Shown in pieces: positions 1 through 64,000 of a DNA stretch of 64,000 nucleotides; positions within the stretch are counted from its first letter, which is position 1, and the number at the start of each line of letters is the position of its first letter. The position numbers were made by a program, and so were the translations under genes. This DNA is from Negativicutes bacterium (lineage in GTDB: Bacteria > Bacillota > Negativicutes > Anaeromusales > Anaeromusaceae). The stretch lies in NCBI GenBank assembly GCA_009929485.1, contig SAAJ01000002.1, forward strand, positions 62,001 through 126,000, read 5' to 3'. A model generated the notes under the pieces. The model saw only the letters and a program-made list of their open reading frames with translations. It did not search any database and had not been told where the DNA came from.

Positions 1-73
1 CGCCGTCAATAACGCCCCATTCCGCCGCCGCACGGATTTCCTCCACATTGGCCGTGTCCAAAAAAAGCTTCAT
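1..73 (-). CDS. Transaldolase / fructose-6-phosphate aldolase-like, N-terminus only
   Basis: Only the first 24 codons are inside the window. They read MKLFLDTANVEEIRAA..., the hallmark start of the small TalC/FSA-type transaldolase family (first beta strand with the conserved LDTAN). Two in-frame ATGs exist; the one at 73 is preferred because the GAGGAGG ribosome site at 81-87 sits 7 nt upstream, whereas the ATG at 79 would leave 1 nt. The family interconverts sugar phosphates in the non-oxidative pentose phosphate pathway; a transketolase lies 25 kb away. Function rests on a short peptide. Confidence 0.8.
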   Translation of the reverse strand, partial: MKLFLDTANVEEIRAAAEWGVIDG

Positions 74-120
74 CGCCATTCCTCCTCTATTCGTTTCATC
101 CTTCCGCCGGCAAGCGCCGG

Positions 121-747
121 TTAAGAATGGAAATACGCATAAGAAGCTGAATACAGTTCAATTTCCCGCAGCTGAGCGGCCTTAGTCAAATCCCGCTCGT
201 TACGAGCGGGAACCAGGTGCTTAGCACCGCAAGAGCGGCAGGACAACAATACGCCGCTATCCAACACTTCCGCCGCTAATTGCGGCTGGCGGCAGGCACA
301 AGAAATTTCCCCTTGCGCCGCCAAGTCGTGAACCATATTCAACACTTCCAAAAGAACCTGCGGGTCCTCTATCGTTTCTTCGTCCTCTTCGCCCTGCAGA
401 CCTTGGCAAATCTGACGATGGCGAAGTTGCTGCTCTCGCAACAACTCAGGATGACCTATTAAACCTAATTCCAGCGTATGGCTCGGGCAATAGAGACGAT
501 GCATTTCGACCTGCCAAAACTGTTGCGGAGTAAAACAAAGCAGATGATCCTGTCGGCATAACAGACATGGCAGCCGCAACAAGGGCTGGCTGTGCGACGC
601 AGCTACGATCTCCCCTTGCCATTGACCGCAATGGCAATACAGCTGCTGCCGTTCATGACGCAAGGAAAATCGAGACAATTCATACAGCTCTAGTTTGCCG
701 CACCGTTGACAAAACAACGCCAACGACGTCCAGGTCCGAGCAACCAT
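121..747 (-). CDS. Cysteine-rich multi-zinc-ribbon protein, unknown function
   Basis: A soluble protein of 208 residues from the ATG at 747, chosen because a GGAGGAGTGGAG ribosome site lies just upstream; a longer frame up to 810 has no such site. It carries repeated Cys pairs (FCQRC, YCHC, PCLLC, YCPSH, SCACR, SCRSC) spaced like several small zinc ribbons or knuckles, with a central acidic helix (GEEDEETIED). No enzymatic motif is visible. It sits directly upstream of the transaldolase start on the same strand. Zinc binding is an inference from the Cys spacing; the family is not recognised. Confidence 0.7.
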   Translation of the reverse strand: MVARTWTSLALFCQRCGKLELYELSRFSLRHERQQLYCHCGQWQGEIVAASHSQPLLRLPCLLCRQDHLLCFTPQQFWQVEMHRLYCPSHTLELGLIGHPELLREQQLRHRQICQGLQGEEDEETIEDPQVLLEVLNMVHDLAAQGEISCACRQPQLAAEVLDSGVLLSCRSCGAKHLVPARNERDLTKAAQLREIELYSASYAYFHS

Positions 748-831
748 CTCCACTCCTCCTTTTAGTAATAGGTTCGCCAGTGGAAAAAAAAATCCTGCCC
801 GGACATACACGCTTTTGAAATAAGGACGCCG

Positions 832-3150
832 TCACCACCTGACAAAGCTCTTTAGCAGCCGCAATCCGGCTACCGCTTTACGCAGCCATGGTTGATGATA
901 CACGGTCAACGTATACGTTGCCTGCGGATCGTCCCAGACGAAAGCAAGAGCATTATCGGCGTTAGGCAAATTCCAAGCGGAACTTATCATCTCGCCGTTT
1001 TTGCGCACTTCCGCCCGAAAAGCCTGTTCTCGAAGATACAAGGGGATTTTGACACTAACCGCCTGAGGCCGCTCCGCCGAAACCGACAAATCGCGCCCCA
1101 GCAGCTCTATTTCATAGCGACTGCTCAGCCAGCCGTGTTCCAGGCGCTTTCCGTACAAGGCGGTTGCTTCCAGCTTTTCTTCATCCAAGAAAGCGCGCAC
1201 CAATTGACTGGCCGTCGCGAAGCGCAATAATCCTTGCTGTACATAGCGCTGCTTTAGATACGCCAGATGCGCGTCTAGGGCGGCGAATTGGCCGCCGGAC
1301 AAGCTGCGCCAGTCCCCCTCGCCCTGCATGAACATGGCATGGGTGAAGCCAATAATGCCATGCACTCCAGGAACAACAGCGCCATTGCGAACAAAAGCTT
1401 CCATGCCTGCATCCGCTTTGGCATTCATCACCGCCGCCGTTTGTTGGTCATAAAAGATAGGCGGCTGTGGTGTAGGACGCAGCTCCACCACTCCGGCTTC
1501 AGAAGCTTCACGCGCGGGGCGGCCAATATCTGTTTTAGCGGCCAAATACAACTCGCCGCCATAAGGCGCAGACGTTTCCCTCCCGCTATTGCCGGCGGCG
1601 TCACTGGAGCCCCACAAACCCAAACGTCGAAATACTTCACTGCTCATGTCTTGCGACTCGCTGCTGGCGCCAAAATCAAAGGAACCGGCTCTTGCCGTCA
1701 ACAACTGTCCTTGGGACGAGTCGGCGGCCAATTCATCCACAAGCCGCTGGTACGCATACAAACTTCCCAGCCTGCTGCCCCGGTTTCCGTAGTCGCCAAA
1801 ACTCCCCAGCGAATGCGCCCAGCCATGCCGCAAATGATTGGCCCAAAGGCCGTCTGCCGGCTCATAGTATGATAATACATTGCCAGGTATGTACGGATCA
1901 TAATCCGTGTGCATATGTACGCCATATTCATGTCCTTTGGCGCTTTCCTGACGCACGGAACGTTCTATATCGGCCACCGCTTCCTGCCATTGCTTGGTCG
2001 GCGATTGGCTTTGCGCCCACTGCGCCGCGGCTACCGCAGGCCAAGCGATATAATGAGTCCAAAAAGCGCCATGACTCGCGGCAATGGCATTAAGAGTTTC
2101 CGCTTTCTGCACCATCTGCACTTGGTATTCTTCCGGATTGAGCCAGCCGTCCTGATTCCCCCAAGGTTTGGCATAGCCAGCGCCGTCAATCGGCTCCAAA
2201 TCTTCCGTCATCACATAGTAGACGCTCCCCGGCCGGGCTGCAGCCACTGAAACCGCTGTCTGCGCCTTTTCTTCTCCATTTAAGGATAACTGCAGCTGCC
2301 AAGGCTTGCCAAAATTAACACGCTCGGCCCGACGCCCCTCTAAGACCCAATCCAATTCAACAGTCTGCCCTGGAGTCAGACGCACATGTCGCACCCGGTC
2401 TCCTTGCACGGTCACGCCGTATCCTTGCGGCTCCGCTATAGCCGCCGTGATTTCTACTTCCGGCTGCGAGCCGTTATACTGCAAACGAGTACGCCAGTGA
2501 ACTTCTTCTCCTTGGCGCACCGCAAGCGCTTGGGGCGCAGAAACAGCCACTGCGGCAGCCGGCTGCGCCGTCAGCGAAAAGCGACTCACCAATACATGCT
2601 GCCCCTCGCCGGCTTCCAGCACCCAGCGGTAGCAATGGGCCGCGCTAAGCGGCTGTCCTGGAAAAAACTCGTTCCAAAGGCGTTGTACGCTATAACGAGA
2701 CTCTACCCAATTCGCTTCATAGTTGCTGCGATAACGGGCGTCCACCCAGCGCTGTTCACTGCCAGCCGCCGGCCACGTTCCAGTATAAACCCAGCCCACG
2801 CTGCGCTTCACTTGCCCGTCAGGGCCCAATTCTTCCAAAAGCAGTCTTCCTGTTCCTTGGGTCGAGCGCCAGAGGAAGCGGCTGTCCGCCACCAATTCCG
2901 GGGCGGCGCCAGCCTCCAGATAGTAGCGCACCATGCCGGCTCCCCCAGCGGCAATATCCACGCCATTGGTTCCTTCCAGCGCTGTCCCTTGCACCAGACG
3001 AACCATATTGCCAGCGCCATTTTCACTGACACTGCCAGTGATTTCACCGCCTTGCACCTGCAAGGGCGCCACGGCCGCAGGCATCTTAAGACCGCAGCCG
3101 GCCAAAATTCCCACCAAAGCAATCCCTGCCAGCAAGCTCCTGCTCTTCAT
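832..3150 (-). CDS. Large lipoprotein with a polysaccharide-deacetylase-like C-terminal half
   Basis: 772 residues starting with a lipoprotein signal peptide and lipobox (GILAGCG, Cys19), so it is likely membrane-anchored outside the cytoplasm. Residues about 30-330 look like beta-sandwich segments. The region about 340-650 contains a HMHTDYDPY segment and a late GVHGIIGFTHAMF segment that resemble metal-binding strands of NodB-type polysaccharide deacetylases, but the canonical catalytic signatures are not clear. The start is preceded by GGAGGCGGG. The sppA stop lies 12 nt upstream, so the two are probably co-transcribed. An envelope glycan-modifying role is a guess; 'lipoprotein of unknown function' is the safe call. 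Confidence 0.65.
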   Translation of the reverse strand: MKSRSLLAGIALVGILAGCGLKMPAAVAPLQVQGGEITGSVSENGAGNMVRLVQGTALEGTNGVDIAAGGAGMVRYYLEAGAAPELVADSRFLWRSTQGTGRLLLEELGPDGQVKRSVGWVYTGTWPAAGSEQRWVDARYRSNYEANWVESRYSVQRLWNEFFPGQPLSAAHCYRWVLEAGEGQHVLVSRFSLTAQPAAAVAVSAPQALAVRQGEEVHWRTRLQYNGSQPEVEITAAIAEPQGYGVTVQGDRVRHVRLTPGQTVELDWVLEGRRAERVNFGKPWQLQLSLNGEEKAQTAVSVAAARPGSVYYVMTEDLEPIDGAGYAKPWGNQDGWLNPEEYQVQMVQKAETLNAIAASHGAFWTHYIAWPAVAAAQWAQSQSPTKQWQEAVADIERSVRQESAKGHEYGVHMHTDYDPYIPGNVLSYYEPADGLWANHLRHGWAHSLGSFGDYGNRGSRLGSLYAYQRLVDELAADSSQGQLLTARAGSFDFGASSESQDMSSEVFRRLGLWGSSDAAGNSGRETSAPYGGELYLAAKTDIGRPAREASEAGVVELRPTPQPPIFYDQQTAAVMNAKADAGMEAFVRNGAVVPGVHGIIGFTHAMFMQGEGDWRSLSGGQFAALDAHLAYLKQRYVQQGLLRFATASQLVRAFLDEEKLEATALYGKRLEHGWLSSRYEIELLGRDLSVSAERPQAVSVKIPLYLREQAFRAEVRKNGEMISSAWNLPNADNALAFVWDDPQATYTLTVYHQPWLRKAVAGLRLLKSFVRW

Positions 3151-3162
3151 GCTCCCGCCTCC

Positions 3163-4080
3163 TTAGTAGGCAGCCGGCAAGGCCATGGGCGCCAGCACAG
3201 GAGCTGCTTTAGGCGCCGTCCCCAGCGCCTGCCAAACCGCTTGCTGTACCAAACTGCTTACTGTAGTTCTGCCAAAAAGGGCGTCCCAAGGAGAAGTCTG
3301 CCCCATCTCCCGAATCATAGGTCGCTCCGCCAAGCCTAATTTGTCAACCGTGCCGTCAATGGCATCATACAAGTTGCCCATTTCGTCCACCAAACCGCTG
3401 GCCAAGGCTTGGCGTCCCGTGTAAATGCGCCCGTCCGCTAACAAGCGAACCTGTTCCGGCGGCAGCTTTCTGCCCTCGGATACTACCGTTACAAACTGCT
3501 CGTACATATCGTTCACCATGGCCTGGAGCAACGCTTTTTCGGTTGCCGTCATCGCCCGATCCGGCGAAAGAATATCCTTATGCGGCCCGCTTTGAATGCG
3601 TTCATTCCGAATGCCGATTTTTTGATATAGTTCTTCCCAATTTGCATAAGGCATATATACGCCAATACTGCCGGTAATCGTTGACGGATTGGCGTAAATT
3701 CGCTCCGTGCATGCCGCCAGCCAGTACCCGCCGGAAGCCGCTATGTCTCCCATGGAGGATACCACTGGTTTGCCGCCAGCCCTGACTTTTAAGATTTCTT
3801 CCCCCAATTCCTGAGACGCCGTGGCGCTGCCGCCCGGGCTGTTAATACGCAAAATAATCGCTTTAACCGCGTCATCATCGCGAGCTTCATGCAATTGACG
3901 AATAATGCCGTCTACGCCGCCGTTTTCTCCCCATAGGCCGCTTTGACCGCGTCCGCCTAAAATGACGCCTTCCACATGAATCACCGCAATTTGCGGTTCC
4001 GCTTTTGCCGGCGACCATTTCCACCAGCCCGCAAGGATTACGATAGCAAGCAAAACCAGCCCCCAACGTTTCTTCGTCAT
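3163..4080 (-). CDS. sppA: Signal peptide peptidase SppA
   Basis: 305 residues, the size of the short (Bacillus-type) SppA rather than the 67 kDa E. coli form. One N-terminal membrane segment (about residues 7-22) is followed by the S49 serine-protease fold. DIAASGGYW contains the nucleophilic Ser, GSIGVYMPYAN follows it, and the catalytic Lys is expected within SGPHKDILSPDR. The enzyme degrades signal peptides left in the membrane after secretion. The ATG at 4080 has a GGGGAGAAAG site. It lies upstream of the lipoprotein gene on the same strand. Confidence 0.93.
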   Translation of the reverse strand: MTKKRWGLVLLAIVILAGWWKWSPAKAEPQIAVIHVEGVILGGRGQSGLWGENGGVDGIIRQLHEARDDDAVKAIILRINSPGGSATASQELGEEILKVRAGGKPVVSSMGDIAASGGYWLAACTERIYANPSTITGSIGVYMPYANWEELYQKIGIRNERIQSGPHKDILSPDRAMTATEKALLQAMVNDMYEQFVTVVSEGRKLPPEQVRLLADGRIYTGRQALASGLVDEMGNLYDAIDGTVDKLGLAERPMIREMGQTSPWDALFGRTTVSSLVQQAVWQALGTAPKAAPVLAPMALPAAY

Positions 4081-4152
4081 ATCTTTCTCCCCTTCTCAAT
4101 CAGCGTTGTTCTCAACATTTCGCGTCGCGACGCCGTTTTCCTGCTGCAATAC

Positions 4153-4177
4153 CAAAAGCCGCCCCGAAGGGCGGCTC
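4153..4177 (-). terminator. Intrinsic terminator of pyrG
   Basis: A GC-rich 8-bp stem (AGCCGCCC) with a short loop, followed on the minus strand by TTTTGG; it begins 5 nt after the pyrG stop codon. Confidence 0.8.
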
Positions 4178-4181
4178 CATC

Positions 4182-5813
<1,632 letters not shown>

Positions 5814-5838
5814 CTACTCGTTCTAAAAACTGTCCTCC

Positions 5839-5846
5839 ATTATAGC
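5839..5846 (-). promoter_or_regulatory. Probable pyrG promoter (extended -10)
   Basis: On the minus strand TGCTATAAT forms an extended -10 about 40 nt upstream of the pyrG ATG. No good -35 hexamer is seen at 17 nt, which fits extended -10 promoters. Confidence 0.5.
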
Positions 5847-5886
5847 ACGCACGCTGGCACTCCGCCAGCTGGAAAACCAATTTTCC

Positions 5887-7551
5887 TTACATTTTTTCAG
5901 GCGCATCTACGCCGAGAATGCCCAAGGCCCGACACAGCACCTGCTGCGTCGCCGCAACCAGACCCAGACGAGCTTGCTGCACATCCGGCTCTGCGCCAAT
6001 AATACGGCATTGATTATAAAAAGTATGAAACAGACTTGCCGCCTCATGCACATAGCGAGCAATGCGGTGCGGCGCCCGTTCCCGAGCCGCCTGATCGATT
6101 TCTTCGGGAAAATCTCCCAGCTTTTTAATCAGTTCAATCTCCGCTTCCTCACGCAAAGCCTGCAGCGGCAAAGCGGCAAGTTCCCCCATTACAATCCCGG
6201 CTTCTGCGGTTTGACGGAAAATGCTGGAAATCCGGGCGTGTGCGTATTGCACATAATAGACGGGGTTTTCATTAGACCGGGACCGCGCCAAGTCAATGTC
6301 AAAATCCAGTTGGCTGTCAATGGAACGCATAATAAAGAAATAACGCGCCGCATCCCGGCCAACCTCTTCCATCAGCTCGTCCAACGTCACGCTTTGGCCT
6401 GTCCGCTTAGACATCTTTACCAGTTGGCCGTCCCGATACAAGCTAACCATCTGCAAAATCAAAACTTCCAAGCGCTCCGCTTCATAACCAAGAGCCGCCA
6501 TGGAAGCCTTCACTCGGCAGATATAGCCGTGGTGATCAGCGCCCCAAATATTAATGATTTTATCGAAGCCGCGTTCCGCTTTATTGCGATGGTAGGCGAT
6601 ATCCGCCGCCAAATACGTAGGCACGCCATTGTCGCGAATAATAACCCGATCCTTATCATCGCCATAGGCCGTGGATTTCAACCACAAAGCGCCTTCTTTT
6701 TCATAAGCCTGGCCCTTTTCCTTCAAGATGGCGCAGGCCTCGTCCACAGCGCCGCTTTGATGCAGGGTTCGTTCGCTGAACCATACGTCAAAATGCACAT
6801 TAAATGCTGCTAAGTGCTCCTTTAAAATCGCTAGTTTTTCCGCTAGCGCCACTTCTTTAAAGTGAGCTACCCGTTCCTCTTCACTCCAGGACAAATATTT
6901 GTCGCCGTCGCGATCAAGCAGGCCTTGCGCCGTAGTGATGATGTCTTCGCCCCGATAGCCGTTTTCCGGAAAGGCTATCTCTTGACCCAATAATTCCAAA
7001 TAGCGAGCGTTGACAGACGCCGCCAAATTGTCAATCTGGTTTCCCGCATCATTGATGTAGTATTCCGCCTGCACGTCATAGCCGGCGGCGCGCAGCACAT
7101 TGACCAAAGCACTGCCGAAAGCAGCGCCCCGTCCATGTCCCACATGCAACAAGCCTGTCGGATTGGCGCTGACAAACTCCACTTGGATCTTCTCACCGTT
7201 GCCGGTTTGCGTACAGCCGTAAGAATCTCCTTGAGCCAAAATATCTGCTAACAGGTCATGCACCCATTCCGGCCGCAGATAAAAATTAATAAAACCGGGA
7301 CCGGCAATCTCACAGCGCTCCAGCCAGGGACGCTGCAGATACTTTACCAGTGCCTCGGCCACTTTACGCGGATTCGTGCGCGCCGCCCGCGCGGTCTGCA
7401 TGGCAAAATTCGTAGCATAATCTCCAAATTCCTTTTGCGGCGGCACCTCTAGCAGCACCTCCGGCAATGTGTCCGCCTGAAAGTCGCCAGCGGCTATAGC
7501 CGCTGCAGCCGCTTCCCGAATGGCGTTCTCTAGGCTTGTCTTAATGTCCAC
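5887..7551 (-). CDS. argS: Arginyl-tRNA synthetase
   Basis: 554 residues, a full class I ArgRS that charges tRNA-Arg. The N-terminal Add-1 domain covers about residues 1-90, the HIGH box appears as HVGHGRGA near 130, and a KMSKRTG motif lies near 375, followed by the alpha-helical DALR anticodon-binding domain (YVQYAHARI...). The start is the GTG at 7551 with a GGGAGGAG site; it overlaps the DUF1934 gene by 11 nt, implying translational coupling. The same DUF1934-argS pairing occurs in Bacillus (ywiB-argS). Confidence 0.98.
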   Translation of the reverse strand: MDIKTSLENAIREAAAAAIAAGDFQADTLPEVLLEVPPQKEFGDYATNFAMQTARAARTNPRKVAEALVKYLQRPWLERCEIAGPGFINFYLRPEWVHDLLADILAQGDSYGCTQTGNGEKIQVEFVSANPTGLLHVGHGRGAAFGSALVNVLRAAGYDVQAEYYINDAGNQIDNLAASVNARYLELLGQEIAFPENGYRGEDIITTAQGLLDRDGDKYLSWSEEERVAHFKEVALAEKLAILKEHLAAFNVHFDVWFSERTLHQSGAVDEACAILKEKGQAYEKEGALWLKSTAYGDDKDRVIIRDNGVPTYLAADIAYHRNKAERGFDKIINIWGADHHGYICRVKASMAALGYEAERLEVLILQMVSLYRDGQLVKMSKRTGQSVTLDELMEEVGRDAARYFFIMRSIDSQLDFDIDLARSRSNENPVYYVQYAHARISSIFRQTAEAGIVMGELAALPLQALREEAEIELIKKLGDFPEEIDQAARERAPHRIARYVHEAASLFHTFYNQCRIIGAEPDVQQARLGLVAATQQVLCRALGILGVDAPEKM

Positions 7552-7975
7552 AAATTTGCTCCTCCCGTATCACGACAGACAATTGATTGGTACTTTGCCA
7601 TTGTCCGTCAATTTCCAAATCATAAGTAATGTCCACCGCGCCGCTTGCCGGTCCAAAAAGCCAAGAATATTCCTTCGTCATAATGCCCAAGGACAATTTG
7701 CCGTACGGCGTAGCATAGCCGCTTTCCGTACGCTCGCCGCGTCGAAACTCCTGTTCCTGTTCCACATCGCCGCGCCGCACCAAAATCGTTCGGTCTTCAT
7801 GTATCTTCAACAAGGTTGTTGTTTGTCCCAAGCCGTCTTCTTCCCGTTCCCGGTAGGAAATGTAATCGACCCCGTTCCGCCGATAATACGTGCCTGCAAC
7901 CGTCATTTCCTGACATTGTTCCTGGTCGTATACATCTTTTTGGCGTCCTGTAATAGTAACAAAAACTCGTTTCAT
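7541..7975 (-). CDS. DUF1934 (YwiB-like) beta-barrel protein
   Basis: 144 residues (145 if the ATG 3 nt upstream is used). The ATG at 7975 is preferred because it sits 7 nt from AAAGGAG. The pattern of a start VFVTITGRQKD, a middle TTTLLKIHEDRTILVRRGD and a late YGKLSLGIMT is typical of DUF1934, a calycin-like small barrel conserved beside argS in Firmicutes. Its function is unknown. It is the first gene of a two-gene operon with argS. Confidence 0.85.
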   Translation of the reverse strand: MKRVFVTITGRQKDVYDQEQCQEMTVAGTYYRRNGVDYISYREREEDGLGQTTTLLKIHEDRTILVRRGDVEQEQEFRRGERTESGYATPYGKLSLGIMTKEYSWLFGPASGAVDITYDLEIDGQWQSTNQLSVVIREEQICGH

Positions 7976-8025
7976 CATGAGTCTCCTTTAAAACTAGGAA
8001 CACGTGCATCACACCATAATAATCT

Positions 8026-8055
8026 ATTATACTCGAAGTTCTCCTTTTTTGCCAA
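8026..8055 (-). promoter_or_regulatory. Promoter of the DUF1934-argS operon
   Basis: Minus strand TTGGCA (8050-8055), an 18-nt spacer, and TATAAT (8026-8031): a near-consensus sigma-A promoter about 50 nt upstream of the first start codon. Confidence 0.75.
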
Positions 8056-8068
8056 GCCTGCCCATAAG

Positions 8069-8094
8069 AAAAAACCGGCTTACGCCGGTTTTTT
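8069..8094 (-). terminator. Intrinsic terminator after the chemotaxis-like gene
   Basis: AAAACCGGC/GCCGGTTTT hairpin with a four-base loop and T-runs on both strands. It lies 10 nt beyond the stop of the minus-strand transducer gene and can act in either direction. Confidence 0.85.
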
Positions 8095-8103
8095 AATCAA
8101 TTT

Positions 8104-8955
8104 TCAAAACACGTCTTTTAGTTTTTGGCTGGTATCTTGCATGGCTTCCACCATATGTACAATTTCTTCCATCGCCTTCGCCTGTTCGCCGGAAATCTCA
8201 GCAGATTGATGCACGCCGCCGATGACATCCTCGTTGGCCTTGCGTATTTCCGCCAAAATCTTGTTGATTGTTTCTGTCGCCTCGGCGCTGTTTTGGGCCA
8301 GTTTCTGCATTTCCTGGGCCACTACGGCAAAGCCTCGGCCCACTTCGCCCGCCCGCGCCGCTTCAATAGAAGCATTAAGGGATAATAGTTTCGTTTCGCT
8401 GGCAATGGCCCGGCTCATATCCAAAATATGGGCCGTTTCCTTCACTCGTTCCACCGCATTCTCAGCCAGACGCGACACTTTTTCCGTCGTCGCCGCCAAT
8501 TCCTGGGATGAAGCGGAAATCTCCTCCACCGCCGCCGCTGCTTGCTGCGCCTGCGCCGACACCTGTCCCGACATAGTTTCAATCAGCTGAATCTGCTGCT
8601 GCTGCCGCAGTCTCGTTCCAAAAAGCGCCGCCACCACCTTGGCTATAGGCCGCGCTATAGTGAGCTCACCAGCCACGCCAAAGCTTCCTACCCGCGCACC
8701 GTCAAAAACGATAGGGTAGTTTTGGCCTTCTTTCATTTGCCCCTGCGCAGCCTGCTCGGCGGTCACAAAAAATTCGTCAATTTCGCCGAGCATCATTCTC
8801 CTGGCCCCGTCATGGACCATGCCATAGCGATTTTTAGCTGAATCGCCGATAATAACGCCGCCTTCGCCACACACAATCGTATGACAACCAGTAGCGCCAT
8901 AAACAAAATCCGTCAGTTCCTGCGCCATTTCTCGTGAAATCTCTAATTTAGCCAT
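8104..8955 (-). CDS. Small soluble chemotaxis-type transducer with sugar-diacid-like sensor domain (copy 1)
   Basis: 283 residues with no signal peptide or membrane helix. The N-terminal 110 residues ([53 protein letters not shown]) resemble the putative sugar-diacid recognition domain found at the N-terminus of CdaR regulators. The C-terminal part is a truncated MCP signalling coiled coil with the CheA/CheW-contact hairpin ([21 protein letters not shown]). It is too short to hold the full MCP adaptation region. It lies 22 nt downstream of a paralogue, so the pair is probably co-transcribed. The ligand is unknown; a cytoplasmic metabolite sensor feeding the Che pathway is the likely role. Confidence 0.85.
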
Positions 8956-8977
8956 AGTTCCGCCCCCTGAATCTCAA

Positions 8978-9841
8978 TTACCGATCGTATAAAGACGCCA
9001 AGGCCACCGTAGAGCTCTGCATCGTTTCCACCATATTGCTGATGTCTTGCATGGCCTTAGCTTGCTCACCGGAAATGCCGGCGGATTGATCGACCCCAGT
9101 AATTACCCGATTCAACGCGTTTTGAATATCCCCCAGAATTCCATTAATCTGCTCCGTCGCTTCGGCGCTGTTTTGCGCCAGCTTCTGCATTTCCTGAGCC
9201 ACCACGGCAAAACCGCGTCCCACTTCGCCCGCCCGCGCCGCTTCGATGGATGCATTCAGCGACAATAATTTCGTTTCCGTCGCAATGGCCCGGCTCATAT
9301 CCAGAATTTTCGCCGTGTTTTTCACTTTATCCATGGATTCTCGCGACAGCTGCACCACATTTTCTGTTGTCGAAGCCAGCTCTTGGGAAGAAGCGGATAT
9401 TTCCTCAATAGCAGCCACCGCCTGATGAATATCGCCGGAAACGCGCTTAGCCATGCGCTCCGCTTCACTACGTCGAAAGTTTTCCCTCACCCGATAGCTA
9501 ACAACCGTTGCCGCTACCAAGGTCAGCGGTTTCACCACATCAATCGGCCCAGTAATGCCAAAGGTACCGATGCGCTCTCCTTCTACGTCAATCAGACAGC
9601 TATAGCCTTCCTTTACATTTGAATTAGCAGCCGCCTCTTGAGCGGTCACCGCATACTCATGAGCCAACCCTTGTACGATCTTTTGCGCACCGGCATGCAC
9701 CTTGCCAATGCGAGCCCCGCCATAAGTATCCCCGATAATGGTACCTGTTTCATTGCAGATAATCATGTCATAGCCGGTTTTCCCCTTTACAAAAGAAACC
9801 AATTCCTGGGCCAACGACGCCTCGATGTGAAAATTGCTCAT
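8978..9841 (-). CDS. Small soluble chemotaxis-type transducer with sugar-diacid-like sensor domain (copy 2)
   Basis: 287 residues with the same architecture as its downstream neighbour: an N-terminal diacid-recognition-like domain ([40 protein letters not shown]), a short linker, and the conserved MCP signalling tip ([21 protein letters not shown]). The signalling halves are almost identical between the copies while the sensor halves differ, which suggests tandem duplication followed by divergence of ligand specificity. The start follows GGGGAGAG. No membrane segment is visible, so it should act in the cytoplasm. Confidence 0.85.
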
Positions 9842-9965
9842 GCCTGTTCTCTCCCCATTCTTTCCCGCAACAACTTATCTTCTCTAATGTTTATAAAATT
9901 ACATATATATATTTTTGATTACACTTCCACATCGTTCTTCTCTTTTCCTGCTTCAGGAATCACCA

Positions 9966-10010
9966 TAAAAAAGAAAAGCGCTTGGCTGCAATTTCTGCTG
10001 CCAAACGCTT
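9966..10010 (-). terminator. Intrinsic terminator of the DUF2156 gene
   Basis: An imperfect stem of about 14 bp (AAGCGTTTGGCAGCA and its partner) followed on the minus strand by TTTTCTTTTTT, just after the stop at 10018. Confidence 0.8.
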
Positions 10011-10017
10011 CTGCTCA

Positions 10018-10911
10018 TTATTTAGGCGTAGCCACATATTTCTCCAGCAAAATAACCGGATGATAGGATTCTTTGGCCTTGCGCAGGCCCTCCTCGCCCA
10101 TATCTTCCTCGCGATTGATGAAGGTTACTCCCTCCCAGGCTTGACGACAAAATTCCCAATTGATAGCCGCATAAAGACCGCGAATCTCGCCATTCGCTTT
10201 TTCCACATGAATAACTGCAGTATCTTCGTTAATTTTCTCGCCAAAAGAGTATGCCTCCACTTGGCCGTTAAGCAAGATGACTCCGCCTACGAACCCAAGG
10301 CGCTCCATATTCTGCAACCCATCATGAATAGCCTGACGTTCGCAGTCAATGGAATCCCCCTTTTCACAGCCCTTCTGTGCACACCAGCGATCAGTAAACG
10401 CCTCACAGGCATCCACCAATTCCGGCGTCAACGGAGCATACTCATAACCGGAATTGTTTTTCAAAAACTGATTCAAATGGTTCTTTTTGCCGTGATAACG
10501 CCGTCCCGCTAACGTCGCCAAAGCCGTCTGCTCGTAAACATAGTCAAAATTATCCCGGTCAGCTGTCAAATTAAAAAACCCGGGCTTCGCTGCTTCTACC
10601 ACAGGCATCAGCGTTGCTTCGATGCCTCTGATAATAAGCGGATGTTCTGTTTCTTCACAAAAGGCCATCAGCTCTTCCAAGGCAGCCGGCATTGCCTCGT
10701 CGCGGCAAATAGGCGGCAGCACAAAGGCTTCCCCTTCCCACTCCGCGCGCAAGAATAAAGCTTCACCAGCTTCCGCCCAGCGAATGCGGCAAACATTGCG
10801 CCACATAAACAGATTCGTAAAGTTGAAATGCGCATTATCATAACGGCGCTGCTGAAAATACGATTGAAACGTTTCCTTATCGTCTAATTGGATCTCACGA
10901 AATTGTAACAT
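10018..10911 (-). CDS. DUF2156 (phosphatidylglycerol lysyltransferase C-terminal-like) protein
   Basis: 297 residues from the ATG at 10911, which follows AAGGAGAGATCCTA; an in-frame extension to 10989 runs through the promoter and is rejected. The sequence (FTNLFMWRNVCRIRW; NRE..MGEEGLRKAKESYHP) matches the soluble DUF2156 family, a double GNAT-like fold related to the aminoacyl-transfer domain of MprF but without its membrane flippase part. Family members are presumed to use aminoacyl-tRNA as donor; the acceptor is not known. It is a single-gene unit with its own promoter and terminator. Confidence 0.85.
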   Translation of the reverse strand: MLQFREIQLDDKETFQSYFQQRRYDNAHFNFTNLFMWRNVCRIRWAEAGEALFLRAEWEGEAFVLPPICRDEAMPAALEELMAFCEETEHPLIIRGIEATLMPVVEAAKPGFFNLTADRDNFDYVYEQTALATLAGRRYHGKKNHLNQFLKNNSGYEYAPLTPELVDACEAFTDRWCAQKGCEKGDSIDCERQAIHDGLQNMERLGFVGGVILLNGQVEAYSFGEKINEDTAVIHVEKANGEIRGLYAAINWEFCRQAWEGVTFINREEDMGEEGLRKAKESYHPVILLEKYVATPK

Positions 10912-10959
10912 TAGGATCTCTCCTTGTATCGAAACCACTTGATTCCAAAATCTACTCAC

Positions 10960-10989
10960 AGTATACACTACGCTCCGACTCGCTGACAA
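10960..10989 (-). promoter_or_regulatory. Promoter of the DUF2156 gene
   Basis: Minus strand TTGTCA (10984-10989), an 18-nt spacer, and TATACT (10960-10965), ending about 50 nt upstream of the preferred ATG. Confidence 0.65.
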
Positions 10990-11050
10990 TAAAGACGCTT
11001 ATAGACGCAACTTCCTTATAATTCAGACAACACAAGCAACACTATTTTTA

Positions 11051-11111
11051 AGAAAAGAACAGGAGCTGAAAGCACGATTCAAAAGCGTTCTTCCAACCCC
11101 TGTTCTCTTTG
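11051..11111 (-). terminator. Probable terminator of the NSS transporter gene
   Basis: GAGAACAGG and CCTGTTCTT arms enclose a roughly 40-nt insert and are followed on the minus strand by TTCTTAAAAA. The long loop lowers certainty. Confidence 0.5.
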
Positions 11112-11141
11112 TCCCTGTGTGTAAAAGTCCGCAGCTCGTTC

Positions 11142-12500
11142 TTATAAAACGCCCACAGAGTGCAGAAAAATCAAACCAAGCAATACCGGCGTCACATAGC
11201 GCACGCTAAACCAATAAAAGGTAAACATGCCCCCTAACGGCAAGGCGCCGCCATTAGAAAACTCACGACGCAGTTCCTCCCAAGAGAGATGGCGCCGCAC
11301 AAAAATGACAAAGCACAAACCTCCTACAGGCAGCATAACATTCGAGGAAAGATAATCGAACCAATCAAAAAAGCCCCGACCCAACCAGGTGTAACTTCCT
11401 AAAAGGCTGGCTTTATCCACAGAAAGGGTAGCCAATATGCCTATGCAAAAAATGATCAGAGCGTTCAGCGCCGCTGCTTTTTTACGATCAACGCCATATT
11501 CTTCGCTCATCCAAGCGGTAGGCACCTCTACCAACGACAGCATCGCCGTTGTGGCTGCAATAGACGCCAAGAAGAAAAAGGCTACAAGAAGCAAGTTACC
11601 AAAAGGGATTTGTGAAAAAACCAACGGAATCGTCATAAACAGCAAGCCAGGACCTGCGCCAGGCTCTAGGCCAAACGAGAATACAGTAGGAAACACCGCC
11701 AAACCAGCCAGCAACGATACCATGGTATCGGACACGGCTACCTTAGCGCCTGTACGGAACAGATTATTATCAGCCGTAAAATAACTGGCATAAGTCGTCA
11801 TCGTTCCCATGCCCAAAGACAATTTAAAGAAGGCCAAGCCCATCGCCGTCAAAATCGCCGCACCGCTCAGCTTGCTAAAATCAACCTGGAAAAGAAAATC
11901 CACGCCGGCTCCAGCACCAGGCAGCGTTAGCGCCCGAAAGTCACAGATTAAAATTAAAACAAATAATAACGGCATCAAGGTCTTGGTCATACGTTCAATC
12001 CCTTTTTGCACACCGAAAGCAATAATGCTGGAAACAACCACCAATACAATAAACTGCCACAAAACCGGCGATAAAGGACCGACTACGACGGCGCCAAATT
12101 CAGCCTTGGCCGCCTCCATGGTTATGCCCACAAAATCACCTTGAATTGCCTTGAACAAATAGTAGTATACCCAACCAGCTACGCAACTGTAAAAAAACAT
12201 AATCAAATACGCTGACGCTACGCCCATGGTCCCCACATATTTCCAAGGCGTGCCTGGACTCAGCATGCTCATCGCCCCTACAGGATTTTTACGCGTTTTG
12301 CGCCCCACGTAAAACTCCGTCCACATTACCGGCAAGCCGATAAAGGCCACGCACAGCAAATACACCGCCAAGAACGCACCGCCGCCATATTCTCCCACCA
12401 AATAAGGGAATTTCCAGATATTCCCTAAGCCGACAGCCGATCCAAGGGTCGCAAAAAAGACGGCTAAGCCGGAAGAAAAGGTTTCTCTTTGTCCGTTCAT
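11142..12500 (-). CDS. Sodium-dependent (NSS/SNF family) amino acid transporter
   Basis: 452 residues with about 11-12 hydrophobic helices. The first helix carries the family signature GSAVGLGNIWKFPYL, which forms part of the substrate and sodium sites in LeuT-type transporters, followed by GGGAFLAVYLL. Members bring amino acids or related amines into the cell with Na+. The length is closer to 11-12 helix bacterial members such as MhsT and TnaT. The substrate cannot be read from sequence. The ATG at 12500 follows AAGGAAGTGAGG. No partner gene is adjacent. Confidence 0.92.
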   Translation of the reverse strand: MNGQRETFSSGLAVFFATLGSAVGLGNIWKFPYLVGEYGGGAFLAVYLLCVAFIGLPVMWTEFYVGRKTRKNPVGAMSMLSPGTPWKYVGTMGVASAYLIMFFYSCVAGWVYYYLFKAIQGDFVGITMEAAKAEFGAVVVGPLSPVLWQFIVLVVVSSIIAFGVQKGIERMTKTLMPLLFVLILICDFRALTLPGAGAGVDFLFQVDFSKLSGAAILTAMGLAFFKLSLGMGTMTTYASYFTADNNLFRTGAKVAVSDTMVSLLAGLAVFPTVFSFGLEPGAGPGLLFMTIPLVFSQIPFGNLLLVAFFFLASIAATTAMLSLVEVPTAWMSEEYGVDRKKAAALNALIIFCIGILATLSVDKASLLGSYTWLGRGFFDWFDYLSSNVMLPVGGLCFVIFVRRHLSWEELRREFSNGGALPLGGMFTFYWFSVRYVTPVLLGLIFLHSVGVL

Positions 12501-12631
12501 TTACCTCACTTCCTTCCTTAAATTTAATGGCTCTTTTTTGTGGTTACACTGCCTGCACCTTACTTGTATTATCATATATTGTCGGAATAATCGCAAACAT
12601 TCTCTTTCACAAGGCGCACCTAGCAGCAATA

Positions 12632-12686
12632 CTAAAAAAAATTGGACAAGACCGTCTGGCGCGTACGCCAAACAGCCTTGTCCATC
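12632..12686 (-). terminator. Intrinsic terminator of purL
   Basis: A long stem of about 19 bp (GGACAAG... / ...CTTGTCC) with a TACG loop, followed on the minus strand by TTTTTTTT; 45 nt beyond the purL stop. Confidence 0.9.
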
Positions 12687-12730
12687 CTAGCAAAGGTTGC
12701 CTATGTTGTCAATTTACAACATTACACTTC

Positions 12731-15700
12731 CTATTTTGCAAAATAGGCTACACCGGCTTCAAAAATATGCTGATCCTTCGCCCCAGGCACATTGGTGAAT
12801 ACATTCTCCCCAATTCGCTCGGAATGGCCCATTTTCCCCAACACCCGGCCATCCGGACTTGTAATGCCTTCAATTGCATCTAAAGAGCCATTCGGATTAT
12901 GAGGCAGCGCATGCGTAGGCTGGCCCGCCAAATCCACGTACTGTGTCGCCACTTGTCCAGCGGCGTGCAGCGTCTTCAGCCACTGCGACGAGGCGTAAAA
13001 GCGTCCTTCGCCGTGAGACATCGCCACTACATGCTCATCGCCGCTTTCCGTCAGCGCCAACCAGGGCGAACGATTATTAGTGACGCGCGTGCGAGCCAAA
13101 CAAGAAATATGCCGTCCCAAAGAGTTAAAGGTCAAAGTAGGGCAAGAAGCATCTAAAGGCCGAATTTCGCCAAAAGGCAGCAGTCCCAGTTTGATTAGCG
13201 CCTGGAAGCCGTTGCAAATCCCCAGCACCAAGCCATCCCGTTGCTGCAACAGTTCGGTCACGCCTTCGCTCAGAGCCGGATTGCGCAGCATCGTCGCAAT
13301 AAACTTACCGGAACCGTCCGGTTCGTCGCCAGCGCTGAAGCCGCCGGGAAGCATCAAAATATTGGCCTGCTTTAAGGCCGCCGCAAAAGCTTGCACCGAT
13401 TCTTCCACCGCCGCCGGCGTCAGATTACGAATCACCAGCGTTTGCGACACAGCCCCCGCTTTTTCAAACGCTCTGGCAGTGTCGTACTCACAGTTGCTTC
13501 CCGGAAAAACGGGAATAAGCACGCGGGGCTTCGCCAAACGCAGCGCACTGCGCCGCCGCTCTTTCGCAGCCCCCAGACTGCCTGCAGGCGTTCCAGCAGG
13601 AACAGAAGCCTTGGTAGGAAATACCTTTTCCAGCGGCGCTTCCCACGCAACTTGAGCCTGCTCAAGACGCAGACTCCGTCCTTGCAGCTCAAATTCCGGT
13701 TCTGCCGTTACCGTTCCCAGTTCTACCACGCGGCAGTCGGAAAGGGCCTCCGCCACATTTAGATCAGCCGCCACTTCAAGCAGCAAGCTGCCGTATTCCG
13801 GCGCAAATAAACCTGTCGGCTCCACTTCAGCGCCAAAACGCACTCCCAAGGCATTGCCAAAGCTCATGCGGCTGACCGCAGCGGCAATGCCTCCATAACG
13901 CACCGTCGAAGCCGCTTTAACAAGACCCTTGGCTGTCAATTCGCCTACGCGGTCATACATGGCGGCCATACCTGCAAAATCAGGGATTTCTTCAGCGTCC
14001 CGCGCTACAGGGAGCCATAACAATTTACTGCCAGCTTCCTTAAACTCCGGCGACACAACCTGCGACGCATGAGCCAGAGATACCGCAAAGGAAATTAAAG
14101 TCGGCGGTACATCCAATTCTTGGAAAGAACCAGACATGCTGTCTTTGCCGCCGATAGCCGGCAGCCCCAATTGCACCTGCGCTTCAAAAGCGCCCAATAG
14201 CGCCGCCAAAGGCTTGCCCCAACGCTGCGGGTCCGTCCCTAAGCGTTCAAAATACTCCTGGAAGGACAAGCGAATGCGCCGCCACTCACCGCCCATGGCC
14301 ACTACTTTCGCCACAGACTCCACCACCGCATACAGAGCGCCATGGAAAGGACTCCAGCTGCCGATCGCTGGATGGTAACCAAAGGTCATCACAGTGGCTG
14401 TTGTCGTTTCCCCCTGCAATACCGGCAGCTTAGCCGCCATGCCTTCGGCAGGAGTCAACTGGTGCTTGCCTCCTAAAGGCATCAGCACGCTTGCTGCGCC
14501 AATAGTGCTGTCAAAACGCTCCACAAGCCCCTTCTGACTGCATACATTCAGCTCGCCCAGCAAATTCAGCCAGGCCTCGCGCCAATCGACCACCGCCGCA
14601 GTTCCAAAGAAAGAAACATCCGACGGCTCAGCCACAAAGGCCTTGGTTGACTGCTTGACTCCAGCGGTATCCAAGAAATCCCGGCTCAAAGAAACAATTG
14701 CTTTGTCGCGCCACAACATAGTCAAACGCCGGTCATCGGTAACCGTAGCCACCACGGTAGCTTCTAAATTTTCCTCATCCGCATGACGCTGGAAGGCTGC
14801 GGCATTTTCTGCAGCGACAACAACCGCCATACGCTCCTGGGATTCCGAGATGGCCAGTTCTGTGCCATCAAGGCCTTCATATTTTTTGGGCACCCGGTCA
14901 AGCTCAATACGCACGCCGTCGGTAAGCTCGCCCACCGCAACAGAAACGCCGCCAGCGCCAAAATCATTGCACCGTTTGATCATCCGGCTTACTTCGCTGC
15001 GACGGAACAAACGCTGAATTTTACGTTCTGTCGGCGGATTTCCTTTTTGCACTTCTGCACCGCAAGTAGCCAAAGACTCTTCGGTATGCGCCTTAGAAGA
15101 ACCGGTAGCGCCGCCGCAGCCGTCGCGGCCAGTTCGCCCGCCTACGAGAATCACTACATCTCCTGGCTGCGGCTGTGCACGAACCACGTTTTCCTTGGGC
15201 GCCGCCGCCATCACCGCGCCAACTTCCATGCGTTTAGCCACAAAGCCTTCGTCATAGAATTCGGCCACCTGACCAGTAGCCAGACCAATCTGGTTGCCGT
15301 AAGAGCTGTAGCCTGAAGCCGCGCCTGTAGTAATCTTGCGCTGCGACAGTTTCCCAGGCAGTGTATCCGCCAAGGAACACCGCGGATCGCCGCTGCCGGT
15401 TACCCGCATGGCTTGATATACATAGGAACGACCGGAAAGAGGATCGCGAATAGCCCCGCCCAGACAAGTAGCGGCGCCGCCAAAAGGCTCGATTTCCGTC
15501 GGATGATTGTGAGTTTCATTTTTAAACATCACAAGCCATTCTTCGGGTTTGCCGTCTACTTCGGCTTCCACCACAACGCTGCAGGCATTGATCTCCTCAG
15601 ACGCATCCAGATCATCCAACAAGCCCCGCAGACGCAGTTCCTTCATGCCCAGCACCGCCACATCCATCAAGCAGATATCGCGATCTTTCTCCTTGGCGCC

Positions 15701-16495
15701 GTAAACCTTGCGCCGCGTAGCCAAATACGCATCATAAACGGCTGCAATCCGTTTACTATAACGACCTTCGCCGAAGCGAACCTCTTCCAGGCAAGTATGA
15801 AACGTCGTATGACGACAATGATCTGACCAATACGTATCCAGTACGCGAATTTCCGTCAGCGTAGGTTCGCGTTTTTCTTGGGTTTGAAAGTATTCTTGGC
15901 AAAAACGCAAATCCGCTGCGCTCATAGCCAGACCTAATTCAGCATGCAAAGCTCCTACTGCCGCCTCATCCAACGTCAAAAAGCCGGTCAGCACCGCCAC
16001 ATCGCCCGGCTGCACCAGCTCTTCTTCCAAGGTAGACGGTTTTTCCAGAGCCGCTTCACGCGCTTCAACAGGATTGATGCAGTACGCCTTGATGCGCGCC
16101 AATTCTTCCGCCGTTACAGCGCCGCCCAAGGCCAGCACCTTGGCCGTCCGAATTTGAGGCCGCTCGCCTGCCGACAAAAGCTGTAAGCACTGCGCCGCGG
16201 AATCAGCGCGTTGATCATATTGACCAGGCAAATACTCCATGGCGAAAAAGATGGTTTCCGGCCACACCGGCAAGACCTCTTCATGAACATCATCCACCAT
16301 AGGTTCCGCAAACACCAGAGATTTCGCCTGTTCCCATTCCTTCTCGCCCAACCCGGCCACATCGTACCGATTGAGTACGCGCACGCTGCGCAAGGAAGAC
16401 AAACCGAGATTTTCACGCAAATCCGCTAAAATGCCTGCTGCCTCCACCGCATGGTCCGCCCGTTTTTCAACGAAAATTCTTTTTACTGCCGACAC
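12731..16495 (-). CDS. purL: Phosphoribosylformylglycinamidine synthase, single-chain
   Basis: About 1,254 residues holding both the synthetase and the glutaminase, so separate PurS/PurQ subunits are not needed. It converts FGAR to FGAM in purine synthesis. The order is an N-terminal PurS-like segment, two AIRS-type ATP domains (DTYWSDHCRHTTFHT; NETHNHPTEIEPFGGAATC; GGKDSMSGSF) and a C-terminal class I amidotransferase (IPVFPGSNCEYDTA; GICNGFQ with the Cys nucleophile; AMSHGEGRF). The preferred start is the GTG at 16495, 7 nt after AGGAGG. The upstream in-frame ATG at 16519 overlaps the TATAAT box, so it cannot be the main start. There are no other pur genes in the window. Confidence 0.96.
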   Translation of the reverse strand: MSAVKRIFVEKRADHAVEAAGILADLRENLGLSSLRSVRVLNRYDVAGLGEKEWEQAKSLVFAEPMVDDVHEEVLPVWPETIFFAMEYLPGQYDQRADSAAQCLQLLSAGERPQIRTAKVLALGGAVTAEELARIKAYCINPVEAREAALEKPSTLEEELVQPGDVAVLTGFLTLDEAAVGALHAELGLAMSAADLRFCQEYFQTQEKREPTLTEIRVLDTYWSDHCRHTTFHTCLEEVRFGEGRYSKRIAAVYDAYLATRRKVYGAKEKDRDICLMDVAVLGMKELRLRGLLDDLDASEEINACSVVVEAEVDGKPEEWLVMFKNETHNHPTEIEPFGGAATCLGGAIRDPLSGRSYVYQAMRVTGSGDPRCSLADTLPGKLSQRKITTGAASGYSSYGNQIGLATGQVAEFYDEGFVAKRMEVGAVMAAAPKENVVRAQPQPGDVVILVGGRTGRDGCGGATGSSKAHTEESLATCGAEVQKGNPPTERKIQRLFRRSEVSRMIKRCNDFGAGGVSVAVGELTDGVRIELDRVPKKYEGLDGTELAISESQERMAVVVAAENAAAFQRHADEENLEATVVATVTDDRRLTMLWRDKAIVSLSRDFLDTAGVKQSTKAFVAEPSDVSFFGTAAVVDWREAWLNLLGELNVCSQKGLVERFDSTIGAASVLMPLGGKHQLTPAEGMAAKLPVLQGETTTATVMTFGYHPAIGSWSPFHGALYAVVESVAKVVAMGGEWRRIRLSFQEYFERLGTDPQRWGKPLAALLGAFEAQVQLGLPAIGGKDSMSGSFQELDVPPTLISFAVSLAHASQVVSPEFKEAGSKLLWLPVARDAEEIPDFAGMAAMYDRVGELTAKGLVKAASTVRYGGIAAAVSRMSFGNALGVRFGAEVEPTGLFAPEYGSLLLEVAADLNVAEALSDCRVVELGTVTAEPEFELQGRSLRLEQAQVAWEAPLEKVFPTKASVPAGTPAGSLGAAKERRRSALRLAKPRVLIPVFPGSNCEYDTARAFEKAGAVSQTLVIRNLTPAAVEESVQAFAAALKQANILMLPGGFSAGDEPDGSGKFIATMLRNPALSEGVTELLQQRDGLVLGICNGFQALIKLGLLPFGEIRPLDASCPTLTFNSLGRHISCLARTRVTNNRSPWLALTESGDEHVVAMSHGEGRFYASSQWLKTLHAAGQVATQYVDLAGQPTHALPHNPNGSLDAIEGITSPDGRVLGKMGHSERIGENVFTNVPGAKDQHIFEAGVAYFAK

Positions 16496-16517
16496 GCAAA
16501 CGCCTCCTAAACCGAAC

Positions 16518-16523
16518 ATTATA
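16518..16523 (-). promoter_or_regulatory. purL -10 box
   Basis: Minus strand TATAAT lies only about 20 nt upstream of the GTG start and includes the bases of a would-be upstream ATG. The -35 is weak, so this is a short-leader promoter call based on the -10. Confidence 0.5.
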
Positions 16524-16645
16524 GTACTCTTTGTTAAGAAAAAAAGCCAACTTTACCCTTGTTGCACCGCCAGTTTATCATGAATGTTCAGGCCTTGCAA
16601 GAGAGATACGTTCGCTTTATTCCGTGCTTTTTCGTAAAAATAGCG

Positions 16646-17422
16646 TTAAACTTTCGGTATTCTCCGTCCAGAAAAAATTTCCGCCATTTCTTTTTTTACG
16701 CGTTGTTTGATTTTTTTCTTTTCCCCAGGCAACAGTTCGTTTTTATCCGTCCCGAACAGGTACGTATCCAGATCAAAGTCCTTCAGCAGCATCTTCGTGT
16801 GAAAAATATTCTCTTGATAGACATTCACATCAATCATCTGATACAAATTACGAATTTCCGGGTCAATGTAATTTTGAATGGAATTAATTTTATGATCAAT
16901 AAAGTATTTTTTCCCTTTAATATCCCTTGTAAAGCCGCGCACCCGGTAATCCATAATGGCAATATCCGAACAAAAGCTGCGCAGCAAAAAGTTCAAGGCC
17001 TTCAGCGGCGAAATATGGCCGCAAGTCGATACGTCAATATCGGCGCGAAACGTACTAATCCCTTTGTCCGGATGGCTTTCCGGATACGTATGCACCGTAA
17101 TGTGGCTTTTATCCAAATGCGCCAAGACGGTCTCCGGTTGAATCTCCATATGTTCTTCCGCAATCAGCATAGTCACGCTGGCGCCTTGCGGGTCATAATC
17201 CTGTTTAGCAACATTCAGGACATTGGCGCCAATCATGCGCGCTACTTCTTCTAAAATGCTTGTCAGCCGTTCTGCGCTGTACTCTTCATCAATATAGGCA
17301 ATATAATCCCGCATGTGCTGCGGCGTCTTAGCGTAACAAATATCATATACATTAAAGCTCAACGTTTTTGTCAAGTTATTAAAACCATACAACTTAAGCT
17401 TTTTCAGACTTTTTATCTCCAT
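16646..17422 (-). CDS. speD: S-adenosylmethionine decarboxylase proenzyme (E. coli type)
   Basis: 258 residues from the ATG at 17422, which follows GAAGGAGAGCGCAA. It makes decarboxylated SAM, the aminopropyl donor for spermidine. It matches the long gammaproteobacterial SpeD class rather than the 120-residue Bacillus/Thermotoga class: [19 protein letters not shown] contains the Ser that self-cleaves and becomes the pyruvoyl group, followed by [19 protein letters not shown] and [11 protein letters not shown]. No speE lies nearby, so the partner aminopropyltransferase must be elsewhere or the product may be used differently. Confidence 0.95.
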
Positions 17423-17472
17423 TTGCGCTCTCCTTCTTCGGGTCATCCCCTGCTAAACCTTAGTTCTCTTTC

Positions 17473-17501
17473 ATTGTAACGAGATCTGAACAAATACTCA
17501 A
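17473..17501 (-). promoter_or_regulatory. speD promoter
   Basis: Minus strand TTGAGT (17496-17501), a 17-nt spacer, and TACAAT (17473-17478), about 50 nt upstream of the speD ATG. Confidence 0.65.
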
Positions 17502-17597
17502 TATCATGCCAGCATTTTCTGAAGGAGCCGCTGCCCTTTATGACGAATAGTACCGTTATTGACTCGTTATACTGCCCGCAAGAAAGAGGAGACCTAT

Positions 17598-18695
17598 ATG
17601 CAAAAGCTTCCGATTACCGACCTTAAAGCCGGCATGTTGACAGCCCGCTCTATTTTGGGCACCGATGGCCGCCTGCTGCTGGCACAGGATACAGTACTGA
17701 CAACCGCTTATATTGAACGCATGAACGAATTGGGAATTGCAGCCATTTACGTGCAAAATCCCTATTTAAAAGATATCAAAGTGCCTGAACTGGTCCGCGA
17801 TGAAACACGCTATGTCGCCATGCAGGCAGTGAAAGAATGTTTCGCCACCTTGAGAGACCGCCAGGTTTTTTCCGCGTACGCCGTCATCGCCGCTGCTGAT
17901 CAATTGGTTGAAGAAATTGTGGCAAACGGCAATGTACTTGTGCACCTTACCGATATCCGCGTACATGACGATTACACCTTCGCCCACAGTGTCAATGTCG
18001 CCATCTTATCCGCCCTTACCCTACTGCACATGGGGTATAAGGAAAAAGACCTGCGCATCGCAACCTTGGGCGCGCTGCTTCACGACGTGGGAAAAATGCA
18101 TATTCCCTTAGAAATTTTAGTAAAGCCAGGCGGCCTTACCACAGCAGAGATGGATATTATGCGTCAGCACGCTGAGCTTGGTTTTGATATTTTGCGGCAT
18201 GGTGAAAAAATCCCCCTCTTATCCGCCCATGTCGCCTTGCAGCATCATGAAAAAAACGACGGCACCGGCTATCCGCGCGGCTTAATCGGCGACAGCATTC
18301 ATCCTTTCGCCCAGGTCACCAGCATTGCCGATGTCTATGACGCAGTCACAAGCGACCGTCCTTATCGCTTAGGCATGGCCCCTGACCACGCATATGACCT
18401 GCTGCAGGCCTTGTCGGGCAGCCATTTTTCACCGCAAGCTTTAACAGAGTTTTTCGCTCATTTGGCCACCTACCCCATCGGCTCCTTTGTCTGCCTGAAC
18501 ACGGGCGCTTTCGGCATTGTGGTAGACGTCCCCTCCAAGCTTCCCTGCCGTCCCTTGCTTCAGTTGGTTACCGACGAAACCGGTCTGCCTTTAAGTGACC
18601 ATGTGACATTAGACTTAACGGAAAATTTGACTGCCAAAATTATTCGGTTGCTTACGCCAAAGGAAATTTCCGCACTCCCCCTTTGCCAAGCCTAA
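17598..18695 (+). CDS. HD-GYP domain protein, probable c-di-GMP phosphodiesterase
   Basis: 365 residues from the ATG at 17598, which follows AGAGGAGACCTAT. The N-terminal 120 residues (a DUF3391-like segment, LPITDLKAGMLTARS) precede an HD-GYP domain with HSVNVA, HDVGKMHIP, HVALQHHEKNDGTGYPRG and SIADVYDAVTSDRPYR, so the metal ligands and the GYP motif are intact. HD-GYP enzymes hydrolyse cyclic di-GMP, lowering its level and favouring motility over sessile growth. There is no receiver or membrane domain. The photolyase starts 22 nt downstream and may share the transcript. Confidence 0.93.
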   Translation: MQKLPITDLKAGMLTARSILGTDGRLLLAQDTVLTTAYIERMNELGIAAIYVQNPYLKDIKVPELVRDETRYVAMQAVKECFATLRDRQVFSAYAVIAAADQLVEEIVANGNVLVHLTDIRVHDDYTFAHSVNVAILSALTLLHMGYKEKDLRIATLGALLHDVGKMHIPLEILVKPGGLTTAEMDIMRQHAELGFDILRHGEKIPLLSAHVALQHHEKNDGTGYPRGLIGDSIHPFAQVTSIADVYDAVTSDRPYRLGMAPDHAYDLLQALSGSHFSPQALTEFFAHLATYPIGSFVCLNTGAFGIVVDVPSKLPCRPLLQLVTDETGLPLSDHVTLDLTENLTAKIIRLLTPKEISALPLCQA

Positions 18696-18717
18696 GCATC
18701 CAAGGAGGCTAGCGTCC

Positions 18718-20064
18718 ATGCAAGAAAGAATACGCCTGTTGCGCAATACCTTGCCTGATTCCGGGCCTGTTGTTTATTGGATGAGTCGCGAACAGCGCTG
18801 TCGTGATAACGCCGCTCTAGTGCATGCCGCCGCGCTTGCTTCGTCGCTGCAGCGTTCTTTAGTAGTCGTCTTTTGCTTGAGCCCTTCTTTCTTAGAAGCT
18901 TCCTGGCGTCATTACGAGTTCATGCTTCAAGGTCTAGAGGAAACCGAACAAGAGCTGGCAGCCTTAGGCATTTCTTTTCAGCTGTTGCCAGACGCTGCTC
19001 CAAAAACCTTGCCGCCTTTTCTAAGCCAACAGAAGGCGGCTTTTCTAGTTTGCGATCTAGATCCCCTTCGCCTAAAGCGGCTATGGCTAAAGGAGATCTT
19101 AGCACAAACAAGCCTGTCTGTGGCAGAAGTAGACGGTCACAACATCGTGCCTCTTTGGCTGGCCTCAGGCAAGCGCGAATACGCAGCCTACACGCTGCGC
19201 CCCAAAATCCACCGTCTTTTACCTCATTTCTTAACCGCCCCTGCAAGCATCGCGGTCCAAGGTCCTCCACTTGCACCGCGCACTCCTTGGGAAAAATGGC
19301 GAAACATCGGCATGCAGCACAGCGGCCCTCCGCCAGTAACCTGGCTAAAACCGGGCAGCGACGCCGCCTTGCGGAGACTGGACTATTTTCTTGAACATAC
19401 CTTGTCCGGTTATGCGTGGAGACGAAACGATCCAAATCAGCCCGGTCAATCCCAGCTTTCCCCTTATTTGCATTTTGGTCAGCTTTCCCCGCAGCGCGTC
19501 GCCTGGGAAGTGAGGCGGTTATTCCCCTCGGGCAGCCCAGACAGCGACGCATTTCTAGAAGAGCTTATTGTGCGCCGCGAGCTGGCGGACAACTATTGCT
19601 TCTATACGCCGGACTATGATCAAACAACCGCCTTTCCTTCTTGGGCGCAAGCAACCTTAAAAGAACACCTCAGCGACCCCAGGCCGGCATCCTATCTTTT
19701 TGCGCAACTGGAAACCGCCGCCACCGCAGATCCGCTTTGGAATGCCGCTCAGAACGAACTGGTTCAAACCGGGAAAATGCACGGCTATCTGCGCATGTAT
19801 TGGGCCAAAAAAATACTAGAATGGTCGTCGCAGCCCCAAGAAGCCCTGGAAGCAGCCATTCTCCTTAATGATCGTTATTCCTTAGACGGCCGCGATCCTA
19901 ACGGCTATGCCGGAATTGCTTGGAGCATCGGCGGCGTCCATGACCGCCCTTGGCCCAGCCGCCCTGTTTTCGGCAAAGTCCGCTCGATGACCTTCGGCGG
20001 CGCTAAAAAGAAATTCGACACTGCCAAATACATCGCCGCTCATGCGCCGGATAACCAAAAATAG
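18718..20064 (+). CDS. phr: Class II cyclobutane pyrimidine dimer photolyase
   Basis: 448 residues. The N-terminal antenna/Rossmann part starts VVYWMSREQRCRDNAAL, the opening of class II (Methanosarcina/animal type) photolyases. The FAD-binding part has YSLDGRDPNGYAGIAWSIGG and ends with HDRPWPSRPVFGKVRSMT, the class II signature. The enzyme uses blue light and FADH- to reverse UV-induced dimers. The ATG at 18718 follows AAGGAGG with a 9-nt spacer. A light-driven repair enzyme in an anaerobe fits exposure at sediment or water surfaces. Confidence 0.95.
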   Translation: MQERIRLLRNTLPDSGPVVYWMSREQRCRDNAALVHAAALASSLQRSLVVVFCLSPSFLEASWRHYEFMLQGLEETEQELAALGISFQLLPDAAPKTLPPFLSQQKAAFLVCDLDPLRLKRLWLKEILAQTSLSVAEVDGHNIVPLWLASGKREYAAYTLRPKIHRLLPHFLTAPASIAVQGPPLAPRTPWEKWRNIGMQHSGPPPVTWLKPGSDAALRRLDYFLEHTLSGYAWRRNDPNQPGQSQLSPYLHFGQLSPQRVAWEVRRLFPSGSPDSDAFLEELIVRRELADNYCFYTPDYDQTTAFPSWAQATLKEHLSDPRPASYLFAQLETAATADPLWNAAQNELVQTGKMHGYLRMYWAKKILEWSSQPQEALEAAILLNDRYSLDGRDPNGYAGIAWSIGGVHDRPWPSRPVFGKVRSMTFGGAKKKFDTAKYIAAHAPDNQK

Positions 20065-20073
20065 AGAAACAGA

Positions 20074-20232
20074 ATTGAACAAGAGAACTGGAGAAATGGA
20101 GGGTACGCAGGAGGGTTACGGAGTACGAGTTTTTTAACAGGAGTACAGGGAGTAGAGGGAGGCCTACGACGGCGGCGGCCATTGTATTTGAGACTTTTAT
20201 TGGAGCAAGACGGTCCGCAGGACGAAAACGCA
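20074..20232 (+). repeat. Intergenic repeat, copy 1
   Basis: This starts ATTGAACAAGAG right after the photolyase stop and shares long blocks with 43148-43294: TGGAGGG, ACGCAGGA, GGTTAC, GAGTACGAGTTT, AACAGGAG, GGAGCAAG and GTCCGCAGGACG, in the same order and on the same strand. It is purine-rich and shows no coding potential. Together with the nested palindrome and terminator it fills the 374-nt gap before glnK. Confidence 0.75.
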
Positions 20233-20348
20233 GACTAAGGCGGATTACAGTTTCGCCTGTTTGAGCGCAGCGAGTTAAGAAACTGCCGACTTAGACCGCG
20301 CTTTCGAGGCGCGCGCAAATCTTGTCTCAAATACAAGGCTGCTGCCGT
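20169..20348. repeat. Large nested palindrome (180 nt)
   Basis: The outer arms 20169-20194 and 20324-20348 pair over about 25 bp with few mismatches and both contain TTGTATTTGAGAC or its complement. Inside, GACTAAGGCGG (20233-20243) pairs imperfectly with 20286-20295. At the centre CAGTTTC (20248-20254) pairs with GAAACTG (20279-20285) around a loop containing TTGAGCGCAGCGAGTTAA. It overlaps copy 1 of the intergenic repeat; copy 2 lacks it. Confidence 0.7.
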
Positions 20349-20380
20349 TTGATGCATGTACTCCGGGCAATTAAGATGGC

Positions 20381-20430
20381 AAAAAAGAACTGCCTTCTGC
20401 GGGATGCGCCCGCAGAAGGCAGTTCTTTTT
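20381..20430. terminator. Bidirectional terminator between phr and glnK
   Basis: A perfect stem (GAACTGCCTTCTGCGGG and its complement) with a five-base loop flanked by A6 and T5, serving the convergent photolyase and glnK transcripts. Confidence 0.92.
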
Positions 20431-20438
20431 AGTTTCAC

Positions 20439-20801
20439 TTACTCTTTTTTCTCGCCCACAGCCATGGCGCCTTCTTCACCGGTGCGAATGCGGATGGCAT
20501 TTTGAATGGGATATACGAAAATCTTGCCGTCGCCTAGTTTGCCTGTCCGCAACGTATTGCGCATCACATCCATGACGGCTTTCATTTCGCTTTCTTTGAC
20601 CACTGTCTCGACTTTAACTTTAGGCAGCAAGTTGACCGCGTATTCTGTACCGCGATAAACTTCAGTGTGTCCTTTTTGGCTGCCACAGCCATATACCTGG
20701 GTCACGGTCATGCCGGTTATGCCGATTTCCGCTAAAGCATCCTTCAGATCCTCCAGCTTGCCCGGACGAGTGACCACTTCGATTTTAATCAAATCGCCCA
20801 T
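20439..20801 (-). CDS. glnK: Nitrogen regulatory protein P-II (GlnK/GlnB)
   Basis: 120 residues. PII trimers bind ATP/ADP and 2-oxoglutarate and block the ammonium channel when nitrogen is plentiful. The T-loop is intact (QKGHTEVYRGTEYAVNLLPK), with Tyr54 at the position of the E. coli uridylylation site Tyr51. The C-terminal signature GKIFVYPIQNAIRIRTGE is present. The gene lies 47 nt downstream of amt on the same strand, the usual amtB-glnK pair. The start follows GAAGGAGG. Confidence 0.96.
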   Translation of the reverse strand: MGDLIKIEVVTRPGKLEDLKDALAEIGITGMTVTQVYGCGSQKGHTEVYRGTEYAVNLLPKVKVETVVKESEMKAVMDVMRNTLRTGKLGDGKIFVYPIQNAIRIRTGEEGAMAVGEKKE

Positions 20802-20848
20802 ATCATCAATCCTCCTTCAACTCGCACTTCTCATTCTTTACTATCAGT

Positions 20849-22282
20849 TTACGAGAAATGCGCCTTCGTGGCAACAGGCTGTTCCAGCCGTTCGAACGCC
20901 ATGGCTCCGGCGCCCATCGGTACGCCTGATCCAAACTCCTGGCTTACATAGCCATTTTCGCCGTGTTCGCTGATATCGAGTCCCACCACTTCTGCATCTT
21001 CGGAAACACGCAGTTCCGTAAAGAGGGCGATAACTTTCAGAATTACAAAGGTCATCACCGCTGCAAACAGAATAGCCATACCTACGCTGGCCGCCTGAAT
21101 CCAGAACTGCTCCAGACCGCCGCCGTAGAAGAAACCATCCGCTCCGGCGGGATTCACTTCTTTTGTACAAAACAAACCAGTGGCTAAAGCGCCCCAGGTG
21201 CCGCCCACGCCGTGCACGCCGAAAGCATCCAAGGAATCGTCGTAACCCAGCCGACGCTTGCAAATGCTGACTGCGAAATAGCACAACATGCCTGCGCCTA
21301 AGCCGATAATTACAGCCGGCACAATTTCCACAAAGCCTGCTGCCGGAGTAATCCCTACCAAACCAGCGATACAGCCGCTGACAATACCTAAAACGGTCGG
21401 TTTGCCATTATGCATCCATTCCACAAAAAGCCAGCCCAACGAACCAGCTGCTGCTGCCGTATTGGTCACAACAAAAGCGCTGGCGGCCAAACCGCTTGCT
21501 CCTAACGCGCTGCCCGCATTGAAGCCGAACCAGCCGAACCACAGAAGAGCCGCGCCTAAAACCGTCATCGGCAAGTGATGAGGCATCATCGGAGATACGC
21601 CGTAGCCGCGACGTTTTCCCATAACTAAACAAGCAACTAAACCGGATACGCCAGACAGAATGTGAATAACCGTACCACCGGCAAAGTCCAGCGCGCCTAA
21701 ATCGCGCAGCCAGCCGCCAACGCCCCATACCCAGTGCGCAAAAGGATCATAGACCACAGTCGTCCAAAACAGAACAAATAAGGCAAACGCCGGAAAACGC
21801 ATTCTTTCCGCAATCGAGCCGGTTATCAGCGCCGGCGTAATCACCGCAAACATGCATTGGAAGATCATAAACGCCAGATGCGGCACAGTCGCCGCATAAT
21901 CAGCGTTGGCCTCCTGGCCGACACCGCTTAAACCGGCCCAATCAAGACTTCCCAGTAAATGATTGATGTCAGGTCCGAAAGCAAGACTATAACCGAATAA
22001 TACCCATTGCACTGAAACGAGAGCTAAAACGAAAAAGCTCAGCATAATCGTATTGAGTACGTTTTTGCTGCGTGTCATACCTCCATAAAACAAAGCTAAT
22101 GCCGGCGTCATCAGCATAACCAACGCAGCGCTTAAAAGGACAAAAACCGTGTCACCTGTATCCAATTTTACTGCTTCTGCAGCCTCTGCGGCCGCTGCCG
22201 CGCCTTCTTCCGCCGCCAACGCCAGAGACGCGGGCAAGCTGCCTAGCAACGCCAAGCTTAGAGTTTTCCACCATTTTTTCAT
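20849..22282 (-). CDS. amt: Ammonium transporter Amt
   Basis: 477 residues from the ATG at 22282, chosen because it follows AAAAGGGGGAGAAGG and opens a good signal peptide (MKKWWKTLSLALLGSLPASLALA). Eleven helices follow. Family marks include FYGGMTRSKNVLNTIM, FAGGTVIHILSGVSGL (pore His) and DDSLDAFGVHGVGGTWGAL (second pore His). It conducts ammonium into the cell and is gated by the downstream PII protein. The leader carries two terminator-like hairpins (22365-22463), pointing to transcription attenuation. Confidence 0.96.
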   Translation of the reverse strand: MKKWWKTLSLALLGSLPASLALAAEEGAAAAAEAAEAVKLDTGDTVFVLLSAALVMLMTPALALFYGGMTRSKNVLNTIMLSFFVLALVSVQWVLFGYSLAFGPDINHLLGSLDWAGLSGVGQEANADYAATVPHLAFMIFQCMFAVITPALITGSIAERMRFPAFALFVLFWTTVVYDPFAHWVWGVGGWLRDLGALDFAGGTVIHILSGVSGLVACLVMGKRRGYGVSPMMPHHLPMTVLGAALLWFGWFGFNAGSALGASGLAASAFVVTNTAAAAGSLGWLFVEWMHNGKPTVLGIVSGCIAGLVGITPAAGFVEIVPAVIIGLGAGMLCYFAVSICKRRLGYDDSLDAFGVHGVGGTWGALATGLFCTKEVNPAGADGFFYGGGLEQFWIQAASVGMAILFAAVMTFVILKVIALFTELRVSEDAEVVGLDISEHGENGYVSQEFGSGVPMGAGAMAFERLEQPVATKAHFS

Positions 22283-22364
22283 ACCCTTCTCCCCCTTTTC
22301 TCTGCTCAAACCGTCTCCCGACAGTCTGCTTTTACAGCGGATTTCCGCCACACCATCACACAGA

Positions 22365-22403
22365 CAAAAACGGCGACAAGGAATCTTCATTCCCTGCCGC
22401 CGT
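22365..22403 (-). terminator. Leader hairpin 2 of amt, terminator-like
   Basis: On the minus strand a stem of about 14 bp (ACGGCGGCAGGGAAT and partner) with a short loop is followed by TTTTTGT. It lies between the amt promoter and the amt start, about 80 nt before the ATG. Confidence 0.65.
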
Positions 22404-22420
22404 CGTTGGCCGCCATCAAA

Positions 22421-22463
22421 CAAAAAGCCTTCTTCTTCCCTAAATAAGGAAAGAAGAAGGCTT
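22421..22463 (-). terminator. Leader hairpin 1 of amt, terminator-like
   Basis: On the minus strand AAGCCTTCTTCTTTCC pairs with its complement around a loop of about six bases and is followed by TTTTTGTTTG. It is downstream of the amt promoter; there is no upstream same-strand gene for it to terminate. Confidence 0.65.
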
Positions 22464-22496
22464 CATCGCCTGACGATATTCTTGGTGTATGGCGTT

Positions 22497-22525
22497 AGTA
22501 TAGCAACTTTCTGTAACTCTGTCAA
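22497..22525 (-). promoter_or_regulatory. amt promoter
   Basis: Minus strand TTGACA (22520-22525), a 17-nt spacer, and TATACT (22497-22502). This near-perfect sigma-A promoter gives a leader of about 208 nt before the amt ATG. Confidence 0.85.
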
Positions 22526-22578
22526 CCAGGAATTGTATTTTCTTTATCTGCCTTTCAGAAAAATGTATTTTCTCAAGC

Positions 22579-22607
22579 TTGCCTTCCTGCAAAAGACATG
22601 ATAGAAT
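22579..22607 (+). promoter_or_regulatory. Promoter of the T-box transcript
   Basis: TTGCCT (22579-22584), a 17-nt spacer, and TAGAAT (22602-22607). Transcription would start near 22614, divergent from amt. Confidence 0.7.
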
Positions 22608-22613
22608 ACAAAT

Positions 22614-22872
22614 CAAATCTATACCTTACGGCAATGAGAGGAAAAGTAGCTGTTACACGACCTTACAGAGAGCCGGCAGTTGGTGCAAGTCGGCGGCGCT
22701 ACGCAGTGAAAGCCATCCTTGAGCCGGAAAACGCAACGCCCGCCTAGGGGGGCTAGTAGGTTTTCCCGCTTTCCCGGCGTTATTGGGTTCAAGAGAGTCG
22801 CCATGCCGGCGGCTAATAAAGGTGGTACCGCGGAACCGTTTCGTCCTTTTTCAGGACGGAACGGTTTTTTTA
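22614..22872 (+). ncRNA. T-box leader, specifier read as GCC (alanine)
   Basis: A classic tRNA-sensing leader. Stem I contains AGAGAGCCGG and the distal-loop GGTGCAAG. The specifier side reads AGTGAAAGCCATCCTTGAG, in which GCC (22712-22714) followed by A fits the usual specifier position, so uncharged tRNA-Ala(GGC) is the predicted effector. The T-box AAAGGTGGTACCGCGG is at 22818-22833 and the competing terminator (AACCGTTTCGTCC stem, T7) at 22834-22872. The GGT bulge expects a tRNA with an A discriminator, as in tRNA-Ala. The alternative triplet AGC (Ser) one base earlier is less likely because a C would follow it. Confidence 0.9.
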
Positions 22873-22905
22873 TTTGTCTCTTACTAAAGAAAGGAAGTGC
22901 TACAC

Positions 22906-23394
22906 ATGCATCCGAAACAAGCTTTATTGGAATTAGTAGAACGCCATCCTCGCCTTAGTTCCGCCCAGCTGGCAGCCATGCTTGGCTGCAGCGCCGAAGA
23001 GGTGGACGCCGATTTGCAGGAACTAGAAGAAAAAAAGGTGATTTTAAAATACCATACTTTTGTTGACTGGGAAAAAGCAGGCGTACACAACGTTACCGCC
23101 TGTATCGAAGTCCGCCTGACGCCGCAGCGAGAAGTCGGCTTTGACGGCATTGCCGAAAACATTTACCGCTATCCGGAAGTCTGCGCCATGTACCTCATGT
23201 CCGGCAGCTTCGACTTAATGGTTTTCGTCGAAGGTCGCACGCTTAAAGAAGTAGCGGACTTCGTCGCTACCAAACTATCCACTATTGAGGGCGTCATGGG
23301 CACCTCTACCAATTTCATGCTAAAAAAATACAAAGAAGCCGGCATCGTTTTAGAAGATGACGAAGAAGATCGCCGCTTGGCGGTGACGCCATGA
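22906..23394 (+). CDS. Lrp/AsnC-family regulator, AlaR-like
   Basis: 162 residues from the ATG at 22906, 9 nt after AAAGGAA; a GTG at 22897 overlaps that ribosome site. The N-terminal HTH (LSSAQLAAMLGCSAEEVDADL) is followed by an AsnC/RAM ligand-binding domain (YLMSGSFDLMVFVEGRTLKEVADFVATKL). The stop overlaps the aminotransferase ATG by 4 nt. In Bacillus an Lrp-type activator (AlaR) sits with alanine transaminase (AlaT), and the alanine T-box here supports the same pairing; that equivalence is inferred. Confidence 0.88.
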   Translation: MHPKQALLELVERHPRLSSAQLAAMLGCSAEEVDADLQELEEKKVILKYHTFVDWEKAGVHNVTACIEVRLTPQREVGFDGIAENIYRYPEVCAMYLMSGSFDLMVFVEGRTLKEVADFVATKLSTIEGVMGTSTNFMLKKYKEAGIVLEDDEEDRRLAVTP

Positions 23395-24563
23395 AGAACT
23401 GGCAAGAACGAATTTCTCCTACCGTGCAAGCGCTGCCGGCTTCCGGCATCCGTCGTTTCTTCGATATTGTCGCCGAAATGAAGGGCGTTATTTCCTTGGG
23501 CGTCGGCGAGCCAGACTTTGTCACGCCCTGGCACATTCGTGAAAGCTGCATGTACGGCTTGAAGCGAGGCTACACCAGCTATACCTCCAACTACGGCCTG
23601 TTGGAGTTGCGTGAGGAAATCGCACAGCTTATTCAGAGACGCCATGACATCACCTATAACCCCCGTGATCAGGTTTTGGTCACAGTCGGCGTCAGCGAAG
23701 CCTTAGATCTGGCGATGCGGGCGCTCTTGGCCCCGGGAGATGAAGTGCTGATCCCTGAGCCTTGCTATGTGTCCTATAAAGCCTGCGTCCATTTGGCCGG
23801 CGGCAAACCGGTACCGGTTGCTACCAGCGCCGCCCAAGAATTCAAAGTGCGGGCCGCCGACTTAGAAGCGCTTTTGACGCCGCGCACCAAAGTCTTGATG
23901 ATGGGTTTCCCTAACAATCCCACAGGGGCCATTATGAACCGCGAAGATTTGCTGGAGCTGGCGCTTTTTGCGGAAAAGCATGATTTAATCGTGATTTCCG
24001 ATGAAATTTACGGAGATTTGACTTACGAAGGCGAGCATGTCTCTTTCGCCTCTCTTCCGGGCATGCAGGAACGCACGCTGCTGCTCAACGGTTTTTCCAA
24101 AGCCTACGCCATGACCGGCTGGCGCATTGGCTACGCCCTGGGCCATGCCGAACTCATCGGCGCTATGAACAAAATCCATCAGTACACTATGCTGTGCGCA
24201 CCGATCACCGCCCAAATCGCCGCCCTGGAGGCGCTGCGTCATGGAGACCGGCAAATGCAGCAAATGGTGGCAGAATACAACAACCGCCGCCGCCTGATGG
24301 TCAACGGCTTTCGCCGCATGGGCCTGGAATGCTTCGAACCTAAAGGCGCTTTTTACATCTTCCCTTCCATTAAAGAAACCGGTCTGACCTCTCTGGAATT
24401 TGCCGAGCAGCTGCTCAAGGCGGAAAAGGTGGCCCTGGTGCCTGGGGATGCCTTTGGCGCCAGCGGCGAAGGCCATGTCCGCTGCTCTTACGCCGCCGGC
24501 AGCGCCCAGCTCGCCGAAGCTTTGGAGCGCATCGAACGCTTCGTCAACACCTTGCGCAAATAA
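23391..24563 (+). CDS. Class I/II aminotransferase, probable alanine transaminase
   Basis: 390 residues, a PLP fold-type I aminotransferase. GVGEPDFVTPWHI opens the fold, GFPNNPTGAIM and SDEIYGDLTYEG carry the Asn and Asp/Tyr that bind PLP, and NGFSKAYAMTGWRIGYA contains the Schiff-base Lys and the phosphate-binding Arg. It overlaps the Lrp-type gene by ATGA, so the two proteins are made together under the T-box. With an alanine specifier the likely reaction is pyruvate plus glutamate to alanine plus 2-oxoglutarate. Family members also act on aspartate or aromatic amino acids, so the substrate is inferred from control, not from residues. Confidence 0.9.
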   Translation: MKNWQERISPTVQALPASGIRRFFDIVAEMKGVISLGVGEPDFVTPWHIRESCMYGLKRGYTSYTSNYGLLELREEIAQLIQRRHDITYNPRDQVLVTVGVSEALDLAMRALLAPGDEVLIPEPCYVSYKACVHLAGGKPVPVATSAAQEFKVRAADLEALLTPRTKVLMMGFPNNPTGAIMNREDLLELALFAEKHDLIVISDEIYGDLTYEGEHVSFASLPGMQERTLLLNGFSKAYAMTGWRIGYALGHAELIGAMNKIHQYTMLCAPITAQIAALEALRHGDRQMQQMVAEYNNRRRLMVNGFRRMGLECFEPKGAFYIFPSIKETGLTSLEFAEQLLKAEKVALVPGDAFGASGEGHVRCSYAAGSAQLAEALERIERFVNTLRK

Positions 24564-24567
24564 CCAA

Positions 24568-24622
24568 CCGCATGTAATAAAAAAACCCCGCCTTCCGGCG
24601 GGGTCGTTTTTATTACATGCGG
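24568..24622. terminator. Bidirectional terminator inside a 16-bp perfect inverted repeat
   Basis: The core CCCCGCC/GGCGGGG stem is flanked by A and T runs. The arms continue outward as CCGCATGTAATAAAAA (24568-24583) and its exact complement (24607-24622). The right arm contains the final codons and the stop of the convergent zinc-ribbon gene. Confidence 0.85.
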
Positions 24623-24897
24623 TTTTTGGAGTAGCAGTCGCGGCAGTAAACCGGACGATCGCCACTGGGACGGAACGGAACCTGAGTCGTGACGCCACAC
24701 TCGGCACAGATGGCTTCGTGCATTTCACGCTGGGGACGGTCGGAACCGCCGGTGCGCTGTTTACGAGCAGCACGGCAGGTAGGGCAACGACCGGGTTCGT
24801 TCTGAAAACCTTTTTCAGCATAGAAATCTTGTTCCGATGCGGAGAAAATGAATTCAGCGCCGCACTCGCGGCAAGTCAGGGTTTTGTCTTCGTACAT
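24613..24897 (-). CDS. Zinc-ribbon protein (zf-trcl / CxxC-x17-CxxC type)
   Basis: 94 residues, all short metal-binding modules. LTCRECGAEF...RCPTCRAAR forms the first four-Cys ribbon, and AICAECGVTTQVPFRPSG...VYCRDCYSKNR forms the second, the CxxC-x17-CxxC motif seen in small Firmicutes and delta-proteobacterial proteins. The start follows GAGGAGG. It is a single-gene unit ending in the shared hairpin. A nucleic-acid or ribosome-linked role is commonly supposed; nothing in the sequence decides it. Confidence 0.85.
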   Translation of the reverse strand: MYEDKTLTCRECGAEFIFSASEQDFYAEKGFQNEPGRCPTCRAARKQRTGGSDRPQREMHEAICAECGVTTQVPFRPSGDRPVYCRDCYSKNRM

Positions 24898-25073
24898 TTA
24901 GGAATCCTCCTCAGAGCATTTTTGCCCGGAACGGCTTTGGGTCTTCTGGAATGTCTGAGAAGAACAAACCCGACCTCATTAGACCTATTCTCTTGAGCAT
25001 GGCTTTATTGTATCGTTTACCTCCGCAAAAGTAAAGCTATTTTTCAATCTACTCACGCCTGATTCAAATCCGC

Positions 25074-27077
25074 TTACCTTTTTGCTAAGGTTTTTCGAAG
25101 CTGCGCAGTCAAGTTTTCCGCCGTCAGCCCAACATGCTCAAACAATCTTTCCGCTGGCGCCGACGCGCCAAAGCCGTCCACAGTTACATAGACACCGCCA
25201 GCGCCTCCATAACGCTCCCAGCCGAAGGAAGAAGCCGCCTCGACCACCATGCGAGGCACCCCCTCCGGCAGTACGCTCCGTTGAAATGAAGCCGGCTGCA
25301 AAGCAAACCATTCTTGACAAGGCATGCTGACAACTCGAATCAAGCGGCCTTCGGCCTCCATCGTTTTCGCCGCCTGCAACGCCAAGGACACCTCGGAGCC
25401 GCTGGCAATCATGATCAACTCCGGGCGTTCCGCCCCTTCATGCAGTATATAGGCGCCTCTAGCCACACTTTCCTCCGGACAAATTGTCGTCTCCTCAAGC
25501 ACAGGAAGGTTTTGCCGACTGAGCGCCAAGGCCACCGGCCCCTCATGCTGACGCAAAGCATGTCTCCAGGCAGCCGCTGTTTCATTCGCATCGGCCGGAC
25601 GGACCACCGCCAGTCCCGGCAAGCAGCGCAACGACGCCAAATGTTCTACCGGCTGGTGGGTCGGACCGTCTTCGCCTACGCCAATGCTGTCATGCGTAAA
25701 CACATACACCACAGGCAGCTTCATCAAAGCTGCCAAACGCATGGCAGGACGCATATAATCGGCGAAAGATAAAAAAGTGGCTCCATACGGGCGCAAACCG
25801 CCAAACAAAGCTAAGCCGTTCAAAATACTGCCCATAGCATGTTCGCGTACGCCAAAATGAAGGTTTCGCCCTTCATAACTTCCCTTTTGAAAATCACCAC
25901 AGCCAGACAAGTAGGTTTTATTGGATGGCGCCAAATCGGCGCTGCCGCCGAGCAGATTGGGTACTGCCGCCGCCAGCCAATTTAGAATCGTTCCCGAGGC
26001 GGCCCGCGTGGCCTGGCCTTTGGCATCTGGAGCAAACGGAATGATGTCTGCATCCCAATCTATCGGCAGCTCCCCTTTCAGCCAGCGACTGCATTGCAGC
26101 GCCGCTTCTGGATGGCAGGACGCAAAAGCATCCCATTTTTGCTGCCATTCTTTTTCGGCTTCCTCGCCTCGTTCCAGGCACTTGCCCATCTCGCAGCGCA
26201 CATCCTCAGGCACGAAAAAGCGAGGTTCTTGCGGCCAATCCAGCGCTTCCTTGGTACGCGCCAGTTCCGCCGCCCCCAACGGTTCGCCATGGGCCGCAGC
26301 CGTATTCGCTTTCCCCGGACTGCCGTAGCCGATCTGTGTTTTAACAGTAATCAATACGGGCTGACCGGAACTTTGCTGCGCTTTCGCCAGCGCCGCTTCC
26401 AGTTCCTCCAGGTCATTGCCGTCCTGTACCTGCAACACCCGCCAACCGCAAGCTGCAAAACGAGCCCCTACTTGCTCCGTAAATGCTATGTTTGTACTTC
26501 CCTCAATAGAAATCTTATTATCATCATACAGACAGATTAAATTATCCAAACCTAAATGCCCAGCCAGCGAAGCCGCTTCCTGGCTGACGCCTTCCATCAT
26601 ATCGCCGTCGCCTGCAAGGACATAGACCTTATTGTCAAACAAAGGCTCCTCTTTGCCCGGAAAATGGGCGTCCATAAATTTCGCCGCCATCGCCATGCCC
26701 ACGGCATTGCCAAAGCCTTGTCCCAACGGTCCGGTAGTCGTTTCCACCCCCGGCGTATGGCCCCATTCCGGATGCCCGGGAGTCAGCGATCCCCACTGAC
26801 GAAAGTTCTTGATATCCTCTAATGCTACCTGATAGCCTGTCAAATGCAAGAGTCCATATAAAAGCATCGAGCCATGTCCTGCAGATAATACAAAGCGATC
26901 CCGCCCCGGCCAAGCGGGGTTGCGCGGATTGTGCCGCAAAAACTTCGTCCAAAGCACGTAAGCCATCGCTGCCGCGCCCATCGGCATACCAGGATGACCA
27001 GATTTCGCTTCTTCCACCGCATCCGCCGCCAACATTCGCAAAGTGTTGATTCCCAAGTGATGAATGTTTCCTTTCAT
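25074..27077 (-). CDS. tkt: Transketolase
   Basis: About 667 residues, full-length single-chain transketolase, which transfers two-carbon units between sugar phosphates using thiamine diphosphate. GAAAMAYVLWTKFLRHNP and GHGSMLLYGLLHLTGY open the PP domain, GDGDMMEGVSQEAASLAGH is the ThDP-binding motif, and the Pyr domain has FGVREHAMGSILNG with the catalytic Glu. The ATG at 27077 is preferred: AGGAGG lies about 10 nt upstream, whereas it abuts the ATG at 27086. The SRPBCC gene ends upstream on the same strand, 18 nt away. Confidence 0.96.
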   Translation of the reverse strand: MKGNIHHLGINTLRMLAADAVEEAKSGHPGMPMGAAAMAYVLWTKFLRHNPRNPAWPGRDRFVLSAGHGSMLLYGLLHLTGYQVALEDIKNFRQWGSLTPGHPEWGHTPGVETTTGPLGQGFGNAVGMAMAAKFMDAHFPGKEEPLFDNKVYVLAGDGDMMEGVSQEAASLAGHLGLDNLICLYDDNKISIEGSTNIAFTEQVGARFAACGWRVLQVQDGNDLEELEAALAKAQQSSGQPVLITVKTQIGYGSPGKANTAAAHGEPLGAAELARTKEALDWPQEPRFFVPEDVRCEMGKCLERGEEAEKEWQQKWDAFASCHPEAALQCSRWLKGELPIDWDADIIPFAPDAKGQATRAASGTILNWLAAAVPNLLGGSADLAPSNKTYLSGCGDFQKGSYEGRNLHFGVREHAMGSILNGLALFGGLRPYGATFLSFADYMRPAMRLAALMKLPVVYVFTHDSIGVGEDGPTHQPVEHLASLRCLPGLAVVRPADANETAAAWRHALRQHEGPVALALSRQNLPVLEETTICPEESVARGAYILHEGAERPELIMIASGSEVSLALQAAKTMEAEGRLIRVVSMPCQEWFALQPASFQRSVLPEGVPRMVVEAASSFGWERYGGAGGVYVTVDGFGASAPAERLFEHVGLTAENLTAQLRKTLAKR

Positions 27078-27095
27078 ACGTCGCATGCCTCCTTT

Positions 27096-27560
27096 TTATC
27101 CTGGAATACGAAAGACAAACTCTCCCTTTTGCGCCATTTCACTCAGCTGGCGCAGAGGTTGTAAAAAACCGCCCATTTGCAAAGCCAGCTTCTTACCAAA
27201 CCAGGCCGCAGCCACCTCGGACAACAAGCCTTGTACCTCCAGGGAAAACCGCAATATACAGCCGTCGCCAGCAGGCTCTATAACGCCAACAGCCAGCAGC
27301 GACCACCATAAATAACGGAAACGCAAAGCGATTTTGCGCTCCGGTTCCAGTTTCTCCACGCAAAAAGAACGCCCCCAGACCGATGTGCGCCGCCATTTTC
27401 CAGTAGCGCCTTCTTGGAGCGGCACGGTTACGCGCACTTCCTGCAAATCCGGCTGCCAACTGCGCCAATAATGCGGATCCGCCAAAAACGGCCACAAAAA
27501 GCCAGCCTGCACCGCAAATTTTTCTTCATATTCTCCGCAAAGGCATTGCTGCTTCTGCAT
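27096..27560 (-). CDS. SRPBCC (START-like) small protein
   Basis: 154 residues from the ATG at 27560 after AGGGAGTGG. The pattern of an N-terminal helix, FLWPFLADPHYWRSWQPDLQEV, then beta strands (GKWRRTS, RKIALRFRYL, GCILRFSLEVQG) and a long C-terminal helix is that of the polyketide-cyclase/Bet v1-like SRPBCC fold, which binds hydrophobic ligands. The ligand and role are unknown. It is immediately upstream of transketolase on the same strand, with no clear functional tie. Confidence 0.7.
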   Translation of the reverse strand: MQKQQCLCGEYEEKFAVQAGFLWPFLADPHYWRSWQPDLQEVRVTVPLQEGATGKWRRTSVWGRSFCVEKLEPERKIALRFRYLWWSLLAVGVIEPAGDGCILRFSLEVQGLLSEVAAAWFGKKLALQMGGFLQPLRQLSEMAQKGEFVFRIPG

Positions 27561-27597
27561 ATCGCCACTCCCTCTTCCTTCCAAATTCTTTAAATGC

Positions 27598-27626
27598 AAG
27601 AAGGATGGACTTCTCCATCCTTTTTC
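27598..27626. terminator. Hairpin terminator after the GT39 gene
   Basis: AAGGATGGA/TCCATCCTT with a four-base loop and short T-runs; it ends the glycosylation operon on the minus strand. Confidence 0.7.
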
Positions 27627-27637
27627 GTTCTATGCCC

Positions 27638-29023
27638 TTAAAACTCCTCTTTACCTCGGCAGCGAAATACAGCCACCTGCCGTATGCCTTCGCTTAGCTG
27701 CGCCACTTTCTCTACCTCGCGGAATTGCTGTTTTAAAATTGTTTCGTCTTTTGCCGCGCCGAAATAAAGAGCCGTGCCGCCTGCCAAGGGAGGCAAATCC
27801 TGCCGCCAATAGTCATACATAGAAATGCGCGCTGGCGTCACCACATGGACAGCGGGTTTGCCAGGCAGATAATACCACACCAGAGAGGCGTTCTGATAAG
27901 AGTCGCTCAGCACCCAGCGCACATCCTCCTGCAGCCAAGGCCGCCCTTGAGCGAACACGTCATTTCCTATAAATTGCTGCACCTTCAAATTGGCTTTAGG
28001 CGGCAGCCATGGCGCGACTTCGGGAAATTTAGCCAAGCCAACAAGCAGCAGTGACAACCCTAAGCCCGCAACCAGCCATTTTCGCGCTTGTTTTTTTTGC
28101 AGCCAGTACGCCAAGAGCGCCATGCCGCCCAAATAAGCCGGTACCGGCCAATTGGCTTCCGCCTTTTTAAATAACGCCGCATAGCCAAAGAAACCTAGCG
28201 GAATCCAGCAGGAAAGCCACAGCAAGGCGCTCTGCCATTTCTGCACATTTGATTTAAGATAGCGCCAGCTAAAATAGAACAGAGCGAAGAAAAAAATCGG
28301 ATTAACAATCGCCGCCTGGGCGCCCCAAAAATCAAAAAAGAGCGGCAATTGCAGCACCTTGGGGGCATCCATGCCATGGCCGTACTGAAATCGAAAAGAA
28401 ACCCAGTCATGCAGAAAATTCCAATACAGCACCGGTGAAAAAACAAGCACCGCTAAAACCAGCGCGCCCCAAAACACAGGCCTCCGCAACGTCCGCGGCT
28501 GGTAAACCAAGACAGTCAAGAGCAACACAGGTAAAAGCAGCACCGCCGTGTATTTGGAAAGCATCGCCGCGCCTCCGGCAACGCCAGCCGCCAGCCACCA
28601 AGCCGAACCCTCTTTCTGCAAAGCCCGCTGCGCACTATAAAGAGCCGCCGCCCAAAACAAGGCCAGCGGCGCATCTGGCGTCGCCAGCAAATAACCGATT
28701 TGCAAAATAGGCAGCCCTAGTAAAAGCAGCAGCGCGTACTGCGCTACAGCACGCCCCCACAAGTTCTCCGTCAGCCTCCACATCAGCCATACCGCTCCGG
28801 AAAGACAGGCCACCGGAACAATACGCAGCACCGCCTCCGTCTGTCCCACCTGGCCCACAACCCAAAGCAGCCAGGCAATCATCGGCGGATGGTCAAAATA
28901 GGAAAAGTCCAGACGTTGTGTCCAGACCCAATAATAAGCTTCGTCATAATGCAAAGGCAAGGTTGCATTATAGGCAATATTTGCCAAGGCAATCGCCAGA
29001 ATCAGCCCATTTTCCCAGCGCAT
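27638..29023 (-). CDS. GT39/ArnT-like membrane glycosyltransferase
   Basis: 461 residues from the ATG at 29023, whose A is shared with the stop of the upstream gene (TGATG) and which follows GGAGGGCC. About 10-12 membrane helices follow. The first outside loop has NATLPLHYDEAYYW with the Asp-Glu expected for the catalytic site of PMT/ArnT enzymes, and YFDHPPMIAW follows, the other family mark. These enzymes move a sugar from a polyprenyl phosphate to an acceptor outside the membrane. It is the third gene of a GtrA-DPM1-GT39 operon, which supplies the lipid-linked donor. The acceptor, lipid A or glycoprotein, is unknown. Confidence 0.88.
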   Translation of the reverse strand: MRWENGLILAIALANIAYNATLPLHYDEAYYWVWTQRLDFSYFDHPPMIAWLLWVVGQVGQTEAVLRIVPVACLSGAVWLMWRLTENLWGRAVAQYALLLLLGLPILQIGYLLATPDAPLALFWAAALYSAQRALQKEGSAWWLAAGVAGGAAMLSKYTAVLLLPVLLLTVLVYQPRTLRRPVFWGALVLAVLVFSPVLYWNFLHDWVSFRFQYGHGMDAPKVLQLPLFFDFWGAQAAIVNPIFFFALFYFSWRYLKSNVQKWQSALLWLSCWIPLGFFGYAALFKKAEANWPVPAYLGGMALLAYWLQKKQARKWLVAGLGLSLLLVGLAKFPEVAPWLPPKANLKVQQFIGNDVFAQGRPWLQEDVRWVLSDSYQNASLVWYYLPGKPAVHVVTPARISMYDYWRQDLPPLAGGTALYFGAAKDETILKQQFREVEKVAQLSEGIRQVAVFRCRGKEEF

Positions 29024-29733
29024 CAAAGGCCCTCCATCCTCAGTTTCCATACCATCAGCACGGCTTCCAAAAAGATGTGTTTAGACATTTTAGATTTTCC
29101 CACTTCCCGGTCTTCAAAAACAATAGGCACTTCCTTTATTTTGAAGCCTTTACAGTGCGCCCGATAGGTCAGCTCAATCTGAAAAGAATAACCGTTAGAA
29201 CGAACAGCGCCCAAATCGAGAGTCTCTAAAACCTCTCGCCGAAAACATTTAAAACCGCCAGTCAAATCTTGATAAGGCAGCCCTAAAAGAACCCGGGCGT
29301 ACAAGCTGCCGCCCCGGCTTAAAAAGCGCCGCCAAAAACCCCAATTTTTCACTCCGCCGCCAGGTACATAACGGCTGCCCAACACCAGGTCCGCTTCTTC
29401 GGCTGCTGCCAATAAGTCCGGCAAATACCGTGGATTATGGGAAAAATCGGCATCCATTTCCAAAATACGTCGGTACGAGCGGGCTAAGGCCCAGCGAAAG
29501 CCCGCAATATAGGCGGTCCCTAAGCCCAGCTTGCCTGCGCGGCGCAATAAGAACAACCGCCCCTCATATTGCGGCGCTTCCGCCCATTCCGCGACCAATT
29601 GCCCTGTACCGTCCGGAGAGTTATCATCGACTACCAGCACATGAATATCCGGCCGAATTTCATAGATAGCTTCCAGCAAAGGCCCTAAATTTTCTTTTTC
29701 ATTGTACGTCGGTATAATAATCAGGTCGTTCAC
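29023..29733 (-). CDS. Polyprenol-phosphate mannose/glucose synthase (GT2, DPM1-like)
   Basis: 236 residues, soluble GT2 fold without the C-terminal membrane helices of the GtrB type. IIIPTYNEKENLGPLLEAI is the nucleotide-binding start, VVDDNSPDGTG follows, and MDADFSHNPRYLP holds the metal-binding DxD. It transfers a hexose from a nucleotide sugar to polyprenyl phosphate. The GTG start overlaps the gtrA stop by one base (TAGTG), and its own stop overlaps the next start, so all three genes are coupled. Confidence 0.92.
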   Translation of the reverse strand: MNDLIIIPTYNEKENLGPLLEAIYEIRPDIHVLVVDDNSPDGTGQLVAEWAEAPQYEGRLFLLRRAGKLGLGTAYIAGFRWALARSYRRILEMDADFSHNPRYLPDLLAAAEEADLVLGSRYVPGGGVKNWGFWRRFLSRGGSLYARVLLGLPYQDLTGGFKCFRREVLETLDLGAVRSNGYSFQIELTYRAHCKGFKIKEVPIVFEDREVGKSKMSKHIFLEAVLMVWKLRMEGL

Positions 29734-30128
29734 TATATTGGCAGCTCCTTCTTTTCTCGGAAAGTCAAAGTATAATTCAGGAAGAAATTAAAAAAGCTGA
29801 CTACAGCTACGGCAACAAGCTGTGCCAGAGTCTTATCCATGCTCCAGGCGCTGACCAAATAATGCAATACCAATAAGTTAAGCCCCAAGCCCCCTAGGCT
29901 AACGCCAAAAAACTCCAGGTATTTCCGCTGCATACTTTTGTCTGCAGCCGCCCCTTGAAAGGTCCAGGAAAAATTCCACCAAAAATTATTGCTCACTGCC
30001 ACTAAAAAAGCACATACTGCAGCGGCTACGTAAAAAAAGCCCCCCCATAGGCACAGCGAATAAACTAACAGATTCACAATCACGCCCGAAGCGCCTACCA
30101 GACAAAATTTGCATAACTTGGCAAACAA
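29733..30128 (-). CDS. GtrA family membrane protein
   Basis: 131 residues with four membrane helices, typical of GtrA: KFCLVGASGVIVNLLVYSL at the start, NNFWWNFSWTF in the second loop and FNFFLNYTLTFREKK at the end. GtrA proteins are thought to flip polyprenyl-phosphate sugars across the membrane. The apparent start is a TTG at 30128 with GGAGAGAGG just upstream. It is the first gene of the operon with the DPM1-like and GT39 genes, completing a make-flip-transfer set. Confidence 0.88.
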   Translation of the reverse strand: MFAKLCKFCLVGASGVIVNLLVYSLCLWGGFFYVAAAVCAFLVAVSNNFWWNFSWTFQGAAADKSMQRKYLEFFGVSLGGLGLNLLVLHYLVSAWSMDKTLAQLVAVAVVSFFNFFLNYTLTFREKKELPI

Positions 30129-30242
30129 AAGCCTCTCTCCGTTCCTTTCAATACTTCCTGCATTATACCCTATTCTTCTCGTTTACTTCAACCAAAAGAC
30201 AGAAACTTCCTATTTCAGCTGTAAACAAGGTCTATAGCCTAC

Positions 30243-30274
30243 AAAAAAGAACACGCCTGGCTTTCCGCCAGGCC
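30243..30274 (-). terminator. Intrinsic terminator of the YdcF gene
   Basis: GCCTGGCGG/CCAGGC stem followed on the minus strand by GTGTTCTTTTTT, 12 nt after the stop at 30287. Confidence 0.85.
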
Positions 30275-30286
30275 CATATTGTGATT

Positions 30287-31045
30287 TCAATACCAACGAA
30301 CCGCTAATAAAGCAATATGCTCTTTCAAGGCCAAACTGGTATCAGCCAGCGAATCGGCGCTGGGAACTAATTTGCGCGGTTCAAAAATCGCGTGCCGATT
30401 GACCATATATCCGGCTGGATAAGGGTGCGTCTCTATGCCAATTTTTGCAAACTGCTTCACTGAGCGGTCCATATGAAAAGCGGACGTAACCAGCACCGGC
30501 TGCCGAAACCCCTTTTCTTGCAGCAGTTTCTGCACAAACAAGGCATTTTCCGTCGTATTACGGCTTTGGTCCTCTACCAAAATATCACGCTCCGGTACGC
30601 CTAAACTTTGCAGGATGTGTTTGGCTACCGCCGCTTCACAGCCAGTACCGGCAAACACCTGTCCGCCGGAAAAGATAATAGGCCTCGGTTCCAACCGATA
30701 CAGCTGGTAGGCTGTCAGAAGACGGTTAGCCGCGTGGCCGGCCAAATGTCCTTCGCCTTGGACATTTGGGGTGTCCTGCGTAGCGCCGCCTCCAAGCACT
30801 ACCAGCACATCGCCTTGCGCCATCGCCGCTGCTGGCTCATAGCGTTCCTCCAGCGAGCGCACTAGAGCCTCCGACAATGCAGGCGTCGAAGCTGCATAGA
30901 ACAAAAAGGTCACCACTAACAGCAGCCCTGCCGCCATGCGTTCTTTTTTTCGCCAAAGCCACCAGCCCAACCCTGCAAAGCAAACTAAAAAGCAGCCTGG
31001 GGGCAATAAAAATGTGGCATATACGATTTTCAGCAAATACAGCAT
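30287..31045 (-). CDS. YdcF/ElyC-like DUF218 membrane protein
   Basis: 252 residues from the ATG at 31045; a TTG at 31054 is the other option and neither has a strong ribosome site, in keeping with coupling to the upstream dehydrogenase gene, whose TGA lies at 31051-31053. Two N-terminal membrane helices precede the DUF218 domain (DVLVVLGGGATQDT; EDQSRNTTENALF; PVLVTSAFHMDRSVKQF). ElyC and SanA relatives act in envelope integrity and the lipid-carrier pathway; the reaction is not known. Confidence 0.88.
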   Translation of the reverse strand: MLYLLKIVYATFLLPPGCFLVCFAGLGWWLWRKKERMAAGLLLVVTFLFYAASTPALSEALVRSLEERYEPAAAMAQGDVLVVLGGGATQDTPNVQGEGHLAGHAANRLLTAYQLYRLEPRPIIFSGGQVFAGTGCEAAVAKHILQSLGVPERDILVEDQSRNTTENALFVQKLLQEKGFRQPVLVTSAFHMDRSVKQFAKIGIETHPYPAGYMVNRHAIFEPRKLVPSADSLADTSLALKEHIALLAVRWY

Positions 31046-31050
31046 CGTAA

Positions 31051-32199
31051 TCAAATAAGCGCTACGTCGTCAAGACGCCCGTCATAAATCATGTTCAAAA
31101 GGTTTTTCATTTCTTCTGCATCGATTTCCGCCGGGTTCACCTGCGTCGAACCCAGCAAGGCCTTGGCAGTAACACTTTCCAAGCCATCCTGCCATTCTCG
31201 AAGCGACAGCACATCCGCAAAGGAGTGCGGAATGGCCACGGTACGGCGCAATTTCAGCAACGCCTCCGCCAAATCCGGCACTTGCGCCGCCTTGGCCAGC
31301 TCTTGCTCACGCCCTTTGGCCCAGTCGTCGCGGCGATTGTAACGCAAAACATACGGCAGCGCAATGGCGTTGATCAGACCGTGTCCCAGGCCGTAACGCC
31401 CTCCAATAGCATGCGCAATGCCGTGAGACAGGCCCAGACCGGTATTGTGAAAGGCCAAGCCAGCCATACATTGCAAATAGTGAACTTCTTCCCGCGCTTC
31501 TTCATCGCCGCCGCAAGAAGCTCCCAAGTGCCGCAGCAATCCGGCAACCGCCTCTTTCGCCAGGCAATCGCTAAAAGGATTGCGTTTTTTATTTAAGTAG
31601 CTTTCCACCGCATGCGTCACTGCATCCATGCCGGTCTCCGCCGCCACGGCCGCCGGCATAGTCAGCGTCAATTCCGGATCCAAAATAGCGATATCCGGAA
31701 TAAACGCATTGCTCTTCAAGCCAATTTTAATTTCGTCTTCCCGGAACGTGACTACCGCCGCCCAAGTGACTTCGCTCCCTGTACCGGAAGTAGACGGCGC
31801 CACCACCAGCCGGGTCCGCTGCCTTTTCTGCGGCAGCCTGCCTTCTCTGGCTGCTGCAAAAGTAAGCTCCGGATACTCGTAAAACAACGTCATCACTTTA
31901 GCCGCGTCAATAGGCGACCCGCCGCCCATTGCCAGCACCAGATCCGGCTGAAACTCCCGCATGGCCCGCACGCCGGCCAAGACGGTCTCCGTATCCGGAT
32001 TGGCCGGAACGCCCTCATGCAAATAGACTTCACACCCCGTCGAACGCAAGGCCACTTCCGCCTGTTCTAAAAAGCCGTAGCGTTTCATGGAAGAGCCGCC
32101 GGTTACAATAAATGCCCTTTTAGCCTGCAGCGTCCCCAATTCCTTCACAGCGCCGCGCCCCAGCCATAAGCTGTCACCGCCCAAAATGATTTGTTGCAT
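31051..32199 (-). CDS. Iron-containing alcohol dehydrogenase
   Basis: 382 residues, group III (iron-dependent) ADH. The NAD(P)-binding half has MGGGSPIDAAKVM and STSGTGSEVT; the metal half has AAETGMDAVTHAVESYL and LGLSHGIAHAIGGRYGLGHG with the Asp and His ligands. Members reduce short aldehydes (acetaldehyde, butyraldehyde, lactaldehyde) or oxidise the alcohols. The start follows AAGGAGGTAGGCAAT. The PHP gene lies 13 nt upstream, so PHP-ADH-YdcF form one operon. Substrate cannot be decided. Confidence 0.93.
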   Translation of the reverse strand: MQQIILGGDSLWLGRGAVKELGTLQAKRAFIVTGGSSMKRYGFLEQAEVALRSTGCEVYLHEGVPANPDTETVLAGVRAMREFQPDLVLAMGGGSPIDAAKVMTLFYEYPELTFAAAREGRLPQKRQRTRLVVAPSTSGTGSEVTWAAVVTFREDEIKIGLKSNAFIPDIAILDPELTLTMPAAVAAETGMDAVTHAVESYLNKKRNPFSDCLAKEAVAGLLRHLGASCGGDEEAREEVHYLQCMAGLAFHNTGLGLSHGIAHAIGGRYGLGHGLINAIALPYVLRYNRRDDWAKGREQELAKAAQVPDLAEALLKLRRTVAIPHSFADVLSLREWQDGLESVTAKALLGSTQVNPAEIDAEEMKNLLNMIYDGRLDDVALI

Positions 32200-32212
32200 A
32201 TTGCCTACCTCC

Positions 32213-32998
32213 TTAAACTAACACCTTGTCATCATACCCATAGCGTCGTCTTTCCCGATAATACACAGGCTGCAAACCGGCAAACTCCGCTATCGCCAGC
32301 CCCTTGCGCAGCCAACGCCCCACATCCTCCGGCTTGTGCGCATCAGAGCCAATCGTCACAAAGCGGCCTCCTAAAGCGGCAAAGCGCTCATAAATAGGCA
32401 ATAGCTGCCGCAAGCGCAGCGGCGACTCCAAGCGTCTCGTGTTGATTTCCAATGCCGTTTCACGCCCGGCAACGACCAGAAGAATCGCATCAATCAGATC
32501 CATATATTCGCCGTAATACACTTCCGTATCCTCATACCGCGCATAGCGGGCAATATAGTCGATATGTCCCAAGGCGTCAATAAAATCATATTCTTCCACG
32601 CATTGCAGCATAGCTTCAAAGTAACGGCAGTAAACATCCCGTTTGCTGCGTCCTTTATAAAACGCCGCATCATAAATATCCATGCCTTCCACGACATGAA
32701 TCGAACCGATAACTTGATCAAAAGGATGGCTCTCAAGCAGCGTCCGATTGGCCGCCTTGCACTCGGCGCGCATGCCGATCTCCACCCCCAGCAGCAGTTT
32801 TTCGCTGCGATAGGGCGCATAGGCTGCCAAATACTCTTGCGGCTCAAAAAGAAACGCTCCCGGCTGAGGATAATCGTAGTCCATATGTTCCGTAATAATC
32901 AGGCCGATTTCTTTTGTCGCCGCAGCCTCCATTGCCTCCTCCAAGGTCATGCGTGAATCCGTAGAAAACGCGGTATGACAATGACTGTCAAAAACCAT
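32213..32998 (-). CDS. PHP-domain phosphatase, HisJ/HisK family
   Basis: 261 residues. DSHCHTAFSTDS and ITEHMDYDYP carry the first metal-binding His and Asp ligands of the PHP fold; LLLGVEIGM, GSIHVVEG, ALGHIDYIARYARY and TIGSDAHKPEDVG provide the rest, so the trinuclear site looks complete. HisK-type members dephosphorylate histidinol phosphate, but no other his gene is nearby and close paralogues act on other phosphoesters. The start follows ACAAGGAGGGG. Confidence 0.85.
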   Translation of the reverse strand: MVFDSHCHTAFSTDSRMTLEEAMEAAATKEIGLIITEHMDYDYPQPGAFLFEPQEYLAAYAPYRSEKLLLGVEIGMRAECKAANRTLLESHPFDQVIGSIHVVEGMDIYDAAFYKGRSKRDVYCRYFEAMLQCVEEYDFIDALGHIDYIARYARYEDTEVYYGEYMDLIDAILLVVAGRETALEINTRRLESPLRLRQLLPIYERFAALGGRFVTIGSDAHKPEDVGRWLRKGLAIAEFAGLQPVYYRERRRYGYDDKVLV

Positions 32999-33094
32999 AG
33001 GCCCCTCCTTGTTTTTCGTCAGTTTCTCTTGCTCTTACAGTTTAACTCAGCAAAAGCACCATTCCGCTTTCAGTATGTCCCGACATAAACCCGC

Positions 33095-33472
33095 CTAAAA
33101 CAGCGATCCTTGCATAAACTCCACCCGCTCTCCATCTGGCCCTAAGAAGAAAAAGTTCTGCAAAGTTTTCCCTAACGAAGCCGGCTGCTCTGTTAACGGC
33201 ATAATGCCAAGCGAACGCAAGCGATCCATTTCCACCGCCACATCAGGTACCCAAAACGCTAAATGATCCACTACGCCATCCTGGCGTTCCGCCGGTTCCT
33301 GCTGCAACCGTTGCACCAGTTCTATGATTTGCCCTCCCGCGTTGAGAAAGACTAGTTTAATCCGCTCGTCCTGATATACATTTTCCACTTCACAACCAAG
33401 CGCCTGTTGATAAAAGGCTTTAGAAACATCTGCATTTTTCACTACAAGACCGACATGAGCCAATTTATACAT
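33095..33472 (-). CDS. VOC (glyoxalase/epimerase) family protein
   Basis: 125 residues from the ATG at 33472 (YKLAHVGLVVKNADVSKAF...), the usual VOC opening with the first metal-binding His. Two beta-alpha-beta-beta-beta modules are seen, the second starting VVDHLAFWVPDVAVEMDRL. FFFLGPDGERVEFMQ near the end gives the final Glu ligand. The ribosome site is weak (GGTGGAAAC). Candidates are a glyoxalase I-like enzyme or a methylmalonyl-CoA epimerase-like enzyme; the residues seen do not choose. A longer frame reaching into fabH has no start signal. Confidence 0.82.
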   Translation of the reverse strand: MYKLAHVGLVVKNADVSKAFYQQALGCEVENVYQDERIKLVFLNAGGQIIELVQRLQQEPAERQDGVVDHLAFWVPDVAVEMDRLRSLGIMPLTEQPASLGKTLQNFFFLGPDGERVEFMQGSLF

Positions 33473-33575
33473 GTTTCCACCCCACCATGATCGTCCGTCA
33501 TTTCCTGACACTATTATTTTATCATAATCCCGGCCTGAGAGCCGACGTTTTATGCAAATCGAAAAAGAAAGCCGC

Positions 33576-33613
33576 AAAAAAGCAGGCGGAGATGATTGCT
33601 CTCGCCTGCTTTG
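33576..33613 (-). terminator. Intrinsic terminator of fabH
   Basis: AAAGCAGGCG/CGCCTGCTTTTTT stem on the minus strand starting 6 nt after the fabH stop. Confidence 0.88.
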
Positions 33614-33618
33614 GTTAA

Positions 33619-34587
33619 TCAATATTCTAAAATGGCCGCGCCCCAAACCAAGCCGCCGCCAAAAGCCGTTAAAAGCACTTTTTGGCCGCGCTGAATCTTC
33701 CCTTCCTTAATCGCCAAATCAAAAGCCAGCGGGATAGTAGCCGCCGAATTATTGCCATACTCACGAACCGTGCACACAACCTTGTCCATCGGCAGTGACA
33801 AATGTCTGGCAACCGCATCAATAATACGTTGATTGGCCTGATGAGGCACCACCCAATCGATATCGTCAATCGTCAGATTGGTAGCCGCCAAGGCTTCCTT
33901 TACCGCCTGCGTCATGGCGTTGACCGCCAACTTGAAAATTTTATTTCCATCCATGGCCATTTTATTTTTTCCGGCCGGTTCGCGGCTGCCGCCGCCGGGA
34001 ATGTAGAGCAGGTCAGCGTATTGACCGTCAGCGCGCAGTAACGTATGCAAAATCCCTGCGCCGTCTTTTTCCTCGCCCCTGGATAGAATAGCTGCGCCAG
34101 CGCCATCGGAAAATAAAATACAAGTGCCGCGGTCCTCATAATCAGTAAAACGAGACAGCGCTTCCGCGCCGATTACCAATATGTTTTTATGGGTGCCGCA
34201 ACGTATATACTGCTCGGCAACCTGCAACGCCGTCAAAAAGCCCACACAAGTTGCGCTGACATCGAACGCAGCCGTACGGGGCAAACAGCCCAGTTGATGA
34301 TGCAAAAGGCAGGCTACGGCCGGAAACGGATAATCACCGCTTACGGTGGCGACCAAAATCAGATCCAAATCCTGCGCCGCCATGCCGGCGTCTTCTAAAG
34401 CCGCCCGAGCAGCCGCCAAAGCCAGATCGGATGTAGCCTCTTCCGGTGCGGCGATACGCCGTTCGGAAATACCGGTACGCGAAAGTATCCACTCCTCGGT
34501 TGTATCGACCATACGAGTCAAGTCTTCATTCGTCAAGCGCCTTTGCGGCACGTAATGCCCAGTCCCCCGGATCACCACTCGTTGCAT
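33619..34587 (-). CDS. fabH: 3-oxoacyl-ACP synthase III (FabH)
   Basis: 322 residues, full length. It condenses acetyl-CoA (or a branched acyl-CoA) with malonyl-ACP to start fatty acid synthesis. The catalytic triad is visible: Cys in VSATCVGFLTAL, His in VPHQANQRI and Asn in YGNNSAATIP. The start follows AAAGGAGTGTAATC. The gene stands alone, apart from a fab cluster, but its promoter carries a FapR-like palindrome at the transcription start. A lone FabH could provide a second initiator specificity. Confidence 0.96.
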   Translation of the reverse strand: MQRVVIRGTGHYVPQRRLTNEDLTRMVDTTEEWILSRTGISERRIAAPEEATSDLALAAARAALEDAGMAAQDLDLILVATVSGDYPFPAVACLLHHQLGCLPRTAAFDVSATCVGFLTALQVAEQYIRCGTHKNILVIGAEALSRFTDYEDRGTCILFSDGAGAAILSRGEEKDGAGILHTLLRADGQYADLLYIPGGGSREPAGKNKMAMDGNKIFKLAVNAMTQAVKEALAATNLTIDDIDWVVPHQANQRIIDAVARHLSLPMDKVVCTVREYGNNSAATIPLAFDLAIKEGKIQRGQKVLLTAFGGGLVWGAAILEY

Positions 34588-34655
34588 GATTACACTCCTT
34601 TATTCCTACCACGATGAAGCATCCAGGCAAATAATCATCTGCCGGAGACGCCTTC

Positions 34656-34686
34656 TTTTAGACCTGGTTTTAGAACCAGGTCTTTA
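34656..34686 (-). promoter_or_regulatory. FapR-like operator at the fabH transcription start
   Basis: Two overlapping ACCTGGT/ACCAGGT cores form a 22-bp perfect palindrome (34661-34682). Read on the minus strand, TAAAGACCTGGTTCTAA (34670-34686) agrees at 13 of 17 positions with the FapR box as I recall it (TTAGTACCTGGTACTAA). It begins right after the -10 box, where a repressor would block initiation. No same-strand T-run follows, so it is unlikely to be a terminator for the upstream gene. Confidence 0.55.
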
Positions 34687-34689
34687 TTT

Positions 34690-34718
34690 ATTATCCGGCA
34701 CATCCGCCATTTTGTAAA
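34690..34718 (-). promoter_or_regulatory. fabH promoter
   Basis: Minus strand TTTACA (34713-34718), a 17-nt spacer, and GATAAT (34690-34695). Confidence 0.65.
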
Positions 34719-34751
34719 GCTTTTTCTCATCTTACACGATCGTAATTTCGT

Positions 34752-36047
34752 TTAACGCGTAACCCGCACCCAATTCCGCTCGATGATTTGCGCCATAAGT
34801 TCTTTACCCTCCAAGCCGGGATGAAGTCCGTCAATGGCTAGGCGGTTTTGCATTACGCCCTTGGAGTCAATAAAATGAGGCTCCAAATCAATATAGTACG
34901 GTTGCCGGCGAATAAACTGATTGACTTTAGTAAAAGCGCTGCGCCAGCCTTCTGACGTTGGCTCGTCAAACACCCGCTCAATGGCCGCCGGATTAATGGA
35001 CGGCAAGGTGAGGAAAATAGGCCGAATGCCCTTAACGCGGCATTTTTCGCCAATTTCCGTTAGTTCTTGGATAACCTGCTCTGCCGGCACGCCGCCGCGC
35101 AGACTGTTGGTGCCGCCCAAAATCAAGAGGTATTTCGGATTGTAAGGCAATACGTCCGCGTCAAACCGAGCCAGCATGGTTTCTGTGGTATCGCCGCTGC
35201 GCCCCAGGTTCACATGTGAAAAGTGCAGATACGTTTGAAAATCATATTCCTTGTCAGCCGGCGAAAAAGAAACCGAACCGCCGCCATGGACAATACTATC
35301 CCCAAAAGAAGCCGAATACCAGCCGTCATTGGCAGGATCCACCGTAAAGCGCCCCGTCTCCGACCATACGCCTACAGGGCCTCCTTGCTCGTCCAAACCG
35401 CGTACCCGCCAATAATACACGCCTGGCTTGCTGCGCGGCAGCTCGTCATAACAATCAATAACAGCGCCCACCCGTTGACTCCAAATACGGTATGTCGACG
35501 CTTCCGTTCCTATCGGATTTTCCGGCTCCGCCGTCAAAAGCTCCACTTCATACCCGGAGGCGCCAGGAATCATGACCCAGGTATAAACCGGATACAACAG
35601 CGAGGCCATACCGCCGGCGTTGAAGTCTGCGTTCAGCACAGGCCGAAGCAGTCCTTTGTTTTTAGGATTTACCTGCAGCACTTCGCTCTGAGAAAAACGG
35701 CTGATCGGCTGTCCGTCCAAATCCAGAGCCCTCACCCGCCAGTATAAAGTTTGTTCTTCGTCCCATAAGGAAAAATCAGCCTGATACGCAGCCTGAAAAA
35801 CCTGTTTGGTTTTTAAAAGCGGCCCGAATCCTTCAGGAGCCTCTTCTGGCGAGCGAGTCCAAATTTCCAATTCGTATTGTAGCGCATCTGCAATAGGCGT
35901 CCAGCGAAGCAACGGCTGCGCCACCGCCTCGCGGCGCTCCTCCGACGCCAAACTCTGCGGTCTCGGCAATGCCGGCTCGCCAAACAGAGAAGCCGACGCC
36001 AACAAAAACAGCAAGCAACATACAATTATTTTCCCTGCGCGGTACAT
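34752..36047 (-). CDS. Secreted SGNH/GDSL esterase with two Fn3-like domains
   Basis: 431 residues with a signal peptide (IIVCCLLFLLASASLFG). Two repeats of a fibronectin-III-like fold follow (about 45-125 and 140-235), each ending in a YWRVRALD or YYWRVRGLDE strand. The C-terminal hydrolase has block I FGDSIVHGGG with the Ser nucleophile, block III GGTNSLRGG with the Asn, and block V DGLHPG with the Asp and His, so it should be active. It would remove acyl groups from extracellular or envelope glycans or lipids; the substrate is unknown. The start follows GAGGAGG. Confidence 0.88.
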   Translation of the reverse strand: MYRAGKIIVCCLLFLLASASLFGEPALPRPQSLASEERREAVAQPLLRWTPIADALQYELEIWTRSPEEAPEGFGPLLKTKQVFQAAYQADFSLWDEEQTLYWRVRALDLDGQPISRFSQSEVLQVNPKNKGLLRPVLNADFNAGGMASLLYPVYTWVMIPGASGYEVELLTAEPENPIGTEASTYRIWSQRVGAVIDCYDELPRSKPGVYYWRVRGLDEQGGPVGVWSETGRFTVDPANDGWYSASFGDSIVHGGGSVSFSPADKEYDFQTYLHFSHVNLGRSGDTTETMLARFDADVLPYNPKYLLILGGTNSLRGGVPAEQVIQELTEIGEKCRVKGIRPIFLTLPSINPAAIERVFDEPTSEGWRSAFTKVNQFIRRQPYYIDLEPHFIDSKGVMQNRLAIDGLHPGLEGKELMAQIIERNWVRVTR

Positions 36048-36153
36048 GCCAGCCGCCTCCTCGCCTCACCGATGTATCTTTCATAGTAAAATTGCATCTT
36101 CATTGTAGTAAATTGTATCATAGATAGTCTCATTTTGCACCTTTCCTAACGAC

Positions 36154-36193
36154 AAGGAAGCAGTCCAGCGCCATGCGCCGGACTGCTTCCTTG
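36154..36193. terminator. Hairpin downstream of the 156-residue gene
   Basis: GGAAGCAGTCC arms with a GCGC extension and an ATG-centred loop form a stem of about 17 bp; T-runs are short, so termination strength is uncertain. Confidence 0.65.
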
Positions 36194-36200
36194 CAGCCTT

Positions 36201-36671
36201 TTATTGCTCGTTGCCGCTCTTAGCCGTCTTCATAATCTCCAGACGTTCCAAACCATATTGGGCAAACTCCTCATCATAGCGCACCTGCATTTCCGACTCT
36301 GTCTGATAGCGCTCCTCCAAATTCATTTGCTTAATACGTTCCTCACCATAAAGGCGTATAAAATCTCTGCGTCCTAACCGATGCACCAATTCCGCCCAGA
36401 AGGTATAGTTTTCAAAACGCTCAATTTCTTGCATAGGCCGGCCTTCTTCGCCCCAACGTCGAGTAAGGTAATACTCTCCAGTTCGGTCGTCACGCCCCAC
36501 TGCTTCTTCCAGGTTAAAATCCTTAGCAGACTCCAATACTTTTTGCATAAGCAAACGATACTCTTCTGTAGACTCGCCTTTTTCTTCGGCATGGGCATGA
36601 AGCACCCAGTCCGCCATATACAGCATTTCCAATAAAGTCGCGTATTCTTTCTTGCTAAAATTTAATTTCAC
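36201..36671 (-). CDS. Hypothetical helical protein linked to the activase gene
   Basis: 156 residues, GTG start at 36671 after AAGGAATAGACG. It is charged and mostly helical (KEYATLLEMLYMADWVLHAH; FENYTFWAELVHRLGRRDF; RIKQMNLEERYQTESEMQVRYDEEF) with no membrane segment and no recognised motif. It starts 53 nt downstream of the activase stop with no terminator in between, so the two are likely co-transcribed. A role with the activase is only suggested by position. Confidence 0.72.
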   Translation of the reverse strand: MKLNFSKKEYATLLEMLYMADWVLHAHAEEKGESTEEYRLLMQKVLESAKDFNLEEAVGRDDRTGEYYLTRRWGEEGRPMQEIERFENYTFWAELVHRLGRRDFIRLYGEERIKQMNLEERYQTESEMQVRYDEEFAQYGLERLEIMKTAKSGNEQ

Positions 36672-36724
36672 CGTCTATTCCTTCTTTCCCTGCTACTTCT
36701 TTCCTACGCCAAAAAGGTCTCTCG

Positions 36725-39700
36725 TTAATCCGCTTGCGGCTGTACTTCTGCGCCGACAACATCCACCAGACTAGCTGCCACTTGCTGTTCTTCCCGCCCC
36801 GGTCGCTGCCGACGGCGCTGTTCATCTCGCAATTGCTTAAACGCAACGGACATCATCAGCTTAATCCGGTTTAATTGATTCACTTCGCTGGCGCCAGGAT
36901 CATAGTCAACAGCCGCTATATTGGCCTTCGCATAACGGCGCTTCAGCTCTTTCATTACGCCTTTGCCTGTAATGTGATTGGGCAGACAGGCGAACGGCTG
37001 CATGCAGATAATATTAGGCGCGCCGCCCTCAATCAATTCCACCATTTCCGCGGTCAAGAGCCAGCCTTCACCGGTTTGATTCCCTAAAGAAACAATCCCC
37101 TTGACCTTCTGCGCTAATTCATCAATAGACTCAATATGGCGAAAACGCGAACTTTGAGCCAGAGCTTGAATCACGTCTTTGCGGAACCAATTGATTAACT
37201 TAATATAGCCTTTGCTGACAAGTTGGTCAATACGGCTCCCCGATAAATACTGGTAACGATATTCATCATCGTATAGGCAGTACAAAATGAAATCGGTCAA
37301 ATCCGGCACAACCGCCTCGCCGCCTTCGCGCTCAATAATGCCGACAACGTCATTATTGGCATCCGGGTGAAATTTAACAAGAATTTCGCCAACAAGGCCT
37401 ACTTTTGGTTTTTCCTCCTGCCTCAAAGGCAATTTTTCAAAGTCCGCCACTAAGCGTCGGACATTATCGCGAAACTGGCCACGGTCACCATTGGCCACAT
37501 TTAGTTTGCACCGTTCCACCCATGTCGCATACAGCTTTTCCGCAGAACCGGCCACCGACTCATAGGGCCGTGTGCGATATAGTACGCGCATCAGCACATC
37601 ACCGTACAGCATGGCCAAAATCAGCCGTTTCACCATGCCCGCTGATACATTAAAGCCGGGATTACTTTCCATGCCGCCAAAGTTGGCGGAAATAACCGGC
37701 GTGTTGGCAAAACCAGCTTCCCGCAAAGCCCGCCGCAAAAAGCCGATATAATTGGTAGCCCTGCAGCCGCCGCCAGTCTGGGAAATCAGCAGCGCCGTCG
37801 TCTCTGGATCGTACCTCCCGGACTGCAATGCTTGAATAAGCTGTCCCACCACCATCACCGCCGGATAGCAAGCGTCATTGTTCACGTACCGCAAGCCTTC
37901 TTCCACCGCTTGCTTGTTCGCCGACTCCAATACTTCTAAATGATAACCTGACGAAGACATGGCCGCCTGCATAAATTGAAAGTGAATCGGAGACATTTGC
38001 GGACACAAAATAGTATGGGTCTTTTTCATGGCTTTGGTAAAAGGAGATTTAATAACTAACGGCGTTTTTTCCGCCACAGACGCCCCAAGGCGTTCCCGTT
38101 CACGCACCGCCGCCAGCAAGGACCTGATCCGGATGCGCACCGCGCCTAGGTTGCTGCCCTCGTCGATCTTCAGGACCGTATACACCTTCCCGGCCCGTAC
38201 GAGAATATCGGAAACCTGATCCGTCGTAATGGCGTCCAAGCCGCACCCAAAGGAATTCAACTGTACCAGTTCCAGCTCCGGCTGCTGCGCCACCAACTGC
38301 GCCGCCCGGTACAAGCGAGAATGATACACCCATTGATCCACAACGCCCAGCGGTTTTGGCGCTGCCGCCATGTGCGAAACGGCATCCTCAGTCAACACAG
38401 CCAAACCGTTAGCTAAAATCAAGTCTGGAATGCCATGATGCACTTCCGGATCAATATGATAGGGATGACCCGCCAGGACAATTCCCGTACGTCCGGTTTC
38501 CGTCAAGTACTGCAGCGCTTTTTCGCCCATCTCCCGTATATCGGAACGAAAACGATCCATTTCCAGATAAGCGCGGCGCACCGCTTTTTTAACCTCGCCG
38601 TAAGGCAAGTGCAGAAACGCCAATTCTTCCTGCAGCCGCTTAGCCAAGCGTTTCGGATCATCCAAAGGCAAGAACGGCTGCACCAACCGCACGCCTTCTG
38701 CTTCCAGCACATCCATGTTATTGCGCACAACTTCCGGATAACTTCCCACGACAGGACAGTTATAATGATTGTCCGCATCTGTAAATTCCTTACTCTCCAT
38801 AGGAATGCAAGGATAAAAAATGAAAGGCGCTCCCTTATGGGCCAAATCCATAATATGCCCATGCACCAGCTTAGCCGGATAGCAAACCGTTTGGGATGGA
38901 ATGGTCTCTAAGCCGCGATTGAACAGTTCTTTAGACGAAGGAGCCGAAAGTTCAACCCGAAAACCAAGCTCATTGAAAAAAGTGAACCAAAAGGGATAAT
39001 TCTCATATAGATTCAAAACCCTGGGAATACCCACACGCCCTCGCGGCGCTTCTTCCGCCGCTAACGGACGATACGAGCCAAAAAGCCGGCGATACTTATA
39101 AGCGTATAAATTGGGAAGCTCTGCATTGGTCTTAGCCTGTCCGGCGCCTCGCTCGCAGCGGTTTCCCGAAATAAAACGACGTCCGTCGGTAAAACGATTG
39201 ATCGTCAGCAGACAATTGTTGCCGCATTGGCCGCACCGGTGGATATCCGTTTCCACTGCAAAACGCTGCAGCTCCGCCAAAGACAACAAGCCGGTCTCCG
39301 CCTTGCCGTCCCATTGCTCCAACGCCAAAAGCGCCGCGCCAAAAGCGCCCATTAAACCGGCAATGTCCGGCCGAATCACCTCGCGGCCAATAGACAGTTC
39401 GAAGGCGCGCAACACAGCGTCGTTGAAGAACGTGCCGCCTTGCACTACAATATGTTCCCCCAATTCTTCGGGTCTGCTGATTTTTATGACCTTGTACAAC
39501 GCATTGCGCACAACCGAATACGCTAAACCAGCGGAAATATCGCCAACTGCAGCGCCTTCCTTTTGCGCCTGCTTCACTTTGGAATTCATAAACACCGTGC
39601 AGCGCGATCCCAAATCAACAGGATGACCGGATGTCAGCGCCGCAGCCGCAAAGGCCTTCACATCAAGTCCCAAGGAGTTGGCGAAGGTCTCCAAAAAGGA

Positions 39701-41059
39701 GCCGCACCCGGAAGAGCAGGCTTCATTCAGCAAAACTCGGTCAATAATGCCTTCTTTCACATGAAGGCACTTCATGTCCTGTCCGCCGATATCTAAAATG
39801 AAAGACACCCCAGGCAAGAAAAAATTAGCCGCTTTATAATGGGCCACCGTCTCCACTTCGCCGATATCCACGCCCAAGGCCGCCTGAATCAAAGCTTCGC
39901 CATAGCCGGTCACCGCGCTTTGGCGAATTTTGGCCTCTTTAGGCAGCTTCCGGTATAATTCCTGCAAAATCGAAACCACTGTAGCCAAGGGATTCCCTTC
40001 ATTGCTGCCATACCAAGAGAATAAAAGCTGTCCGCCCTCGTCAAGCAAAGCCGCCTTCGTAGTGGTCGAGCCCACGTCAATGCCTAAAAAGCAGTCTCCC
40101 GCAAAAGAAGCCAGCTCCCGCCGAGCCACTTTCGAGCGACCGTGACGCCGAAAAAAGTCAGTCTTATCTTCCTCCTCGGCAAACAACGGCGTCAACGAAG
40201 CAATTTCCCGTTCCACCGCTACATTGCGCAAAGCCAATGCTTTTTCTCTCACCTCGACAAAGCGGCAGACTTCATGTTCCTTGGATAGCAGCGCCGCTCC
40301 CAAAGCCACAAAGTACTGCGAATTTTCCGGAAAAACGACTTCGTCTTCCTTCAGCTTCAGCGATTCGGAAAAGCGCTGCCGCAGCGCCGACAGGAAGAAT
40401 AAAGGCCCCCCTAAAAAAGCCACTCGCCCGCGAATACTGCGGCCGCAAGCCAGCCCGCCCACCGTCTGATCGACAACTGCTTGCAAAATGGAGGCGGCAA
40501 TATCGGTTTTTGCCGCGCCTTCGTTGAGCAACGGCTGTACGTCGGTTTTCGCAAAAACACCGCACCGGGCGGCAATCGGATACAACGTGCTATGTTGCAA
40601 AGCCAGTTCGTTCAGCCCTGCCGCGTCGGTTTGCAAGAGAGCCGCCATTTGGTCGATGAAAGCGCCTGTACCGCCGGCGCAGGTTTCATTCATGCGCTGA
40701 TCCACGCCTTGATCAAAAAAAGTAATCTTTGCGTCCTCGCCGCCCAGCTCAATAGCCACATCGGTTTGCGGAATGTAGCGTCCGATGCTTTCCGTACAGG
40801 CTACTACTTCCTGAACAAACGGGATTTGCAGCCATTCCGCCACGGCAATTCCGCCAGAGCCAGCAGCAGCAATGGTGATTTCAGCCTCAGGAAACTCCGC
40901 ATACGCTTCGTCCACTAATGAAATTACAGTTGTACGCACATCTGAGAGATGGCGTCGGTAGCGGCTATATACAAGACGATCATTTGCATCGGTAATGACA
41001 ATTTTTACTGTTGTTGACCCTACATCAAGCCCGGCCTGATAATGCTTACGCAAAACCAT
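36725..41059 (-). CDS. Giant acyl-CoA dehydratase activase (BadF/HgdC type, fused)
   Basis: About 1,444 residues from the ATG at 41059 after GGAGGTGGAGGA. Two ASKHA ATPase domains come in tandem ([17 protein letters not shown] near 10; [16 protein letters not shown] near 325), each with the [16 protein letters not shown] region and Cys ([29 protein letters not shown]) used for the bridging [4Fe-4S] cluster. A DUF2229 region and a HgdB-like C-terminal half with more Cys ([22 protein letters not shown]) follow. HgdC-type activators use ATP to push one electron into 2-hydroxyacyl-CoA dehydratases. Large fused members of this COG1924/COG3580 type are widespread in anaerobes and their partners are mostly undefined; no separate dehydratase gene is nearby. 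Confidence 0.88.
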
Positions 41060-41216
41060 TCCTCCACCTCCACGCATTTCTCCAGCTTCCCCTCAGGCAA
41101 GCACGCTCTACCTAAAAATCCGTAGACTAAGATTCCCCAAAAACAGTCAAATTCCTGCTTATATGTGCAAAAACAAGCAAAAAATAATTCCTTTTGCTCC
41201 TTTTCTCCCTTTGAGC

Positions 41217-41245
41217 ACTATATATTTACCAAGAACTTCTGCCAA
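41217..41245 (-). promoter_or_regulatory. Promoter of the activase gene
   Basis: Minus strand TTGGCA (41240-41245), a 17-nt spacer, and TATAGT (41217-41222), giving a leader of about 150 nt. The rest of the 41060-41386 gap holds the glnS terminator and AT-rich DNA with no further signal. Confidence 0.7.
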
Positions 41246-41335
41246 CAAAGAGATTACCCATAAATTGCAAGCAAGAGTTATTAATGCATTATAGATATAT
41301 TCCTCCACACAGGTCCATAAATCCTGCTAAAACAG

Positions 41336-41364
41336 AAAAAAAGCGTGCTCGAAGGCACGCTTTT
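41336..41364 (-). terminator. Intrinsic terminator of glnS
   Basis: AAAGCGTGCC/GGCACGCTTTT-type stem with T7 on the minus strand, about 20 nt after the glnS stop. Confidence 0.88.
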
Positions 41365-41386
41365 CTACTATTTATGTCATCTTATG

Positions 41387-43072
41387 TCATCCTTGGTTCT
41401 TTTGAACCTTGGCCCAGGAATCACGCAAGCCAACAACACGATTGAACACCAGGGCGTCTGCTTTAGACTCTACTGTGTCCACGCAGAAATATCCGGTACG
41501 CAGGAATTGATAATGAGTTCCCGGGGCCGCTGAAGCCAGCGACGGCTCCACCATGGCTTCCACAATCTCCAAAGAAGCCGGATTCATGCGATTTGCAAAA
41601 TCAGTGCTGTCTACGCCCTCTTCTTCGGGCAGCAACAGATAATCATACAAACGCACCTGCGCCTTTTTCGCATGCGCCGCCGAAACCCAATGCAGTACGC
41701 CTTTGACTTTTTTCGCGCTGTTGGGACCGCCGCTTTTGGTATCCGCATCATAGGTGCACCGCACCTCTAGGATATTGCCGTTTTCGTCTTTCACTACTTC
41801 TTCGCAGCAAATAATATAGGCATGCTTGAGGCGCACTTCTTTGCCCGGAGCCAAACGGAAAAACTTTTTCGCCGGTTCCTCCATGAAATCCTCTTGCTCA
41901 ATATACAGTTCTCGGCCAAATGGAATCTGCCGCTCGCCCATCTCCGAATTTTCCGGATTATTCTCCGCGCTCAGCCATTCTTCCTGGCCTTCCGGGTAGT
42001 TGGTGATAACCACTTTGAGCGGCCGCAGCACCGCCATGGCCCGTGCCGCCTTGGCATTGAGGTCTTCCCGCACACAATGCTCCAGCATCGCCACATCGAC
42101 TTGGCTGTTGCTTTTCGCCACGCCAATGCGCTCGCAAAAATCACGAATAGCTGCTGCCGTATAGCCTCTGCGCCGCAAACCGGAAATGGTAGGCATCCGA
42201 GGATCGTCCCAGCCGCTGACGCGGCCTTCCTCCACTAAACGCCGCAAATAGCGCTTGCTCATGATCGTCCGGGTAAGATTGAGCCGAGCAAATTCAATCT
42301 GCTGCGGCCGTGGATCAAAGCCCAATGCCGTCAGCGTCCAATCATAAAGAGGCCGATGATCCTCAAATTCCAAGGTGCAGATGGAATGAGTAATGCCCTC
42401 TAACGCGTCAGAAACCGGATGGGCGTAATCATACATCGGATAAATGCACCAGGCGTCTCCTGTGCGATGATGGTGCGCCCGCATGATCCGGTACAATACA
42501 GGATCGCGCATATTCAAATTCGGCGAAGCCATATCGATTTTCGCCCGCAGCGTCCGGCTGCCGTCAGCAAATTCTCCGGCCCGCATACGCCCAAACAAAT
42601 CGAGGTTTTCTTCAACACTGCGATTGCGGCAAGGGCTTTCCTTGCCTGGCTCGGTCAAGGTGCCCCGATGTTCGCGCATTTGCTCCGCCGTCAAATCGCA
42701 AACAAAGGCCTTGCCGTCGCGAATTAATCGACAGGCGCACTCATAGAGCTTCTCAAAATAATCGGAGGCATAAAAGCGGCGCTCTTGCCAGTCAAACCCC
42801 AGCCAATGTACATCTTCTTGAATCGAGTCAACATATTCGGTTTCCTCTTTACTGGGATTTGTATCATCAAAACGCAAGTTGCATTGCCCGCCATACTCCA
42901 AGGCCAAGCCAAAATTCAGGCAGATGGACTTGGCATGACCGATATGTAAATAGCCGTTCGGCTCAGGCGGAAAGCGGGTATGCACCTTCTGACCGTACTT
43001 ATTGGTTTTATTATCTTCATTAATAATAGCTTGAATGAAATGCGTAGAGACAAAAGATTCATCTGTGCTCAT
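41387..43072 (-). CDS. glnS: Glutaminyl-tRNA synthetase
   Basis: 561 residues from the ATG at 43072 after AAAGGAGTCAGCATA. It is a class I enzyme that attaches Gln directly to tRNA-Gln. [16 protein letters not shown] is the HIGH box and [15 protein letters not shown] the KMSKS-like loop, followed by the two-barrel anticodon-binding domain. The length matches E. coli GlnS (about 554). Most Firmicutes lack GlnS and use the Glu-tRNA/GatCAB route, so this gene is probably an old acquisition from a proteobacterial-type lineage. It ends in its own terminator and is followed upstream by the second copy of the intergenic repeat. Confidence 0.95.
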
Positions 43073-43147
43073 TATGCTGACTCCTTTATTCTGTATTCTA
43101 TTATAGTATTTTAGCATAGCTTTTTAGGCCAGGGCCAGAGAAAAAAT

Positions 43148-43294
43148 ATTGAACAAGAGTAGAGGGAGTAAATGGAGGGAACGCAGGAAGGTTACTGAGT
43201 ACGAGTTTAACAGGAGAAAATGGAGATTCTCTAATAGCCAGCCGCCGGTTTTTTTGCGGCTTTTGGGGAGCAAGGCAGTCCGCAGGACGCAAAA
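43148..43294 (+). repeat. Intergenic repeat, copy 2
   Basis: Same ordered blocks as 20074-20232 (ATTGAACAAGAG, TGGAGGG, ACGCAGGA, GAGTACGAGTTT, AACAGGAG, GGAGCAAG, GTCCGCAGGACG). Where copy 1 has the large palindrome this copy has a short GCCGC/GCGGC hairpin. As with copy 1, a strong terminator hairpin follows directly. Confidence 0.75.
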
Positions 43295-43321
43295 GAAGCC
43301 TCGGTCATCCGAGGCTTCTTT
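43291..43321. terminator. Intrinsic terminator of aspA
   Basis: AAGAAGCCTCGG/CCGAGGCTTCTT stem with a short loop, 25 nt beyond the aspA stop. Confidence 0.85.
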
Positions 43322-43346
43322 GCAAACCTTCTTGCTTAACAGTTTC

Positions 43347-44753
43347 TCACTTCACTAACAGTTTTTTGCCGGCAATACCCGGTACGGTCATTTCTTCCGG
43401 TGACAGGATAATATCCATAGCTTCTTGGGTCAAAAGCTTCTTCTCCAGAATCAAATCGCGGATAGGGCGGCCTGTGGCATACGCTTCTTTGGCCAGCATC
43501 GAAGAGTTTTCATACCCAACATGCGGCAGCAACGCGGTAACAATACCCACGCTGTTATCCAGCCATTTCTGGCATTGCTTTTCATCTGCTTCCACCTTTT
43601 CCACGCACAACGTACGGAAGGTATGCACCACATTGGTCAACATCGTCATCGAATTAAAGATATTATACGCCATGACCGGCTCCATAACGTTGAGCTCAAA
43701 CTGACCGTTCTCTACTCCCAAAGTCACCGCCAAATCATTGCCGATAACCTGGTAGCAGGTCTGATTGAGCACTTCCGGAATAACCGGGTTCACTTTGCCG
43801 GGCATAATGGAAGAACCGGGCTGACGCGGCGGCAGTTTCAGTTCGCCCAAACCGCAGCGAGGACCGGACGCCATCAAACGGAAGTCGTTAGCCATCTTAA
43901 TCAGCGGCAGCGCCGTGATTTTCATCGCGCCGGAGATATCCGCAAAGCCATCGGTATTTTGGGTGGCATCCATCAAATTGTCAGCCGTAACAAAGGGTTC
44001 GCCGGTGATTTCAGCCAGTTGTTTCACTACTTCTACAATATACTCAGGTTCGGCATTTAAGCCGGTACCGACGGCAGTAGCGCCCATATTGACGGCATGC
44101 AGGTGATCCAAAGCCGTTTCAATACGTTTAGCGCCGCGACGAACCGCCGACGCATGCGAAGCAAATTCCTGGCCCAGCGTAACAGGCACGGCATCCTGCA
44201 AATGAGTCCGACCCATTTTCATAACCCGCTTGAATTTCTCGGCCTTAACTTCCAGCGCCTCCGCCAATTCACGCAGCGCCTTCACCAGCAAACGTCCTTT
44301 TTGAATGGCGCAAACTTTAATGGCTGTCGGGAAGGCGTCGTTAGTAGACTGCGCCATATTCGCATGATTATTCGGCGATATCCGGTCATAGTTCCCTTTT
44401 TTATCGCCGAGAATCTCCAGAGCCCGATTGCAAAGCACTTCATTGGTATTCATATTGATCGAGGTGCCGGCGCCACCCTGAATGGGATCCACCGGAAATT
44501 GATCATGCAGTTTTCCCTCAATAATTTCATCTGCCGCTGCAACAAGAGCATTGCCAATCGTTTGATCCAAGCGTCCTGTCGCCATATTGGCCTTAGCCGC
44601 CGCCTTTTTCACCATCGCCAGGGCAACAATGAAATCGCTGTCCAGATTGTGGCCTGTGATACGGAAATTCTCCATGGCTCGCATGGTTTGCACTCCGTAA
44701 TACACCTCGTCCGCTACTTGCAATTCTCCGAGAAAATCATGTTCTAAACGCAT
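43347..44753 (-). CDS. aspA: Aspartate ammonia-lyase
   Basis: 468 residues from the ATG at 44753, which lies 8 nt after AAGGGGG; another ATG two codons upstream is too close to it. It splits aspartate into fumarate and ammonia. RLEHDFLGELQVADEVYYGVQT is the AspA-type opening, DPIQGGAGTSINMNTNEV and SPNNHANMAQSTNDAFPTA form the active-site regions, and GSSIMPGKVNPVIPE is the superfamily signature with the catalytic Ser loop. Class II fumarase is the close relative; the N-terminus and the adjacent dicarboxylate transporter favour aspartase. Confidence 0.92.
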   Translation of the reverse strand: MRLEHDFLGELQVADEVYYGVQTMRAMENFRITGHNLDSDFIVALAMVKKAAAKANMATGRLDQTIGNALVAAADEIIEGKLHDQFPVDPIQGGAGTSINMNTNEVLCNRALEILGDKKGNYDRISPNNHANMAQSTNDAFPTAIKVCAIQKGRLLVKALRELAEALEVKAEKFKRVMKMGRTHLQDAVPVTLGQEFASHASAVRRGAKRIETALDHLHAVNMGATAVGTGLNAEPEYIVEVVKQLAEITGEPFVTADNLMDATQNTDGFADISGAMKITALPLIKMANDFRLMASGPRCGLGELKLPPRQPGSSIMPGKVNPVIPEVLNQTCYQVIGNDLAVTLGVENGQFELNVMEPVMAYNIFNSMTMLTNVVHTFRTLCVEKVEADEKQCQKWLDNSVGIVTALLPHVGYENSSMLAKEAYATGRPIRDLILEKKLLTQEAMDIILSPEEMTVPGIAGKKLLVK

Positions 44754-44820
44754 AACCATTTCCCCCTTTTCATTTCTCCCACAGTTGCTTTTCAAAAGCG
44801 CCGTGTTTTGTACAACTTAT

Positions 44821-44840
44821 TGTATATTTTGTATACATGT
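44821..44840 (-). promoter_or_regulatory. Candidate operator in the aspA leader
   Basis: TGTATA...TATACA-type palindromes centred on TTGTATACA (44829-44837), a GntR-like arrangement. The same TGTATACA core occurs upstream of the dicarboxylate transporter at 46517-46524. Confidence 0.4.
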
Positions 44841-44886
44841 ATGCCCAATTGAAAAGGCAGATTTTTCTGCCCTCTTTCTTGAGTTC

Positions 44887-44915
44887 ATTATACCTCTCCA
44901 AAATCTCCTTTGCAA
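44887..44915 (-). promoter_or_regulatory. aspA promoter
   Basis: Minus strand TTGCAA (44910-44915), a 17-nt spacer, and TATAAT (44887-44892). A small GGCAGA/TCTGCC hairpin follows in the leader. Confidence 0.7.
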
Positions 44916-44991
44916 GGCAAAAGTTACACTTATTTTCACATAAACCGCTTATAATTCCTGCAAAATCCATGCATATGTTATTTTTTTGATT

Positions 44992-46395
44992 TTACCAAAT
45001 TCCCAGCAATTTCATCCAAGGCATCCCAATACCGAGCCAGATCAAAATGTGCACGGTTGCCAAAACAAAGCCTATTTTCCAAAACTCGCCCATAGTAATA
45101 TAGCCAGCGCCAAAAAATATCGGTGTTACCCCGCAAGCAAAGTGAGTCAGCATGGAGCAAGTATTAGCAAAAACGCCTAATAAAATGGCTGTCAACAGCA
45201 CAGGCGCTCCCGCCGCCACGGCTACAGTCGCAAACGCTCCGAACAAAGCCATAACATGAGCCGTATTACTGGCGAAGCCGTAGTGAACGTAATTATAAAC
45301 AATGAAAAGCACAATTAACATCGTCAACCATTCAATCCCGGCTAACTGCGCACCTACAGCCGAAGCAAACCAACTCATCAAGCCGAACTTAGCCAAATAG
45401 GAAGCCATATTAACCAAAACGCCCATCCAAATGAGCACATCCCAGGCGCCTTTTTCGTCCAACACATCTTCCCAGTCAAGCACCTTGGTCAGCAGCATGG
45501 CTGACAAACCGGCAATCGCAATAAAAGCGGAATCAAAATTAGTAATTGAGGTGGTGGCCCAAAGCGCCAAGGCCGCGCCAAAAATCACCGTGAGAATTTT
45601 TTCGGCAGAACTCATGGGGCCCATGCGCTGCAGCTCATCCCTCGCCAGCGTCTTCGCCTCCGGCGTTTCTTTGATTTCCGGCGGATAAAGCTTGTAAATC
45701 AAATAAGGAAAGAAAATCGTACAGATCGCACCTGGAAGCGAGGTAGCTAAAAACCAATCCATCCAGGTGATGGTCTGGCCAAACAAGTCTTGCGTCAATT
45801 TCACGGCCACTACATTATTGGAAGCCGCCGTCATAAAGATTGAAGCGCTGATAATTACCGCGCTATAGGCGCTGAACATGAGGTAAGCGCCTACCCTGCG
45901 TCGTGACGGCCCCGGTTCCGAGCCAAAGGCGGTACACAAGCTGCGCGTAATAGGATAAATAATACCGCCGCCTCGCGCCGTATTAGAAGGAGTAAAAGGC
46001 GCCACAATCAAGTCAGTAAAAGAAAGCGTATAGGCCAGTTTTAAAGTACTGCTGCCGAAACGTTCCATCAAAACGAAGGCAATCCGTCGTCCCAAGCCTG
46101 TTTTTATAAAACCTTTGGAAAACATAAAGGCAGCTACAATCAGCCAGATAACCGTAGCGGAAAACCCTTCCAGCGCTTGCCCCGGCTTCAGCACGCCTGT
46201 AAATACAACGGTAGCTAAACCAATAACAGCTGCAGAGCCAATAGCAACCGGCTGTAAGATAAAGGCGGCAATCGTGGCGATAAAAACGGCTAACAGATGC
46301 CATGCCTCCACCTTGACGCCTTCCGGCAGCGGCGCAAACCAAATTCCCAGACCGATCAACGCACACAACACACCGCGAATCAACTTACCCTTCAC
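44992..46395 (-). CDS. DASS/CitT-family dicarboxylate transporter
   Basis: 467 residues with about 12 helices; GTG start at 46395 after GGAGGGTGTAAAAC. Family marks are LIVAAFMFSKGFIKTGLGRRIAF, FTPSNTARGGGIIYPI and the second SNT-like stretch MTAASNNVVAVKL, which form the substrate and sodium sites. It carries C4-dicarboxylates, tricarboxylates or related anions, often as an antiporter. The aspA gene lies immediately downstream on the same strand with its own promoter, so malate/fumarate/succinate exchange linked to aspartate breakdown is a reasonable reading; the exact ions are not readable. Confidence 0.92.
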   Translation of the reverse strand: MKGKLIRGVLCALIGLGIWFAPLPEGVKVEAWHLLAVFIATIAAFILQPVAIGSAAVIGLATVVFTGVLKPGQALEGFSATVIWLIVAAFMFSKGFIKTGLGRRIAFVLMERFGSSTLKLAYTLSFTDLIVAPFTPSNTARGGGIIYPITRSLCTAFGSEPGPSRRRVGAYLMFSAYSAVIISASIFMTAASNNVVAVKLTQDLFGQTITWMDWFLATSLPGAICTIFFPYLIYKLYPPEIKETPEAKTLARDELQRMGPMSSAEKILTVIFGAALALWATTSITNFDSAFIAIAGLSAMLLTKVLDWEDVLDEKGAWDVLIWMGVLVNMASYLAKFGLMSWFASAVGAQLAGIEWLTMLIVLFIVYNYVHYGFASNTAHVMALFGAFATVAVAAGAPVLLTAILLGVFANTCSMLTHFACGVTPIFFGAGYITMGEFWKIGFVLATVHILIWLGIGMPWMKLLGIW

Positions 46396-46516
46396 GTTTT
46401 ACACCCTCCTGTCTTCTTTCCAACCATCCACACGTAGCAGAATGTTTTACTTACGATTGATAGCTCATCCCACCTCCCTACGATACTTTCTATTTTTGAT
46501 TCTGAATTACGTATTA

Positions 46517-46524
46517 TGTATACA
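46517..46524. promoter_or_regulatory. TGTATACA palindrome upstream of the dicarboxylate transporter
   Basis: An 8-bp perfect palindrome (in TTATGTATACATTATG) in the 341-nt divergent gap, matching the site in the aspA leader. Other content of the gap is a GACAC/GTGTC hairpin (46545-46558) with a T-run on the plus strand, and AT-rich DNA. Confidence 0.35.
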
Positions 46525-46693
46525 TTATGCTGCTAAAAAATTCAGACACTTCTGTGTCCGTTTTTTATTATACGAGATTCTTCTCCACGGGAAAAGCCGT
46601 ATATATCCTCATTTTCATGCATTTTTTATCTTTTTCACTTATAAACCACTGCTTTTCTGCATTTTATTTGATTTTATTTTTTGTTTTTTTCCG

Positions 46694-46702
46694 TGATATA
46701 CT
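46694..46702 (+). promoter_or_regulatory. Extended -10 promoter of the secreted 183-residue protein
   Basis: TGATATACT at 46694-46702 with a T-rich upstream region but no clear -35; 35 nt before the ATG. Confidence 0.5.
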
Positions 46703-46736
46703 GAAATAAAAGATTTTGATCGTAGGAGGGATTTGC

Positions 46737-47288
46737 ATGTATCGTTGGTTTGCTTTGCTGCTTTGCCTTTTCTGCCTCTGGATAAGTCCGGCCACAGTCG
46801 GCGCTTTCCCTGTCGAACGCATTGCCCTCGTTCCAGTTTCCGGCGACATCCCCCCGCAAGTTTCCGCAGCGCTTACGCAAAAAATGGAGCGTGCCTACCG
46901 ACTCCCGATTTACGAACGCGTAACTACGTCTCTCCCTGCCAGTTGGGATGCAGCCGCTTTGGAAGAACTGCGTCGCAATAGCCAGGCCTCCTTGCTGCTG
47001 GCCATCCGCCTTGATACAGTCCAGGAGTTCACGTACAGTCACGGGATGTATGATGACGAGACCTTTGTTTCCATTCGTTTACAAGGGACCTTGTTTTGTC
47101 TCTCCGGCAATCCTCTTTTCATCAAACAGACCCGCAAGCTCAATACCTGGGAAGTACAGCCGCTTAGTGTGAACAGCGGCGTTGAACATCGCCTTTTTTC
47201 AGAAGCAGACGACTGGCTGCTGCGCATTAAAGAAGAACAGCTGCGTTTGCGCGCGGCTCAGCCTCTTGCCGTTCCGACGGAAAGCTAG
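46737..47288 (+). CDS. Small secreted protein, unknown function
   Basis: 183 residues from the ATG at 46737, which follows AGGAGGG. A signal peptide (YRWFALLLCLFCLWISPATVGA) is followed by a compact mixed domain starting FPVERIALVPVSGDIP. The pattern of a strand, an amphipathic helix (VSAALTQKMERAYRLP), then a strand with SLLLAIRLDTVQEF resembles periplasmic TolB-N-like or lipoprotein stress domains that are widespread in Negativicutes, but no family is assigned. A terminator follows at 47353. It stands alone between divergent and tandem neighbours. Confidence 0.75.
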   Translation: MYRWFALLLCLFCLWISPATVGAFPVERIALVPVSGDIPPQVSAALTQKMERAYRLPIYERVTTSLPASWDAAALEELRRNSQASLLLAIRLDTVQEFTYSHGMYDDETFVSIRLQGTLFCLSGNPLFIKQTRKLNTWEVQPLSVNSGVEHRLFSEADDWLLRIKEEQLRLRAAQPLAVPTES

Positions 47289-47352
47289 TAAATATACTTC
47301 TTTTTTTGCAGTCTCTTGCTAAGGACTTTCTCTAAAGTCAGCAACTTGCCCC

Positions 47353-47386
47353 AACCCGCAAGCTCCGCGCTGCGGGTTCTTTTTTT
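47353..47386 (+). terminator. Intrinsic terminator
   Basis: AACCCGCA/TGCGGGTT stem followed by CTTTTTTT, 65 nt after the secreted-protein stop. The remaining 240 nt to the hydrogenase operon are AT-rich and carry only its promoter. Confidence 0.88.
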
Positions 47387-47531
47387 GAAGAAACCACGCC
47401 TCCTTTTAACCGTTTCTTCGCTTTACGTCCTAATAAGCTGTATTTTTTTGCTTCTGTACGGATTTTTTCAAAAATTTATGCTCATGCGTTATTATCGCAT
47501 TTTTATACGCTAATTTACGAAAATACTACTT

Positions 47532-47560
47532 TTGTTCTTTTATGAAATTTATAATAGAAT
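47532..47560 (+). promoter_or_regulatory. Promoter of the group 4 hydrogenase operon
   Basis: TTGTTC (47532-47537), a 17-nt spacer, and TAGAAT (47555-47560), about 65 nt upstream of the GTG start of the first gene. Confidence 0.6.
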
Positions 47561-47626
47561 GTTGATGCTATCCAGCTTTCTATTGAGAAAGTACATTGGA
47601 AATGTTAATGAAGAAGGTGTTTTCTC

Positions 47627-49540
47627 GTGTCGGTAGATTGGTTATTTTTTGCAGCTCTTGCTTTTTTTAGCCTAGGCTGTCTTTCAGTTCTTCCACCGCT
47701 CCCCGCCCAGACTAGAATGGCTTATCTGTGCAGCATAGCCGGAAGTATCTGCCTGATTGCCCTAGCAGTCTGCCTGTTACAACCAAATATGTCTTTACTT
47801 CCTGTCTCCGTGCTGCCTGGCAAATCCGAATTACTAAAATTGGATTGGTTGGCAGCTTCTTTTTTTCTGCCTTTTGGCCTGGTAGGCGTTTTTGCTTCCT
47901 GGTACGCTATCGCTTACACCAGTTCTCTGCAACAGCCGCGCCGCCTCGCCTCCTGCTGGAATCTATTTCTCGCTGGCATGGCTGGCGTCTTTGCCTCCGC
48001 CCAGGTTTATTTCTTTTTCTTTGCCTGGGAAATCATGGCCTGGACCTCCTTTCTCCTGGTCCGTTACCAGGATCAAAAGAAACGTTCTATTCGTACTGGT
48101 TTTCTCTACCTGCTGATGACCCATATCGGCACGGCCTGCCTTTTAGGTTCCTTTCTTCTCTTAAGCGCATCCAGCGGCTCCCTGGATTTTGCGAGCTTCG
48201 GCAGCTTGCCGCCAGGACCGCTGAGCAGCCTTGTTTTCTTGCTTGCATTCTTGGGCTTTGCCATCAAAGCCGGTTTAGTCCCGTTACATATCTGGCTGTC
48301 CCGGGCGCATCCGGCCGCCCCCTCCCATGTGTCCGCCTTGATGTCCGGCATCATGTTGAAAACGGCGGTCTATGGCATGTGCCGCTTCTTATGGGATTTT
48401 CTGCCCCTTGCCGCCGCTGCCTGGTGGGGGTGGCTGCTGGTAGGCGCCGGCTGCCTTTCAGCGCTCATGGGCGCGCTATATGCGGTCACGGAAGGCGACT
48501 GGAAACGCCTGCTCGCTTTTTGCAGCGCCGAAAATTTAGGCTTAATTTTTGCGCTTCTCGGCGCTGGTCTGCTCGGCCAATTCTACGGAGATGCTCACTT
48601 GGCGTCTCTTGCCTGGAATGGAGCGCTGCTGCACGTCTTTTTGCACGCTCTTTATAAAAGTTTGCTCTTTTTAGGCGTCGGTTCGGTTATTCATACCGTA
48701 GGCACAGGCAGCCTTGACGCCTTAGGCGGCCTCTGGCGCCGCATGCCGGGCGTCTGTCTTTGCCTGGGAATTGGCAGCTGCAGCGCCGCCGGCCTGCCTT
48801 TCTTCGCGGGATTTCCCGGCGAGTGGCTGCTGTTTCAAAGCATTTTAGCCTTAGGCAGCGGTCCTGTTGACGCTCCCTTGCCCGCCGGCATCGCCCTAGC
48901 CGCCTTAGGCCTAGCGGCAGCCACCAGCGCAGCCGCTTTTTTAAAGACCTTGGCGCTGCCTGTGTTTGGACCGGAAAAGAGGCCCTGGCGCTCTGAGTTC
49001 CACGCCCCCAAAGGCGCGCTTGTTCAAGCTCCCTTGGGACTGGTTATTTTGACGCTTCTAGCTACATGGCAAGCAGACGGACTCCGCCTGCTCTGGCTGC
49101 AAGCAGGCCCCCTTCCCTCACTGCCGTATTCTAACACCGCCTGGCTCTTGGCCTTGGCTGCTTTACTGCTTGCCTGGCTGCAAGCGCGGCGGCAAACGGC
49201 GCAGCGTCCTACCTGGACCTGCGGTATTGTGCCGGAAGCTCATTTTGGCTACAGCGCCACCGCGCAAGCACAGCCCTTCCAGCGCGCCTTCGCCAGCCTT
49301 GTTGGACCGGCGCAAAGCGTTCTGCTCCGCCAAGGAACGCATCCCTATTGGGGAGGATCCTTGCAGCATCACTTGTCACGCACGCGCTACCTTATCGAAT
49401 ACCTTTACCAGCCCCTGCAGCATTTCATTCTCCGCGCAGCCTCACGTCTGCGTCCTATGCAGGCCGGCTCGATTCAGCTCTATATGGCTTATATTTTGAC
49501 GGCAACAGTTGCTTGCCTGTATTACAGCATTAGGTGGTGA
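47627..49540 (+). CDS. hyfB: Hydrogenase-4 subunit B-like proton/sodium-pumping membrane subunit
   Basis: 637 residues, GTG start at 47627 after GAAGAAGGTG. It has about 15 helices with the proton-transporter core common to HyfB, NuoL/M/N and Mrp: FFAWEIMAWTSFLLVRYQ, FAIKAGLVPLHIWLSRAHPAAPSHVSA-type region (Lys and His of the ion path) and LLAFCSAENLGLIFALLG. Slightly shorter than E. coli HyfB (672). First gene of six co-directional genes; it would form the ion-translocating arm of a membrane-bound [NiFe] hydrogenase. Confidence 0.9.
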   Translation: MSVDWLFFAALAFFSLGCLSVLPPLPAQTRMAYLCSIAGSICLIALAVCLLQPNMSLLPVSVLPGKSELLKLDWLAASFFLPFGLVGVFASWYAIAYTSSLQQPRRLASCWNLFLAGMAGVFASAQVYFFFFAWEIMAWTSFLLVRYQDQKKRSIRTGFLYLLMTHIGTACLLGSFLLLSASSGSLDFASFGSLPPGPLSSLVFLLAFLGFAIKAGLVPLHIWLSRAHPAAPSHVSALMSGIMLKTAVYGMCRFLWDFLPLAAAAWWGWLLVGAGCLSALMGALYAVTEGDWKRLLAFCSAENLGLIFALLGAGLLGQFYGDAHLASLAWNGALLHVFLHALYKSLLFLGVGSVIHTVGTGSLDALGGLWRRMPGVCLCLGIGSCSAAGLPFFAGFPGEWLLFQSILALGSGPVDAPLPAGIALAALGLAAATSAAAFLKTLALPVFGPEKRPWRSEFHAPKGALVQAPLGLVILTLLATWQADGLRLLWLQAGPLPSLPYSNTAWLLALAALLLAWLQARRQTAQRPTWTCGIVPEAHFGYSATAQAQPFQRAFASLVGPAQSVLLRQGTHPYWGGSLQHHLSRTRYLIEYLYQPLQHFILRAASRLRPMQAGSIQLYMAYILTATVACLYYSIRW

Positions 49541-49544
49541 TCCC

Positions 49545-50429
49545 ATGGATACAACGTCGCTTTTCCTACAAACCATCGGCTTGGCTTTGCTGGCCCCCGC
49601 CTTTACCGGGATAGTCCGCAAAACCAAAGCGTGTCTGCAAAACCGCAGGGGCGCTCCGATCTGGCAGCCTTACTTAGAGCTGCAACGTCTTTTTCGCAAA
49701 CAGCCGCTGCGCTCTACTAGCGCTTCCCCTCTCTTTGGAGCCTGGCCGCCTCTTTACGCAGCCTGCGCCTTAGGAGCCGCCGCGATGCTTCCTATTCTCC
49801 CGGGCACTGGCAATGATTTGCTTTTTTTAGGAGGTCTCTGGGCATTAGGCCGCTTTTGTCTGGCCATCGCCGGTCTGGAAGTCTCCAGCGCCTTTGGAGG
49901 CATGGGCTCTTCCCGCGAAATGTACGTCGCCGCTTTAGTCGAGCCGGCGCTGCTGCTCTCCTTTTTCCAGTTGGCCTTAAGCGCCGGAGCCACCAGCCTC
50001 GCCTCGCTACAGGCGACGGCGCAGCTGCGCGCCTTTGGTTTGCCGGAAATTTTCGCGGCAACTGCTTTTTTCACTGTACTTTTAGCAGAAAGCGGCCGCA
50101 TTCCGGTTGATAATCCGGATACCCATCTGGAACTCACTATGATCCATGAAGCCATGGTCTTAGAATACGCAGGTCAAGATTTAGCCCCCATCCACTGGGC
50201 TTCCATGATCCGGGAACTCACCTTGGCCTTCCTCTTTGCCGCCCTCTTTTTACCGGTCCTGCCGGCTCCTTGCGACGGCTTGTTCGGTTTATTTTTAAAA
50301 ACGCTCCTCACAGCGCCCTTTATCGGCTTAGCGGAAATGGTCACCGTCAAAATGCGCCTCTTCCGCGTGCCGCAATACCTGGCGCTGTCGGCTGTTTTTT
50401 CCTTACTTTCTCTCTCTTCAAGACTCTAA
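49545..50429 (+). CDS. hyfC: Hydrogenase-4 subunit C-like (NuoH-type) membrane subunit
   Basis: 294 residues from the ATG at 49545 after TAGGTGGTGATCC. Eight helices; NRRGAPIWQPYLELQRLFRK near the start and AESGRIPVDNPDTHLELTMI are the NuoH/HycD signatures that line the junction with the hydrophilic arm. It anchors the catalytic subunits to the membrane. Only 4 nt separate it from hyfB. Confidence 0.92.
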   Translation: MDTTSLFLQTIGLALLAPAFTGIVRKTKACLQNRRGAPIWQPYLELQRLFRKQPLRSTSASPLFGAWPPLYAACALGAAAMLPILPGTGNDLLFLGGLWALGRFCLAIAGLEVSSAFGGMGSSREMYVAALVEPALLLSFFQLALSAGATSLASLQATAQLRAFGLPEIFAATAFFTVLLAESGRIPVDNPDTHLELTMIHEAMVLEYAGQDLAPIHWASMIRELTLAFLFAALFLPVLPAPCDGLFGLFLKTLLTAPFIGLAEMVTVKMRLFRVPQYLALSAVFSLLSLSSRL

Positions 50430-50451
50430 TCGAACTAAGGAGGCGCTTTTC

Positions 50452-51078
50452 TTGTCTTTGCTTTCCATGCTTTTACTAGCATCAGCCTTGACTCTGCTGC
50501 GTGTAACCGCGCTTAAAACCGCAGTTATCATTCTTTTTTTACAATCGCTGCTCCTTAGCGGCGTATGCTTATATGCCGGCCTTTCTCAAAATGAAAGCCA
50601 TCTTTTCATCGCCGCTATTTTGACTTTGCTCATCAAGGGGCTGCTTATCCCGTACAGCCTGCGCCGCCTGGTGCTGCGCCTTAAAACGGAAAAAGAAACG
50701 CATCCCATTTTATCGCCCAATATGTCTTTTTTCGCCGGCGGCCTCTTGCTCATGCTTTCGCACGGCCTGCTGTCTGGCGCTTTGCCCGCTTCCAGCGGCA
50801 GAGACATTCTCTCTACCGCCATTACTTTAGTATTGTTAGGTTTGCTGCTTTTGATGATCCGCCGCCAGGCGCCGCTGCAAATCGTCGGCCTTGTCACATT
50901 AGAAAACGGGCTCTATCTGCTGGGGCTTTCCATCACCGGCGGCCTGCCTTTAGTGATTGAACTAGGAATCTTCCTGGATCTTCTGGTAGCTGTCATTGTA
51001 CTGGTAGTCCTCACGCGCCGTCTAAAATACTCCTTCCAAACCACAGATACGTCCGTGTTAAAAAATCTCAAAGGATGA
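50452..51078 (+). CDS. hyfE: Hydrogenase-4 subunit E-like membrane subunit
   Basis: 208 residues, TTG start at 50452 with AAGGAGG 8 nt upstream. About seven helices; the central KGLLIPYSLRRLVLRLKTEKE and the late ITGGLPLVIELGIFLDLLVAVIV stretches match HyfE, a NuoK-related subunit. A TTG start may keep its synthesis low relative to neighbours. Confidence 0.88.
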   Translation: MSLLSMLLLASALTLLRVTALKTAVIILFLQSLLLSGVCLYAGLSQNESHLFIAAILTLLIKGLLIPYSLRRLVLRLKTEKETHPILSPNMSFFAGGLLLMLSHGLLSGALPASSGRDILSTAITLVLLGLLLLMIRRQAPLQIVGLVTLENGLYLLGLSITGGLPLVIELGIFLDLLVAVIVLVVLTRRLKYSFQTTDTSVLKNLKG

Positions 51079-51085
51079 TAGCCAC

Positions 51086-52570
51086 ATGTATTTATTTGCC
51101 TTATTCACCATGTTCTGCCCTTTGGCAGCAGCCATAGGCAGCATACTGCTTTTCAAAAATTCTCCGTGGCTGTATCGCTTCAATGTAGCCGCCGCCGTTC
51201 TCTCGTTAAGCGCCGTCGGCTGGCTTTGGCTGCAAGGCCCGCTGCCACTCTCCTGGGATAATTGGTTGTATGTCGATGCGCTCAGTCTGATTTTCTCCCT
51301 TTTGGTCGCTTCTTTGGGCCTGTCCGCTTTAGCGGTTTCCGGCCCGTACTTAGCTGCCGAAATAGCTGGCGGCCATCTGCAGCCTCGCCGCTTAGGCCAA
51401 TATTATGCGCTGCTGCAATTGTTTATTTTCACCATGCAAAGCGCCTTGTTTTTGGAAAATCTAGGCTTTGTCTGGGTAGCCATTGAGGCCACCACCCTGG
51501 CCAGCACCTTGCTTGTAGCGTTCCAGTCCAACCGCTCTTCCTTGGAAGCCGCTTGGAAATACGTGCTCCTTTGCACGGTCGGCATCAGCTTGGCTATGCT
51601 CGGCGCCATTTTGTTGTACCAGGCCCAAGCCACAGCTGGCGTCGCGCTGGACCAGCCCCTAAGCCTTGTCGCGCTCAGCCAGCCTGGCGTCCTTTTAGAT
51701 GCGCCCTTGTCCCGTTTAGCTTTTGCTTTCCTGCTGATTGGTTACGCCACCAAAGCCGGCTTAGCACCTATGCACACCTGGCTTCCAGACGCCCACAGCC
51801 AAGCGCCGGCGCCTGTAAGCGGCCTTTTGTCTGGGGCGTTGCTCAGCTGCGCTTTTTATGTACTGTTGCGGCATATCGCTATCTTGCGTCCGTCTCTGCC
51901 TCCGGAACTGCCGGAAACAGCGCTGCTGGCTTTAGGCATTTTATCGCTGGCAGTGGCGGTTCCCTTCTTGCTGCTGCAGCATGATCTCAAGCGTTTGCTC
52001 GCTTATTCCAGTGTGGAACACATGGGTATTCTCGCCATCGGCGCTGGCGTCGGCACGCCTGCCGCCCTCTTTGCCTGCCTGCTGCATGTATTGACTCACG
52101 GCTTTACTAAATCCGCTCTTTTCTACGCAGCCGGCTTTATTACGCAGGAATATCATTCGCGGCAGCTTTCCCGTATCCGCGGCCTCTTACAAACCTCTCC
52201 TTTTCTGGGCTGGATCTTCTTGGCCGCCATGCTGTCCATTACCGGCACGCCTCCCTTTAGCGTTTTTCTCAGCAAGTTCTTGCTGCTCCAAGCGCTTTTC
52301 GCCGCAGATCGCCCTTGGCTGGCGGCTTTGCTGCTGCTTCTTTTAGCAGGCGCTTTTGCCGGCTTAATGCATTATGCCGGCCAGCTCACAGGCGGCACGG
52401 CGCCGCACAGTCACCACTCCGTGCCTTTAAATCATTTGACTCGCTTCATCCTGGTCGGCTCTTTGCTGCTGGTTGCTATCGGCGGCCTCTTCCTGCCGGA
52501 TATGCTGGTCCAACTGCTGAATGACGCTACTTTGATCGCCCTGGGAGGTGCCCCTTATGCAAAGCCATGA
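51086..52570 (+). CDS. hyfF: Hydrogenase-4 subunit F-like proton/sodium-pumping membrane subunit
   Basis: 494 residues, about 14 helices. GYATKAGLAPMHTWLPDAHSQ, with the conserved Lys and His, and LLAYSSVEHMGILAIG mark it as HyfF, the second antiporter-like subunit besides HyfB. Start after AAGGATGATAGCC. Its last 14 nt overlap the start of the large-subunit gene. E. coli HyfF is about 526 residues. Confidence 0.92.
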   Translation: MYLFALFTMFCPLAAAIGSILLFKNSPWLYRFNVAAAVLSLSAVGWLWLQGPLPLSWDNWLYVDALSLIFSLLVASLGLSALAVSGPYLAAEIAGGHLQPRRLGQYYALLQLFIFTMQSALFLENLGFVWVAIEATTLASTLLVAFQSNRSSLEAAWKYVLLCTVGISLAMLGAILLYQAQATAGVALDQPLSLVALSQPGVLLDAPLSRLAFAFLLIGYATKAGLAPMHTWLPDAHSQAPAPVSGLLSGALLSCAFYVLLRHIAILRPSLPPELPETALLALGILSLAVAVPFLLLQHDLKRLLAYSSVEHMGILAIGAGVGTPAALFACLLHVLTHGFTKSALFYAAGFITQEYHSRQLSRIRGLLQTSPFLGWIFLAAMLSITGTPPFSVFLSKFLLLQALFAADRPWLAALLLLLLAGAFAGLMHYAGQLTGGTAPHSHHSVPLNHLTRFILVGSLLLVAIGGLFLPDMLVQLLNDATLIALGGAPYAKP

Positions 52571-54044
52571 TGTATTGCCCGTAAATTGGCAGGCGCAAAC
52601 CGCTCAGCTCCACGGGCGCGATTATCAATTGTCCGCCTTATTCGCAAATGACGAGAGAGCGCTGCACGGCGTTTATGCCATATATGCCGTGTTCTTCCAA
52701 GCCCAAGAGCAGGATTTGCAACTGCTGCGTCTGCCGCTCTCCGCCTCCTCGACCTCTTTCCCCAGCATCACTGCGATCTTTCCCGGCGCAGCCTGGTACG
52801 AACGGGAAATTCACGATTTATTCGGCCTGTCCCCGGCTGGTCATCCTGACTTGCGACCGCTGGTACTGCATCATGCGCGCGGTGTCTTTCCGCTGCGTAA
52901 AGATGCGGGAGCGGCGATACCGCCCGAAGGCGAAGCCTTCCCGGTTCCGCGCGCCAGCGGCGAAGGTCTTTTTGAAACGCCAGTCGGCCCCATTCACGCC
53001 GGCATCATTGAACCGGGACATTTTCGTTTCACCCAAGCCGGTGAAAACGTACTGCATCTAGAAGCGCGTCTTTTCTACGCGCACCGCGGCGTAGAAAAAG
53101 CCATGGAAGGCCGCACCGTCAGCCAGGCTCTTCATGGCGTAGAACGCGTCTGCGGCGCTTGCAGCGTTACCCATGCCATGGCCTTTTGCCAGGCGATCGA
53201 AGCGCTTTGCCGCCAGGAAATCCCCCCTCGCGCCGCTATGCTGCGCCTTATCGCCTGCGAGCTGGAGCGGCTGTACAACCATCTGGGGGATATGGGGAAT
53301 CTTTGCGCCGGCGTCGGCTTCCACGCAGGCGTCAGCATCGGTAGCCGTTTGAAAGAAGATTGTCAGCGCTGGAATGAACGGCTCACCGGGCACCGTTTCT
53401 TGCGCAGCTGGATTACGCCAGGCGGCGTGTCCCGCGATATCAATGACAAAGACCAGCAAGAGCTGCTGCAGTTTCTAGGACAGCTTGAAGAAAAAGTAAA
53501 AAACTTCATTGACCTCTTAGCTGGACATGACGCCTTAAGCCAACGCACGGAAACCACGGGCATTCTGCCTCATAAAGCCGCCCTGGAGCTGGGCGTAGTC
53601 GGCCCTGCGGCGCGCGCTTCCGGCGTAGATATTGACTTGCGGCGCGACCTTCCCTACGGCGCTTACCAAGCCTTGCAGCCGCACATCCCAGTGCGTAAAG
53701 AAGGCGATGTAGCCGCCCGGCTTTTTTTGCGCGCCGACGAAGCCCAGGAAAGTCTGCTGCTTTTAAGCAAAGCGCTGCGCCAATTGCCGCCCGGCCCCAT
53801 GCAAACGCCCATTCCGCCCTTGCCGCCGCCAGGCAGCGCCTTGGGTTGGGCGGAATCGCCTCGTGGCGGCGAGTTCATCTGGCTGCAAATTGACAGCAGC
53901 GGTCATCTGTCCCGTCTCTTCCTGCGCTCTGCGTCGTACCCCAACTGGATGGCCGTACCGCTGACGGTGCCGGGAAACATCATTCCAGACTTTCCTTTAA
54001 TCAATAAAAGCTTCGAGCTGTGTTACGCTTGTCTCGACCGTTAG
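52557..54044 (+). CDS. hyfG: [NiFe]-hydrogenase large subunit fused to NuoC-like domain (HyfG/HycE)
   Basis: 495 residues from the ATG at 52557, 7 nt after GGGAGGT. Residues 1-115 are the NuoC (30 kDa) module, ending with YEREIHDLFGLSPAGHPDLR. The rest is the catalytic subunit: ERVCGACSVTH gives the first Cys pair (199, 202) and the C-terminal SFELCYACLDR gives the second (489, 492), so four Ni ligands are present. The usual Asp-Pro before the last CxxC is Glu-Leu here. As in HycE the chain ends soon after the second pair, with little or no cleavable tail seen. Confidence 0.93.
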   Translation: MQSHDVLPVNWQAQTAQLHGRDYQLSALFANDERALHGVYAIYAVFFQAQEQDLQLLRLPLSASSTSFPSITAIFPGAAWYEREIHDLFGLSPAGHPDLRPLVLHHARGVFPLRKDAGAAIPPEGEAFPVPRASGEGLFETPVGPIHAGIIEPGHFRFTQAGENVLHLEARLFYAHRGVEKAMEGRTVSQALHGVERVCGACSVTHAMAFCQAIEALCRQEIPPRAAMLRLIACELERLYNHLGDMGNLCAGVGFHAGVSIGSRLKEDCQRWNERLTGHRFLRSWITPGGVSRDINDKDQQELLQFLGQLEEKVKNFIDLLAGHDALSQRTETTGILPHKAALELGVVGPAARASGVDIDLRRDLPYGAYQALQPHIPVRKEGDVAARLFLRADEAQESLLLLSKALRQLPPGPMQTPIPPLPPPGSALGWAESPRGGEFIWLQIDSSGHLSRLFLRSASYPNWMAVPLTVPGNIIPDFPLINKSFELCYACLDR

Positions 54045-54054
54045 GAGTACAATC

Positions 54055-54762
54055 ATGTGGAAATTGTTAAATACCATTTTTCAAACCGGTTGTGTTACTG
54101 AAAAAACAGCAGCCCCCTCGCCGCTCACGCTGCGCGGCCGGCTGCAGCAAACAGAAAGCTGCAGTCAATGCCATCATTGCGTATCCGCCTGTCCCACAGG
54201 CGCCCTTACCACGCAGCCTGACTGGCAATGGAATCCGGAGCGCTGCACTTTTTGCGGCCTTTGCTTGGAATCTTGCGAGCGTCATTTGCTCCAGCATGTT
54301 CCGGAAAGCTATCATGCCTTTCATACGGCTTTAGGTAAAGAACTCGCCGAAGAAACGCATCGTATTTTCGGCCGCTCTCTGGCGATTCGGCATCTCGACG
54401 CAGGCTCCTGCAATGCTTGCGATTTTGAGATGGCCGCCTTGGGGAATCCTTATTACGATTTGGCGCGTTACGGCATTTCTTTTGTCGCCTCGCCCCGTCA
54501 CGCCGACCTGTTAATGGTCACCGGCGGTGTTACGCATCACCTAAAAGACGCCGTTTTGCGCACCTACGAAGCCATGCCGGAACCCAAGCGCGTTCTAACT
54601 GTGGGCGCCTGTTCTTCTGGAGGCTGCGTTAACGGCGCTCCTTACGCGTTAGCCGGCAAGGTAGAAGATTTCATCCCGGTACACATGAAGCTTCCCGGCT
54701 GTCCGCCCCGCCCGCAAGCTTTGCTATACGCTCTTTTGCTGCTCATTGGCCGCAAGCCTTAG
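54055..54762 (+). CDS. Fused ferredoxin plus [NiFe]-hydrogenase small subunit (HyfH-HyfI fusion)
   Basis: 235 residues. The first part is a two-cluster ferredoxin: Cys 36, 39, 42, 46 and 64, 67, 70, 74, each CxxCxxCxxxC, as in HyfH/HycF. The second part is the NuoB-like small subunit: GSCNACDFEM (119, 122), VGACSSGG (186) and LPGCPPRP (216) bind the proximal [4Fe-4S]. In E. coli these are two proteins. Start after TAGGAG, 10 nt from hyfG. It ends the operon and a strong terminator follows. No maturation or formate dehydrogenase gene is adjacent, so the electron donor is unknown. Confidence 0.92.
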   Translation: MWKLLNTIFQTGCVTEKTAAPSPLTLRGRLQQTESCSQCHHCVSACPTGALTTQPDWQWNPERCTFCGLCLESCERHLLQHVPESYHAFHTALGKELAEETHRIFGRSLAIRHLDAGSCNACDFEMAALGNPYYDLARYGISFVASPRHADLLMVTGGVTHHLKDAVLRTYEAMPEPKRVLTVGACSSGGCVNGAPYALAGKVEDFIPVHMKLPGCPPRPQALLYALLLLIGRKP

Positions 54763-54807
54763 AACGCAGCAGAAGAAACGGCTAAACTAGAAAATGTGAA
54801 CTACGAT

Positions 54808-54850
54808 AAAAAGCGACTATGCAGCAAATTTGCACAGTCGCTTTTTTATT
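54808..54850. terminator. Intrinsic terminator of the hydrogenase operon
   Basis: AAAAAGCGACT/AGTCGCTTTTTT stem around a TGCA/TGCA inner pair; serves the plus-strand operon and the convergent nitrilase gene. Confidence 0.88.
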
Positions 54851-54875
54851 TTAGGCGGTCCGCCGCGCGGCCTTT

Positions 54876-55712
54876 TCACTGCTGCGGCAAAATACGATAG
54901 TCGCCCCGAAGATGTTGCAGCAGCGGCAGTTCAGCGCGCACCTTTGCCTGCACAGCGCGGTCTATTTCTACTTTCACCAGTTGCTCTGTTTCATCGGCTT
55001 GAAACAAGATCCGGCCCCAAGGATCCGCCATTAGAGAGTGACCATATGCTTCATAAACAGATCCCGCCAGTTTGGCCGGCGCCGCCCCGACAACAAATAC
55101 CTGGTGATCTACCGCCCTGGCCCGCAGCGTCAGCTCCCAATGAGCCGGCCCAGTCGTCCAACCAAAAGCAGCCGGATAAATCAACAAATCGGCCCCTCGC
55201 CGCACCATTTCCCCAGCCATGGCGCCAAAGCGCATGTCATAGCAGATCCCTACGCCCAACACCCCTACGGAAGTTTCACATAAAGTCAACTCGTTTCCAG
55301 CGGTCAACGTATCGGATTCCCGAAAGCAAGTGCCCCCTGCAATATCCACATCAAACAAATGCATTTTTCGGTGCCGCCCCAACAAAACTCCCTGTTCGTC
55401 AAAAACAAAGGACGTATTATAGACGCGCCCCGCTTCATCACACTCCGGGATAGAGCCGCCTACTAAAACGACGCCGCTTTCCCGGGCCCATGCGCTCATA
55501 CGGCTTACGGTTTCTCCCTCCGCTGGTTCCGCATACTCCGGGAACAACACCGCCTGATAGGGGCAGCTGAACATTTCCGGCAAAACCACCAAGCGACAAC
55601 CTTCCCGGGCCGCCTGCTGCACCATCTGCTGCGCCTGGCGCAGATTTTCCTCCTTAGCAACGCGCGTAGCCATCTGACAAAGGCCCAATAAAAAATTTTC
55701 ATCTGTTTTCAT
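54876..55712 (-). CDS. Carbon-nitrogen hydrolase (nitrilase superfamily, omega-amidase-like)
   Basis: 278 residues. The Glu-Lys-Cys triad is visible: VVLPEMFSCPY, GRHRKMHLFDVDI and GVGICYDMRFG. The surroundings (PEYAEPAEG; YPAAFGWTTGPAHWELTLRARA) match the Nit2/omega-amidase branch, which hydrolyses 2-oxoglutaramate or 2-oxosuccinamate to the keto acid and ammonia. With asparaginase and aspartase nearby, an amide-nitrogen role is plausible. Start after CAGGAGGAAGTT. Substrate is inferred from the family. Confidence 0.9.
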   Translation of the reverse strand: MKTDENFLLGLCQMATRVAKEENLRQAQQMVQQAAREGCRLVVLPEMFSCPYQAVLFPEYAEPAEGETVSRMSAWARESGVVLVGGSIPECDEAGRVYNTSFVFDEQGVLLGRHRKMHLFDVDIAGGTCFRESDTLTAGNELTLCETSVGVLGVGICYDMRFGAMAGEMVRRGADLLIYPAAFGWTTGPAHWELTLRARAVDHQVFVVGAAPAKLAGSVYEAYGHSLMADPWGRILFQADETEQLVKVEIDRAVQAKVRAELPLLQHLRGDYRILPQQ

Positions 55713-55913
55713 AACTTCCTCCTGCGAACAAGCTTCTTGTTTTCTCTTGATTCTACTTGTTTGCTCCAGTTCCTGCCCCTTTCCCCCTTCTCCGGGAGCA
55801 ACTCAAAAAGATGTCTCGTCGCAAAATATCTTTTTAACTAACATTCTCTCCAGAATAGACATGTATACCTTGATGTTTCTTCCATTTTTTCCCCCATGCT
55901 TGTTTTTCTGTTT

Positions 55914-55942
55914 TTCGCAATGAATTTATTTTATGGTATACT
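55914..55942 (+). promoter_or_regulatory. Asparaginase promoter
   Basis: TTCGCA (55914-55919), a 17-nt spacer, and TATACT (55937-55942) preceded by TGG, so partly extended -10. Confidence 0.55.
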
Positions 55943-55989
55943 GAATTCGTTGGTAGATTTCAAATTATTTGAAAAAGGGAGTTGAGTGA

Positions 55990-57072
55990 ATGAATCGGAA
56001 AGTTCTTATCACCTTAGCTGTCCTGGTAGTCTTCCTCTGCAGCATGCAAGTAGCCTTTGCCGCAGAACCGAGCAACAATCATCTGCCCAACGTAAAAATT
56101 CTTGCCACAGGCGGCACTATTGCCGGCTCTGGAGCCACCAGCACTACCACTGTTGGCTACACGGCCGCTGTAGTTCCCGTGGACGCGCTCATTAACAATG
56201 TCCCGGAACTCAAGAAAGTAGCCAATGTCAGCGGCGAACAGATTGCGCAAATCGCCAGCGAAAACATGACCAACAAAGTTTGGTTGAAACTGGCTAAACG
56301 CATCAACGAACTGCTGGCTTCCGATGATGTGGACGGAATTGTCGTCACCCATGGTACCGACACCATCGAAGAAACGGCCTATTTTTTGAACCTAGTTGTA
56401 AAAAGCGAAAAACCGGTTGTCATTGTTGGCGCCATGCGCCCGCCGACAGCCATGAGCGCTGACGGCCCGATGAACCTGTACAATGCCGTCGTCATCGCCG
56501 GCACCAAAGAAGCCCGTAATAAAGGCGTTCTGGTCTGCTTGAACGACGCCATTAACGGCGCTCGTGAAGTAACCAAAACCAACACCTCGCTGTTGGACAC
56601 TTTCCGCGCGCCTGAGCTTGGCTACCTCGGCTACATGCAAGGCGGCAAAGCTTACTTCTATCGTGAATCCACCCGCAAACATACGACTCAAAGCGAATTT
56701 GACATCACTGGCCTCACCGATCTGCCTCGCGTAGATATCGTCTACGGCTATGCCAATAATTCTCGCGATGGCCTGGACGCCTTTGTCGCTCATGGCGCTA
56801 AAGGAATTGTTCACGCTGGCGTAGGCGACGGCAGCCTCTTTACCGAAGTAAAACAAGGTTTGATTGACGCCCGTAAACAAGGCGTCCTTATCGTCCGCAG
56901 CTCCCGCGTAGGCAACGGCATTTTAGCCCGCAACGGCGAAGCCAACGATGATGAACTGGACTTTGTCGCTTCGGATACCCTTAATCCTCAAAAATCCCGC
57001 ATTTTATTAATGCTGGCTTTGACCAAAACCCACGACACCAAAGAAATTCAACGTATGTTCTGGGAATACTAA
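55990..57072 (+). CDS. ansB: Type II L-asparaginase, secreted
   Basis: 360 residues with a signal peptide (KVLITLAVLVVFLCSMQVAFA, cut before AEPSNN), so it acts outside the cytoplasmic membrane. ILATGGTIAGSGA carries the catalytic Thr and THGTDTIEETAYFL the second Thr-Asp pair and flexible site; the length is typical for type II enzymes. It hydrolyses asparagine (and often some glutamine) to aspartate and ammonia, feeding AspA. Start at the ATG 55990 after AAAGGGAGTTGAGTGA. It ends in its own terminator. Confidence 0.95.
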   Translation: MNRKVLITLAVLVVFLCSMQVAFAAEPSNNHLPNVKILATGGTIAGSGATSTTTVGYTAAVVPVDALINNVPELKKVANVSGEQIAQIASENMTNKVWLKLAKRINELLASDDVDGIVVTHGTDTIEETAYFLNLVVKSEKPVVIVGAMRPPTAMSADGPMNLYNAVVIAGTKEARNKGVLVCLNDAINGAREVTKTNTSLLDTFRAPELGYLGYMQGGKAYFYRESTRKHTTQSEFDITGLTDLPRVDIVYGYANNSRDGLDAFVAHGAKGIVHAGVGDGSLFTEVKQGLIDARKQGVLIVRSSRVGNGILARNGEANDDELDFVASDTLNPQKSRILLMLALTKTHDTKEIQRMFWEY

Positions 57073-57082
57073 TTCCCACTGA

Positions 57083-57121
57083 CAAAAATCCTGTCCGGCT
57101 AAGCCGGGCAGGATTTTTGTA
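57083..57121 (+). terminator. Intrinsic terminator of the asparaginase gene
   Basis: AATCCTGYCCGGC/GCCGGGCAGGATTTTTG stem and T-run just after the stop. Confidence 0.9.
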
Positions 57122-57216
57122 TTTTTTCTTTTTCCCCTTTTTACAAGCAGGGTTTCCTCGCCTAACGTCTAACCCTTTACTTAATATATGTATTATCCCC
57201 CAAGGAGGTCTCGAAC

Positions 57217-58500
57217 ATGGTTATACACAGCACATCCATTCTTATCAGCTTTCTCGACATACGAGACCCCGGACTGGAAAGCCCGCTGCAAGCCTTATGC
57301 CGTCAAATCACGCCGCAAGTGGTATATTTGCTGCCTTGCGCGCCCACGGAAGCCCCCGGTTCCGCTCTTTCCCAAGAGGCGGCAGATGCCATGCGCGAAT
57401 GGCTGCATACCGCTTACAGTCCTTCTTTGCCTGTGTATATTCGCCCCATAAACGCAGCCGATCCAACTAGTTTTACGGATATGCTCGCTGCCAGCAAGCA
57501 AACCTTACTGACCATCATCCGGCATTGGCAGCAACATCCGACGCAGTTCCATCTCAATACCTCTTCCGGAAGCGAAGCTATGAAAGGCGTGCTTCTGCTG
57601 TTATGCGAAGCTGGCCTTATTCCCAACGCTACCCTTTGGCAGGCGCAGCTAGTTAACAATCATCCCTCCCACCTGAAGCTCTCCCGTCTGCAGCCTACCT
57701 TGCTAAGCGAAGAGACGAGCCTGGAGCAGCTCCGCCCCTTAGCTGAAGAAATGCGTTTTGCCGAATTGGCTCGTGAATGCCAGCATATTAAATCGGTAAC
57801 CCTTTGCGCTGACTGCAGCCGCGCCGCCGGCTTGATGACGGAAATTTTCCAAGCCTATCATTACTGGGACGCCATGCAATATGCCGAAGCGTCCCGCCTG
57901 CTGCGCAGCCTTTGCTATAAACTATCCGATATTCCGGAAGCAGAGCTTCCTGCGGAGATACTTTCCAAGCAGTTTCTCTTTCTTGTACGCCTGCTTACCA
58001 ACGAGGAAATGTACAATCTTGATTATTTGACCGAGCTGGCCTTTGGCTGCGAACGCTGTTTTCTGCGCGGCGATTATCAAGGAACTTTCCTGCGTTTCCG
58101 CCGCTTTTATCAAGGTCTTTGCACCTATTTACTCCAGCAGGCCCGCCAAGAGATTCCAGCAGCTCTTCACGACATAGAGCAAGCCGTCCTCTCTTTGACC
58201 GAAATGCCTGGACGCGATTTCTCGCTTTTTTGGAATGTCCACTTGGAATCCTGTCTTTTAGGTGATCGAGTTCCCGCAGGCCACATTGTCGCCGCTCTCC
58301 ACGAGCTATACCAGCGTTCCTTTTTGGGCCAAGGCATGCAGCCCCTCTTAAAAACGGAAAGCGCCGACGCCCTGCTGGTAGTCCAAGAGATGGCTCGCTA
58401 TTTTCTACCCGCTTCCGACTATCCCTTGCAGCGCGACACGCTCGACAAGCTGCTCCCCTTCCTGCAACAACAGGGCGTCACCGCCGCCCTTAGCTTTTAA
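57217..58500 (+). CDS. Orphan CARF-domain protein (TIGR02710-like)
   Basis: 427 residues, start after AAGGAGGTCTCGAAC. The first 170 residues form a Rossmann-like fold: strand one ILISFLDIRDP (8-18) and then FHLNTSSGSEAMKGVLLLL (111-129), a close analogue of the SGT-x-M motif by which CARF domains bind cyclic oligoadenylate. From about 190 the protein is helical; LMTEIFQAYHYWDAMQYAEA and LAFGCERCFLRGDYQGTFLR recall the C-terminal half of the CRISPR-associated TIGR02710 family. No RxxxxH HEPN motif is seen. There is no CRISPR array or cas gene in the window. Assignment is by motif reading and is the main uncertain call here. Confidence 0.6.
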   Translation: MVIHSTSILISFLDIRDPGLESPLQALCRQITPQVVYLLPCAPTEAPGSALSQEAADAMREWLHTAYSPSLPVYIRPINAADPTSFTDMLAASKQTLLTIIRHWQQHPTQFHLNTSSGSEAMKGVLLLLCEAGLIPNATLWQAQLVNNHPSHLKLSRLQPTLLSEETSLEQLRPLAEEMRFAELARECQHIKSVTLCADCSRAAGLMTEIFQAYHYWDAMQYAEASRLLRSLCYKLSDIPEAELPAEILSKQFLFLVRLLTNEEMYNLDYLTELAFGCERCFLRGDYQGTFLRFRRFYQGLCTYLLQQARQEIPAALHDIEQAVLSLTEMPGRDFSLFWNVHLESCLLGDRVPAGHIVAALHELYQRSFLGQGMQPLLKTESADALLVVQEMARYFLPASDYPLQRDTLDKLLPFLQQQGVTAALSF

Positions 58501-58501
58501 G

Positions 58502-58544
58502 AAAAAATGGTTCCAGGCTTCGCATCAGCCTGGAACCGTTTTTT
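58502..58544. terminator. Bidirectional terminator between the CARF and DUF697-like genes
   Basis: AAAAAATGGTTCCAGGC with a complementary arm ending CGTTTTTT; the convergent stops lie on either edge. Confidence 0.9.
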
Positions 58545-58968
58545 ATGCCAAAGGAATTTCTTTTTGAGGATGTTCTCTCAGCTCATCCACTAAAAGCCGC
58601 GCTTGAAAGATCTGGCGCTGCAGGACGACCCCGTAGATCGGCGTAACAGCCGGACAACCGTCCGCCAGCCATTGTTCCGCCACACAGCCTACTGCATAGG
58701 TCACGCCGATACTGACGGGTATGCGCAAAGGAGGAAAGGGAATGCGCTCATTCAAGTCTGCCTGCAATACACCGCCCGGCAGCTGCTGTAAAAATTGCTG
58801 CGCTTGTTCCGTCGTCAACTTCCGGTCATAAATGCTAGCTAAGCTGCAAATCAAAGCTACCTCGTTCTCCAGGAGATTGTCACCGTCGGAAACCGCCAGC
58901 CAGCCTGCATGCGCTGCCGCCCAGCGGCGCAATTCCTCGGCTTTGCCAGCCACAGCCTGCTTGCCCAT
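58543..58968 (-). CDS. Small DUF697/YcjF-like protein
   Basis: 141 residues. The stretch NEVALICSLASIYDRKLTTE followed by LPGG, then IRIPVSIGVTYAVGCVAEQWLADG, has the order of the DUF697 module that is usually fused to a GTPase: two helices with a conserved IY, a glycine-rich turn, and Gly-rich hydrophobic helices. Here it stands alone. Start after GGAGGAGAGGGT. Convergent with the CARF gene and sharing its terminator. Function unknown; the family call is tentative. Confidence 0.6.
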   Translation of the reverse strand: MGKQAVAGKAEELRRWAAAHAGWLAVSDGDNLLENEVALICSLASIYDRKLTTEQAQQFLQQLPGGVLQADLNERIPFPPLRIPVSIGVTYAVGCVAEQWLADGCPAVTPIYGVVLQRQIFQARLLVDELREHPQKEIPLA

Positions 58969-59119
58969 ACCCTCTCCTCCTTTGCGAACCTATCTCTTAC
59001 TGACGATTTTCGCTGCCAGCTACTAAAATCCTGCCTTTATAATTCGTGTTTATTTAAATATAGGTTAAAGGTTTTTAGCCCCTGCTTGGCGTCCTTTTAT
59101 TAGTCCCGTTCCAGCTCCT

Positions 59120-60148
59120 TTACTCTTCTTTTTCCAAAGAATATACCTTCGAAAAGTAAATATACAAAATCGCCAAGGTCGGCACAATGACCAGCATGCC
59201 AAAGACGCCGCTAATATGTCCGGCAAACAACACGCCAATCATAATAAACGCCGGATGCAGCTTTGTCGCCTTGCCGACCAGCGTCGGATAGATTAGATTA
59301 TGATTCAGCTTAAACATAATCACGTAAAAAATCAGCAGCTTCGTCGCCATCAGAGGATCCTGTATTAAAACTGTCGTAATCGCCAACATCGAAGCTACGA
59401 TCGGCCCCACCACCGGAATCCACTCTCCCACTGCCGATAAGAAGGCAAATAGCACAATATGATTAACTCCCAACAGCCAGCCTACCGCCAGCACCGACAG
59501 CCCCGAAATAAGGGACACCGCCATTTGTCCTTGAATATACTTGCCCAGCATAAACGTCGTTTGATCGCAAAATTGCTGAATAGCATCGCCAACCTTGGGA
59601 AACAATTTTTTCACTCCATTGCGCCCTTTGCTGGCATCCTTCAAAAAATAGAACGTAATAATCGGGATTCCGATCATTTCCGCCAAATTGGAACTGGTCT
59701 GTAAAATGGGGCCGATGGAAGCCTTAGCAAACGAAACAGACCATGACGTTGCAGCTTGCAAGACCTGATTGGCCTGCTCCTGAATAAATTCAGCCGACCC
59801 TAGCCAAGGATGCTGCGCTGCCAGCACCGCGGCAAAAGAGGCCATGTTTTCGGCTATATTCGGCATGTCTTTTACAAAATCGGTCAACGCTGGCAAAATG
59901 CTGCCTGTAATAAAAGCCAAAATCAAAACAAACAAAAGAAAGAAGCCCCCCAACGCTAGGGCAATCGCCAAGGATTCCGGCAGCTTTTTGCGCAAAAACT
60001 GCACCAGCGGCTTCAACAACACCGCCAGCAGCGTCGCAACAAACAAAACGATAAACAGAGGCCTGGCCAATAACGATACCGTTAAAATCAAAGCAAGCAG
60101 TAATACCCCAAATACAAGAAACTCCTTGGTTCTATTTAAAGAAAACAT
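59120..60148 (-). CDS. AI-2E/PerM family membrane transporter
   Basis: 342 residues from the ATG at 60148 after AGAAGGAGAGAGTAAAA. About eight helices with a large central soluble segment; the signature end HNLIYPTLVGKATKLHPAFIMIGVLFAG followed by FGMLVIVPTLAIL is typical of the AI-2E (TqsA/PerM) family. Characterised members export autoinducer-2 or act as sodium/proton antiporters. Which applies is unknown. Single-gene unit. Confidence 0.9.
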   Translation of the reverse strand: MFSLNRTKEFLVFGVLLLALILTVSLLARPLFIVLFVATLLAVLLKPLVQFLRKKLPESLAIALALGGFFLLFVLILAFITGSILPALTDFVKDMPNIAENMASFAAVLAAQHPWLGSAEFIQEQANQVLQAATSWSVSFAKASIGPILQTSSNLAEMIGIPIITFYFLKDASKGRNGVKKLFPKVGDAIQQFCDQTTFMLGKYIQGQMAVSLISGLSVLAVGWLLGVNHIVLFAFLSAVGEWIPVVGPIVASMLAITTVLIQDPLMATKLLIFYVIMFKLNHNLIYPTLVGKATKLHPAFIMIGVLFAGHISGVFGMLVIVPTLAILYIYFSKVYSLEKEE

Positions 60149-60297
60149 TTTTACTCTCTCCTTCTGCCACATTCCAAGATCTACATACTTATTTGTTCTA
60201 AAGCAGCCTTTTTCCTGTTTTAGTTAGCTATTTTTTTGCCAGCCTAGGCAGAATCATCATTAAATCGCACATCCACTGCATACCAAAAGCCAAAAAG

Positions 60298-60325
60298 GCC
60301 TTGAGCCAAAGCCCAAGACCCTTAT
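60298..60325 (-). repeat. 28-bp repeat B (copy of the tRNA-fragment terminator)
   Basis: Identical over 28 nt (starting GCCTTGAGCCAAAGCCCAAG) to 62211-62238. It folds on the minus strand as a 9-bp stem with a TTTG loop followed by CTTTTT. It lies 75 nt beyond the Fe-S protein stop. Confidence 0.8.
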
Positions 60326-60400
60326 TGGCCAGCATAAATGCAAGGTTCTCCTACCTGCGATTTATAAAGCACCTATTACCCTAAAACAGCGGTTATTAAT

Positions 60401-61090
60401 TTAGCTTTTCTTTTTTGCGCCATGCGGGCAAACCGCCACGCAGACGCCGCAAACCAGGCCGTCAAATTGCGGATAGTTTCTAATTTTCCAGGCATCGCAT
60501 TTTCTCACATCAACCAAGCTTTCTCTCAAGACCCCCGGAGACCAGGCATTGCCCACAATGGCCTGGGCCGGGCAAGCTTCTACGCACCGCCGACAGCTGC
60601 CGCAAAAATTAGTTTTGGAAAAATCCTGAATTGGCAAGGGCAAGTCGGTAACTACCGTAGAAATCCGAACTCTAGGGCCGAACCTGCTAGTAATCAAAAG
60701 CGAGCTTCTACCTAGCCAGCCCAGACCGCTTTTGACAGCAGCCGTTTTATGAGAAAAATCGCCAGCGACATTCACAAAATCCGTTCTTTCGGAAGAGGCA
60801 AACGCATGGGCGCGATATCCCGTTTGTTCGATTGCCTGCTGAATCTGGCGGGTCAACGCATCAAGACGCTCATTAACGCTACGATACGCGTCATAATATA
60901 CCTGATTAGGTCCGTCTACAACTGGATCCATAATCGCATCGAAAAGGGGTATGCCTATAGAAACTGCAAAAGGCAGCTCCTTCAAATCCTTGGGCAAGTC
61001 CTCTCCAACGTCAGCAAACCCGTATAGCAAATCCGATATTCCTGCCAGCATCGCTATAACGCTTCGTTGTTTTTCCGGCTCTCCTTGCAT
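60401..61090 (-). CDS. QueG-like 4Fe-4S double-cluster protein
   Basis: 229 residues, start after AAGGGAGGCTGGTATC. The middle AAVKSGLGWLGRSSLLIT and the ferredoxin region CGSCRRCVEACPAQAI and CGVCVAVCPHG give a two-[4Fe-4S] module like that of epoxyqueuosine reductase. It is shorter than QueG (about 350-380) and lacks its C-terminal HEAT part. Related short proteins in anaerobes have unknown substrates. It is followed downstream by repeat B and preceded by a LysR regulator on the same strand. Confidence 0.85.
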   Translation of the reverse strand: MQGEPEKQRSVIAMLAGISDLLYGFADVGEDLPKDLKELPFAVSIGIPLFDAIMDPVVDGPNQVYYDAYRSVNERLDALTRQIQQAIEQTGYRAHAFASSERTDFVNVAGDFSHKTAAVKSGLGWLGRSSLLITSRFGPRVRISTVVTDLPLPIQDFSKTNFCGSCRRCVEACPAQAIVGNAWSPGVLRESLVDVRKCDAWKIRNYPQFDGLVCGVCVAVCPHGAKKKS

Positions 61091-61195
61091 GATACCAGCC
61101 TCCCTTGTTGCTTTATTTCTAAATTATAACCGGAAGGCCTTGCGCTTTTGAAATTCAGAATTCCCATAAGATCATAGAAATCTTTTATATCGAGA

Positions 61196-62041
61196 CTATG
61201 GTTCCTGAAGCAATTGAAGCAAGGAGGTTACGGAAGAAGAAAGACGCTTATCCTGCCGAGTAATCGCCCAAAGAGTAATTTGAACCTCCGCCGCCTGCTT
61301 CAAAACAACTATTTCTCTTTCATTTTTGATAATAACGCGCGGCAATAAAGCGATTCCTAAACCCTCGGCCATGGCGCTTGTTACAGCGTCAAAATCGCTA
61401 TATTCAAACGCATAGGTCAAGCCATGCTTTTGCAGCAAGCCGTCACAGAGCTTGCGAAACGTACAGCCCGGCCGAAAATTGATAATAGGATACTCCGTAA
61501 GCTTAGAACGCTCTCCTTGGGGCAGAATACTTTTATGACCGCACCACACAAGCTCATCCGAACGAAGAGTTACGGTATCAAGATTCTTTTCCACAATATA
61601 GTCATGCACAAGGCCGATGTCATATTGATTGCTCTTTAAGCCTTGCAACACTGCTTTAGAATTGGCGCAAATTTCAACGCGTACCGTTCCCGCTGCCTTG
61701 GCTGCTTGCAGTTTCAATAAAGCGGGCGATAGAATGTGGTTAATATAATTAGTGGATAAGGCAATGCGAATAGGCGCCCCTGCGGCGATACTGCCAAGAT
61801 GATGGAAAGTTTCACTATAAAGCGCCAGCATCTTTTCCGCCGGTTCTACTAAATAGCTGCCCGCTTCGGTTATATATAGTTTTTTCCCGATCCGTTCAAA
61901 TAAGGGTACGCCAAAATGTTCTTCCAGCGTCCGAATTTGCGCCGATACGGCGGGCTGCGTAAAATTCAGCAGCTCCGCCGCTTGCGTAATGTTCCCCAGC
62001 CGAGCGACCATGCAAAACGTTTTTAATAATTGAATATCCAT
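61196..62041 (-). CDS. LysR family transcriptional regulator
   Basis: 281 residues from the ATG at 62041. The N-terminal winged HTH (LLKTFCMVARLGNITQAAEL, NFTQPAVSAQIRTLEEHFG, PLFERIGKKLYITEAG) is canonical. The C-terminal substrate-binding domain starts about residue 85 (IRIALSTNYINHILSPALLKL). LysR proteins usually control a neighbouring gene; the nearest is the same-strand Fe-S gene 105 nt downstream. Ligand unknown. Confidence 0.93.
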   Translation of the reverse strand: MDIQLLKTFCMVARLGNITQAAELLNFTQPAVSAQIRTLEEHFGVPLFERIGKKLYITEAGSYLVEPAEKMLALYSETFHHLGSIAAGAPIRIALSTNYINHILSPALLKLQAAKAAGTVRVEICANSKAVLQGLKSNQYDIGLVHDYIVEKNLDTVTLRSDELVWCGHKSILPQGERSKLTEYPIINFRPGCTFRKLCDGLLQKHGLTYAFEYSDFDAVTSAMAEGLGIALLPRVIIKNEREIVVLKQAAEVQITLWAITRQDKRLSSSVTSLLQLLQEP

Positions 62042-62202
62042 ATACACCTCAAGGACGCTGAATTAAATACTCACAAGAACTTGCTTTATGTCCTACTCTC
62101 TACACAATAACACGAACATACTCTTGAAGCAAAAACTCTCTTTGCCAAGAAAGCCCCCGCAACTTCTCCTTGGGCAAATGTAAAACATATATTTTCGGAT
62201 AC

Positions 62203-62238
62203 AAAAAAGAGCCTTGAGCCAAAGCCCAAGACCCTTAT
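62203..62238 (-). repeat. 28-bp repeat A, terminator behind the tRNA fragment
   Basis: The 28-nt unit at 62211-62238 plus T6 on the minus strand forms an intrinsic terminator 5 nt after the CCA end of the tRNA fragment. It is the same unit as 60298-60325, 1.9 kb away. Confidence 0.82.
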
Positions 62239-62243
62239 CTTAC

Positions 62244-62288
62244 TGGTGCTCCCGAGACGATTCGAACGTCCGACCAACGGTTTAGGAA
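62244..62288 (-). tRNA. 3' half of a tRNA-Arg(CCT), fragment (attachment-site-like)
   Basis: On the minus strand the sequence ends CGGGAGC-A-CCA, preceded by a complete T arm (GGACG, TTCGAAT, CGTCT), a TGGTC variable loop, ACCGT as the 3' side of the anticodon stem, and a TTCCTAA loop with CCT at the anticodon place. Upstream bases do not pair with ACCGT, and no D arm or 5' acceptor strand exists, so the tRNA is broken in or just before the anticodon loop. It marks the boundary to AT-rich DNA. Confidence 0.75.
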
Positions 62289-62364
62289 GTTCAACATACT
62301 ATGAGGCTATGGCTTTGTATCAAGTTAAAACTACTTCCAACGCACACCTTTAACTACTTTAAAA

Positions 62365-64000
62365 CTAGATATAAGCACTATTCTTTCTCTCAGCACGCAT
62401 TTCAAATTCCGCCAAACAAACACGCAATCTTTCCACAAAACAATCACTATTAGTTGGAGATAGACAAATAAATCGAATACGATGGTCCTTAAAAAATTTA
62501 TTATTGTCACCTGCACGTCCTTCAGGATAAATAACCCAAACTTCCGGAACTGGCCTTATATCCAAAATATTATCTCCATATAGATATGCAGACATGCATT
62601 GCGTACTATAACATACCAATTGAATCATTTCACGCGAACGGAGATGCATTTTTAACTTACTAGCATCCCAGAAGCTTGATGGTCTTCTATATTTTACATC
62701 CATCAATAATGAACCTGAATAAGTATCCTTAATGTATACGTCAAGCCTAATATCTGGCTGATTATTGGCACCACACATATATAATGGACTATTATCATGA
62801 TCAGTTTCATTCATCTCATACGGTATTTTTGCATCATAAAACATTCGAATCATAATGCTTTCGTTTGCATTTTTATACTCAGAATATGATCCTGCTGGGA
62901 TTGCTGGTATCAATATATTTTCATCGCTCGTATTAATAGAATTAAACCATCCCCCACAAACAGAATATCCTATTGTTTTTAAAGCATTACTAACTTGAAG
63001 CAAGCACCAAATTTCATACAACTTATCAGTCCGCTTCCACTGATAATTGTATGTGGGATCTAAAGAAAAATTAATTTTTTTCGTTCTAACTTGATTATAC
63101 AGTTTATATAAAGTTTTATATCTAGAATCAATGAAAAGAATTTGCGGTACGTTATTAGACTGTATTTGTGAAACCTCTTGAAACCAAAATGTATTTTCTA
63201 GCATTTTAAATGCTGATTGCATTTTTTTTGCCTTTTTACAGAAACACGAAATATCTTTTATGCGCTTTCCCTTAATAGCTCTTTGTTTGCTAGATTTATC
63301 TCCATACCTAAGCAATTCATAAATTTCTTTTTCGGATTCTTCAATGTATTTTTCAGCAACATCAATAAAACCTTCTAAATTCCTTCCTAGAAAAAACAAT
63401 ATTTTCTTTATCCATCGATTTTCTTGCAAATCATAGTCTACTGAAATAACGGGACTCATTACAGTTTCTTTTTTATCAGGTCTACGCAAGCGCTGCTTCA
63501 GAGTTACCTCGTCAATAACACTTCCACTCGAAATAGGTTTCTCAATATATTCTTTCTTTAGTTTAAAGTTTGCCTTAGTGGTTAAATCGCTTAAAGCAGA
63601 CATTACTTTAGAAAAATTTTGTGCAATAAGCAAAAAAGACAATAACTTATAAGGAGGCATTGGAATATTCATTCCATTCATATTACCAAAGCCTAAATTC
63701 CGATAAATTAAGTCAGTAGCAATCCCCGGAAGTAACTTTTCTAGTTCATCTCGCATAGTTTTCCATTGAGGCCGTGATAAATGCTTTGGTTTAATAGCTA
63801 CACATGCATAATAAAACTGCGCTCGTACTTCAACAACAATTTGGTAATATCCTGGTATTAATGGGTAATCCTCATAACTAAATAAAGATCTCAATTCATC
63901 AGAAGGAAAGAAAAAAGCTCTCTCTTCTCCATCCAAATTACTATTAAGCAGCTCATCCATCCCTTCAATATACAATTTTGCTTGTGGATCATCACACTTA
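62365..64000 (-). CDS. DUF2357 protein with C-terminal PD-(D/E)XK nuclease (McrC-like), 5' end outside the window
   Basis: At least 540 residues; the frame stays open to the window edge (a TTG at 63975 is only an internal option), so the true start lies beyond 64000. The N-terminal part resembles DUF2357. The C-terminal nuclease core reads NQPDIRLDVYIKD then SLLMDVKYRR, the PD...D-x-K arrangement of the PDDEXK_7 (DUF524) family. Such proteins pair with McrB-like AAA+ motors in restriction-type defence; the partner would lie upstream, outside the window. The gene is visibly richer in A and T than its neighbours, with many Lys, Ile and Asn, a sign of transfer. Confidence 0.78.
   Translation of the reverse strand, partial: KCDDPQAKLYIEGMDELLNSNLDGEERAFFFPSDELRSLFSYEDYPLIPGYYQIVVEVRAQFYYACVAIKPKHLSRPQWKTMRDELEKLLPGIATDLIYRNLGFGNMNGMNIPMPPYKLLSFLLIAQNFSKVMSALSDLTTKANFKLKKEYIEKPISSGSVIDEVTLKQRLRRPDKKETVMSPVISVDYDLQENRWIKKILFFLGRNLEGFIDVAEKYIEESEKEIYELLRYGDKSSKQRAIKGKRIKDISCFCKKAKKMQSAFKMLENTFWFQEVSQIQSNNVPQILFIDSRYKTLYKLYNQVRTKKINFSLDPTYNYQWKRTDKLYEIWCLLQVSNALKTIGYSVCGGWFNSINTSDENILIPAIPAGSYSEYKNANESIMIRMFYDAKIPYEMNETDHDNSPLYMCGANNQPDIRLDVYIKDTYSGSLLMDVKYRRPSSFWDASKLKMHLRSREMIQLVCYSTQCMSAYLYGDNILDIRPVPEVWVIYPEGRAGDNNKFFKDHRIRFICLSPTNSDCFVERLRVCLAEFEMRAERKNSAYI

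Follow-up and report, generated by a model that had tools for sequence, protein, structure and literature searches.

The gene at the locus and its surroundings

The window, i.e., the whole stretch of 64,000 nucleotides analysed here, carries a gene whose product is a full-length Csm6-type protein with the order CARF-6H-HEPN, and the features of this gene are collected in Table 1. The original prediction, which was made from the letters alone, had proposed the open reading frame with its coordinates, its own ribosome-binding site and a terminator, and all of these were borne out by the sequence. The genus was sampled by four genomes including that of the window, one of which is a single 3.5-Mb contig and another of which is in two contigs. 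The block upstream of the ribosome-binding site is almost unchanged in the four genomes, though synonymous sites differ by about 0.5, and it may be a promoter or an operator. The same block carries a CTAACgtCTAAC direct repeat. The hairpin on the 3' side of the gene was scored on the minus strand, with a T run also on the plus side, and was not evident in the downstream alignment of the other three genomes of the genus.

Table 1. Positions in the window of the CARF-HEPN gene, its domains and motifs, and the flanking elements.
Feature	Position	Strand	Basis
Terminator hairpin between the asparaginase gene and the CARF-HEPN gene	57082..57120	+	Hairpin scoring; conserved in four genomes
Conserved upstream block, possible promoter or operator	57161..57189	+	Near-identity across four genomes
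Ribosome-binding site AAGGAGGT	57202..57209	+	Sequence; conserved in four genomes
CARF-6H-HEPN protein, Csm6-type, 427 aa	57217..58500	+	PADLOC PDLC01816, E = 4e-58, residues 9-417; Csm6 fold matches
CARF domain, residues 1-165 (approximate)	57217..57711	+	Alignment to relatives and Csm6 structures; model secondary structure
First pocket loop FLDIRDP, residues 12-18 (invariant Gly of the relatives = Asp14)	57250..57270	+	Alignment
CARF signature NTSSGSEAMK, residues 114-123 (relatives NxSSGTPQ[ML][KQ])	57556..57585	+	Alignment
6H helical region, residues 166-265 (approximate)	57712..58011	+	Sub-threshold Csm6_6H match; model helices
HEPN domain, residues 266-427 (approximate)	58012..58497	+	Alignment to relatives and Csm6
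Gln299 codon (Glu or Asp in 10/10 relatives)	58111..58113	+	Alignment
RVPAGH, residues 351-356, RxxxxH string off the HEPN active site	58267..58284	+	Alignment
Predicted dead HEPN motif YQRSFLGQG, residues 365-373 (relatives RNxSIVAHG)	58309..58335	+	Alignment
Terminator-like hairpin 3' of the CARF-HEPN gene	58509..58537	.	Hairpin scoring

The adjoining gene (58543-58968, minus strand) encodes a 141-aa protein of unknown family, which is conserved in all four genomes. It had been called DUF697-like, and this identity was rejected because the Pfam match (E = 0.048) falls below the cut-off. Beyond the lysR gene, the window encodes a DUF2357/PDDEXK_7 nuclease-like protein (62365-63975, minus strand). 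In one other genome of the genus, G003, an apparent defence island lies just past lysR (L056:14504-19743), containing a Mutator-family transposase, a reverse transcriptase matching Drt6/Drt4, a CBASS-type cyclase (PDLC00803) and a NucC-like effector. From the CARF-HEPN gene, it is about 4 kb to the start of the island and about 8 kb to the cyclase and NucC, and the content at this place differs in the genome of the window. The position past lysR may act as a defence-gene hot spot. The CARF-HEPN gene itself stands alone, and therefore its neighbourhood gives no functional clue.

Family, fold and functional sites of the protein

The protein was assigned by profile and structure searches. The PADLOC model of the CARF1--CARF_HEPN group matched nearly end to end with 195 bits, and the general Csx1/Csm6 model also matched (E = 1e-15). 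The N-terminal CARF domain, which had been proposed from NTSSGSEAMKG, is thus confirmed by the PADLOC match, and the domain was found by structure alignment and fold matches as well. In Pfam, the match to Csm6_6H (residues 178-233) was sub-threshold at E = 6e-4, the match to the RtcR CARF domain was weak (E = 0.19), no AAA+ or HTH match was obtained, and PF09455 gave no match at E up to 1. The C-terminal half had been described as helical and likened to TIGR02710. It is indeed helical, but alignment, model and fold matches identify it as 6H plus HEPN; NCBIfam gave no match up to E = 10, TIGR02710 included, and the protein is a Csm6/CARF1-type homologue.

A phmmer search of the PDB with the single protein gave nothing useful. 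When a profile of the window protein and its relatives was used, StCsm6' (1e-16) and EiCsm6 (1e-14) were matched end to end. The AlphaFold2 model (mean pLDDT 79) showed an N-terminal half with a Rossmann-like fold and a C-terminal half made of helices, and was weak (pLDDT below 50) at residues 330-354 and 371-374. Foldseek comparison of this model with the PDB bore out the placement among the CARF families, the best 17 matches being all Csm6. The whole-chain TM-scores against Csm6 were low (0.3-0.5), perhaps from a differing or poorly fixed angle between the domains, and the fold assignment rests on the Foldseek E-values and the full-length alignments rather than on these scores.

To examine the HEPN active site, the protein was aligned with ten relatives that lie outside the genus (L020-L024, L047 and L060-L063). 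The HEPN arginine and histidine are kept in all ten, as RNxSIVAHGM or close to it. YQRSFLGQGM of the window protein aligned to this motif without a gap, so that the arginine is replaced by Tyr365, the asparagine by Gln366 and the histidine by Gln372, while the flanking Ser, Gly and Met are retained. The alignment runs through the whole domain except for one shortened loop. The conserved acidic residue, located 68-93 positions ahead of the motif in the relatives, is Gln299 in the window protein; judged by position, it probably corresponds to Glu332 of TtCsm6. All four changes are common to the four genomes of the genus. In TtCsm6, a single alanine at Arg415, Asn416, His422 or Glu332 nearly abolishes the cleavage, and the mutants stay dimeric (PMC4748810). 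The R-X4-6-H catalytic motif is absent, with YQRSFLGQG at its site in all four genomes. From these alignments, the active site is in place yet mutated, i.e., degenerate rather than missing, and the protein is predicted to be a nuclease-dead Csm6 homologue. Residues 357-377 contain no variable position across the genus, which is not significant by itself (P = 0.06).

The original prediction had seen no HEPN RxxxxH motif. This holds for a functional motif, but two such strings exist elsewhere in the protein, RHWQQH (residues 102-107) and RVPAGH, neither of them at the HEPN site. We considered whether the protein could be an active ribonuclease with a relocated site, for example R351 and H356 of RVPAGH. 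Both residues are identical in the four genomes, and the spacing can change, as the R and H of HEPN1 in Csm6-2 are 73 residues apart (PMC11229360). However, RVPAGH is located where the helix 354-370 begins in the model, at the opposite end from the HEPN motif, the relatives have no matching residues, the acidic residue is lost too, and by our estimate the R and H content would give about one RxxxxH string by chance. RVPAGH was rejected as the HEPN motif for being off the active site and unmatched in the relatives, and a relocated site is quite improbable.

In the same alignment, 35 columns are invariant in the ten relatives, and the genus keeps 20 of them. R365 and H372 are among the changed columns. 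The first pocket loop has Asp in place of Gly14 and Ser in place of Gly22; in the NxSSGTPQ signature, Thr119 is Ser or Thr and Gln121 is Ala. S116 and K123 vary within the genus, and by alignment they are equivalent to S105 and K112 of StCsm6', for which the pocket contacts and an S105W mutant have been described (PMC10702470). No significant excess of variability over the average was seen in the CARF motif (P = 0.21). In CARF-type ring nucleases, conserved residues position and cleave cyclic oligoadenylate (N10 and T11 in EiCsm6). The positions of these two residues are occupied by I or S15 and R16 in the genus, and the catalytic relatives are also without the Thr. Because the pocket is altered, sensing of cyclic oligoadenylate (cOA) is doubtful, and its binding has likely been lost or changed. 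The proposal of a cyclic-oligonucleotide-responsive protein is right as to the CARF domain but uncertain as to the response, several pocket residues invariant in the relatives being changed and no type III source of cOA having been found in the genus.

Genomic context and conservation

Outside the genus, most of the relatives are encoded within type III loci and have an intact HEPN motif, RNxSIVAHGM. At L047, the locus from a Dethiobacter MAG, a csm4-like gene and cas1 lie on either side of the gene within a type III operon; the neighbours were named by reading there, and family matches support the homologues elsewhere. In five genomes (G316, G570, G231, G472 and G408), the gene is flanked by homologues of Csm3 and Cas10. 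In G451, the contig begins at the gene, and RAMPs are present elsewhere in the genome. This neighbourhood comparison covered the relatives other than L061-L063. In G370 (L053:9420-10415), an open frame of this family lacks the CARF part but has an intact HEPN motif, RHDSAAAHGM; it adjoins a nitroreductase-like gene, and the genome gave no RAMP match.

Close relatives were found neither in viral contigs nor in plasmid records, and none was found in 196 other genomes of the class; among the genomes covered by the analysis, the order is represented by this genus alone. A broad alignment contained no stretch conserved enough to serve for a contig scan, and a scan with a narrower alignment returned the Dethiobacter MAG locus only. 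Since no relative was found in these 196 genomes, the gene was probably gained laterally by the ancestor of the genus.

The genomes were searched for type III genes. The RAMP search was positive in the control genomes and in six of the seven other carriers, and it was negative in all four genomes of the genus. Cas10 was likewise not detectable in the four. The Csm1 matches in the genus were far below the cut-off, and the weak Cas10-palm and Csm1 matches were rejected, because the nine examined were GGDEF proteins (Cas10-palm) and HD-domain proteins (Csm1). The earlier remark that no CRISPR locus is in sight is true of the window but not of its genome, in which a type I-C cas locus is present on a different contig (C90). 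G001, also of the genus, encodes a Cas9-like protein with Cas1. Type I-C and Cas9-type systems make no cOA. The SMODS search detected a CBASS-type cyclase, accompanied by the NucC-like effector, in G003 only.

These results bear on two roles tied to cOA or type III immunity. The protein had been suggested to act as a helper in trans on a distant type III system, and its relatives are mostly encoded in type III loci. However, since the four genomes, of which one is a single contig, yielded neither RAMP nor Cas10 and the HEPN site is predicted to be dead, a helper or effector of this kind is not plausible and we regard it as highly improbable. Another possibility is a stand-alone ring nuclease or cOA sponge, in which the CARF domain only binds and destroys cOA, for example from an incoming mobile type III system or CBASS. 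The CARF domain of HEPN-dead StCsm6' (H336A) still degrades cA6 (PMC10702470), and G003 has the cyclase and NucC near the gene. On the other hand, the SMODS cyclase is present in only one of the four genomes and type III in none, the pocket carries G14D, G22S and Q121A, and the equivalents of StCsm6' S105 and K112 vary within the genus. This reading fits the altered pocket poorly, no cOA source shared by the genus was found, and we consider it unlikely.

The gene is well preserved in the genus. The frame is open in all four genomes, the protein identity is 91-98%, and the same neighbours occupy one shared chromosomal place in all four. The pairwise dN/dS was 0.06-0.10, within the range of the neighbouring core genes, and was also low for the HEPN half (0.04-0.10). 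Thus, the gene is vertically inherited in the genus under strong purifying selection. In the tree, the sequences of the genus grouped together as a single clade within the catalytic members (support 80/93), although long-branch effects make the exact placement unsure. The stem branch of the genus was 2.16 changes per site, followed by little change within the genus, i.e., much change on the stem and tight constraint afterwards. Loss of the catalytic residues and of a type III locus would also be expected of a decaying pseudogene, but an open frame in four genomes with such identity and a dN/dS like that of core genes leaves this explanation almost no credence, and it is refuted by the dN/dS result.

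Interpretation and comparison with known systems

In this genus, the protein has lost its residues for cutting and no type III system was detected, yet the gene is preserved almost without change. This pattern suggests that an old immune enzyme has been given a new job other than cutting. The proposal that the protein works outside CRISPR is supported by the lack of Cas10 and RAMP in the four genomes, the high identity and the shared place. The best explanation overall, which we hold with moderate confidence, is a non-cutting dimeric regulator or adaptor that binds a ligand or RNA and is derived from an old csm6 effector. More specifically, and only tentatively, the effector may have become a pseudo-nuclease, i.e., a sensor or RNA-binding regulator that does not cut, is passed on vertically and responds to an endogenous ligand other than cOA, in a lineage without type III.

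The ancestor of the regulator or adaptor would be a csm6 effector that belonged to type III CRISPR. The cOA-making machinery, undetected in the four genomes, would have gone, and the HEPN ribonuclease site would have been mutated at all its key positions, while the protein was retained at one chromosomal place in the genus by strong selection. We infer that the protein is a dimer that has lost its nuclease activity and changed its ligand, and it could act as a two-ended switch or adaptor without cutting. Its remodelled CARF pocket may bind a cellular nucleotide-like or RNA-end ligand, or may merely hold the dimer together, and the cleft of 6H and HEPN would bind RNA or a partner protein instead of cutting RNA.

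Every CARF family has genes that are unlinked to CRISPR (PMC4012209). The functions of these genes are mostly untested, and the gene in the window offers a clean case, which lets the exaptation of CARF-HEPN proteins as non-catalytic regulators be tested directly. It is also a warning that such genes should not be annotated as CRISPR ribonucleases. What appears to be new is a Csm6 homologue whose active site, changed at four positions, is predicted to be dead, and which all sampled genomes of a genus with no detectable type III system share under selection.

The protein resembles Csm6 of type III-A (TtCsm6 5FSH, EiCsm6 6TUG and StCsm6' 8PE3) in the CARF-6H-HEPN order, the fold and the full-length sequence relation. 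Unlike them, it is without the catalytic R, N, H and acidic residue of HEPN, its CARF signature is changed, and no type III system (Cas10, RAMPs) was found in its genome. The nearest relatives found belong to the CARF1--CARF_HEPN group PDLC01816 (L020 and L047), which it matches over the full length. However, it scores far lower with this model than L047 (672 bits) and L020 (805 bits), and the ten relatives keep the HEPN R and H and are mostly in type III loci. The CARF family PF09455 carries a remnant HEPN domain (PMC4012209) and offers an earlier example of a CARF protein with a decayed HEPN, whereas HEPN of the window protein aligns through the domain apart from the shortened loop and has a changed active site. 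RtcR, a CARF protein outside CRISPR, senses tRNA halves with cyclic phosphate ends (PMC7790460), and provides a precedent for a changed ligand; RtcR has AAA+ and HTH domains, whereas the output half of the window protein is a HEPN domain predicted to be dead.

Follow-up and report, generated by a model that had tools for sequence, protein, structure and literature searches.

A tRNA-Arg(CCT) island with inverted ends, changing defence-type cargo and a candidate Type I-B CoCoNuT in a Negativicutes genome

We analysed a window of 64,000 nucleotides (G000:C78:62001-126000) from the draft genome of a Negativicutes bacterium (G000, 3.2 Mb), whose contig extends 12 kb beyond the window end. Features past this end are given in the coordinates of the stretch L004 (G000:C78:120001-138074), where the window coordinate equals the L004 coordinate plus 58000. 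From left to right, the locus comprises:

window 60292..60325, minus strand, in the same orientation as the tRNA fragment: older 34-35 nt copy of the tRNA terminator, without tRNA sequence
window 61196..62047, minus strand: LysR-type regulator, conserved neighbour to the left of the integration site
window 62204..62243, minus strand: terminator behind the tRNA fragment, with which it forms an 85-nt repeat
window 62244..62288, minus strand: tRNA-Arg(CCT) 3' fragment, from the anticodon loop to the CCA end, with the crossover at TTCCTAAACC
window 62289..64000, minus strand: left end of the island cargo (GC 0.33), which runs on to about L004 9357
window 62365..64000 (complete at L004 4365-6170), minus strand: cnuC, CnuC/McrC-like (DUF2357 and PD-(D/E)XK nuclease), 601 aa
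L004 6154-8043, minus strand: cnuB, McrB-like AAA+, 629 aa
L004 8036-9115, minus strand: cnuA, coiled coil, 359 aa
L004 9426-9623, plus strand: hicA
L004 9637-10044, plus strand: hicB
L004 10088-10645, plus strand: DUF134 gene
L004 10704-10779 (68704-68779 in extended window numbering), plus strand: intact tRNA-Arg(CCT), called by ARAGORN, the only intact copy found
L004 10735-10819, plus strand, outside the window: second 85-nt copy (100% identity), inside and behind the intact tRNA-Arg(CCT)
beyond the intact tRNA, minus strand: NDH-2-type oxidoreductase

The fragment at 62244-62288 (minus strand) corresponds to positions 32-76 of the intact tRNA-Arg(CCT), with 45/45 nt identical (E 3.8e-17, search within G000), and the identity carries on through the terminator to span 85/85 nt (window 62204-62288, E 7e-38). 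This confirms the original prediction, made from the window alone, of a tRNA-Arg(CCT) 3' half running from the anticodon loop to CCA and followed by a terminator; the intact gene that it expected past position 64000, with a matching 3' end of 45 nt, was found on the plus strand of L004. ARAGORN called no tRNA on the window itself, as expected for a fragment. With the fragment on the minus strand and the intact tRNA on the plus strand, the two 85-nt copies form an inverted repeat whose arms lie 6,446 nt apart. Three copies only were recovered in G000 at E<=0.001, namely the fragment, the end of the intact tRNA and the 34-35 nt terminator copy. The last of these is kept upstream in G000 (60292-60325), G001 (L025 388-422) and G002 (L026 7586-7620), and in G092 it is broken up by a two-ORF transposase-like insertion (L101 13993-15602); it may be a scar left by an earlier integration, one delimiting the 4Fe-4S and LysR genes.

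At the tRNA fragment the GC content drops from about 0.46-0.48 to 0.32-0.36, as had been anticipated from an AT-rich turn on its 5' side. The DNA between the fragment and hicAB has a GC content of 0.326, against 0.477 and 0.482 in the flanks, which delimits an island of 5 kb and 33% GC in a genome of 48% GC. Homology between G000 and G092, a genome of the same species, resumes at L004 9358.

The cargo of the G000 island consists of three genes, cnuA, cnuB and cnuC, which overlap one another and all lie on the minus strand. The open frame at 62365-64000 (minus strand, cut by the window end) matches PDDEXK_7 above the cut-off (E 4e-8) and DUF2357 just under it (E 1.4e-4), and the complete CnuC likewise matches PF04411 (PDDEXK_7, E 5e-8) and, just under the cut-off, PF09823 (DUF2357, E 2e-4). 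Its PD...(D/E)xK residues are present and conserved in 10/10 aligned sequences. The nuclease proposed from the truncated frame therefore stands, PDDEXK_7 being above the cut-off and DUF2357 just under it, and the AAA+ gene sought directly upstream is the McrB-like cnuB, which overlaps the nuclease gene. CnuB has an AAA_5 match and is a PADLOC candidate PDC-M26A (E 6e-48). Its signature motif is NxD, not NxxD (N442-M-D444, followed by E445), and N442, D444 and E445, together with the Walker residues, are invariant in 12/12 aligned sequences.

Relatives of CnuB were found at 12 named or MAG loci, the nearest named one being from an uncultured Pelosinus (class Negativicutes). A McrC relative is present in 12/12 of these loci, and an upstream ORF of 308-387 aa occurs in 11/11 of the named loci that hold sequence upstream of CnuB; L077, which starts within CnuB, was left out of this count. 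CnuA itself (359 aa) has no Pfam match. The link between CnuA and the upstream genes of the relatives rests on position, size and make-up, because tblastn with the coiled-coil gene against the loci of CnuB relatives gave no match. The coiled coil is seen in the G000 protein as a residue pattern only, and in the relative from L078, which is 19% identical to it and is the source of the domain reading of CnuA, as a helix of 133 residues. The predicted model of this relative has a helical front, the 133-residue helix and an alpha/beta end. Residues 1-84 match ASC2 (Z 5.7, 3.0 A, 73 aligned), which we take to be a pyrin domain, and the best match to residues 301-385 is the RcsB receiver (Z 7.0, 2.8 A, 82 aligned), both scores lying in the range of common folds. 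In the model of the L078 CnuB, 43% identical to that of G000, the first 250 residues are strand-rich and include no long helix. Its top structural match is E. coli McrB (Z 18.8); neither an OB-fold nor a YTH domain was among the matches listed, a list filled by the AAA+ part. Solved relatives of CnuB by sequence were limited to short, uninformative UvrA matches.

In all 12 listed genomes of the family f33 (L050-L061, G320-G331), a McrC relative adjoins a relative of CnuB that matches at 46-50% over the GTPase part, with GC contents of 0.32-0.67. The constancy of this pair across the family hints at a resident, perhaps non-defence role.

The class search covered 380 genomes, four of which belong to the genus: G000, G092 (same species), and G001 and G002 (sister species). 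The assembly of G001 is a single contig and that of G092 has two. The site is occupied in G000, G001 and G092 and empty in G002 (n = 1). No McrB match was obtained in G092, G001 or G002; the check for related genomes lacking the island genes, proposed at the outset, thus came out as foreseen.

In the empty genome, LysR is followed by the tRNA and DUF134 (both minus strand), by 693 bp and then by NDH. The DUF134-tRNA block of G002 matches those of G000, G001 and G092 in reverse only (3/3). The outer, LysR-side flank of the fragment in 3/3 occupied genomes is the 3' flank of the intact tRNA of G002; therefore, the LysR-side fragment is the native 3' end. The linkers behind the CCA end support the same conclusion: TAATTATAAGG is found in the intact gene of G002 and in the LysR-side fragment of G001, and TAAGATAAGG in the intact genes of G000, G092 and G001, a difference that appears to separate native from incoming tRNA copies. 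The LysR-side fragments of G000 and G092 also bear TAAGATAAGG as their linker, and to explain this a further event, for example gene conversion, has to be assumed. The intact tRNA genes of G000, G092 and G001 also share a flank with GGGCAA and GGGGCAA, which that of G002 is without. Repeats of this type are typical arm sites of integrases. The proposal that the fragment is a displaced remnant of integration by a tyrosine recombinase is thus supported, with the native flank beside the fragment and the rebuilt intact tRNA elsewhere. The 693 bp between DUF134 and NDH in G002 (L026 10222-10914) have no counterpart in G000, G001 or G092, and hicAB is at the locus in 3/3 occupied genomes and absent from G002. 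Because hicAB is missing from G002 and the 693 bp are unique to it, the flip was not a clean inversion. The ancestral orientation is read from this one empty genome together with the flank and linker signatures.

Cargo differs in 3/3 occupied genomes, each of which carries kinds assigned to defence by family match only. That of G092 is a single AbiH gene (PF14253, E 9e-60). In G001 we found an IS256-type transposase, a reverse transcriptase (best match Drt6/Drt4), a second tRNA fragment, a CD-NTase (SMODS) and a NucC-like nuclease with DUF6602. This second fragment (about 87%) has the direction of the first fragment of G001, and it bears the same kind of element flank as the outer copy; the two look like units integrated in tandem at one site. 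All four fragments at the locus in the three occupied genomes begin at the same TTCCTAAACC, and three of them are preceded by a similar non-tRNA flank ending ACA.

A distant site in G001 (L102, G001:C1:1106001-1126000) holds a retron type III-A set (PRTase, winged helix, RT; 7519-14213) after a tRNA-Ala(CGC), with a diverged tRNA-Arg 3' fragment (about 85%, 7677-7768) between the two, and G000, G002 and G092 diverge from G001 precisely at the tRNA-Ala end. This fragment is flanked on one side by direct repeats and on the opposite side by a GGGGGCA stretch, and is more like a whole unrecombined site than a plain secondary integration. An IS256-type transposase is present in both defence sites of G001, with 96% DNA identity (L025 2503-3705 and L102 14483-15676).

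A search with PF00589 returned 8 matches in G000 and 7 each in G001 and G002. Among the G001 matches is a truncated tyrosine integrase at the locus (L025 8020-8382, minus strand, three stops inside, E 3e-15); its C-terminal catalytic portion is preserved and extends as far as the start of the hicAB operator. G092, which was outside the PF00589 search, has a stretch similar to this relic at the same position (75% over 201 bp). In G000, neither the ORFs between the two tRNA copies nor the PF00589 matches include an integrase or relic within the island, and an integrase there was rejected. The expected integrase is thus missing from the G000 island, but the corresponding position carries a truncated one in G001 and, judging from DNA similarity, in G092; the other three of the four checks proposed at the outset came out as foreseen. 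The shared truncation beside hicAB suggests that the flip may predate the split of the species and that the G000 cargo would have been exchanged afterwards.

We consider it fairly likely, on the whole, that the locus arose by tyrosine integration and a later flip of the block, which left inverted scars, and that cargo exchange continued, with a CoCoNuT as the cargo in G000. This account has direct support in the tRNA fragment, the inverted order compared with the empty G002, the differing cargo, the truncated integrase of G001 and the protein domains. In an ancestor, a small element would have entered the anticodon loop of the tRNA-Arg(CCT) through tyrosine recombination, supplying a replacement 3' half and displacing the native 3' half with its terminator to a position beside the LysR gene. 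Later, the block with the rebuilt tRNA, DUF134 and hicAB would have flipped, and the integrase would have lost its front half. The slot between the orphan fragment and hicAB may then have changed its cargo as elements integrated at the orphan fragment or as sequence was exchanged via the flanks. Because the two tRNA ends are inverted repeats, recombination would flip the island rather than release it: the intervening 6.4 kb would be turned around and one intact tRNA restored, with no circle released. The slot can thus probably no longer excise itself. From the features above we infer the order of these events and the mechanism of the flip, as well as the loss of mobility and the defence activity of the cargo. 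The original prediction had the end of a mobile island here, with its body and intact tRNA beyond position 64000; both are there, and the copies are inverted, which is not the classic excisable layout, so that 'mobile' probably describes the past of the island and its cargo rather than the present island.

A much less probable alternative is that the tRNA 3' ends were inverted before the flip, a second related element having inserted oppositely near the NDH gene, and that homologous or integrase-driven recombination between them then turned the block. The left breakpoint does coincide with the end of the 85-nt repeat, the extra fragment inside the G001 island and the diverged one after tRNA-Ala indicate that copies arise elsewhere, and inversion of DNA flanked by tRNA-Leu sites in inverted orientation has been shown in vitro for an archaeal integrase (PMC5495485). 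However, the flank of the inner copy of G001 is like that of the outer copy, as fits tandem integration at one site, and comparison of the four stretches revealed no second element close to the NDH gene.

It is improbable that the occupied orientation is ancestral and that G002 lost the island and flipped the block, even though three of the four genomes have that orientation. The 3' flank of the intact tRNA of G002 recurs at the orphan fragments of the other genomes, and the G001 fragment carries the G002 linker; moreover, this scenario takes more steps, since it requires a precise loss together with a flip that brings back the native flank. More doubtful still is the idea that the 85-nt copies represent a dispersed terminator repeat rather than attachment sites, for which the terminator copy without tRNA sequence at 60292-60325 (34-35 nt) could speak: the 85-nt repeat begins exactly in the anticodon loop, divides host from cargo, occurs with an integrase relic and belongs to a set of only three copies in G000 at E<=0.001. 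No exact match to the 30-nt core was found in viral_contigs that would point to a virus with the same attachment core, and with mismatches disallowed this is weak evidence. Finally, an ordinary tRNA island, bounded by direct repeats and mobile to this day, would account for the fragment, the terminator and the AT-rich cargo, but scarcely deserves credence, the copies being inverted in 3/3 occupied genomes, one of them a single-contig assembly, and the G000 island having no integrase. The inverted orientation of the 85-nt copies rejects it unless the region was misassembled alike in all three genomes, and an assembly fault is unlikely, as G001 (one contig) and G092 (two contigs) agree with G000.

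The favoured history would illustrate how a mobile defence island may settle as a resident, one small inversion turning excision into harmless flipping while the cargo still changes. A bolder reading, which we hold to be rather unlikely, takes the inverted pair for a working landing site and not a wreck, where elements enter at the orphan 3' fragment, drop one defence system each and decay; one tRNA end would be native and the other rebuilt, with the tRNA itself staying put beyond DUF134. If this were true, the host would keep a permanent slot for antivirus cassettes that are unable to leave; cassette traffic would never break the tRNA, since a flip across the inverted ends restores one intact tRNA; and tRNA fragments facing the 'wrong' way would point to captured defence slots, which searches for direct repeats overlook.

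Among published systems, the cargo of G000 appears to fit the Type I-B CoCoNuT (CnuA-CnuB-CnuC). The NxD branch includes Type I-B CoCoNuTs, found mainly in Bacillota, with a separate coiled-coil CnuA, a CnuB without a coiled coil and a CnuC; their CnuA has a PYD/CARD-like front and a receiver-like end, their CnuB begins with a CSD, often accompanied by a YTH-like domain, and their CnuC begins with an Ig-like domain (PMC11090510, Bell et al. 2024). The G000 genes share with them the order CnuA-CnuB-CnuC, the separate coiled-coil CnuA, the NxD GTPase and the DUF2357/PD-(D/E)XK CnuC; no coiled coil is fused to CnuB, judging by the model of the L078 relative (43% identical), and the setting is Bacillota, the nearest named relative being an uncultured Pelosinus. 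In gene order, GTPase motif and nuclease domains, no clear difference from that description (PMC11090510) emerged. On these features the CnuABC cargo is probably another member of this already published kind, and the locus gives Type I-B CoCoNuTs a mobile setting. Following the published predictions, the front part of CnuB may sense a signal of infection, the CnuB GTPase ring together with CnuC may switch on the CnuC nuclease, and the coiled-coil CnuA may assemble or regulate the complex; among the papers surveyed we found no experiment on any CoCoNuT.

The architecture of the island invites comparison with CIMEs, described as cis-mobilizable elements with attL and attR and no integration genes, which accrete in tandem at tRNA ends, tandem integration at one site being a known course for elements without an integrase (PMC5704250). 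Similarly, copies of a tRNA end flank the cargo here, no integrase or transfer genes of the island's own are found among the ORFs that these copies enclose in G000, and G001 has two units side by side. In contrast to a CIME, which keeps attL and attR and is movable through them (PMC5704250), the outer copies in G000 are inverted, which predicts inversion; their orientation is not one that permits excision, a clause that is our own reading of the definition, and on this count the G000 island is not a CIME. The tRNA defence hotspots of E. coli (PMC10121019) likewise combine fixed neighbours with changing defence cargo, some without a known route of mobility, and differ from the present locus, with its tiny modules of one or two systems, its other bacterial class and its flipped tRNA block. 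In Thermococcus, a tyrosine recombinase makes inversions between tRNA sites (PMC5495485). Both cases have inverted tRNA-derived sites as substrates of a tyrosine recombinase, the archaeal one involving large chromosomal inversions and an active integrase, whereas here the inverted segment is 6.4 kb and only a broken integrase persists in sister genomes. Among titles on inverted attachment sites and flipped tRNA islands, none described an inversion-locked bacterial defence island, which is no proof of absence. What is new here is modest: a tRNA island that is probably locked by inversion and whose cargo continues to turn over, as a variation on known islands.
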